Assembly: GCA_030606865.1 (NCBI GenBank)
Contig: JAUWFQ010000003.1
Coordinates: 1-40,552 of the forward strand
Length of the DNA stretch: 40,552 bases
Origin: a bacterium
Lineage (GTDB): Bacteria; Fidelibacterota; Marinisomatia; Marinisomatales; JAHJCW01
Direction of reading: 5' to 3'
Of this stretch, positions 1 through 40,552 are shown one piece after another; within the stretch, counting starts at the first letter, position 1, and each line of letters begins with the position of its first letter. The notes under the pieces are model-generated. The model was not told the DNA's origin and searched no databases. It worked only from the letters and a program-made list of their open reading frames with translations. The translations under genes and the position numbers were made by a program.

Positions 1-844
1 GTAGGGCTCCTGCCGCCGCTTGATCAGAACCTGCTGCATATGCATTCGCTCCGCCCAGTGCTTGGGATGCACCGGCAGTTAAAGCGCCTGCCATTGTACT
101 AAAGAATTCCGGTGCAGATACCATGCTACCATTGTATCCTACGGTAGGTACTGTAGGATTAATCATAATATCACTAAGATGTCCTTTATAAGTATTCTTA
201 GCGGTAAAATAGCGTGCACCACCGGCTACTGAAATCATATCATTTATTTTATACGATACAACTGCTTGTCCACCTATATATAATGAAGAACCATCAAAGG
301 CAACATCCACACTATATTTGTCAGTTGGGATTCCTGAGGCTGTTAATCCAGCAGGAATCAACGATGCAGGTACCTCAAAGGAGGGTAAACCATCATCAAA
401 TACTGCACTACCACCACCACCAATCGGAATCAAGCCTGCACCAATTGCTAGATTTCCTTTTTTATATGCAACATAAAAATTGGGAAAAACCGGGACAAAT
501 GTTGTTCCTTCAAATATATCACTATTAAGCATTGGTACATTGCTTGTTATTGTTCTATCCTGAAATATGGTTTGACTGCTTAAATAGAAACTCAGACCGC
601 AATTCAGTTGCGTAAGCGCTGCCGGATTGAAATACACAGCATCAACATCCGTAGATGCATTGCGGTTCATTAAACGGATAAAATCCGCACTTTGGTTTGT
701 ATTGGTTACTATTCCGCCAGCAAAAGCAAAACCAACGAGCAGTAAACCAATTACAAAAATGGCGCCTATTTTTCTCGTTTTCTTTATTCCTCTTTTGTTA
801 ATAATAAATCCTTTAATCCCAATTAATGTTTCTCTTAGAAACAT
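1..844 (-). CDS. OmpP1/FadL/TodX-family outer membrane transport protein, N-terminal part (runs off window start)
   Basis: Minus-strand translation from ATG at 844: MFLRETLIGIKGFIINKRGIKKTRKIGAIFVIGLLLVGFAFAGGIVTNTNQSADFIRLMNRNASTDVDAVYFNPAALTQL...; the 'NQSA.F.R...R.ASTDVDAVYFNPA' pattern is typical of the family. Open to position 1. Confidence 0.85.
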   Translation of the reverse strand, partial: MFLRETLIGIKGFIINKRGIKKTRKIGAIFVIGLLLVGFAFAGGIVTNTNQSADFIRLMNRNASTDVDAVYFNPAALTQLNCGLSFYLSSQTIFQDRTITSNVPMLNSDIFEGTTFVPVFPNFYVAYKKGNLAIGAGLIPIGGGGSAVFDDGLPSFEVPASLIPAGLTASGIPTDKYSVDVAFDGSSLYIGGQAVVSYKINDMISVAGGARYFTAKNTYKGHLSDIMINPTVPTVGYNGSMVSAPEFFSTMAGALTAGASQALGGANAYAAGSDQAAAGAL

Positions 845-989
845 AAAAGACTAATAAATCTAATTATTTGGATTCTTAATAGCAAAGATTAATTATTTAG
901 CAATTTCATCCATCAAAATATTGTTAATTATCTATTTTGTAGCTTTGAAAGATTACTTTTGTCATTGTAATCTTACTTACTTTATTTGA

Positions 990-2339
<1,350 letters not shown>

Positions 2340-2340
2340 A

Positions 2341-4680
2341 ATGGCATTCACAAAAGAAATCATCGATTTCTCAAACCTAAGTAGGGATGAGATTCGTGAA
2401 CGCCTTAATGAATTAAACATACCACTTACCGTTGATGAAACCTTAAAAATCCAAAATGATATGCTTGGCAGAGCGCCATCGCTTGCGGAGTTGGTATTGT
2501 TTTCAATTGAGGGCTCCGAACATTGTTCTTATAAAAGCAGCCGCAATCATTTGAAGCAGTTTATAACAGATGGTCCAAATGTAATATTAGGCGCAAAAGA
2601 AGATGCCGGTGTCGTTGCAGTGGTAAGCGATAATGAAGGTCATCGCTATTGCGTAGTTATAAGCCACGAATCACATAATCATCCATCGCAAATTGTACCT
2701 TACGAAGGTGCTGCAACCGGCATTGGCGGAAACGTCCGTGATGTATCGTGTATGGGTGCCGAAGTAATTGCTTTAGCGGACGGTTTACGCTTCGGTGATA
2801 TAAAATCGAGTAAAAGTCTTTGGATCCATGAGGGCGTGGTTGATGGGATTGCCGGCTATGGAAACCCGCTTGGCATTCCAAATATTGGCGGCGATCTATA
2901 TTACGATGAGGGATATAACGAAAATTGTTTGGTGACTATCGTGACATTGGGGATTGTTCGCAAGGATGAAATTTTACATTCTTACGCACCAAAAAACGCA
3001 GTCGGACACGACATAATATTAGTTGGTAAACCAACCGACAATAGTGGCTTTGGCGGAGCAAGCTTCGCTTCGCTAGAATTGGAAGAAGAGAAAAAAGAAC
3101 AAAACAAAGGAGCAGTGCAAGAGCCTAACGCATTTTTAGAAAGACATATACTAAAAGCATCATATTCTTTATTTAGATTGCTTAAAGACAAGGGGTTTAT
3201 TGACAAAGTAGGTTTTAAGGATTTGGGTGCCGGTGGCGTTGCTTGTGCAAGCGTTGAGCTCGCCGAAACTTCCGGATACGGTGCTGAGGTTTGGTTAGAT
3301 AAAGTACATAAGAGTATGGACAATCTACATCCTTCGGTAATTCTTTGCTCAGAAACACAAGAACGTTTTATGTGGATATCACCTTCTGATATCACTCCAA
3401 TTATTTTAGATCATTACAACAATAAATATGATTTCCCCGGCGTTTCTAATTTAGCGCAAGCCCGAGTTATCGGGAAAATCCGTGATGACAATCAGTACAT
3501 AGTTCATAATAATGGTGAAGAAATTGTTAATGCTCCCGCCACAGAGGTAACTCGAGGCTTCCTATATAACCGTCCTTTTAAAAAACCGGAAAATAATTTT
3601 TACGAACCGCAGATATCCGAGCCAAAAGATTATAATAAAATATTATTGGAACTATTATCACACGAAAATATCGCATCGCGTGAAGCAATTTTTGAAACTT
3701 ATGACAAGCAGGTACAGGGTCGTACAAAAATTGAAGCTGGTAATGCCGATGCCGGTGTAATTGCACCTTTCAATAGTGATAGATATCCTAAAGAAATTAG
3801 AAATGTGGGAATTGCGCTATCTACAGATCATAACCCACGTTATGGAAAAATCGATCCGTATTGGGCAGCAGTTAATGCTGTTGCAGAATCAATGCGAAAC
3901 GTAGTAGCTGTTGGCGCTGTTCCGGTTGCTATGACAGATTGCCTATGCTTTGGGAATCCGGAGAAACCGGAACAAATGTGGGAATTTGCTGAAGCAGCAC
4001 GTGGTGTTGCGGAAGCTTGCAAAAATATACATTTGAAAGAACATCCTGAATCAGCTACGCCCATTGTTGCCGGAAACGTTAGTTTTTACAACGAAACAAA
4101 AAGTGGTGCGATCCCGGCAAGTCCGATCATTAGTTGTACCGGGAAAATGGACGATGTCAACCTTGCCATTACTTCCGATTTCAAAAAGGTAGATTCAGAG
4201 ATTTATTTGGTCGGCAGTCGCAAAAATGAGTGTGGCGGAAGTGTTTATTATTCTATTTTTAATGAATTAGGAAAAAATTTACCAAAACCATCATTTAAAG
4301 AAATTGAATCACAAATTTTTTCTGTGACTGATATTATCGAAAATAATTTAGCTTTATCTGCTCATGATATCAGTGAAGGCGGTATCGCGGTTGCCCTTGC
4401 TGAAATGTGTTTTATGAACAATATTGGCTGTGATGTAATTATTCATGGTAATCTAAGAACTGATACATTGCTTTTTTCTGAGACTGGAGGATTTATTGTA
4501 GAGGTTCCAAAACAGAACATCAATAAAGTGCAACATATTCTAAATAAATACTCTTGTGAATATTTTAAAATAGGAACAACTATTTCAGACAAGATTATTA
4601 GCATTAATAATGTGATTAAAGTTCCTGTTAAGGATGCCAAACAAGCTTGGGAGAATGGGTTGCGTGAAAAACTGCTATAA
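2341..4680 (+). CDS. purL: Phosphoribosylformylglycinamidine synthase, PurL subunit (small type)
   Basis: 779 aa; [60 protein letters not shown]; size of the small PurL that needs PurQ and PurS. Confidence 0.96.
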   Translation: [779 protein letters not shown]

Positions 4681-4758
4681 TCACAGAGGATACAGAGAAA
4701 AGAATAAAAAAAGTTTCAAGATTCAAGGATAAAGACAAAAACTTTACAAATAAAAACT

Positions 4759-5178
4759 ATGAAACAAACACACTTTATTAAGAACCTTCAGGACGTGAAA
4801 GAGGAACAACATTACATTGATAAACCAGTAGAGCTTTACCGTACGCGAAAACGTCTTGGTAAAACAGCCGGTGCGCAAAATATTGGTATTAACTATTGCT
4901 ATCTAAAACCTGGGCAATTATCCTCAAAACATCACTATCATACCAAAGAAGAAGAATTCTTTTTTCTTCTAAGTGGTAATGCACTTTTAAAGTATGGTGA
5001 TGAGGAATATAACTTAAAATCTGGTGATTTTGTTTCTATTCTACCGGGTGGACCATCGCATCAACTTCGAAATGACTCAAATGAAGAATGCATTTATTTA
5101 GCAATTGGAATACGTGATTCAGAAGATTCGGTAATATATTCTTGTGAAGAAATCGTTTGTGAGGAGAATAAAGAATGA
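4759..5178 (+). CDS. Cupin-domain protein of unknown function embedded in the purine operon
   Basis: 139 aa; KHHYHTKEEEFFFLLSGNALLKYGDEEYNLKSGDFVSILPGGPSHQLRND fits the two cupin motifs. Confidence 0.85.
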   Translation: MKQTHFIKNLQDVKEEQHYIDKPVELYRTRKRLGKTAGAQNIGINYCYLKPGQLSSKHHYHTKEEEFFFLLSGNALLKYGDEEYNLKSGDFVSILPGGPSHQLRNDSNEECIYLAIGIRDSEDSVIYSCEEIVCEENKE

Positions 5179-5223
5179 TTGATGAAAGGAAATATTCAAT
5201 AATCAATTTATTAATAAATCTTA

Positions 5224-6273
5224 GTGGGTTCAGTGATAAAAAAAATAGACTATAAATCAGCCGGTGTAGACATTGACGCTGGTAATCAGGCAGTTGATCT
5301 CATTAAAATCTCGGTAAAAAACACCTTTAATAAGAATGTACTCACTGGTCTTGGAAGTTTTGGTTCCCTGTATAATTTGAAAAATATTATCTCTGATTAT
5401 GAAAATCCAATTTTAGTACAAAGCATTGATGGCGTTGGGACAAAAACCATAATAGCTCGCATAATGAAAAAATATGATACTATCGGTATTGATCTTGTAA
5501 GCGCTTGTTGTAACGATATAACTGTCATGGGTGCAAAACCCTTGACTTTTTTAGATTATATTGCCAACGACAAGCTAAATCCACCGGTTATTAAAGAGAT
5601 AGTTGATGGAATGGCAATAGCTTGTCGTGAAAATAATATTGCACTCGTCGGTGGTGAAACAGCCGAAATGCCGGATACATATCTTCCCGGTGAACATGAT
5701 TTAGTTGGAATAATTACCGGAATAGTTGATAAGAAAAATATTATTGATGGTTCAGAAATTCGCAGCGGCGATATTGTTTTAGGATTACCATCAACGGGAT
5801 TACAAACAAATGGTTACTCCTTAGCAAGAAAACTATTTTTTGAAGTTGGACAATACAAAGTCTCTGATATATTACCCGGTCTTGACAAATCAATTGGAGA
5901 AACACTATTAGAATCGGCATATGTTTACAATAATTATATTCAACTGTTATTAAAGGATAAAATCCAAATCAATGGCATGGCACATATTTCCGGTGGTGGT
6001 TTAGTTGAAAACATCCCCAGAATTTTACCATCAAATTGTGCCGTTGAAATTAAAAAAGACAGTTGGCCTGTTTTGCCCGTTTTTAAAGTAATGCAAGAAA
6101 TCGGCAATATTGATGAGAAAGAAATGTTTCGAACCTTTAACATGGGAATCGGCATGGTATTAATCGTACCTGCTGAGCAAAAACAAAAAATATTTTCTAT
6201 GTTGAAGGGAGAGATCGCCGTATATGAAATCGGTAAAATTATTCAGGGAAAACCAAAAGTTTCTTTCGCATAA
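5224..6273 (+). CDS. purM: Phosphoribosylformylglycinamidine cyclo-ligase (GTG start at 5224 or 5233)
   Basis: YKSAGVDIDAGNQAVDLIK, QSIDGVGTKTIIA, DLVSACCNDI, ALVGGETAEMPDTY. Confidence 0.96.
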   Translation: MGSVIKKIDYKSAGVDIDAGNQAVDLIKISVKNTFNKNVLTGLGSFGSLYNLKNIISDYENPILVQSIDGVGTKTIIARIMKKYDTIGIDLVSACCNDITVMGAKPLTFLDYIANDKLNPPVIKEIVDGMAIACRENNIALVGGETAEMPDTYLPGEHDLVGIITGIVDKKNIIDGSEIRSGDIVLGLPSTGLQTNGYSLARKLFFEVGQYKVSDILPGLDKSIGETLLESAYVYNNYIQLLLKDKIQINGMAHISGGGLVENIPRILPSNCAVEIKKDSWPVLPVFKVMQEIGNIDEKEMFRTFNMGIGMVLIVPAEQKQKIFSMLKGEIAVYEIGKIIQGKPKVSFA

Positions 6274-6276
6274 ACG

Positions 6277-7548
6277 ATGAAAAGTTCAGTTAAAATAGCA
6301 GTTATTGTATTTCCAGGTACTAACACCGAGCGAGAAACTTTCATGGCGGTAAGACGCGCCGGTATGGAACCGGTTGAGTTCTTATGGAATAATGATTATA
6401 GTATTTTAGAGAAATGTGACGGATATATAATTGCCGGGGGTTTCTCTTATGAAGATCGTTCCCGAGCAGGTATTATTGCTTCATTAGATCCGGTTATGAA
6501 AGAAATCCGCAAACAGGCAGAAAAGGGGAAACCCGTCTTAGGTATTTGCAATGGAGCTCAGATTTTAGTCGAAGCCGGTATGGTTCCGGGATTAAAGAAC
6601 TATCAACTCGGCATCGCGCTAACAGACAATAAAAGAACTAAAGAAGGACATGTACTGGGCACCGGTTATTATAACAACTGGGCAAATTTATTTCTTTCCG
6701 TTCCAAGCGGCAGAACCGCCTTTACACGACATTTACAACAAGGACAAAATATTTATATTCCATTTGCTCATGCTGAAGGGCGTTTTGTGATGCCGGAAGA
6801 ATTGTTAGAAGAACTAATAGAGAACCAACAAACAGTCTTCCGCTATGGCGATAGCGATGGAAATATCACGCTGGAGTTTCCGACAAATCCTAACGGGTCG
6901 ATATATAATTTAGCAGCGGTATGCAATCCACAAGGAAACGTGATGGCACTAATGCCTCATCCCGAGAGGACATCAAATGGAGATGCAATTTTTACATCAA
7001 TGCGAGAATACATTGTAGAAAACATCAAACTACAGGACAAAGTCCCTACATATTCTGCAGATGAATACATAATTAAACCATACAAATCAGACACGAATTC
7101 AATTGAATGGTTTATTGAATCAATTATTACTGATAACGAAGCTGTCTCTGTTCAGAATGCGTTAGACCATTTACAAATACCGGTTACTGTAAGTAAGCAG
7201 AACTATTGGAAGATTGGTTTGAATTCTGATACTTCATATGAAATTGAAAACAACATTAATAAATCCGGCGAACTTTTCAATTCGAATAAGGAACGCTTAG
7301 TTAAATTTCAGAATCGTCCTAAAACTTCCTGTTTTCTTGTTCGTCCAAAAGAAGATTTATTAGGCCGCCAGAAAAAAGAGATCCTTAACCATCATTTTAA
7401 AATCAAAAACTTACAATATATTCAAAGTGGTGTGCTGTGGAAAATAACTGTTAATGATGATAACTTTGATAAGACAATATCCAAGGCACTAAAAACAAAC
7501 ATATTTTTTAATCCATTTTCCCATGATTGCTATGAAATACAAAAATAA
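6277..7548 (+). CDS. purQ: PurQ glutaminase subunit fused to a C-terminal extension with two PurS-like domains
   Basis: N-terminal ~265 aa: VIVFPGTNTERETFMAVRRAG, PVLGICNGAQILVEAGMVPG, ALMPHPER. C-terminal last ~75 aa (CFLVRPKEDLLGRQKKEILNHHF...VLWKITVNDDN...NIFFNPFSHDCYEI) aligns by eye with PurS; the preceding ~75 aa looks like a degenerate second copy. Confidence 0.93.
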   Translation: MKSSVKIAVIVFPGTNTERETFMAVRRAGMEPVEFLWNNDYSILEKCDGYIIAGGFSYEDRSRAGIIASLDPVMKEIRKQAEKGKPVLGICNGAQILVEAGMVPGLKNYQLGIALTDNKRTKEGHVLGTGYYNNWANLFLSVPSGRTAFTRHLQQGQNIYIPFAHAEGRFVMPEELLEELIENQQTVFRYGDSDGNITLEFPTNPNGSIYNLAAVCNPQGNVMALMPHPERTSNGDAIFTSMREYIVENIKLQDKVPTYSADEYIIKPYKSDTNSIEWFIESIITDNEAVSVQNALDHLQIPVTVSKQNYWKIGLNSDTSYEIENNINKSGELFNSNKERLVKFQNRPKTSCFLVRPKEDLLGRQKKEILNHHFKIKNLQYIQSGVLWKITVNDDNFDKTISKALKTNIFFNPFSHDCYEIQK

Positions 7549-8509
7549 TTACAGAGAACAAATCAGTAAAGAATTAAATAACTGTATCACAGAGACTAAC
7601 TTACCTCTCGGAAAAAAATATCGTGGTAAAGTGCGCGATGTTTATGATATTGGAGACAAATTAATTTTGATCACAACCGATCGCCAGAGTGCGTTTGATC
7701 GCATTTTAGCGGCAATACCTTTTAAGGGGCAAGTGCTCAACCTTACAAGTGCTTGGTGGTTTGAGCAAACCAAGCATATTGTAAAAAATCATGTATTGGA
7801 TTTACCGGATGCAAATGTGATAGTTGCGAAAAAATGTGAAGTGTTCCCGATAGAGTTTGTTGTACGTGGATACATAACCGGTTCAACTTCGACATCTTTG
7901 TGGACTGTATATAAAAACGGTTCTCGTAATTATTGCGGAATTAGTTTACCGGAAGGATTAGTTAAAAATCAACTTTTAAGTATTCCCTTACTTACGCCAA
8001 CAACAAAGGAAAAAGATCACGACAGACCAATTAGTCCGGAAGAAATCATTTCCGAAGAGTGGATGTCCAAAGATGATTGGGAAGCCGCAAGTAAAATCGC
8101 ACTACAATTATTTAAGTTTGGACAGAAAAAGGCTCTTGAAAACGGATTAATTTTAGTCGACACAAAATATGAATTAGGAAAAGATAGCAATGGAAACATT
8201 GTTCTTGTCGATGAAATTCACACGCCAGATTCAAGCCGCTATTGGATTGCCGACACATATGACGACCGCTTTAACAATGGTAAAGAACCACAAAACATTG
8301 ATAAAGAATTCTTACGTTTATGGTTTGTAGATAATTGCGATCCATATAATGATGAAGTATTGCCGTCAGCACCGAAAGAGTTAATTATTGAACTGTCACA
8401 ACGCTATATTTTTCTATACGAAACAATAACGGGAAATAGATTTAAATTTCCTATGAAAAATTTGCCGGCTAATGAACGACTAATTCTAAATTTAAAGGAA
8501 TACTTATGA
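7532..8509 (+). CDS. purC: SAICAR synthetase; ORF opens at 7523, ATG at 7532 also plausible; overlaps purQ 3' end
   Basis: GKVRDVYDIGDKLILITTDRQSAFDRILAAIPFKG, EFVVRGYITGS, LVDTKYELG, DEIHTPDSSRYW. Confidence 0.96.
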   Translation: MKYKNNYREQISKELNNCITETNLPLGKKYRGKVRDVYDIGDKLILITTDRQSAFDRILAAIPFKGQVLNLTSAWWFEQTKHIVKNHVLDLPDANVIVAKKCEVFPIEFVVRGYITGSTSTSLWTVYKNGSRNYCGISLPEGLVKNQLLSIPLLTPTTKEKDHDRPISPEEIISEEWMSKDDWEAASKIALQLFKFGQKKALENGLILVDTKYELGKDSNGNIVLVDEIHTPDSSRYWIADTYDDRFNNGKEPQNIDKEFLRLWFVDNCDPYNDEVLPSAPKELIIELSQRYIFLYETITGNRFKFPMKNLPANERLILNLKEYL

Positions 8510-8895
8510 AAGCTGTAATTATAATGGGCTCTGAATCTGACCGGAGTTTTACTGAAAAGATAACTGATGTACTAGAAAAATACAAAATTAATTTTGAGGT
8601 GTGCGTTGCGTCTGCGCACAAACAACCCTTAGAAGTATTAAATATTATTAAGTCTAATTCTGCAGAAAAGGGTGTTGTTTATATCACGATTGCTGGCCGC
8701 TCTAATGCTTTGTCAGGCTTTGTAGCTGCTAATTCTGAAAAACCTGTTATAGCTTGTCCGCCATTTAAAGATAAAACCGATATGCTTGTAAATATTCAGT
8801 CAACACTGCAAATGCCAAGCAACGCTCCCGTATTAACGATTTTAGATCCGGGGAATTGCGCTTTGGCAGTTAAAAGAATTTTAGAGTTGGGATAA
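8506..8895 (+). CDS. purE: Phosphoribosylaminoimidazole carboxylase, class II PurE type; overlaps purC by 4 nt
   Basis: 129 aa; IIMGSESDRSFTEKI, ASAHKQPLEVL, VYITIAGRSNALSGFVA, PVIACPP, MPSNAPVLTILDPGNCALA. The AGRSNALSGF/ACPP signature is class II (Treponema/animal type). Confidence 0.93.
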   Translation: MKAVIIMGSESDRSFTEKITDVLEKYKINFEVCVASAHKQPLEVLNIIKSNSAEKGVVYITIAGRSNALSGFVAANSEKPVIACPPFKDKTDMLVNIQSTLQMPSNAPVLTILDPGNCALAVKRILELG

Positions 8896-8916
8896 CCACA
8901 GAGGATATAAAGAAAA

Positions 8917-10269
8917 ATGTTAAGTAACATATCACCAATTGACGGACGCTACGAAAAGGATACTCAGGAATTAAAACTGTTCTTTTCTGAAGAAGCGTTA
9001 ATTAAATATCGTATAAAAATTGAAATAGAATATTTAATTGCTCTTTGCAGTGTTGTTCATATTAAAGAACTGAAGCCGTTATCATCCAGAAAAAAAACAG
9101 AACTAAGAAATCTCTATAATAAGTTTTCAACTAAGGATGCAAAGCACGTTAAAAAAATTGAAGAAAAAACTAACCATGATGTAAAAGCAGTTGAGTACTT
9201 CATAAGTGATAAGTTAAAACGTTCAGGGTCAACAAAATTAATTCCATGGATTCACTTTGCATTGACATCAGAGGATATCAACAACCTTTCATATTCCCTT
9301 ATGTGGCAAGATGGATTAATCCACGTTTATCTTCCAACGTTGAGAAAAGTTATATCCAAACTTAAATCTTTAGCAAAAAAATATAACAGTACCGCAATGC
9401 TTGCGATGACTCACGGCCAGCCGGCGACACCAACCACGATAGGCAAGGAATTGGCTGTATTCTGTAATCGCCTACAAAGACAAACAATATATATTCGAGC
9501 ACACAAACTACAAGGTAAACTCGGAGGAGCAACAGGTACCTGGGGGGCTCACCTGGCAGCATATTCCCGTGCTGATTGGTTACATTTTACTCAGCATTTT
9601 ATAAAATCGTTAAGGCTAGAACCTAATTTAATTACAACACAAATTGAACCGCATGATTCTATTGTCGAAAGTTATCAATCAATTATCCGCATTAATTCAA
9701 TCTTGATAGATTTCTGTCAAGATATTTGGCAATATATTAGCCGTGGAATTTTTAAACAAAAACGCATTGCTGAGGAAATAGGTTCAAGCACAATGCCGCA
9801 TAAAATCAATCCTATTAATTTTGAGAATGCAGAAGGTAACCTTGGTATTTCCAATTCGATGCTATCTCATTTTTGTATGAAATTGCCTATTTCAAGATTG
9901 CAGCGTGATTTATCCGATAGTACTGTATTACGCAATCAAGGTATTGCATTGGCTTATTCGCTATTAGCGATTAAAAATATACTTAAAGGGCTAAATCGTT
10001 TGTCAGTTGATAAAACTTCTACCAAAAATGAATTGAATAAACATTGGGAAGTATTAGCAGAGGCAATACAAACCATCCTACGCAAAAATGGTCAAATTGA
10101 TGCTTATGAAAAGTTAAAAGAACTAACTCGTGGTAAGAAAATTTCGCAGGAAACTATTAAGAATTTTATCAATAGCATTAAATTGTCAAAAACAGATAAA
10201 GAATATTTGCTTAGTCTAACACCGGAAACTTATATAGGGTTATCCTCAAAATTGGCAGGACTAATATAA
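8917..10269 (+). CDS. purB: Adenylosuccinate lyase
   Basis: 450 aa; MLSNISPIDGRYEKDTQELKLFFSEEALIKYRI, GSSTMPHKINPINFENAEGNLGISN. Confidence 0.96.
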   Translation: MLSNISPIDGRYEKDTQELKLFFSEEALIKYRIKIEIEYLIALCSVVHIKELKPLSSRKKTELRNLYNKFSTKDAKHVKKIEEKTNHDVKAVEYFISDKLKRSGSTKLIPWIHFALTSEDINNLSYSLMWQDGLIHVYLPTLRKVISKLKSLAKKYNSTAMLAMTHGQPATPTTIGKELAVFCNRLQRQTIYIRAHKLQGKLGGATGTWGAHLAAYSRADWLHFTQHFIKSLRLEPNLITTQIEPHDSIVESYQSIIRINSILIDFCQDIWQYISRGIFKQKRIAEEIGSSTMPHKINPINFENAEGNLGISNSMLSHFCMKLPISRLQRDLSDSTVLRNQGIALAYSLLAIKNILKGLNRLSVDKTSTKNELNKHWEVLAEAIQTILRKNGQIDAYEKLKELTRGKKISQETIKNFINSIKLSKTDKEYLLSLTPETYIGLSSKLAGLI

Positions 10270-10271
10270 TC

Positions 10272-11747
10272 ATGTGTGGTGTTGTTGGACTAATTTCACA
10301 AAAACCTGTTGCCAGTGAATTATACGATAGTTTGATTTATCTCCAACATCGCGGGCAAGATGCCGCGGGAATTATTACATATAACCGCAGATTCCACACC
10401 AAGAAAGGCGTTGGCTATGTTAGAGACATTTTTGACGAACGAAATATGTCGCGATTAAAAGGTAATATCGGCATAGGACATACAAGATATCCTACTACCG
10501 GTAAATATGATAAGGAAGATGCCCAGCCAGTTTGGACCGGCGTTCCGTACGGAATTGCTATGGCTCATAATGGTAATCTTGTTAATCATCGAGAGCTTTT
10601 GTTAGAATTGTCACAAAAGGACGGAAGGCATCTAAATACATCAGTTGATGTTGAAGTAATATTGCATGTTTTTGCAGGCAAACTAGAACAATTAAGAAAT
10701 ACGGACAATAATGGTAACTTTTTCGACCATATCTGCCAAGCCACACAAGAGGTTCACAAAAGAGTTAGCGGTGCTTATTCTGTAATTTGTGTGATTATTG
10801 GCAAAGGAATGGTTGTGTTCCGCGACCCTCATGGAATTCGTCCATTAACTAGAGGAGAGCGACTTTCTACTAACGGAAAACCTGATTACATATTTGCCAG
10901 TGAGCCTTCTGTATTTTATTCTTTAGGGTTTGAGTCAAAATCCGATGTTGCACCCGGCGAAGTAATTTATATATCCGAAGACAGTCATTATCATTCAAAA
11001 ATATTATCTTCAAAGAAATTCACTCCCTGTATATTTGAGTATGTTTATTTTGCCCGACCGGACGCAATCCTCGACGATGTAAGTGTTTACAGATCGCGCC
11101 TTAGAATGGGACAAAATTTGGCTAATGCTTGGAAAACTAAATATCCTAATGTAACTCCTGATATCATTATCCCTGCACCGGCCACATCCAACAACGCTGC
11201 CTTAGCGATGGCGAATGAAATGGGTGTGCGTTATTCTGAGGGATTATATAAAAATCCTTTTATCGGTCGTACATTTATAATGCCGGGACAACAAAAACGC
11301 AAAAAATCTATTCGGCATAAGCTTGTTCCTCTATCATTTGAAATAAAAGACAAAGACGTAATGATAGTCGATGACAGTATTGTACGTGGGAATACAAGTC
11401 AGGAAATTGTTAAAATGGTGCGTGACTTTGGTGCTAAGAAAATATATTTCGTTTCTGCTTGCCCGCCATTAGTAAATCCTTGCTTTTATGGCGTTGATAT
11501 ACCAACTCGTTCTGAATTAATTGCACCGAATATGTCTATCGAAGATATACGAAAATATATAAATGTAGATATTTTATTGTATCAAGAATTGGATGATTTG
11601 ATCGAAGCAGTAACAAGAAAAGGGGAACACGAAATCTATAGACCTTGCGCCGCTTGTTTGGATGGTAATTATGTTACGGGCGATGTTAATGGAAATAAAA
11701 TCAATGCACTTGAAAAACAACGTATAAAAGAGCGTAATTCTCTATGA
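10272..11747 (+). CDS. purF: Amidophosphoribosyltransferase
   Basis: Starts MCGVVGLISQKPVASELYDSLIYLQHRGQDAAGI (N-terminal Cys nucleophile); PRT motif DVMIVDDSIVRGNTSQEIV. Confidence 0.97.
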   Translation: MCGVVGLISQKPVASELYDSLIYLQHRGQDAAGIITYNRRFHTKKGVGYVRDIFDERNMSRLKGNIGIGHTRYPTTGKYDKEDAQPVWTGVPYGIAMAHNGNLVNHRELLLELSQKDGRHLNTSVDVEVILHVFAGKLEQLRNTDNNGNFFDHICQATQEVHKRVSGAYSVICVIIGKGMVVFRDPHGIRPLTRGERLSTNGKPDYIFASEPSVFYSLGFESKSDVAPGEVIYISEDSHYHSKILSSKKFTPCIFEYVYFARPDAILDDVSVYRSRLRMGQNLANAWKTKYPNVTPDIIIPAPATSNNAALAMANEMGVRYSEGLYKNPFIGRTFIMPGQQKRKKSIRHKLVPLSFEIKDKDVMIVDDSIVRGNTSQEIVKMVRDFGAKKIYFVSACPPLVNPCFYGVDIPTRSELIAPNMSIEDIRKYINVDILLYQELDDLIEAVTRKGEHEIYRPCAACLDGNYVTGDVNGNKINALEKQRIKERNSL

Positions 11748-13060
11748 ATATCCTAATTGTCGGTTCGGGTGCTCGCGAACATGCAATTGCACGTTCTATT
11801 AAAAAATCAAAGGTACCTAATAAATTATACTGTTTAGCGTCAAATCGAAATCCCGGTATTGAAGAAATTTCGGAAATTTTAGAAATTGGCAAAATAGCCA
11901 ATCCCAATACTGTTACAAATTTTGCTAGAGAACATTCGATAGATTTGGCAATTATAGGACCCGAAGCCCCATTAGCAAATGGCGTTGTTGATTCGTTGCA
12001 GCAGATTAATATTCAATGTGTGGGTCCCACTAAAGATTTAGCGCAAATTGAAACTAGTAAAAGTTTCACGCGCGATTTAATGAGAAAATATGATATCCCG
12101 GGCTGTCCGGATTATCAGACTTTTAATAATCTAAATAATGTATCAGAATATTTAAATACATTAGGTGAAAATTATGTTATCAAATTCGATGGTTTAATGG
12201 GCGGTAAGGGTGTTAAGGTGTCCGGTGAACATATTAACTCTCACGCGGAAGCTATTGAATATTGTGAACAAATTATTGCAAAAAATGGAAAATTTGTTAT
12301 TGAAGAAAAACTTATTGGAGAGGAGTTTTCGTTAATGAGCTTTTGTGATGGTGAACACTTAATACACATGCCGCCTGTTCAAGATCATAAACGTGCGTAT
12401 GAAAACGATACCGGTCCTAATACCGGCGGAATGGGATCTTACAATGATACAAATCAGACATTGCCCTTTCTAACAAACAATGATATTGATTCCGCAAAGG
12501 CGATAAATATCGCAACTGCGAAAGCATTAAAAAAAGAATTTGGAATTGGTTATAAGGGTATTCTTTATGGTGGTTTTATTGCAACAGCGGATGGGGTTAA
12601 GGTAATTGAATATAATGCGCGCTTCGGAGACCCCGAAGCAATGAATGTTTTTTCCTTATTACAAAGTGACTTAATTGACATATTTCTTGGTATAGCCAAT
12701 TCATCTCTGCATAAGTGCGAGGTAACCTTTAGCAATAAATCCACGGTATGTAAATATGCCGTACCGGAAGGATATCCCGATTCGCCGATTAAAGGTGAAC
12801 GCATAGATATATCAAAAGTTGAAAACCATGACCAATTATACCTTGCTTCCGTTGATTTGAAAAATAATATATTACTCGAATCCGGCTCAAGAACAGTTGC
12901 CGTTGTTGGAATTGCCGATACATTACAAGAAGCTGAAGCGATTGCTGAAAGTGAAATTAAACATATTATAGGACCCTTATTTCATCGAACAGATATTGGA
13001 ACAGAAGCACTAATTCAAAAACGGATTAAGCATATGATTACTATTAGAGATTTATCCTAA
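11744..13060 (+). CDS. purD: Phosphoribosylamine-glycine ligase; overlaps purF by 4 nt
   Basis: NILIVGSGAREHAIA, KFDGLMGGKGVKVSG, GPNTGGMGSYN, EYNARFGDPEAMNV. Confidence 0.97.
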   Translation: MNILIVGSGAREHAIARSIKKSKVPNKLYCLASNRNPGIEEISEILEIGKIANPNTVTNFAREHSIDLAIIGPEAPLANGVVDSLQQINIQCVGPTKDLAQIETSKSFTRDLMRKYDIPGCPDYQTFNNLNNVSEYLNTLGENYVIKFDGLMGGKGVKVSGEHINSHAEAIEYCEQIIAKNGKFVIEEKLIGEEFSLMSFCDGEHLIHMPPVQDHKRAYENDTGPNTGGMGSYNDTNQTLPFLTNNDIDSAKAINIATAKALKKEFGIGYKGILYGGFIATADGVKVIEYNARFGDPEAMNVFSLLQSDLIDIFLGIANSSLHKCEVTFSNKSTVCKYAVPEGYPDSPIKGERIDISKVENHDQLYLASVDLKNNILLESGSRTVAVVGIADTLQEAEAIAESEIKHIIGPLFHRTDIGTEALIQKRIKHMITIRDLS

Positions 13061-13066
13061 ATTGAA

Positions 13067-16000
13067 ATGATGATTCAATCCTATTTAAAAGAAATTGCCG
13101 ATATCATTATTCGGGGTGATTATAGAGAAGAAACTTTTTATCCTGCGCTTAAGTCATTTTTAGAAGAATACGGAAAATCCATTGGTAAAAAGAAAACAGC
13201 TGTTACAGTTCTCCCGAAAAAAACAGAAGCAGGTAATCCTGATTTTCGTGTCTGGGACGGAGAACATGAAATTGTTGGTTATATAGAAGCCAAACAGCCC
13301 GGGACAAACCTAGATCAGATCGTAACAAGTGACCAGTTAAAACGCTATTTAAAAATATTCCCGAATCTCATTTTAACAGATTTTTATGAATTCCAGTTGT
13401 ATCGCAACGGAAGTGAAATTGATCGTGTTTCAATCGGCCGCCCTTTTATTGCTAAAAAACTTAAAACTGTTCCACCTGTTGAAAACGAAGATGAATTCAA
13501 TTCATTGTTAGGAAAATATTTTGGCTTTATTCTTCCCGCAATAAATGATGCTGAAACATTGGCAAAAATATTGGCGGATAAAACCCATTTCTTAAAAAAC
13601 GAAGTTGTTGCAGAAGAATTAGAAGAAGAATCCTCAGGTTCCGGGCATCTTCTGGGGTTTTATGATGCATTTCAAAAACATCTTATTTCCGATCTAACAC
13701 GGGGAAGTTTTGCCGATCTTTTTTCGCAAACATTGGCTTACGGTTTGTTTGCTGCCCGGACACGCGCAACAAACAGTTTTAATCGAAAATTAGCTTACGA
13801 ATATATCCCATCAACCATTGGTATTCTTCGGGACGTTTTCAGATTTGTTTCATCAACAGATTTGCCTAAACCTTTAGAAGTCATGATTGACGATATTGCG
13901 GAAGTCCTGCAGAAGACGAATGTAAAGAAAATCCTTCAGGATTATTACCGTGACGGAAAAGGCGAAGATCCCGTTGTCCATTTTTATGAAACATTTCTAA
14001 ATCATTATGATCCCACCATCCGAGAAAAGCGTGGGGTTTATTATACACCATTGCCTGTCGTTCATTATATTGTTCGATCCCTTCATCATTTAATGAAAAC
14101 AAAATTTGGGTTGGAAGATGGTTTTGCTTCCAAGGATGTAAAATTATTGGACCCTGCCGGTGGAACACTCACCTTTCCCGTGGAAGCTATCAAGGTGGCT
14201 GTAGAAGAATTTGTATCTAAATACGGTGACGGTGGAAAACATAATCTTATCAAAAATCAAATTCTACAGAATTATTATGCCTTTGAACTTATGATGGCGC
14301 CATATGCTATTGGTCACATGAAAATCGGATTCATGTTGGAAGAGTTGGGGTACAAATTGGAAGCCGATGACCGCTTTAATCTTTATCTCACAAATACGCT
14401 TGACATGGAAGATTTTAAACAAACCAATATGCCTTTTGTCAAAAGTTTGAGCGAAGAAAGTAAACTGGCAGGAAAGGTGAAAAAGGATGAACCTATTCTG
14501 GTCATTTTAGGCAATCCGCCTTATTCCGGAATTTCATCTAATTTCAACGATTGGACGGAAAAACTATTGAAAGAAGATGTGGATGGTGCCCAAAGTTATT
14601 ATACTGTTGACGGTAAACCGCTTGGGGAAAAGAAACTCTGGCTACAGGATGATTATGTGAAGTTCCTGCGCTTTGCACAGTGGAAAATCCATAAAACAGG
14701 TTATGGTATGGTAGGTATGATTACTAACCATTCTTATCTGGACAATCCCACATTTCGGGGAATGCGCCAAAGCCTGATGAACACTTTTGATGAAATCTAC
14801 ATTTTGGATTTACATGGAAATTCTTTGAAAAAAGAAACCTGCCCTGATGGGAGTCCTGACATGCCTGTCTTTGACATTCGTCAAGGTGTGGCTATTGCAT
14901 TGTTCGTGAAAAACAAACATTCCGATGGTTCCAACCTTTCAAAAAGTTGTAAGGTCGTCCATACCGATTTATGGGGAAAACGAAATTCAAAATATGAATG
15001 GCTGGAATCTCATTATGTAAAAAATGGCAGTTATAAAAAGTTAGAGCCAAAAACCCCCTGGTATTTTTTCATTCCAAGAGATGTGGCGGGTATTCAGGAA
15101 TATTTAGAATGGCCATCTATTAAAGATGTTTTTCCTTTGAATGTAACTGGTATTGTAACCGCTCGAGATAAGTTCGTCATCAATTTTTCCAAAAGAGACT
15201 TAGAAAATAAAATGTTGCAGTTCAGGAATTTGTCTTTACCTGATGAAACAATACGGCAAGCCTTTAAACTAAAGGATACGCGGGGTTGGAAATTACCGGA
15301 AGCAAGAAGGAAAATTGCAGAAGACAAAAAGTGGAAGAATTATTATCAGGATGTTTTATACCGACCCTTTGACGAAAGAAAAATTTATTACACAGAAACA
15401 ATGGTTGATTGGGGACGTCCTGAATATATGCGCCACATGCTGACCGGAGAAAACTTAAGTTTATGTTTTATGAGACAGTTTTCAGGAAATGTCCCTTACA
15501 GTCACTTTTTAATAACGGAGCATATGGTTGATAATAGAACCTTTTTTAGTAGTAAAGGAATAATTCAACAGGCGCCCCTTTACCTTTACCCTGAAGAAAA
15601 AGAGAAAAAACCTAAATCCGGTGTACCGCTGATGATGTTTGAACCAGAAGTCCACTATGGCAAGGAAGGGAAACAGCCCAACATAGCCCCTGAAATATTT
15701 GATATGCTTAAAGAATCTTTCGGAAGAACACCAACACCGGAAAAGATACTCTATTACATTTATGGGGTTTTCTACAGCAATCACTATAGAACGAAATACA
15801 CTGAATTTCTGAAATTCGATTTTCCCCGTGTGCCTTTTACAAAAGATAAAGATGTGTTTAATGCCATGGCAAAATTGGGACAGAAACTTGCCGAATTGCA
15901 TTTGCTAAAAAGTTCTGTTCTGAACCGTCCTGTTTCCAAATATGAAGGCAGCGGTACAAATGACACAATAGATAAACCTATATTTAATGAAGAAGAAAAA

Positions 16001-16225
16001 AGAATTTATATCAATGCTGACAAATATTTTTCAAATATCAAACCGGAAGTATGGGATTATCATATCGGCGGATACCAAGTTTTAGCAAAATATATAAAAG
16101 ACAGAAAAAACAGACAAATGAATGATCCACGCCATTACTGTAAAGTGATAACAGCATTAAAGAAAACAATTGAAATCCAGAAAGAAATAGACAAATTATA
16201 TCCGAACGTAGAAAAGAATTTGTGA
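13067..16225 (+). CDS. Single-chain type ISP/IIG-like restriction-modification enzyme (PD-(D/E)XK nuclease plus N6-adenine methyltransferase plus specificity region)
   Basis: 1052 aa; nuclease-like GNPDFRVWDGEHEIVGYIEAKQPG; MTase motif I LLDPAGGTLTFPVEAI and motif IV ILGNPPYSG; RGVYYTPLPVVHYIV; FELMMAPYAIGHMKIGFMLEELGY. No helicase motifs noticed. Confidence 0.88.
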   Translation: MMIQSYLKEIADIIIRGDYREETFYPALKSFLEEYGKSIGKKKTAVTVLPKKTEAGNPDFRVWDGEHEIVGYIEAKQPGTNLDQIVTSDQLKRYLKIFPNLILTDFYEFQLYRNGSEIDRVSIGRPFIAKKLKTVPPVENEDEFNSLLGKYFGFILPAINDAETLAKILADKTHFLKNEVVAEELEEESSGSGHLLGFYDAFQKHLISDLTRGSFADLFSQTLAYGLFAARTRATNSFNRKLAYEYIPSTIGILRDVFRFVSSTDLPKPLEVMIDDIAEVLQKTNVKKILQDYYRDGKGEDPVVHFYETFLNHYDPTIREKRGVYYTPLPVVHYIVRSLHHLMKTKFGLEDGFASKDVKLLDPAGGTLTFPVEAIKVAVEEFVSKYGDGGKHNLIKNQILQNYYAFELMMAPYAIGHMKIGFMLEELGYKLEADDRFNLYLTNTLDMEDFKQTNMPFVKSLSEESKLAGKVKKDEPILVILGNPPYSGISSNFNDWTEKLLKEDVDGAQSYYTVDGKPLGEKKLWLQDDYVKFLRFAQWKIHKTGYGMVGMITNHSYLDNPTFRGMRQSLMNTFDEIYILDLHGNSLKKETCPDGSPDMPVFDIRQGVAIALFVKNKHSDGSNLSKSCKVVHTDLWGKRNSKYEWLESHYVKNGSYKKLEPKTPWYFFIPRDVAGIQEYLEWPSIKDVFPLNVTGIVTARDKFVINFSKRDLENKMLQFRNLSLPDETIRQAFKLKDTRGWKLPEARRKIAEDKKWKNYYQDVLYRPFDERKIYYTETMVDWGRPEYMRHMLTGENLSLCFMRQFSGNVPYSHFLITEHMVDNRTFFSSKGIIQQAPLYLYPEEKEKKPKSGVPLMMFEPEVHYGKEGKQPNIAPEIFDMLKESFGRTPTPEKILYYIYGVFYSNHYRTKYTEFLKFDFPRVPFTKDKDVFNAMAKLGQKLAELHLLKSSVLNRPVSKYEGSGTNDTIDKPIFNEEEKRIYINADKYFSNIKPEVWDYHIGGYQVLAKYIKDRKNRQMNDPRHYCKVITALKKTIEIQKEIDKLYPNVEKNL

Positions 16226-16818
16226 CCTCTGTGGCAAAAAAAATAAAACTGGGTATTTTAGGGTCGATCAAAGGAACCGATCTACAAGCAATTATTAATT
16301 CTATAGATAAAAAAAAGTTAGATGCTACTCTTGAAGTAGTTATCAGCAATTCTTCACATGCTTATATTCTTGAACGTGCTGCAAATCATAATATTCCTAA
16401 CTTTTTTATTTCACATTTAAGTAAAACCCGTGAACAATTTGATAATGAAATATCAGTAATATTAAAAAAGTATAACGTCGATTTAATATTATTGATTGGA
16501 TTTATGCGTATTTTATCCGCTGAATTTTGTAACGAATGGAAAATGCGCATTTTAAACGTGCATCCTTCTTTGCTTCCCAAATATGCTGGTGGAATAGATA
16601 TGAACGTTCATGAAGAAGTTATCAAAAATAAAGAGACTGAAACCGGCTGCACGATTCATTTTGTAACTGAGGCTGTTGATAGCGGACCAATATTAATCCA
16701 GAAGAAATGTTCAGTCGATAAAAACGAAACGCCGGAATCACTAAAAACAAAGGTTCAAGCATTGGAAGGCGAAGCTTTTATTGATGCTATTAAATTATTT
16801 CAAAAAAATAATTATTAA
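16222..16818 (+). CDS. purN: Phosphoribosylglycinamide formyltransferase; GTG start overlaps the R-M stop (GTGA); GTG at 16231 is an alternative
   Basis: 198 aa; LILLIGFMRILSAEF, MRILNVHPSLLPKY, ETGCTIHFVTEAVDSGPILIQKK. Confidence 0.94.
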   Translation: MTSVAKKIKLGILGSIKGTDLQAIINSIDKKKLDATLEVVISNSSHAYILERAANHNIPNFFISHLSKTREQFDNEISVILKKYNVDLILLIGFMRILSAEFCNEWKMRILNVHPSLLPKYAGGIDMNVHEEVIKNKETETGCTIHFVTEAVDSGPILIQKKCSVDKNETPESLKTKVQALEGEAFIDAIKLFQKNNY

Positions 16819-16824
16819 ATAAAT

Positions 16825-18363
16825 ATGAATAAATCCATTACGACTATCAAACGAACACTTATTTCTGTTTATGATAAAACAGGCATAGTTGAATTAGCAA
16901 AATATTTAAGTGACAAGGGTATTGAAATTCTTTCAACCGGAGGAACGGCAGAACATCTTAGAAACGCCGGCATTGAAGTAATTGATGTATCTGATTATAC
17001 CGGTTTTCCTGAGATTATGGACGGGCGCATTAAAACTATCAATCCTAAAATAGAAGGTGGAATTTTAGGGTTGCGTGATGTGCACAAATCCGAAGCTGAA
17101 ACTCAAAATATTAAATGGATTGACCTTGTTGTGTGCAATCTTTATCCCTTTGCTGATACAATTAGTAAACCTAATGTTTCTCTCAAAGAAGCGCTTGAGA
17201 ATATCGATATCGGTGGACCGACTATGATCCGTAGCGCTGCCAAAAATATCGGATGGGTTGGCGTATTAGTTGATGTATCTGATTATCAATCAATTATCAA
17301 TGAGCATAAAATTTTAGGTGGTTTGTCTTCCGAAACTCGCAAGCTGCTTTCTGCAAAAGCGTTCGGTCACTGTGCTCAATATGACAGCATAATTCACAGT
17401 TATCTGAATGATGACCTCCTTCCACAAACTTTTTCTCCTTCATTTAATAAATCTTATGATTTGCGATATGGTGAAAATCCACATCAAAAAGCTGCAGCAT
17501 ATAAAAATCCGATCAGGAATACTCAAAATATTTTAGATGCTACAATACATCAAGGTAAAAAATTATCATATAATAATTTAATGGATGCGGACGCCGCTCT
17601 TTCTTGTCTCAGGGAATTCTCCGATTCTACGTGTGTAGTCGTTAAACATGGCAATCCCTGTGGAGTCGCTTCCGGCGATGACATTACCAACGTTTATAAA
17701 AAAGCTTTTGACGCGGACTCCAAATCGGCTTTTGGCGGAATAATTGTTCTTAATCGAACCTGCAATAAAACTATCGCTGAAATGATCAACAAAATTTTTG
17801 TTGAAATTGTAATAGCGCCGAATTATGACTCTACGGCTTTAGAGATATTGTCAAATAAAAAAAATTTACGTGTATTGGAGATAAATAAAATTGTTCCTAA
17901 AACCCAAAATATTGAATATCGCTACATTAGTGGCGGACTGTTGGTTCAAGAATCCGATGTAAGTACCATTACCGAAAATCAATTAAACATTGTTACAAAA
18001 AAGAAACCGTCAACATCTGAATTAGCCGATATGATATTTGCGTGGAAAGTGTTAAAGCATGTCAAATCCAATGCTATAATTACTGTTGAGGACAGAATAA
18101 CTTTGGGGATTGGTGCCGGCCAAGTATCGCGAGTTGATGCAGTTGAACTTGCGCTAAAAAAATCCGGTGATAAATTAGAAGGTTCTGTTTTAGCATCTGA
18201 TGCGTTTTTTCCTTTCCGCGACTCAATCGATTTAATCGCCGATACCGGCGTGACGGCTATTATTCAACCAGGTGGTTCAATTCGGGATCAGGAAATTATT
18301 CAAGCTTGTAACGAACACGGAATTATTATGGTATTTACCGGAATACGCTGTTTTAAACATTAA
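16825..18363 (+). CDS. purH: Bifunctional AICAR transformylase/IMP cyclohydrolase
   Basis: 512 aa; ALISVYDKTGIVELAKYL-like N-terminus, STGGTAEHL, DLRYGENPHQKAA, VVKHGNPCGVA, QPGGSIRDQEII. Confidence 0.97.
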   Translation: MNKSITTIKRTLISVYDKTGIVELAKYLSDKGIEILSTGGTAEHLRNAGIEVIDVSDYTGFPEIMDGRIKTINPKIEGGILGLRDVHKSEAETQNIKWIDLVVCNLYPFADTISKPNVSLKEALENIDIGGPTMIRSAAKNIGWVGVLVDVSDYQSIINEHKILGGLSSETRKLLSAKAFGHCAQYDSIIHSYLNDDLLPQTFSPSFNKSYDLRYGENPHQKAAAYKNPIRNTQNILDATIHQGKKLSYNNLMDADAALSCLREFSDSTCVVVKHGNPCGVASGDDITNVYKKAFDADSKSAFGGIIVLNRTCNKTIAEMINKIFVEIVIAPNYDSTALEILSNKKNLRVLEINKIVPKTQNIEYRYISGGLLVQESDVSTITENQLNIVTKKKPSTSELADMIFAWKVLKHVKSNAIITVEDRITLGIGAGQVSRVDAVELALKKSGDKLEGSVLASDAFFPFRDSIDLIADTGVTAIIQPGGSIRDQEIIQACNEHGIIMVFTGIRCFKH

Positions 18364-19172
18364 TTCAGATTTTCCGCTAAATGGGGATTGTCAAGGATAA
18401 TTCCATCAATATTTTTATCAATTAACCAATTTCTGGTATAAACATTATTTACTGTCCAAGCATTAATGCACATATTCCGCCTTTTGCAAAATTGAATCAA
18501 TTTATCAGTAATTAATTCAACTTCAGGATGTAAGCAATCCGGTCGGGCAATAAAAATTCCCCTAAAATGTTTTGTTTTACTATAAATATAGCCGGTTGGA
18601 GTTGATTTTGAAAATAATTTTACCATCCGTACGGCAAACGGATTAAAACTAGAGATAATAACTTTTTGAGGTATTTCTCCTTTCTTAACTAATCGCGCAA
18701 TTATAATTGCAGATTTTAAATCAAATGTACTTTTCGTCTTGATCTCTATATTAATTAAAACTGTTTTGGGTAAAGATGTTGCTACATCTATTAATAACGG
18801 TATCGCCTCTTGTTTTGCTGGAGGAAATTGGCTGCCCGTTTTTACTCTTACTAAGTCTTGATAATCAATTTCATCGATGAACCCCGTGCCATTTGTTTCG
18901 CGTTCCAAATCAAAATTATGGGAGCATACCAATCTATCATCTTTAGTTAACATAACGTCTAATTCAATCGCATTCAAGCCTTTATCTATCGCTGAGCGAT
19001 AAGACGCAATCGTGTTTTCAGGAACGTTATGCCGATCGCCACGATGGCCGAAAAAGATTGGCTTATCATGGTAGAGATCAGTCAAATCCATACCTCGCCA
19101 AAAAGTAATGTATCTTATGGCCAACAAGGCAAGTACTGTTATTATAACAAACGCTATCATTTGGCGGGACAT
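18360..19172 (-). CDS. Glycerophosphodiester phosphodiesterase family protein with N-terminal TM segment
   Basis: FFGHRGDRHNVPENTIASYRSAIDKGLNAIELDVMLTKDDRLVCSHN; stop codon overlaps the convergent purH stop. Confidence 0.92.
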   Translation of the reverse strand: MSRQMIAFVIITVLALLAIRYITFWRGMDLTDLYHDKPIFFGHRGDRHNVPENTIASYRSAIDKGLNAIELDVMLTKDDRLVCSHNFDLERETNGTGFIDEIDYQDLVRVKTGSQFPPAKQEAIPLLIDVATSLPKTVLINIEIKTKSTFDLKSAIIIARLVKKGEIPQKVIISSFNPFAVRMVKLFSKSTPTGYIYSKTKHFRGIFIARPDCLHPEVELITDKLIQFCKRRNMCINAWTVNNVYTRNWLIDKNIDGIILDNPHLAENLN

Positions 19173-21112
19173 AATACTAATTTTTGATATTGATTACTAT
19201 TTCGTATTGTTGTTTCATCAAATTCTATCTTGCGGAAACTATGTTTGTTAAACAACTCAGTTTGGTCAGAATAATGAACGCTTTTAGGTAAGCCTGATTG
19301 CCCTGTGGGTAAAATTGAGTAACTTGTATTCATATCAGAGGAATCAAATATTCTTCGCAAACTGGAACCGGAAATTTGCTCGTAAGAATTATTTAAATTA
19401 TATTCACTGACATTTAAATTGCTATTTGAGCCATAACCATCAAATGGACCGATGTTCAAATTAAATAGTTTGGCAATAACTGATCTTTCATGTAAAATAT
19501 GTTTATATGTTTTAGTATGAACTTTACCCCATTGCCAGGTTATAATATTTTCTCCGAAATCTTTCTCAATTTCACTTATAGCTTCATCAACCGATTGTAT
19601 AATTATTTCAATTAAATTTTCTTGATAACCTACAGTTTTAATATCATCAATCCAGCCGGATTCTGAATTATTCAGTATCATGTTTATACTTTGCTCAGCG
19701 AGAATTGGCAGACTGATAAATATATCAAATACATCTTCTCCAACGAGTGAAAACTCATCTATAAATATATTTTTAAATAATTTTGTATAAATGACATTTA
19801 TAAACAGCGCTTCTGCTGATGTTGCAGACTCATCACCATCCCAATCATATAATACACTCACAGATTTGTTTGCCGTGAGTTTATTATCTACATAAATCTT
19901 TGCAATCTTCCGTGCAATTTCGGTTTTTTCGGGATTTTTTGTTTCAGATAGTTTGTTTACGATATCATTGACATATATTATGTCTAAATCTGCTAAGCAA
20001 TTTTGTAATAATTTAAACCGTCGGGAAAGTTCTTTTTGATTGCTATAAAATCCCGATGTGTCTATATAACTAAGCGATATATCAAATATATTGTTTTGGT
20101 TAAAATTAAATTTACCATCAGCAATATCAAATAAAGTATTAATTGTCTCAACGCTTAATTGTCCGGTGAATGCCCATGTAGCATGATCGGTTCTTCCCAC
20201 TAAAGGTATAGGAAACCCTGGAATCAAAGCACCTTCTATGTTAAAATCACCCCCATTTAGATGCATTTCGTACCATTTGGCGGGCTGCTGTAAACCCCCA
20301 ATATCATCAAAGATTAGAATCGGTTTTTTGGAAGCGGTCTGTTCCTGTGGTATTATCATCACATCGCTCCTCAATAACGAACTGGTAGCGCTAATTAGTT
20401 CCCAAATTTGATTTTCTAAAACCAAATTCATTCCGTTAAGTGAATCGGTAAAAAAATCTTTTTCAGAGTTAATCCAATTAAAAGTATCAACAGTAAGTAA
20501 TTCTAAGAGCTTTGTTTCTCCAAAATATTGTCTTATTGTGTTTATAAACCATCCGATTTGTCTATTCTGTCGAAGGTCATCAGTCATCATAGTACCAACA
20601 TTAATAACATCTGAAGGTGTCCATTTAAGTGGTTTTGTATTCAATATTTTAAAAGAAAGCGGTAATGTTCCTTCTGTTTCATCAATCCAAGTATTAATAC
20701 CTGAACAATAGGAATTAATTAATATTTCATTCTCATAATTAATTGATGTTTGATTTTCACTGCTTACTGAAAAAAGGTTATTCTGTTTAATGTAATTGTC
20801 GAGTAAAACGTAATCATCACCAAGAAGTGTTGATATTTCACCACGAACCACAGCCGCCAATAGCGATAATTGAAACAATCGTTCCCGGGCAATAATATAT
20901 CCTGCCGTATAAAATAAATCTTCGTTATTTTTAGCAAAAACATGGGGAATGCCGTAAGGATCGGTAAATATATCCACCGTATCTTGTAATTCTGCCAGTG
21001 ATTGCGTACCATTGTATTCAGGAATATCATAATAGAAATATAATTTAAATGTCAGGACGGTTAGCAGAGGAAGAAAAACCGTAAATATTAGTATATATTT
21101 TAAATACTTCAT
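19157..21112 (-). CDS. Penicillin acylase family (Ntn-hydrolase) protein, divergent at the expected processing site
   Basis: 651 aa; DPYGIPHVFAKNNEDLFYTAGYIIARERLFQLSLL..., WYEMHLNGGDFNIEGALIPGFPIPLVGRTDHATWAFTG, GPFDGYGSNSNLNVSEY, LPTGQSGLPKSVHYSDQTELF. Confidence 0.85.
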   Translation of the reverse strand: MKYLKYILIFTVFLPLLTVLTFKLYFYYDIPEYNGTQSLAELQDTVDIFTDPYGIPHVFAKNNEDLFYTAGYIIARERLFQLSLLAAVVRGEISTLLGDDYVLLDNYIKQNNLFSVSSENQTSINYENEILINSYCSGINTWIDETEGTLPLSFKILNTKPLKWTPSDVINVGTMMTDDLRQNRQIGWFINTIRQYFGETKLLELLTVDTFNWINSEKDFFTDSLNGMNLVLENQIWELISATSSLLRSDVMIIPQEQTASKKPILIFDDIGGLQQPAKWYEMHLNGGDFNIEGALIPGFPIPLVGRTDHATWAFTGQLSVETINTLFDIADGKFNFNQNNIFDISLSYIDTSGFYSNQKELSRRFKLLQNCLADLDIIYVNDIVNKLSETKNPEKTEIARKIAKIYVDNKLTANKSVSVLYDWDGDESATSAEALFINVIYTKLFKNIFIDEFSLVGEDVFDIFISLPILAEQSINMILNNSESGWIDDIKTVGYQENLIEIIIQSVDEAISEIEKDFGENIITWQWGKVHTKTYKHILHERSVIAKLFNLNIGPFDGYGSNSNLNVSEYNLNNSYEQISGSSLRRIFDSSDMNTSYSILPTGQSGLPKSVHYSDQTELFNKHSFRKIEFDETTIRNSNQYQKLVLCPAK

Positions 21113-21322
21113 TATTTTAAACCGGTGAAATTACCAGTTCAACACTACCATAAACAATAATACTATAGCCTGAAATGAAAAAAAGGCTGATGGCGTTAGA
21201 CTAAGTAGATATTCTTGGTCTGCTTTTGACAATTCAATAATAATAAAATATTAAAAGATCCACTTTTTACTATACTATTTCATATAAAAACACTCTTTGT
21301 ATTGCATTACAACTATTCGTCA

Positions 21323-21377
21323 GAAAATAACGGGAATTAGCTTCCCCCGCTCGTAATAGCTAATCCCCGTTATTTTC
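21323..21377. repeat. Strong imperfect inverted repeat (20-bp stem, one mismatch, 15-nt loop)
   Basis: gaaaataacgggaattagct ... agctaatccccgttattttc, lying between the 102-aa minus ORF and the acylase gene; terminator, attenuator or MITE remnant possible. Confidence 0.7.
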
Positions 21378-21448
21378 AGCACAAGACAACAAAAGTTGTT
21401 TCGATAATCAATGTTGTTTCAAATGCCTGTTATTAGTTTTTTCCTATA

Positions 21449-21757
21449 TTATTTTAAAAAATCGTCAATGCCGGGGTTTATGTCGCTATAGCGCGCCTCA
21501 CCAAGTTTTGGGATATGGTTCCCCCCTCCCAAAGGGGTTGTTGCACCCCCCGTAGAGTTTATGTCACAAGGCATGAAATACAAGCCTTTTACATCAAAAC
21601 CACCGGCATTGACTAGTTTATCATAGCTTTTGAAATCATTTTCATATTCATAGACATTCTGAATATTTCTTGAATCAATAAAACAATGAAGTTGTCTGAT
21701 CACATCTATCTGGGCCGTTTTACGTAATATTTTTAATGTCTTGTTCATTGTTTTCAT
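21449..21757 (-). CDS. Hypothetical small protein
   Basis: 102-aa ORF, no recognised domain; may be a gene remnant. Confidence 0.3.
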   Translation of the reverse strand: MKTMNKTLKILRKTAQIDVIRQLHCFIDSRNIQNVYEYENDFKSYDKLVNAGGFDVKGLYFMPCDINSTGGATTPLGGGNHIPKLGEARYSDINPGIDDFLK

Positions 21758-22103
21758 TATGTAGTAATACTTTGTTCTGTAATAAATGTATCAAATACTG
21801 TGCCAAAATAGTAAGTATAATATAATTAACACCTTATGTGAGGCGTGATGTATGGTGTGTGTTCCATTTTGAAACACTGGTTGGTTCAATATGTTACAAA
21901 CACGGCAGGGTTTTGTAGCAAATTGAGCACGTTAAAAAAATGCCTAACGCTGAAACGGAATTAGATGAAAAAACAAATATTCTTAACAAAATAGAAGAGC
22001 TTTGTCAGTTGTTATAAAGTCTACTATTCCCATAAATATATAAACAGTTTCAATTAATTATTCTTTTTATTAACATCATACTAAATAATTATGACAAAAA
22101 TAT

Positions 22104-22922
22104 ATGCCTGAATTGCCTGAAGTAGAAACTGTTGTGCGGTATGTCCGTCCCAAGATTGTTGGAAAAACAATACAAAAGGTTGTTCCACAAAATAACTATG
22201 ATAAAGTTTTTGCAACCCACACAGTACGGCAATTCAATAAATTATTAACAGGACAGGTTATTAAGAATGTAGTGCGCAGGGGTAAATTTATTGTCTTTAA
22301 TCTTGACCGGGGACATCTCTTAATTCATTTGCGAATGACGGGACGATTATTATTGAAATTGTCTGAGGATGATAAACCTAAGCACCTTACCGCTATTATT
22401 TATTTTAAAGATAAATCATTTTTATATTTTAAGGATTATAGAAAATTCGGAAGGCTTTATTATTATGATTCTTTGGATTACATTAATAATAAATTGGGTA
22501 TTGAACCATTATCAAAAAGTTTTACCGGAGATTGGTTATTTAAAAACTTGCAAAATTACAAACGACAGTTAAAACCACTCTTACTAGACCAGAGCTTCAT
22601 TGCCGGGCTTGGGAATATTTATGTTGATGAGGCGCTTTGGTCTGCAAAACTACACCCGCAGCAAATTGGCTTATCGGTTAGCAGGAAAAAAGCCGATATT
22701 CTACACAGTGCAATTCAAAGACTCTTACAAACCGCTATTGATAATCAGGGAACTACTATTATTAATTTTTATTTTGGCAAAGGAAAATCCGGAAATTTTC
22801 GTGATCAGCTAAAAATATTTGGAAGGCAAGACAAAGACTGCCCTCGCTGTGGTACTAAAATAGAAAAGATCCGCGTTGCACAACGTGGCACACATATTTG
22901 TCCGCACTGTCAGCGAATCTAG
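22104..22922 (+). CDS. mutM: Formamidopyrimidine-DNA glycosylase
   Basis: MPELPEVETVVRYVRPKIVGK, FIAGLGNIYVDEALW, C-terminal zinc finger CPRCGTKIEKIRVAQRGTHICPHCQ. Confidence 0.97.
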   Translation: MPELPEVETVVRYVRPKIVGKTIQKVVPQNNYDKVFATHTVRQFNKLLTGQVIKNVVRRGKFIVFNLDRGHLLIHLRMTGRLLLKLSEDDKPKHLTAIIYFKDKSFLYFKDYRKFGRLYYYDSLDYINNKLGIEPLSKSFTGDWLFKNLQNYKRQLKPLLLDQSFIAGLGNIYVDEALWSAKLHPQQIGLSVSRKKADILHSAIQRLLQTAIDNQGTTIINFYFGKGKSGNFRDQLKIFGRQDKDCPRCGTKIEKIRVAQRGTHICPHCQRI

Positions 22923-23369
22923 TTATTTGATAACCCGATACTGAAACTGGTAAATGCCTTCAGTTTCATTAACTGGAACCATTCGTACAAAATGTAGTGA
23001 TAATTCCAGATCAAGTTTAGGGAAAAGTGGAATTCCCTTTCCAAAAATAATAGGGTGGGGAGTAAGATATAGATGTGTTAAGAAGGGTGCAAATTTTGTG
23101 TAAGTTCTTCCACCACCGATCACAAAACATTTTTTCGCATTTAATTCTTCCAATATTTTCTTTGCATTATCATTCCGATGAACGACTATTTTCTCGCGAT
23201 CTTTAAGTTCTACTGCGAGAGTCTTTTCTGTATTAGAACCCATTATCACTGGATATCCCATGGTCTGTTCTTTAAAAAGGGAAAGGTCTTTTGACCAAGA
23301 GATTACTTCTTCGCTATTTCTAGCAATAAAACCATCTACAGTAACAGCAGCAATTAGTATTACATCCAC
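22923..23369 (-). CDS. DHFR/RibD C-terminal-like reductase
   Basis: MDVILIAAVTVDGFIARNSEEVISWSKDLSLFKEQTMGYPVIMGSNT, CFVIGGGRTYTKFAPFLTHLYLT. Confidence 0.8.
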   Translation of the reverse strand: MDVILIAAVTVDGFIARNSEEVISWSKDLSLFKEQTMGYPVIMGSNTEKTLAVELKDREKIVVHRNDNAKKILEELNAKKCFVIGGGRTYTKFAPFLTHLYLTPHPIIFGKGIPLFPKLDLELSLHFVRMVPVNETEGIYQFQYRVIK

Positions 23370-23375
23370 GTTTTT

Positions 23376-26189
23376 TTAATTTTCGAGAGGTTTTCCGTCT
23401 TTATCAAGTGAGCCCGCTGCAACAAAAAACATCTTGTCCTTATCAATATATTTCTTAATTGTATTATTGATTTGGTCCGCTGTTAATGCATTAATCAATT
23501 CAGGATATTTATCCAAATAGCTATTTGGTCTACCACGATCAGCGTTGGTTAAAATTTGTCCGGCTAAACCACGTGTAGTTGCCAAGCCTACTTTATACGA
23601 ACCCGTGATTGTAGATTTTTTAGCATTTAACTCAGCTTGAGTAACTCCATTTTCAAGCCACTCTTGTAATTGTTCAATAGCTGCGTCATGTCCTTTATCA
23701 ACAAGCTGTGGTGCGAATGTTCCCCAAATCGCCCAATATCCATCATTCCCATTATCTACGCCACCAACCCACGATTGAATCCCATAAGTTAACCCCTGTT
23801 CGTCTCTTACGGTTTGCATTAAGCGTGCCGAAAAATTTCCACCTAAAATATATGTACCAACCATGAGTGGATAATAATCTTCGTTGTCGCGGTCTATTCC
23901 TATTGGTAAACCGATATAAATATCCGCACTTGTTTTTTCTTTTATAGTAACATATTCTTTACCCGCTTTAACTTGATTGGCTATTAAAGTTGGCTCTTTT
24001 TTGTCCAGCGGAGATGTTTTCCAGCCTTTAAATACTTTAGCAATCTCTTTGCTAAATGCCTCGCTGTTAACATCGCCCACGGCGACAACTGTCATGTTTC
24101 CCAAACCATAATATGTTTTATGATAATATTTTAAACTAGCCGGCATAATATCATTAATCATTTTAATCCGGTTATCAATTTTATAAGTATAGTTTGGGTG
24201 GTTTTTGGGATAAAGCTTACGCAAAAATGCTCCACCCGCTTGACTTTGGGTATTTTCTTTGTCTCTTTTTAAATTACCAATCAAACGTGTTTTAAGTGTT
24301 TTTAAATCATCTTTGTTAAATGCCGGTTCTCTTAGTTGTTCCGCAAGCAAACTAAGCACTAAAGGAATATCCTTTTTCAAACATTTGGCGCTAAACCTAA
24401 CATAATACTGTCCGCTTGAAAAACCGATACTAGCGCCAACAGTCTCAAGTTTATCTGCAATCTCAAATTTAGATTTATTTTTTGTTCCCTTGTCGAGCAT
24501 TGCGGCGGTTAAATCCGCTATCATCATATTGGCTTGCGGGCTGTATTGATCACCGCCTAAGAAACTGCCGGTTATTGTTACTACATCCTTTACTCCGGTT
24601 TTCATCGTTAACAAACGGATTCCATCAATTGGAGTTTGTTCTATAATTTTATCGGCTATTTTAGCCTCGGAAACTACATTGCTATCCGATTTTCCCTCAG
24701 GACAAGATGTATAATTATATGGGTGATGTGCTTTTGGATTGCTCGGCTCTCCACCGCCACCACCGCCGCCCGCTATCTCCGGTATAAAATAGCCTGTAGT
24801 ACTTTTATCTTCTATCAAATATGTTTCAACAATACGCTTAATGTCTGCTTTAGTAACTTTATTGATGTCTTCTAAATAATTAGTGTAATATGTCCAGTCG
24901 CCTGTGGCGATTGCTTCATTTAAATTAGACGCAATTGAATAGGAACCGTCACGGCTATAGGCTTGTTCGGCAAGGATTTGTCCTTTTACTCTGGCAATTT
25001 CTTCATTAGTAACACCTTTCTTCTTTAGCAACTCATATTCATCTAATATGATTTTTTCAACTTCTTCATGTTTAGTGTCCGGCGTTAAAAACGCATAAGT
25101 TATAAACAAACCGTTGTCTCTAAATGGAAAATCCCACATACTAACTCTTGTAGCCAAACCTTTGTCCACAATTTTTTTATATAATCTGCCTGATTTTCCG
25201 CCACCTAAGATTCTTGATAATATTTGAAAAGTATAATTGTCTTTATGTAATCCTTCCGGTGTTTTGTGTGCAATTCCAACAATTCCCATTTGTCCCGACC
25301 GTTTAATTACAAAACGTCTGGCGCCTTTCTGTTCCGGTTCGGTGGTGTACATTTCCGGGATTTCATGTGGAGATTTTGTGATTGTACCATAATTATCTAA
25401 GATCATTTGTAATGCCTTGTCTTTATTGAAATCGCCGATAATTGTTACCGTTGCATTATTAGGCCAATAATATGTTTCGTAAAACTCACGCAAGCGTTCT
25501 GTTGACACTCCTTCGATATCCGAACGCCATCCAATTGTTGAATGATGATAAGGATGTGCCTGATAAGCTGTCGCCCACATATTTTTGTCTAATGTATTAA
25601 AGGGGTCGTTTTCACCGCGTTCAAATTCATTTATAACAACTGTCATTTCCGGTTGGCGGTCTTTATCTCGCAAGAGCAAGTTTCGCATACGGTCAGCTTC
25701 GATCGCAACAGCGCGACCTAAATGTTCACTTGGCAGAAGTTCAAAATAATTGGTTCTGTCCATCCAGGTTGTAGCGTTGATTTGCGCTCCAATATCTTGC
25801 AGTACTGTCCAAATCGGATTTCCGGTTTCTTTATTAAAATTCTTTGATCCTTTGAACATCATGTGTTCTAATAGATGCGTAGATCCCGTGTGTCCGATCG
25901 CTTCATTACGAGACCCAACATGATAGGTTACCATAAAGGTAGCTACGGGAGCGGAGTGGTCTTCCATTAACAAAACTGCTAAATTATTTAGTGTACAACG
26001 ATATTCATCTATACCACCTGATGATTTAACAAACTCAAACGCTGTTTTAATAGTTGGTGTTTCTATTGATTCTTCTTTTTTCATTTTTTCGGTTACCTTT
26101 GTTTCTGTCATCTTATTTCCCATATTTTCGGCGCAGGATGCTATTAAAAGCAATCCTGCAATATTTAATAGAATTCTTTTTAGTTTCAT
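23376..26189 (-). CDS. M16-family zinc peptidase, two-domain, lipoprotein
   Basis: 937 aa; lipobox LIASC; HTGSTHLLEHMMFKGSKNF (HxxEH); two M16-like halves joined by a Gly-rich linker. Confidence 0.93.
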   Translation of the reverse strand: MKLKRILLNIAGLLLIASCAENMGNKMTETKVTEKMKKEESIETPTIKTAFEFVKSSGGIDEYRCTLNNLAVLLMEDHSAPVATFMVTYHVGSRNEAIGHTGSTHLLEHMMFKGSKNFNKETGNPIWTVLQDIGAQINATTWMDRTNYFELLPSEHLGRAVAIEADRMRNLLLRDKDRQPEMTVVINEFERGENDPFNTLDKNMWATAYQAHPYHHSTIGWRSDIEGVSTERLREFYETYYWPNNATVTIIGDFNKDKALQMILDNYGTITKSPHEIPEMYTTEPEQKGARRFVIKRSGQMGIVGIAHKTPEGLHKDNYTFQILSRILGGGKSGRLYKKIVDKGLATRVSMWDFPFRDNGLFITYAFLTPDTKHEEVEKIILDEYELLKKKGVTNEEIARVKGQILAEQAYSRDGSYSIASNLNEAIATGDWTYYTNYLEDINKVTKADIKRIVETYLIEDKSTTGYFIPEIAGGGGGGGEPSNPKAHHPYNYTSCPEGKSDSNVVSEAKIADKIIEQTPIDGIRLLTMKTGVKDVVTITGSFLGGDQYSPQANMMIADLTAAMLDKGTKNKSKFEIADKLETVGASIGFSSGQYYVRFSAKCLKKDIPLVLSLLAEQLREPAFNKDDLKTLKTRLIGNLKRDKENTQSQAGGAFLRKLYPKNHPNYTYKIDNRIKMINDIMPASLKYYHKTYYGLGNMTVVAVGDVNSEAFSKEIAKVFKGWKTSPLDKKEPTLIANQVKAGKEYVTIKEKTSADIYIGLPIGIDRDNEDYYPLMVGTYILGGNFSARLMQTVRDEQGLTYGIQSWVGGVDNGNDGYWAIWGTFAPQLVDKGHDAAIEQLQEWLENGVTQAELNAKKSTITGSYKVGLATTRGLAGQILTNADRGRPNSYLDKYPELINALTADQINNTIKKYIDKDKMFFVAAGSLDKDGKPLEN

Positions 26190-26360
26190 TATAATACCTC
26201 ATATTGTATTTTGTATAAGGACAAGAAGATACAAGTTTAACTATAAATTATGTAAAAGTTTTTATTACTTACACGCTTGTATGTATCTTGTTTCAATATT
26301 TCTTTAATTTAGAATAAATTACTATTTATTTCCATGCTAACTGTTTTATCTTTCACAACG

Positions 26361-27008
26361 ATGAAACTTATATTATTTCTTTTATCACTATTGATAATCG
26401 GCTGTTCCTTCCAATCTGATTCAAATAATTTTACTAAGGAAGAAATTGAATATTTCACAGAAATTGTTCTTGGTGCTGAATTCGGAGATGAAATACCGGT
26501 AATTAAAAAATGGAATGATAATATTCGGATTAAAATCAATGGTGAGCCGACGGTCGCTGATCTGCAAACTATTACTAATATTATTGATGAGTTTAATGAA
26601 TTGATATCCGGAATAAAAATTAAACTTGTTGAAAAAAAAGAAAACCTAACTATTACTTTTTCACCTGAATCTGATTTTGCAGAAATTGATCCTAATTACA
26701 TGCCGACAAATTTTGGTTTCTTCTGGGCGTTGTGGCATGATGATAATTTTGTTATTTATGACGCAAGCATTCTTGTTTCATCTGCAGAAGTTACACAAAA
26801 GGAACGCTCTCATTTAATTCGCGAAGAATTAACCCAAAGCCTTGGTTTAATGAACGACTCCAACAAATATAATGACAGTATATTTTATCAGGAATGGACG
26901 GATGTCACCAAATTCTCAGAAATAGATAAAGCAATAATAGAACTGCTCTATCTAAAAAAGATCAAGCCGGGCATGTCCAAAGAACAAATCCTTAGCGTTT
27001 TAAATTAA
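26361..27008 (+). CDS. DUF2927-like putative metal-dependent lipoprotein (ORF opens at 26334; ATG 26361 gives the lipoprotein signal)
   Basis: MKLILFLLSLLIIGCSFQS lipobox; SHLIREELTQSLGLMNDSNKYNDSIFY resembles HxxxEExxQxLGLxND. Confidence 0.7.
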   Translation: MKLILFLLSLLIIGCSFQSDSNNFTKEEIEYFTEIVLGAEFGDEIPVIKKWNDNIRIKINGEPTVADLQTITNIIDEFNELISGIKIKLVEKKENLTITFSPESDFAEIDPNYMPTNFGFFWALWHDDNFVIYDASILVSSAEVTQKERSHLIREELTQSLGLMNDSNKYNDSIFYQEWTDVTKFSEIDKAIIELLYLKKIKPGMSKEQILSVLN

Positions 27009-27277
27009 TTTCTGATAAAAACAACTTTCACGCTGTGGCGCGGTCTGTGGTGCTTGTGTTTATACCAACGTTTTAAATCATTTCTTTCGGCTTTTGTGAG
27101 CGGTCCAATATGATGAACCTTGACGGTGACCACCTTATGATGCGTTACCGGAACCACGCGCACTATGCGATGTTTATAGTTGTTTACGAATATTGTCTCG
27201 CTTGGCGGTGCTGTTACACAACCGATCATTGAAAACATAACAATTGTAACCGCCAATATCGTGATATTCTTTTTCAT
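27005..27277 (-). CDS. Small His/Lys/Arg-rich lipoprotein
   Basis: 90 aa; lipobox MFSMIGC; basic C-terminus KRWYKHKHHRPRHSVKVV. Confidence 0.6.
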   Translation of the reverse strand: MKKNITILAVTIVMFSMIGCVTAPPSETIFVNNYKHRIVRVVPVTHHKVVTVKVHHIGPLTKAERNDLKRWYKHKHHRPRHSVKVVFIRN

Positions 27278-27340
27278 GGATTCTCTCCCTTTTTTTACTT
27301 AGACCCGCAACTCTAATAAAGGTTAAATTTAATAATAAAA

Positions 27341-28105
27341 ATGGGTAATAATATGAAAGATCAAGTTGTATTAATTACCGGAGCTTCGGGTGGAATTGGT
27401 TCCGTAACGGCGGCTCAGTTCGCCGATGCCGATGCTAAAGTAATTGTACATTATAATAGTCAGCAGGAAAAGGCTGAAATTGTCTGTAACAAACTTAAGG
27501 GTAAAGGACATATAACCATTAGTGGTGATTTAACAAATCCAAAAGATATTGATAAAATTGTAGAACAGGCACTTTCTGCCTTTGGCAGAATTGATGTTTT
27601 AGTCAATAATGCGGGGGTTTATTTTGAACACCCGATTGATAAAATTGATTTCACTGAGTGGCAAAAAGCGTGGAATAGCACTATTAATACAAACCTGATT
27701 GGTCCGGCTAATCTTACCTTTCGTGTCGCAAAAGAAATGATTAAACAGGGTAGCGGGAAAATAATTAATATTTCTTCTCGCGGTGCCTTCCGCGGTGAAC
27801 CGACTGCTCCGGCGTACGGCGCAAGCAAGGCTGGTTTGAATGCTATGGGTCAATCACTTGCTGTTGCACTGGCGCCCCACAATATCTTTGTATATACAAT
27901 TGCTCCGGGATTTGTTGAAACTGCAATGGCGCGTCCGCACCTAACAGGCGATAGGAAAAAAGCAATATTAAATCAAAGTCCGATTGGGCGTGTAGCCAAA
28001 CCGGAAGAAATTGCTAAAACTGTTGTTTTCTTGGCATCCGAAGGTACTGATTTCCTAACCGGCTGCATCATTGATGTGAATGGTGCTTCGTATTTGCGAT
28101 CATGA
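27341..28105 (+). CDS. Short-chain dehydrogenase/reductase (FabG-like)
   Basis: TGASGGIGSVTA, NNAGVY, IINISSRGAFRGEPTAPAYGASKAG. Confidence 0.93.
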   Translation: MGNNMKDQVVLITGASGGIGSVTAAQFADADAKVIVHYNSQQEKAEIVCNKLKGKGHITISGDLTNPKDIDKIVEQALSAFGRIDVLVNNAGVYFEHPIDKIDFTEWQKAWNSTINTNLIGPANLTFRVAKEMIKQGSGKIINISSRGAFRGEPTAPAYGASKAGLNAMGQSLAVALAPHNIFVYTIAPGFVETAMARPHLTGDRKKAILNQSPIGRVAKPEEIAKTVVFLASEGTDFLTGCIIDVNGASYLRS

Positions 28106-28115
28106 TTGTTTAAAC

Positions 28116-28745
28116 ATGAAAAGTAAATCTATACCAAATTGGCTGGAGTGGGTACGAGAAATTCAACAATTATGTCAAACAGGTCTGGCGTTTAGTGAAT
28201 CAGGATATGAAACTCAGCGCTATAAAAGATTGTCAGAAATAGCTGCGGAAATCACAGCAATGCATTCTAATATTAATACGGAAAGCTTAGTAGAAAACTT
28301 CTTAGCTCATCCCGGTTACGCTACACCTAAAGTAGATATCCGCGCTGCTATTATTGAAAATAACAAAATCTTACTTGTACAAGAAAAGATGGATAACAAA
28401 TGGGCTCTGCCCGGCGGTTGGGCAGATGTTGGAGAATCACCAGCCACTGCAATAATTCGCGAAACTAAAGAGGAGTCCGGTTTAGAAATAATTCCAAATA
28501 AAATAATTGGTGTATATGATGCAAATCGATCGGGTCGCCCATTAGAACTTTTCCATGCCTACAAACTCGTGTTTCTTTGCGGAAAGGTCGGTGGAAGTCT
28601 TAAAACCAGTACCGAAACAATAGCTGTTGATTTCTTTGACTTTGACACTTTACCCCCACTGTCCACCTCACGAACAGATGAAAAACATATAAATGATATA
28701 TTGGCACATATAAACAATCCTTCTCTGCCTACAATATTTGAATAA
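28116..28745 (+). CDS. NUDIX hydrolase with N-terminal NUDIX-associated domain (ORF opens at 28080; ATG 28116 likely)
   Basis: GGWADVGESPATAIIRETKEESGLEI Nudix box; MKSKSIPNWLEWVREIQQLCQTGLAFSESGYETQRYKRLSEIAAE N-terminus. Confidence 0.92.
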   Translation: MKSKSIPNWLEWVREIQQLCQTGLAFSESGYETQRYKRLSEIAAEITAMHSNINTESLVENFLAHPGYATPKVDIRAAIIENNKILLVQEKMDNKWALPGGWADVGESPATAIIRETKEESGLEIIPNKIIGVYDANRSGRPLELFHAYKLVFLCGKVGGSLKTSTETIAVDFFDFDTLPPLSTSRTDEKHINDILAHINNPSLPTIFE

Positions 28746-28746
28746 A

Positions 28747-28798
28747 GTAGAAACGTTGCATGTTAAAAATCCCGACTCTGTTGGGGCAATGTCTCTAC
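28747..28798. repeat. GTAGAGACG-type palindromic intergenic repeat between convergent genes
   Basis: GTAGAAACGTTGC ... GCAATGTCTCTAC arms (11/13), nested CCCGAC...GTTGGGG. Confidence 0.65.
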
Positions 28799-28808
28799 AA
28801 AAATACAT

Positions 28809-29309
28809 TTAATTTTCTTTTAGGTTATCTCTCATCGCACGCCAAGAGGGCAAAAACTGACCTGTCTGTTCCATATAAACTCTATATTTATCGCCAAATT
28901 TATTAAGCATATCGGTTTCTTCACGTTGAACTAACCACGACCAAATAATCGTTATTGGTATTACAGAAATAATTAATCCCCATGAATAGAATATCATAGC
29001 CAAAATTCCGGTAAAAGAGAAAATCCATACACTATAAATCGGGTGGCGGATAAATTGAAACGGACCTTGTTTAACAATCTCTTTTCCATGACCACCTTTT
29101 GCTAAATAATAATTTCCACCAATTAATAAATATAAGGCGTCAATCATAAAAATTGCCATAAGTGCAGTTCTAAACGTTGGGTGTATTATCATTTTGGGAA
29201 CTTCCAGAATACTCTCAATATAATATACAATAAACCAAATCAGGATTGTAACGACAATTCCAAAAGGACCAATGCCAAACAATTGCCAGAATTGTTTATT
29301 AGATCTCAC
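28809..29309 (-). CDS. Isoprenylcysteine carboxyl methyltransferase (ICMT/PEMT)-like membrane protein
   Basis: VKQGPFQFIRHPIYSVWIFSFTG, WSWLVQREETDMLNKFGDKYRVYMEQTGQFLP. Confidence 0.85.
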   Translation of the reverse strand: MRSNKQFWQLFGIGPFGIVVTILIWFIVYYIESILEVPKMIIHPTFRTALMAIFMIDALYLLIGGNYYLAKGGHGKEIVKQGPFQFIRHPIYSVWIFSFTGILAMIFYSWGLIISVIPITIIWSWLVQREETDMLNKFGDKYRVYMEQTGQFLPSWRAMRDNLKEN

Positions 29310-30733
29310 TTAGTTCTTTTTGGAATATAAAGATCAGTTACTGTGCCGGAAAAAATTTCTACGGCATTCGCAAATGTTTCTGAGAGTGTCGGGTGAGGGT
29401 GAATCGTTAAACTCACATCTTCTGCATCAGCGCCCATTTCAATCGCTAAAGCGCCTTCCGAAATTAGATCGCCCGCATGGGCTCCAATAATACTAACACC
29501 TAAAAGCTTGCCGTTATCCGGATTAAAAAGAAGTTTGGTTTTCCCGATTGACTGTCCAATCGCTATTGCTTTGCCGCTTGCACCCCATGGAAATTCCGTT
29601 TTCTTATATTCGATTCCCTTCTGCTGCGCTTCGGTTTCTGTTAATCCTGTCCAGGCAATTTCCGGATTTGTGAATATTACAGCCGGGATGCTTTTTGCAT
29701 CAAACGCCGCTGGTAAACCTGCGATTACTTCAGCGGCAACTTTGCCTTCGTGTGTTGCTTTGTGGGCAAGCATCGGCTCGCCGACCACATCCCCGATGGC
29801 GAAAATATTTGTAACATTGGTTTTCTGCTTTTCGTCCACCCTAATAAATCCGCGTTTTGTAAGTTGAACACCAATTTTTTCTAAACCTAAGTTTTCGGTA
29901 TTTGGTTTCCGCCCAACAGACACTAAAACTTTATCAAATTTTTGTTCAACCGTCTTTCCCTTGTTATCAATTGTTACAGAAAGCGATGAGTCTTTATTGG
30001 GTTTAACCGCAACCACCTTAGATTTGACCATAATCAGATGAAAGTCTTTCTTTAACTTGTGCTGTAAAAGACGGACAATGTCTTTGTCGGTTCCGGGCAA
30101 TAAAGAATCCAACATTTCAACTACCGTAACTTCTGATCCTAAAGAATTATAGACCGTAGCCATCTCAAGTCCGATATAGCCTCCGCCGATTACGAGCAGT
30201 GTTTTAGGAATATCTTCTAGCTGCAGCGCTTCTTTTGAAGTCATAACTGATGGATGGTTGTTTGGTAAGTTGGGTATTGTACTTGAACGAGACCCTGTCG
30301 CGATTATAGCATTATCGAAAGATATTATTTCTGATTTATCTTTACTTTTAATTTTTATTTCATTTTTTGAATTAAATTCTGCCACGCCGGTAAAAACCTG
30401 AACCTTTCTTGCTTTCGCCATTTGAGCGATACCTTTGTTCAGTTTTCCAACTACTTCATTCTTCCAGTCTCGAACTTTTTCTAATTCAATTTTAGGCACA
30501 TTAAACTTTACCCCTTTTCCTTCAAGTGCGTGTGCTTCTTCAATAATATGTGAAATGTGCAACAATGCTTTTGAGGGAATGCAACCTCTGTTAAGACAAA
30601 CCCCTCCAAGCACATCGTCTTTTTCAATAAGTGCAACACGTTTATCTAAATCAGCAGCTCTAAAAGCAGCAGTATAGCCGCCCGGACCAGATCCAATTAC
30701 AACTGCATCAAAGTGTTTGTTTTTATCAGTCAT
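29306..30733 (-). CDS. lpdA: Dihydrolipoyl dehydrogenase
   Basis: VVIGSGPGGYTAAFRAADLDKRVALIEKDDVLGGVCLNRGCIPSKALL; NADH domain VIGGGYIGLEMA; HPHPTLSE. Confidence 0.94.
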   Translation of the reverse strand: MTDKNKHFDAVVIGSGPGGYTAAFRAADLDKRVALIEKDDVLGGVCLNRGCIPSKALLHISHIIEEAHALEGKGVKFNVPKIELEKVRDWKNEVVGKLNKGIAQMAKARKVQVFTGVAEFNSKNEIKIKSKDKSEIISFDNAIIATGSRSSTIPNLPNNHPSVMTSKEALQLEDIPKTLLVIGGGYIGLEMATVYNSLGSEVTVVEMLDSLLPGTDKDIVRLLQHKLKKDFHLIMVKSKVVAVKPNKDSSLSVTIDNKGKTVEQKFDKVLVSVGRKPNTENLGLEKIGVQLTKRGFIRVDEKQKTNVTNIFAIGDVVGEPMLAHKATHEGKVAAEVIAGLPAAFDAKSIPAVIFTNPEIAWTGLTETEAQQKGIEYKKTEFPWGASGKAIAIGQSIGKTKLLFNPDNGKLLGVSIIGAHAGDLISEGALAIEMGADAEDVSLTIHPHPTLSETFANAVEIFSGTVTDLYIPKRTK

Positions 30734-30833
30734 AGTAAATCCTATATTAGGTTTATATCCGCGAAGTTAGTATAAATTGTACAGAAGAATAAACTATTCA
30801 GACTGTTCCCTCATCGTTATTTAATAGAGCTTA

Positions 30834-31847
30834 TCAAGCTAAATTATGTTCCGGATTGTATTGGTATTCCCGCAGGGTTTTAATATAATTTGCTCTCATA
30901 AAAGCACTAGGATCATTCACATTTTTCATGCTCATGCATCCACGCATTTGATCTAGGCTTTCATATTCGTGTTCTTCCATCCATTGAACAAGTTCTTGTT
31001 TTAGCTTAGTTATATGTTTTGGTCCATATTTTAAAAGAGCAGAAGTCATAAATGTAACATCTGCTCCAGCCATTATTAATTTGAGAACGTCTTGTGCCGT
31101 ATAAACACCACTGGTTGCACCCAATGATAGCTGGAGTTGGTTCCGCAATACGGCAATCCATCTTAACGGTAAACGGATTTCGTCGGAATCGCTCAAAGAA
31201 AGCGCTGGTTCAACTTCAAGCTTTTCAAGATTTATGTCAGGTTGATAAAAGCGATTAAAAAGAACAAGGGCGTTTGCTCCGGCTTCTTCAATTCTTTGAG
31301 CAAAAGAAGGAAGAGCGCTGAAAGCGTAGCCAATTTTCATAGCAACCGGTATAGAAATATTTTCTTTAACTGCTTTTAAAATATCAATATAAATATTTTT
31401 TACATCGGAGCCAGATTGATTCGCCTCTGTTGGTAGGTAATAAACATTCAATTCCAGTGCATCTGCTCCCGCTTTCTCAATAAGCTTTGCTTTCTCAGTC
31501 CATCCACCTAAAGAAACGCCATTTAAGCTGGCAATTACAGGGATATCAAGATTTTCTTTTAAGCGCCGTATTTGTTCTAAGTATTCATCCGGTCCTGATA
31601 TGAAATCATAATGGTCAGGAAAATAAGAAAGTGCTTCCGAAAAACTATCGCTTCCGCGTGAAAGATAATGCTCCAATTCAGCATCTTCATGATATATTTC
31701 TTCTTCAAACAATGAATACATTACCAGTGCTGGAGCCCCTGCATCTTCCAATCGCTTGGCAGTGTCTATGTCACGCGAAAGAGGTGAAGATGATGGAATC
31801 AGCGGGCTCTCTAAATTAAATCCTAAATATTTTGTTTTAAGACTCAT
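30834..31847 (-). CDS. Dihydroorotate dehydrogenase-like protein
   Basis: MSLKTKYLGFNLESPLIPSSSPLS..., IPVIASLNGVSLGGW, ADALELNVYYLPT; adjacent to PFOR. Confidence 0.88.
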   Translation of the reverse strand: MSLKTKYLGFNLESPLIPSSSPLSRDIDTAKRLEDAGAPALVMYSLFEEEIYHEDAELEHYLSRGSDSFSEALSYFPDHYDFISGPDEYLEQIRRLKENLDIPVIASLNGVSLGGWTEKAKLIEKAGADALELNVYYLPTEANQSGSDVKNIYIDILKAVKENISIPVAMKIGYAFSALPSFAQRIEEAGANALVLFNRFYQPDINLEKLEVEPALSLSDSDEIRLPLRWIAVLRNQLQLSLGATSGVYTAQDVLKLIMAGADVTFMTSALLKYGPKHITKLKQELVQWMEEHEYESLDQMRGCMSMKNVNDPSAFMRANYIKTLREYQYNPEHNLA

Positions 31848-31865
31848 AATGTTTTTCCCTTATAT

Positions 31866-34800
31866 CTATTTTTGTGTGCTTGCTTTTGCCATTTCCTGAT
31901 ATTTATTCCATCTTTGTTTCACTATTTCTTCGGCATTGCCCAAGAGTTCCTTTGCCCGTTCAGGCATACTTTTGGTAAGCATTTTATACCGTGTTTCTTT
32001 ATATATATAATCAGCCAGAGGAATAGAAGGAGCTTTAGAATCAATTTGCAATGGATTTTTACCGTCATCTTTTCTGCGTGGATCATGTCTGTATAGAATC
32101 CAATGTCCGCTTTCAACCGCTGCTTTTTGCTGGTCAAGTCCGTACCGCATATTGATGCCGTGTGCTATACAATGACTATATGCAATAATCATTGACGGTC
32201 CGTCATAAGATTCTGCTTCTTGGAATGCCTTAACGGTTTGTAGGTCGGTTGCCCCCATTGCTATTTGCGCAACATACACATTCCCGTATGTCATTGCCAT
32301 CATTCCTAGGTCCTTTTTCCCTGTTGGTTTTCCCGCTGCAGCAAATTTTGCGACCGCTCCAAGCGGTGTCGCTTTTGAGGCTTGTCCTCCTGTATTTGAA
32401 TAAACTTCTGTATCTAAAACCAATATATTGACATTTCTACCTGTTGCAAAAACATGATCAATTCCACCGTAACCGATATCATATGCCCAGCCATCGCCGC
32501 CCATAATCCATACACTTTTTTTCACAAGATTATCTGAAATACTTAATAGTTGTTTTGCCTCCGAGGAAGTAAAACCTGACAATATCTTATTGAGCTTCTC
32601 GATTCTTTCTCTTTGTTCAAATATTCCTTTTTCATTTGATTGGTCTGCATTTAATATTTCGTTTACAAGCTCCGAACCGATTTTCGTCTTGAGAATTGTT
32701 AAGAGTTCTTTTGCGTGTTCAGTGTGTTTATCAATTGTCAGGCGGAAGCCCAATCCAAATTCAGCATTGTCTTCAAATAATGAATTTGACCACGTTGGTC
32801 CACGACCATCGCTATTTTTTGTCCAAGGTGTGGTCGGCAAATTACCGCCATAAATTGATGAACAGCCTGTCGCATTTGCGATTATCATTCTATCGCCAAA
32901 CATTTGCGATGCGAGCTTAACATAGGGCGTTTCACCGCAACCCGTACAAGCACCCGAGAACTCAAACAACGGTTGTAACAATTGTGAACCTTTTACATTA
33001 TTATGATTAAATCTGTCTCTTTTGACCTCCGGTAAGGACAAGAAAAAGCCCCAGTTTTTTCTCTCGCTTTCCCTCAACGGTAATTGTGGTTCCATATTTA
33101 TCGCTTTCCGCTTCGTATCTGTTTTGTCTTTAACAGGACAGGCTTCTATGCACATTGCACAACCTGTACAATCCTCAGGTGCAACCTGTAATGTATATAC
33201 TTCGCCATCCTCCCAGTCGCGTCCTCTAACTTTGGTCGATTTGAACGTACTTGGTGCTTTGGTCAACAAATCGTTATAATATACTTTCGGACGAATAACT
33301 CCATGCGGACATACAAAAGCACATTTGTTACATTGTATACAAATATCCTGGTCCCACACCGGTATTTCTGATGCAATATTTCTTTTTTCCCACTGTGTTG
33401 TTCCGGTTGGCCATGTTCCATCTACAGAGAAGGAGCTAACAGGTAAATCATCACCGTATCCTGAAATGATTTTTGCCGTGACATTTTTTACAAAGTCGGG
33501 AGCCGCTTCAGGAACTACAGATCCTTCCATTATTTTACTCGTTGCTTTTTGTGGTATTTCTAATTTGTTAAGATTGGCTAGAGTTTCATCAACCGCCTTA
33601 TAGTTTTTAGCAACAATTTCCTCACCCTTCTTGCCATAAGTTTTTTTAATATATTGTTTAATACTATTTATGGCTTTTTCTTTCGGTAACACACCCGAAA
33701 TAGCAAAAAAGCATGTTTGCATAATTGTGTTTATGCGTACTCCCATACCTGTTTGCTTTGCAACTTTTAGAGCATTAATAACATATACCTTAAGTTCCTT
33801 TTCAATGATCTGCTCTTGTATCTCTAAAGGTAATTTATCCCAAGTTTGTTCAGTAGAATATGGTGCATTCAATAAAAACGTACCTTTTGGTTCGATATTT
33901 CTAAAAACATCTTGGGTTTCTAAGAATCCAAATTGATGACAAGCAACAAAATTGGCATGGTTAATTAAATAGGGAGACCTAATTGGATCCTCTCCAAACC
34001 TTAAGTGGGATACTGTCATACTGCCGGACTTTTTTGAATCATATACAAAGTATCCCTGAGCATAGAAATCTGTGGTTTCTCCAATAATTTTAATTGAATT
34101 CTTATTTGCGCCAACCGTACCATCTGCACCTAAACCATAAAACATGCCCCTAAACATTTTTTCCTTATGAATGGAAAGGTCTTTGTCATATTTCAAGCTC
34201 TTATTGCTCACATCATCATTTATTCCTATAGTAAAGTGATTTAACGGTTTGTCCCGTTTCAAAGAATCAAAAACGCCCTTTACCATACCGGGTGTAAATT
34301 CTTTTGATGAAAGACCGTATCTGCCGCCAACAACCTTTGGCATTTTATCGTCACCGGCTAATTCTATGATTGCATTCATAACATCAAGATATAGCGGTTC
34401 GCCGGTACTGCCCGGTTCCTTGGTGCGATCGAGCACAGCAATCTTATTTACAGTTTTTGGTAGTTCATCAATAAAATGTTTCATTGAAAATGGTCGGTAT
34501 AGATGAACCTTTAAAATGCCAACCTTCTCGCCCTTACCGGTTAGATAGTCCACTGTTTCATGTACTGTGTCGGCACTGGAGCCCATAATAACTATTACTC
34601 TTTCAGCGTCCTTTGCTCCTTCGTATTCAAATAATTTATATTTACGACCTACAATTTTTGCAAATTCATCCATTGTTTCTTGCACAATTTTTGGTGTTGC
34701 TTCATAAAACGGATTCACTATTTCGCGTGCTTGGAAAAATACATCGGGATTTTGTGCTGTTCCTCGCAGAACTGGATTATTTGGATTTAAACCGCGTTGG

Positions 34801-35411
34801 CGATGTGCTATAATTAGGTCGTCGTTTATCATCGCGCGCATATCATCATCACTTAATTGCTCAATTTTTTGTACTTCATGTGATATTCTAAATCCTTCAA
34901 AGAAATGAATGAATGGTATACGAGATTTTAATGTGGATGCTTGAGCAATAAGCGCCATGTCCATAACTTCTTGGATATTGCCTGCCGCAAGAAGAGCAAA
35001 TCCGGTAGAACGCACAGCCATAACATCAGAATGATCACCAAAAATAGACAATGCATGTGTAGCTATTGTTCTTGCTGATACATGAAAGACTGTTGATGTC
35101 AATTCACCTGCAATTTTGAACATATTCGGAATCATTAACAATAATCCCTGAGAAGCTGTAAAGGTAGATGTTAATGCTCCTGTCTGCAATGCGCCGTGAA
35201 CAGCACCGGCTGCTCCACCCTCACTTTGCATTTCTATAACATCGGGAACCGTTCCCCAAATGTTTTTTCTACCTACAGCAGACCATTCGTCAGCCCATTC
35301 TCCCATATTGGAAGAAGGTGTTATCGGATAAATTGCACAAACTTCATTTGTCTTGTGGGCAACGTATGCCGCAGCTTCGTTTCCATCAATCGTAACTTGT
35401 TTTCTTTTCAT
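31866..35411 (-). CDS. nifJ: Pyruvate:ferredoxin (flavodoxin) oxidoreductase
   Basis: 1181 aa; TIDGNEAAAYVAHKTNEVCAIYPITPSSNMGEWADEW; two 4Fe-4S motifs (CIQCNKCAFVCP, CTGCAMCIEACP); ACTGCGETPYVKLASQMFGDRMIIANATGCSSIYGG. Confidence 0.97.
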   Translation of the reverse strand: MKRKQVTIDGNEAAAYVAHKTNEVCAIYPITPSSNMGEWADEWSAVGRKNIWGTVPDVIEMQSEGGAAGAVHGALQTGALTSTFTASQGLLLMIPNMFKIAGELTSTVFHVSARTIATHALSIFGDHSDVMAVRSTGFALLAAGNIQEVMDMALIAQASTLKSRIPFIHFFEGFRISHEVQKIEQLSDDDMRAMINDDLIIAHRQRGLNPNNPVLRGTAQNPDVFFQAREIVNPFYEATPKIVQETMDEFAKIVGRKYKLFEYEGAKDAERVIVIMGSSADTVHETVDYLTGKGEKVGILKVHLYRPFSMKHFIDELPKTVNKIAVLDRTKEPGSTGEPLYLDVMNAIIELAGDDKMPKVVGGRYGLSSKEFTPGMVKGVFDSLKRDKPLNHFTIGINDDVSNKSLKYDKDLSIHKEKMFRGMFYGLGADGTVGANKNSIKIIGETTDFYAQGYFVYDSKKSGSMTVSHLRFGEDPIRSPYLINHANFVACHQFGFLETQDVFRNIEPKGTFLLNAPYSTEQTWDKLPLEIQEQIIEKELKVYVINALKVAKQTGMGVRINTIMQTCFFAISGVLPKEKAINSIKQYIKKTYGKKGEEIVAKNYKAVDETLANLNKLEIPQKATSKIMEGSVVPEAAPDFVKNVTAKIISGYGDDLPVSSFSVDGTWPTGTTQWEKRNIASEIPVWDQDICIQCNKCAFVCPHGVIRPKVYYNDLLTKAPSTFKSTKVRGRDWEDGEVYTLQVAPEDCTGCAMCIEACPVKDKTDTKRKAINMEPQLPLRESERKNWGFFLSLPEVKRDRFNHNNVKGSQLLQPLFEFSGACTGCGETPYVKLASQMFGDRMIIANATGCSSIYGGNLPTTPWTKNSDGRGPTWSNSLFEDNAEFGLGFRLTIDKHTEHAKELLTILKTKIGSELVNEILNADQSNEKGIFEQRERIEKLNKILSGFTSSEAKQLLSISDNLVKKSVWIMGGDGWAYDIGYGGIDHVFATGRNVNILVLDTEVYSNTGGQASKATPLGAVAKFAAAGKPTGKKDLGMMAMTYGNVYVAQIAMGATDLQTVKAFQEAESYDGPSMIIAYSHCIAHGINMRYGLDQQKAAVESGHWILYRHDPRRKDDGKNPLQIDSKAPSIPLADYIYKETRYKMLTKSMPERAKELLGNAEEIVKQRWNKYQEMAKASTQK

Positions 35412-35588
35412 TTTTAAATCCTATTAAAATATAATATTAAAAAGTGGACAGCGACCTCTTATTAGAACACGAAATTTACAATTTTAGACAACTGCCTGCA
35501 AAATATATTGGGCGGTGTTTGCAATATTAATTGAATTGTCTGTTTTCTGGTTTTATGCTAATTTTTCAAACATTCAAAGAGGGTTATT

Positions 35589-37193
35589 ATGCCTAGTACA
35601 AAATATGATTCTATCATTGTTGGTTCCGGTGCAGGAGGACTAACCGCCGCCGTTGCCTTGTCTCAAGCTGGGCAAAAAGTTCTGGTCTGCGAACAACATT
35701 TAGCGCCCGGAGGCTGGACACAGTCTTTCACCCTTGAAGGTTATCGTTTTAGCCCCGGTGTGCATTATATCGGAGGGTTAAATCAAGGCGAATATCTAAA
35801 CCAAATATATCGTGGTCTCGGCGTATCGCAAGATCTTGAATTTCTCGAATTAAATCCTGATGGTTTTGATCATATTTTCATCGGCGACGAGCAATTTGAC
35901 ATACCAAAAGGCAAGGAAAAATATATAGAAAGGTTGATTGCGCGATTTCCGGATGAAGCCGAAGGAATACGAAAATTATTCAAAACCATTGATGATATTG
36001 GATCGTTAATGCGCTCTTTACCGCACGGGAAAATGCCACTGTCAAAACTTGGTGTACTACAATGGTTTTGGAAATCGGGCGGAACGTTGATAAACAAATA
36101 TGTAAAAGATCCTGTTCTGCGTGCAATTTTATTGAGTCAGTCTGGTGACCATGGCGTACCTCCTTCAAAAGTGTCATCGTTTGTTCAAATCGGTATTATG
36201 CGACATTATTTCAAAGGTGGTTTTTATCCACAAGGAGGTGCCTGTATGCTTCCCCGGGCGTTTGTTCGTGCACTAAAACGTTCCGGCGGAGAACTTAGAT
36301 TACGTACGCCGGTTAATAAAATTATCCTTGAAAATGGTCAGGCTGTTGGTATAGAAATCGGCAATAACGAAAAACTGTATGCAAAAAACATTATTAGCAA
36401 TACTGACCCTGAAACAACTTTTATTAAATTAATTGGAAAAGAACATTTAAGTAATAAACTTAATAGAAAATTGAGTAAGGTTTGTTATTCTACTTCGAGT
36501 CTAAGTTTGTTTTTGGCTCTTGATCTTGATCTAAAAAGTATGGGCTATGACTCAGGAAATTATTGGTATTATGAACATTCCGATTTAGATAAAATATATT
36601 CACTCGGTCAAACCGACTATGCCGTTCATAACGAACCCGCTGCGATGTTCATGACAATCACAACGCTTAAAGACCCAAGCAAGATGAAAAAAGGTATTCA
36701 CACCATTGAAGCTTTCTGTTTTTCCAATTATGAACCGTTTAAGAAATGGGAGAATGAACCCGCGGGCGAGCGGTCAAAAGAGTATAAATCTTTAAAAAAT
36801 GAAATAATGGATAGAATGCTTGATTTTCTTGAAAAGCGTGTTCCCGGCATTAAAAATTCCATTGTTTTTAAAGATTTAGCAACTCCACTGACCAATGCAC
36901 ACTATATCAACTCTCATAAGGGCAATCTTTACGGAACAGATAAAATTACTAAACAAATGGGCCCCTTCGGTTTCAACACAAAAACAGAGATCAAAAATCT
37001 GTATTTATGTGGCGCAAGCACGCTTTCGCACGGTGTAGCTGGCGTTACCGGAACGGGTTTAAGAACTGCAGCAATTATTCTTAATTGCAAAACCAAAGAT
37101 TTATTAAAACAAAAAGGTCCCGAGTTAAGAATATATCCTTGTGACGATATAAGCAAGTGGTCAGATAAAATTAAGCAAAAAATCAAACGGTAG
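35589..37193 (+). CDS. FAD-dependent carotenoid isomerase/retinol saturase-like oxidoreductase
   Basis: SIIVGSGAGGLTAAVALSQAGQKVLVCEQHLAPGGWTQSFTLEGYRFSPGVHYIGG; C-terminal LYLCGASTLSHGVAGVTGTGLRTA. Confidence 0.87.
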   Translation: MPSTKYDSIIVGSGAGGLTAAVALSQAGQKVLVCEQHLAPGGWTQSFTLEGYRFSPGVHYIGGLNQGEYLNQIYRGLGVSQDLEFLELNPDGFDHIFIGDEQFDIPKGKEKYIERLIARFPDEAEGIRKLFKTIDDIGSLMRSLPHGKMPLSKLGVLQWFWKSGGTLINKYVKDPVLRAILLSQSGDHGVPPSKVSSFVQIGIMRHYFKGGFYPQGGACMLPRAFVRALKRSGGELRLRTPVNKIILENGQAVGIEIGNNEKLYAKNIISNTDPETTFIKLIGKEHLSNKLNRKLSKVCYSTSSLSLFLALDLDLKSMGYDSGNYWYYEHSDLDKIYSLGQTDYAVHNEPAAMFMTITTLKDPSKMKKGIHTIEAFCFSNYEPFKKWENEPAGERSKEYKSLKNEIMDRMLDFLEKRVPGIKNSIVFKDLATPLTNAHYINSHKGNLYGTDKITKQMGPFGFNTKTEIKNLYLCGASTLSHGVAGVTGTGLRTAAIILNCKTKDLLKQKGPELRIYPCDDISKWSDKIKQKIKR

Positions 37194-37196
37194 TTA

Positions 37197-37240
37197 GGAT
37201 ATTGGGGAATTTGGGAACTGGGTTATTTGTGAATTGGTAT
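37197..37240 (+). repeat. Degenerate low-complexity repeat of the GGGAATT(T/A)GGGAA family
   Basis: ggatattggggaatttgggaactgggttatttgtgaattgg; reverse complement resembles the CCCAATTCCCTAATATCC units at 39.8 kb. Confidence 0.6.
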
Positions 37241-37269
37241 GATGTTTTCAAGATGCAATAATAGATGAT

Positions 37270-37439
37270 TATGTCATTCTTGAGGATCATAGCGACGAAG
37301 AATCCACAATTACATTTTATGGATTCTTTTTACCCATCGTCAATCTGCGCTGAAGCTACGATTGATAAACAACTTTTTTAACTGACGAAACCTTGGTGCA
37401 GTCTGTAGTGAGGACGGGCACTACGCCCAGAATGACATA
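37270..37439. repeat. ~170-bp intergenic element with perfect 11-bp terminal inverted repeats
   Basis: TATGTCATTCT (37270-37280) and AGAATGACATA (37429-37439). Confidence 0.75.
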
Positions 37440-37458
37440 TCGGAGGGGTGAATTTTAT

Positions 37459-37486
37459 GTAGAGACGTAAAGCATTACATCTCTAC
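37459..37486. repeat. GTAGAGACG-type palindromic repeat, second copy
   Basis: GTAGAGA c GTAA agca TTAC a TCTCTAC hairpin. Confidence 0.7.
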
Positions 37487-37632
37487 TAGGTTGTAATCCC
37501 ATATCTTAAATACACCGTGCAATCGATTCTGTTTAAGCGACACTCTTAAAATAGAGGCAAGTACAATTGATTAACAAATTATTTACAAGATCTTTGGAAC
37601 TTTTTACTGTTTCTGCCATTAACAGTGCAAAT

Positions 37633-37700
37633 ATATCGAACCCCTCTTCCTACAGAATTTAAATCCTATCCCTCAGAATTCAATCTGAGGGGTTCGATAT
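37633..37700. repeat. Nested/competing hairpins: 14-bp perfect outer stem plus a 7-bp inner stem sharing GAGG
   Basis: ATATCGAACCCCTC (37633-37646) with GAGGGGTTCGATAT (37687-37700); CCTCAGA (37671-37677) with TCTGAGG (37684-37690). Confidence 0.75.
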
Positions 37701-37839
37701 TTTAAATACCACCACTTTTATTCAATAGTGATAGAAATATCGCTTTAGTGGATAGCGGGGCACAAGATAGAAAGTTTTTGTTTTAATTCCACGTAACAAA
37801 TTTTATTATTTGACAAAAGGAAGTTAATAATATTAAATT

Positions 37840-37859
37840 TTGACCGACCGGTCGGTCAA
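37840..37859. promoter_or_regulatory. Likely TetR-family operator: perfect 20-bp palindrome 27 bp upstream of the tetR start
   Basis: TTGACCGACCGGTCGGTCAA equals its reverse complement. Confidence 0.85.
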
Positions 37860-37885
37860 TTTGTGGGTATTTAGATTGAATTGAT

Positions 37886-38494
37886 ATGGAAAAAAAGAGC
37901 ACTATAGAAGATAAAAGAACGCAAATACTGCATTCTGCAATAGAAATATTTGCTAAAAAAGGATTGGAGCGTGGCAAAATTGCCGATATTGCCAAACAAG
38001 CAGGGATAGGCAAAGGAACTATTTATGAATATTTCAAAAGCAAAGATGAAATATTTAGCGCGATTGAAAACATGTTTGTTAATGATACTATCGCGCAAGT
38101 AAATAGACTGGTTAACTCAAATAAATCTCCGACTGAAAAAATCGAAGAAATTGTTAATTATAGTATAAACATGTATGAAGTTATGGGAGATGCAATTTTA
38201 ATTGTTTCAGAAATGTGGGCACAGTACAGTCGCGGACAACGGCACGGCCATAAAAACTCTATATTTGCCGATATGTACAGCAGCTACCACAAAGTCATCA
38301 AAGAAATTCTTATAAGCGGAATAAAGATCGGTGAATTTCGTGAAATGAATAAAGACGGTGTTGCTACGATGTTGTTAGCTCTTATTGACGGTATGATATG
38401 GCAAGACGTTATTTTTAAAAATGATGAAAAATTTGATCAACGGAAAAAAGAGGCAATTAAATCATTTATGAAAGGGATAAAGAATGTTGAATGA
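37886..38494 (+). CDS. TetR/AcrR family transcriptional regulator
   Basis: KRTQILHSAIEIFAKKGLERGKIADIAKQAGIGKGTIYEYFKSKDEIFSAI HTH. Confidence 0.95.
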   Translation: MEKKSTIEDKRTQILHSAIEIFAKKGLERGKIADIAKQAGIGKGTIYEYFKSKDEIFSAIENMFVNDTIAQVNRLVNSNKSPTEKIEEIVNYSINMYEVMGDAILIVSEMWAQYSRGQRHGHKNSIFADMYSSYHKVIKEILISGIKIGEFREMNKDGVATMLLALIDGMIWQDVIFKNDEKFDQRKKEAIKSFMKGIKNVE

Positions 38495-39290
38495 AGTGAA
38501 ATCCCGCCTGTCCCGTATTTATCGGGGATTTTTATCGGGGAACAAATATTTGATAATTATTTTATTTTCCGCCTCTGCGATTTTTGCCCAGCGGACGGTG
38601 CCCAATGGCAAAGAATTAGTAGAAAAAATGACGGCTATAATGACTCAAGAAAACAGCAAAGCCACAATGACACAGACAATTACAACAAGCAGTGGCAAAC
38701 AGCGAACCTTTGAATTTGAAATGTTTACTGCAAACGAAGGTGAAAAAACATTGATGCGTTATTTAAAACCTTCTGCCGCACGAGGACAAGCATTTTTGAT
38801 GTTAAATAATGCTGATGATATATGGACATACTTCCCAAGAACTAAACGTATTAGGAAATTATCATCTAGCTCTAAAAACCAAAAAGTACAAGGCAGCGAT
38901 TTTTCATTTGAAGATATGGGATCAGGAGACTCTTGGGAAAAAGAATATAATAGCAATAATCTTGGATCGGAAAAATATGATAAAACTGATTGTTGGAAAT
39001 TAGAAAGTATCGGCATTCCGGAGCAAAATCCTTCATATCCTAAAATGGAGGTTCTTATTAGAAAGTCAGATTTCTATCCGGTAAAAATCGATTATTTTGA
39101 TGAAAATAATTACGTAGAGAAAACACTGTTTTTGGACGATATTAAAGAAATAGAAGGAGTTCCAACCGCAATGGAAATGACAATGAAAAATCATTTGAAG
39201 GGAACTGAAACCATAATGCAAACGCTAACAATTACTTATGATTGGGAACCTCCGGACAATTTCTTTTCTGAAAGGACATTGAAGAAATAG
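38484..39290 (+). CDS. LolA-like outer membrane lipoprotein-sorting protein
   Basis: Signal LIIILFSASAIFAQ; KTLMRYLKPSAARGQAFLMLNNADDIWTYFPRTKRIRKLSSSSKNQKVQGSDFSFEDM. Overlaps tetR 3' end. Confidence 0.88.
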   Translation: MLNEVKSRLSRIYRGFLSGNKYLIIILFSASAIFAQRTVPNGKELVEKMTAIMTQENSKATMTQTITTSSGKQRTFEFEMFTANEGEKTLMRYLKPSAARGQAFLMLNNADDIWTYFPRTKRIRKLSSSSKNQKVQGSDFSFEDMGSGDSWEKEYNSNNLGSEKYDKTDCWKLESIGIPEQNPSYPKMEVLIRKSDFYPVKIDYFDENNYVEKTLFLDDIKEIEGVPTAMEMTMKNHLKGTETIMQTLTITYDWEPPDNFFSERTLKK

Positions 39291-39332
39291 GTAATTAGGA
39301 GATTAGGAAAGCGTGTATGCTGAGAGAAAACA

Positions 39333-39719
39333 ATGACGATTCAAGAAAATAAAAGAGATTTTACATCTTTAGATGTTTGGAAAAAATGCCGGGAGTTAAG
39401 ACTGAAGATATATAAAAAAGTTTTAAAACTACTACCGGTAGAAAAAAAATATAATTTGAACGATCAAATTAGAAGAGCGGCTGTAAGTATAACTGCCAAT
39501 ATAGCAGAAGGATACGGAAGATTTAATTATCAAGAATCAATTCAATATTATAGAATATCTCGTGGCTCAATATATGAATTAAAAGATCATTTAATAACTT
39601 GTTTGGATTTAAAGTACATATCAGCAGAATTGTTTCAAACGTTTGAAGTAGATATAGAAGAAGCCACCAAACTTCTGAATGGCTATATCAGATATATTAA
39701 AGGTAAGAAAAATGAGTAA
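39333..39719 (+). CDS. Four-helix-bundle protein (S23/23S rRNA-intervening-sequence protein family)
   Basis: DFTSLDVWKKCRELRLKIYKKVLKLLPVEKKYNLNDQIRRAAVSITANIAEGYGRFNYQESIQYYRISRGSIYELKDHL is characteristic. Confidence 0.93.
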   Translation: MTIQENKRDFTSLDVWKKCRELRLKIYKKVLKLLPVEKKYNLNDQIRRAAVSITANIAEGYGRFNYQESIQYYRISRGSIYELKDHLITCLDLKYISAELFQTFEVDIEEATKLLNGYIRYIKGKKNE

Positions 39720-39972
39720 AATATTTCGAGTTATAACATTTTTGATAATAATCAGTAATCTTTCATTATTTACATTCCTAATCCCTCTATCCCTCAAGCC
39801 CACAATATCCGATTTTCCCAATTCCCTAATATCCCAATTCCCTAATGCTCTAATCGCCCAAACAGACTTTTTTGGCTATTACGAAGGCGAGTTTGATCAA
39901 CCGATACATTTATATACCTCTTTATCCTATCCTAATACTATATCTCTAAAGTACAAACGATGCGCATGGTGA
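39712..39972 (+). CDS. Outer membrane protein N-terminus, apparently truncated or interrupted near 39.9 kb (ATG overlaps the four-helix-bundle stop)
   Basis: MSKIFRVITFLIIISNLSLF... signal-like region, then ...LIAQTDFFGYYEGEFDQ, resembling the start of a mature OMP; coding character stops shortly after. Confidence 0.5.
   Translation: MSKIFRVITFLIIISNLSLFTFLIPLSLKPTISDFPNSLISQFPNALIAQTDFFGYYEGEFDQPIHLYTSLSYPNTISLKYKRCAW
39817..39848 (+). repeat. Two tandem 16-nt units CCCAATTCCCTAATat / CCCAATTCCCTAATgc within a longer degenerate repeat (~39777-39860)
   Basis: Direct reading; lies inside the OMP reading frame. Confidence 0.8.
39909..39916 (+). promoter_or_regulatory. Archaeal-style TATA box (TTTATATA) ~45 nt upstream of the terminal ORF start
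   Basis: ccgatacaTTTATATAcctc; spacing to ATG 39960 fits an archaeal promoter with a short leader. Confidence 0.4.
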
Positions 39973-40552
39973 ACACAAACGAAGCGGTTTCTCACGTATT
40001 AATAGTGTGGATGATATTAATCGTGTGCAAAATTATAATTGTAGTAACAGCGGTAGGAATTATAGGTATATGCATATGCACTGCTGCAACTCTGTGCGTT
40101 CCTGCCTCTGCCCCTGGAGATAATGTTGACATTGCAACCGCCGTGTACGGCTCGTCTATGAACGAAAACTTGAATATCCTACGAGAATTCCGCGATACCT
40201 TGTTGTTAACAAATCCACCGGGTAAATTCATCGTTGAAACATATCGTATAACGAGTCCACCAATAGCAGCCGCATTAGCGCATAATGTGCGATTATGCAC
40301 GGCAACACGAATAATACTGTTTACTCTCCTGGTCTACTTTTCCGCGCTCTGCCTGAACATAACGGCATTTGTCGCTTTTATTGTCCTTAATATTCTTATC
40401 CTGCTTTTCGTACTGAAACGTCACCACCTAAAAGTGCTCCTGACAGGCATCGGCTGTGCCGCAATAACCATCGCTGCATTTACGGTTACGGTGTTCACGC
40501 TCGGCGCTCTCGGCTATGAACTGCCGGTATGTGCCGCGATAGGTGCGTATCT
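39960..40552 (+). CDS. Polytopic membrane protein with a CFI-box-like motif, partial (runs off window end)
   Basis: MRMVNTNEAVSHVLIVWMILIVCKIIIVVTAVGIIGICICTAATLCVPASAPGDNVDIATAVYGSSMNENLNILREFRDTLLLTNPPGKFIVETYRITSPPIAAALAHN... then hydrophobic segments to the window end; open through 40552. Confidence 0.7.
   Translation, partial: MRMVNTNEAVSHVLIVWMILIVCKIIIVVTAVGIIGICICTAATLCVPASAPGDNVDIATAVYGSSMNENLNILREFRDTLLLTNPPGKFIVETYRITSPPIAAALAHNVRLCTATRIILFTLLVYFSALCLNITAFVAFIVLNILILLFVLKRHHLKVLLTGIGCAAITIAAFTVTVFTLGALGYELPVCAAIGAY

Follow-up and report, generated by a model that had tools for sequence, protein, structure and literature searches.

Searches for restriction-modification (R-M) genes usually turn to defence islands, to prophages or to integrative elements; here, an R-M enzyme is encoded in the middle of a purine biosynthesis operon. 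The stretch of DNA analyzed here, referred to as the window, is the whole 40,552-nucleotide contig C140 of a 2.03 Mb MAG (185 contigs, 92% complete) from a marine bacterium of the Neomarinimicrobiota; public records of its relatives carry the name Candidatus Neomarinimicrobiota. It contains a complete purine operon with all genes on the + strand, in the order purA-purL-[cupin]-purM-purQ-purC-purE-purB-purF-purD-RM-purN-purH. Family searches confirm purD, purN, purH, purF, purB, purE, purC, purQ and purM, with purL and purA farther upstream.

Position of the R-M gene in the operon

The R-M gene (13067..16225, + strand) opens with an ATG and follows purD (11744..13060, +; TIGR00877) after a 6-nt spacer, AATTGA. 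Its TGA stop (16223-16225) overlaps the first GTG of purN (16222-16224) as GTGA, and a second in-frame GTG for purN is present at 16231. purN (16222..16818, +; TIGR00639) is followed by purH (16825..18363, +; family search), the last gene of the operon. A preliminary description of this DNA had reported the 6-nt distance to purD and the TGA/GTG overlap with purN, both of which agree with the ORF coordinates; the interval it quoted, 13061-16233, exceeds the ORF by a few bases at both ends, and its placement of the gene within a housekeeping operon is borne out by the family searches on the flanking pur genes.

In a consensus scan, promoter-like matches in the window showed no excess (32 found vs 32.5 expected from shuffles) and no terminator was seen at the purD/RM or RM/purN junction. 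No promoter or terminator that would isolate the gene, the finding by which the preliminary description would have been refuted, is visible. One weak promoter-like match on the + strand (16170-16199) lies directly upstream of purN, which may have an internal promoter. The R-M gene is most likely read from the purine operon transcript without a promoter of its own. A putative link between R-M dose and purine status is plausible, as is a putative retention of the gene through polarity on the genes downstream. In the ORF map no recombinase, transposase or clustered defence genes adjoin the R-M gene, this test for a defence island or mobile cargo resting on its direct flanks, purD and purN, with the window genes beyond them annotated in part.

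Two other features of the operon were observed. PurQ (6277-7548 of the window) is 423 aa long, and its C-terminal 189 aa have no Pfam match. The cupin gene (4759-5178, 139 aa) is inserted in purL-purM, with a possible decayed repeat arm before purM (region 4680-5223).

Domain organization of the enzyme

The product had been described as a 1052-aa single chain combining a PD-(D/E)XK nuclease with an N6 methylase, and matches from Pfam, PADLOC and DrdV all confirm this. Type_ISP_C (PF18135; Pfam, 1.1e-83), the DNA-specificity domain, covers residues 687-1037 (15125..16177, +), N6_Mtase is also found, and the PADLOC model REase_MTase_IIG (PDLC03610) matches at 8e-257 over most of the protein, the only difference being the genomic setting. 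In alignment with relatives, the nuclease motif AGNPDF...GYIEAKQPG lies at residues 55-81 (13229..13309, +), methylase motif I, LLDPAGGTLTFP, at residues 359-375 (14141..14191, +), and the motif IV region, GNPPYSG, with its invariant NPPYS, at residues 477-493 (14495..14545, +). NPDF and EAK are invariant in the relatives that cover the nuclease region and align with PD...ESK of DrdV, and the catalytic cores as a whole (PD-ExK, motif I, NPPY) are invariant across about 30 relatives. Motif I, DPAGGTLTFP, had been considered unusual; it is ordinary for the family, since all aligned relatives carry DPA[GA]GTLTFP. A degenerate motif I is thereby ruled out, and the motif gives no evidence of inactivity.

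Nuclease, N6 methylase and specificity domain are all found in one chain, the arrangement of Type IIG/IIL enzymes. A PDB sequence search returned DrdV as the best match (8.5e-48, its N-terminal nuclease matching separately), followed by LlaBIII and LlaGI. DrdV (Type IIL/IIG; PDB 7LO5/7LVV) is likewise a single chain, of ~1030 aa, in which an N-terminal PD-ExK nuclease is followed by a gamma-class N6 methylase and a C-terminal specificity domain; it differs in sequence, identity being about 20%, and in that the present gene sits in a purine operon. An AlphaFold2 model of the protein (pLDDT 79, pTM 0.55) aligns with DrdV over almost its full length (E 5e-40, 1142 columns), so that DrdV ranks first among PDB entries in fold as well as in sequence. 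With LlaBIII and LlaGI (Type ISP; PDB 4XQK, 5FFJ) the likeness is in the methylase and the Type_ISP_C specificity half, whereas the present protein is 1052 rather than about 1578 aa and has no SF2 helicase/ATPase, no helicase domain having been found in it by Pfam or the PDB sequence search. The enzyme is thus Type IIG/IIL-like rather than Type ISP, and translocation-dependent cleavage, as in LlaBIII and LlaGI, is not expected. Judged by its sequence, the protein is a functional-looking, single-chain Type IIG enzyme of an ordinary family, with predicted nuclease and methylase activities.

Occupied and empty sites among relatives

Close relatives, in which the preliminary description proposed to look for occupied and empty sites, provide both. 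In two genomes of the same genus, G001 and G002, purD stands next to purN with neither scar nor repeat. Occupied sites are found in another family: a single 84.7 kb contig of G005 carries purD-RM-purN, and in G018 one contig ends in purD-AAA(DUF4143)-RM and the next carries RM-purN. Between the host (G000) and G005, the R-M proteins are about 88% identical in amino acid sequence (88.7%) vs 63.0% for purD and 68.2% for purN, and the difference at four-fold sites is 0.41 in the R-M gene vs 0.71-0.77 in the flanks. As the R-M gene is more alike across families than purD and purN, and the same-genus sites are clean and empty, horizontal transfer is implied. Across families the R-M gene shows a dS of 0.72, on a par with the 0.65-0.74 by which G000 and its sister genome G002 differ through vertical descent, a divergence that would be the expected trace of a transfer about as old as the split of those two genomes. 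With a dN/dS of 0.09 in the between-family comparison, these values indicate that the gene was acquired by horizontal transfer and kept under strong purifying selection.

A third carrier besides the host, G079, has a fragmented R-M copy at a locus other than the pur operon. This copy starts 14 nt after the nudix gene of a radA-tgt-nudix series and a bcp-like gene follows its C-terminal part, these four genes having been named by eye. Outside the order, relatives roughly 48-67% identical occur in Bacteroidota, Cloacimonadota, Chloroflexota and others, and the family is also present on 14 putative viral contigs; among the genome loci of these relatives none is in a pur operon. Several of them are fitted closely between housekeeping genes, for instance one between enoyl-CoA hydratase and biotin carboxylase genes (gaps of 14 and 14 nt) and another between exonuclease and RNase R genes (gaps of 41 and 2 nt). 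Such housekeeping neighbourhoods strengthen the earlier proposal that a one-gene R-M system can be inserted into housekeeping transcripts.

The repeat at the RM/purN joint

At the joint between the R-M gene and purN stands one copy of an 18-bp repeat, CTCTGTGNNCTCTGTGGC, that is dispersed in these genomes. This copy, with 2 mismatches (16218..16235, +), holds the R-M stop and both GTG starts of purN, and a degenerate inverted copy with 3 mismatches, located by pattern scan, lies at the purL end before the cupin gene (4680..4697, - strand); matches to CTCTGTGNNCTCTGTGGC in the window number 2 vs 0.05 expected. The R-M stop and purN start of the window fall within ATTTGTGACCTCTGTGGC, for which the counterpart in G005 is CTCTGTGAACTCTGTGGC. 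The repeat at this joint is common to G000 and G005 and is also present in G018, there with a 30-bp insertion inside. The G018 copy (L125, near 2860-2893) is split by a 30-bp palindrome, CCCGCCTG...CGGGCAGG, a case of one repeat type inserted into another.

Exact copies of CTCTGTGNNCTCTGTGGC number 96, distributed over 33 of the 121 genomes, while a reversed control gave 0. Twenty-three of the 96 lie in pur operons vs 0.76 expected by length, a strong enrichment (binomial p 2e-27, a value that overstates independence because the pur-operon copies cluster, nine of them in G045). Confinement of the repeat to pur operons is ruled out by its presence at menF-menD, menB-menA, purA-purL and prs-rplY, genes named by eye from sequence and not by family search. 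The idea that members of the R-M family always end in the repeat is also ruled out, as no copy lies downstream of relatives outside the order. Among the loci inspected, 22 copies precede an ORF of at least 100 codons, and for 17 of these the GTG of the repeat is in frame with that ORF (p 3e-5); proteins begun at this GTG read V-x-S-V-A; purN of the window, beginning V-T-S-V-A within the repeat, reads VTSVAKKIKLG. A left (inverted) copy was not found at the purD side of the R-M insert, which is therefore not a complete inverted-repeat element.

Origin of the insertion

The reading that probably accounts for the locus, held with some reserve, is that of a Type IIG R-M gene acquired horizontally at purD-purN via the repeat and read from the operon transcript. 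The lineage would have gained the gene by horizontal transfer exactly at purD-purN, where it probably joined to an existing copy of the 18-bp repeat, a marker of hairpins at operon junctions. The repeat at the 3' end of the gene would then give the stop codon together with the overlapping GTG of purN, so that purN would stay translationally coupled. The chain itself would methylate adenine in its target and cut nearby, the target being set by the C-terminal specificity domain. Two points favor a pre-existing repeat: in G045, G044 and G006 it stands directly before purN without the R-M gene (in G006 following HicAB), and the R-M C-terminus (VEKNL*) is truncated, ending 1-4 residues earlier than in most relatives, where the repeat provides the stop. 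The repeat is a candidate landing point for the R-M gene. Against this stand the missing left arm at the purD side and the single joint shared by G000 and G005, by which repeat targeting counts as one event and not two.

The repeat could instead be the 3' end of an R-M cassette, with gene and repeat traveling as one unit, whose shared location in the two families would come from transfer along with a small amount of flanking pur DNA. The RM/repeat joint and the start-codon boundary are identical in G000 and G005, and the first purN residues, KIKLGILGS, resemble those of G005 and not G002, as such a unit would have it; it is nonetheless an unlikely account, given that R-M relatives outside the order and the separate G079 copy have no repeat downstream and that the repeat is common without the R-M gene. 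An old insertion, inherited vertically but since lost from most lineages, with gene conversion keeping the R-M alleles of the carriers similar, would fit the same joint in two families, as well as the 97.6% identity of the R-M gene between G005 and G018 (genus g3), above the 87-95% of the flanks. The sites in G001 and G002 are, however, clean of any repeat or scar, and many independent losses would be needed across the order, making vertical descent distinctly unlikely.

It is very improbable that the protein is now a methyltransferase only, perhaps an epigenetic regulator with no restriction; its fold also resembles the CamA and BrxX/PglX methylases, but the protein keeps the nuclease motif NPDF...EAK intact, relatives show no variation in it, and the match to the restriction enzyme DrdV is full-length, N-terminal part included. 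An assembly artefact or chimeric contig, conceivable for a MAG of 185 contigs, can be dismissed, as the same arrangement in independent assemblies of two other species rules out misassembly of the contig junctions, a concern of the preliminary description, and the open frames are continuous on both sides.

Other inserts at pur junctions

The purD-purN junction is not specific to this enzyme. In a survey of as many as 121 genomes from the order, the window itself included, inserts of at least 500 bp occupy purD-purN in 9 of 83 cases (7 on one contig, 2 across contigs), purF-purD in 4 of 78 and purN-purH in 8 of 79, compared to 1 insert in about 72 junctions of leuB-leuA-leuC-leuD (Fisher p 0.03), a modest control counted by hand in 26 genomes only. 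Inserts at purD-purN include the present R-M gene, a Type III R-M with a VapBC-like pair, HicAB, VapBC-like pairs, DUF4143 ATPases (AAA) and a 23S-IVP relic, whereas other pur junctions hold MazE/PIN pairs, ParDE pairs and a RhuM-Fic protein, and also ordinary genes. The differing genes at purD-purN, along with the occupation of purF-purD and purN-purH, rule out an R-M-specific hotspot. The original interpretation is supported in part: a single-chain R-M enzyme does lie in the operon, the unusual motif I does not hold, and both the non-R-M inserts and the repeat had been missed.

Defence genes can thus settle in core metabolic operons, with purD-purN holding R-M or other mobile defence genes. 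A core biosynthetic operon is an unusual setting for an R-M gene, and the present case forms part of a wider pattern of repeat-linked insertion at operon junctions. It suggests a way for defence systems of a single gene to spread with neither promoter nor mobility gene of their own, and neighbourhood-based defence surveys may overlook R-M copies in core operons. The purine operons of the phylum offer a natural set of such insertions on which these ideas can be tested.

Several details of these inserts were observed. The G079 purD-purN insert, spread across two contig ends (L132, L133), is apparently a Type III R-M with a DUF433/PIN_10 VapBC-like pair, and ATGCCNACNTTAGACTGGAT (MPTLDWI) is the start of its Type III Mod gene (L132). 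A stub of ATGCCNACNTTAGACTGGAT persists in pur inserts of G018 and G006, upstream of the R-M start in L124 and of purN in L126, and its survival hints that defence genes have replaced one another in series. AT-rich repeats resembling TGGAATAATATTGG are found upstream of several AAA or toxin-antitoxin inserts (L124, L126, L128, L131) and may be promoters or operators of those inserts.

Hairpin elements of the order

Where copies of the repeat lie close together, all 14 of 14 groups are inverted (GCCACAGAG..CACAGAG---CTCTGTG..CTCTGTGGC). These inverted groups are either empty, forming strong hairpins of about 60 bp (z -7.3), or enclose small genes, typically GxxExxY; in a second element type, GTGTTNA arms enclose 23S-IVP four-helix genes or are empty. 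No Rfam family matched the hairpins. Elements of the GxxExxY type (TIGR04256 / PF13366 ORF between CACAGAG arms) have the same 18-bp repeat at their right end as the R-M insert, with the same stop/start overlap and operon-junction location, but the R-M insert lacks both a left arm and a GxxExxY gene.

It is possible, if doubtful, that the hairpins represent an undescribed class of mobile elements colonizing operon junctions, whose ends hold overlapping stop and start codons, already in place, by which operons would keep running, and which dock toxin-antitoxin, ATPase and R-M genes; this proposal covers the CACAGAG type (with or without GxxExxY) and the GTGTTNA type (with or without 23S-IVP), including the present R-M gene. 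The open literature searched held no descriptions of repeat-linked operon-junction insertions, and nothing relevant on GxxExxY or R-M genes in purine operons.

Hairpins are seen at many pur junctions in G045 (L186), G064 (L187), G088 (L188), G079 (L189) and G031 (L195), with arms of 9-bp period of the CACAGAG/CTCTGTG or GTGTTNA type that either enclose a small ORF or stand empty. GxxExxY genes (TIGR04256, PD-(D/E)XK fold) lie between inverted repeat copies at L165, L166, L188, L190 and L192, examples being an element of 409 bp at the purL-purM junction of G088 and one of 425 bp from G057. At purE-purB, in L188 and L191, four-helix genes of the 23S rRNA intervening-sequence type are found within GTGTTNA-type arms.
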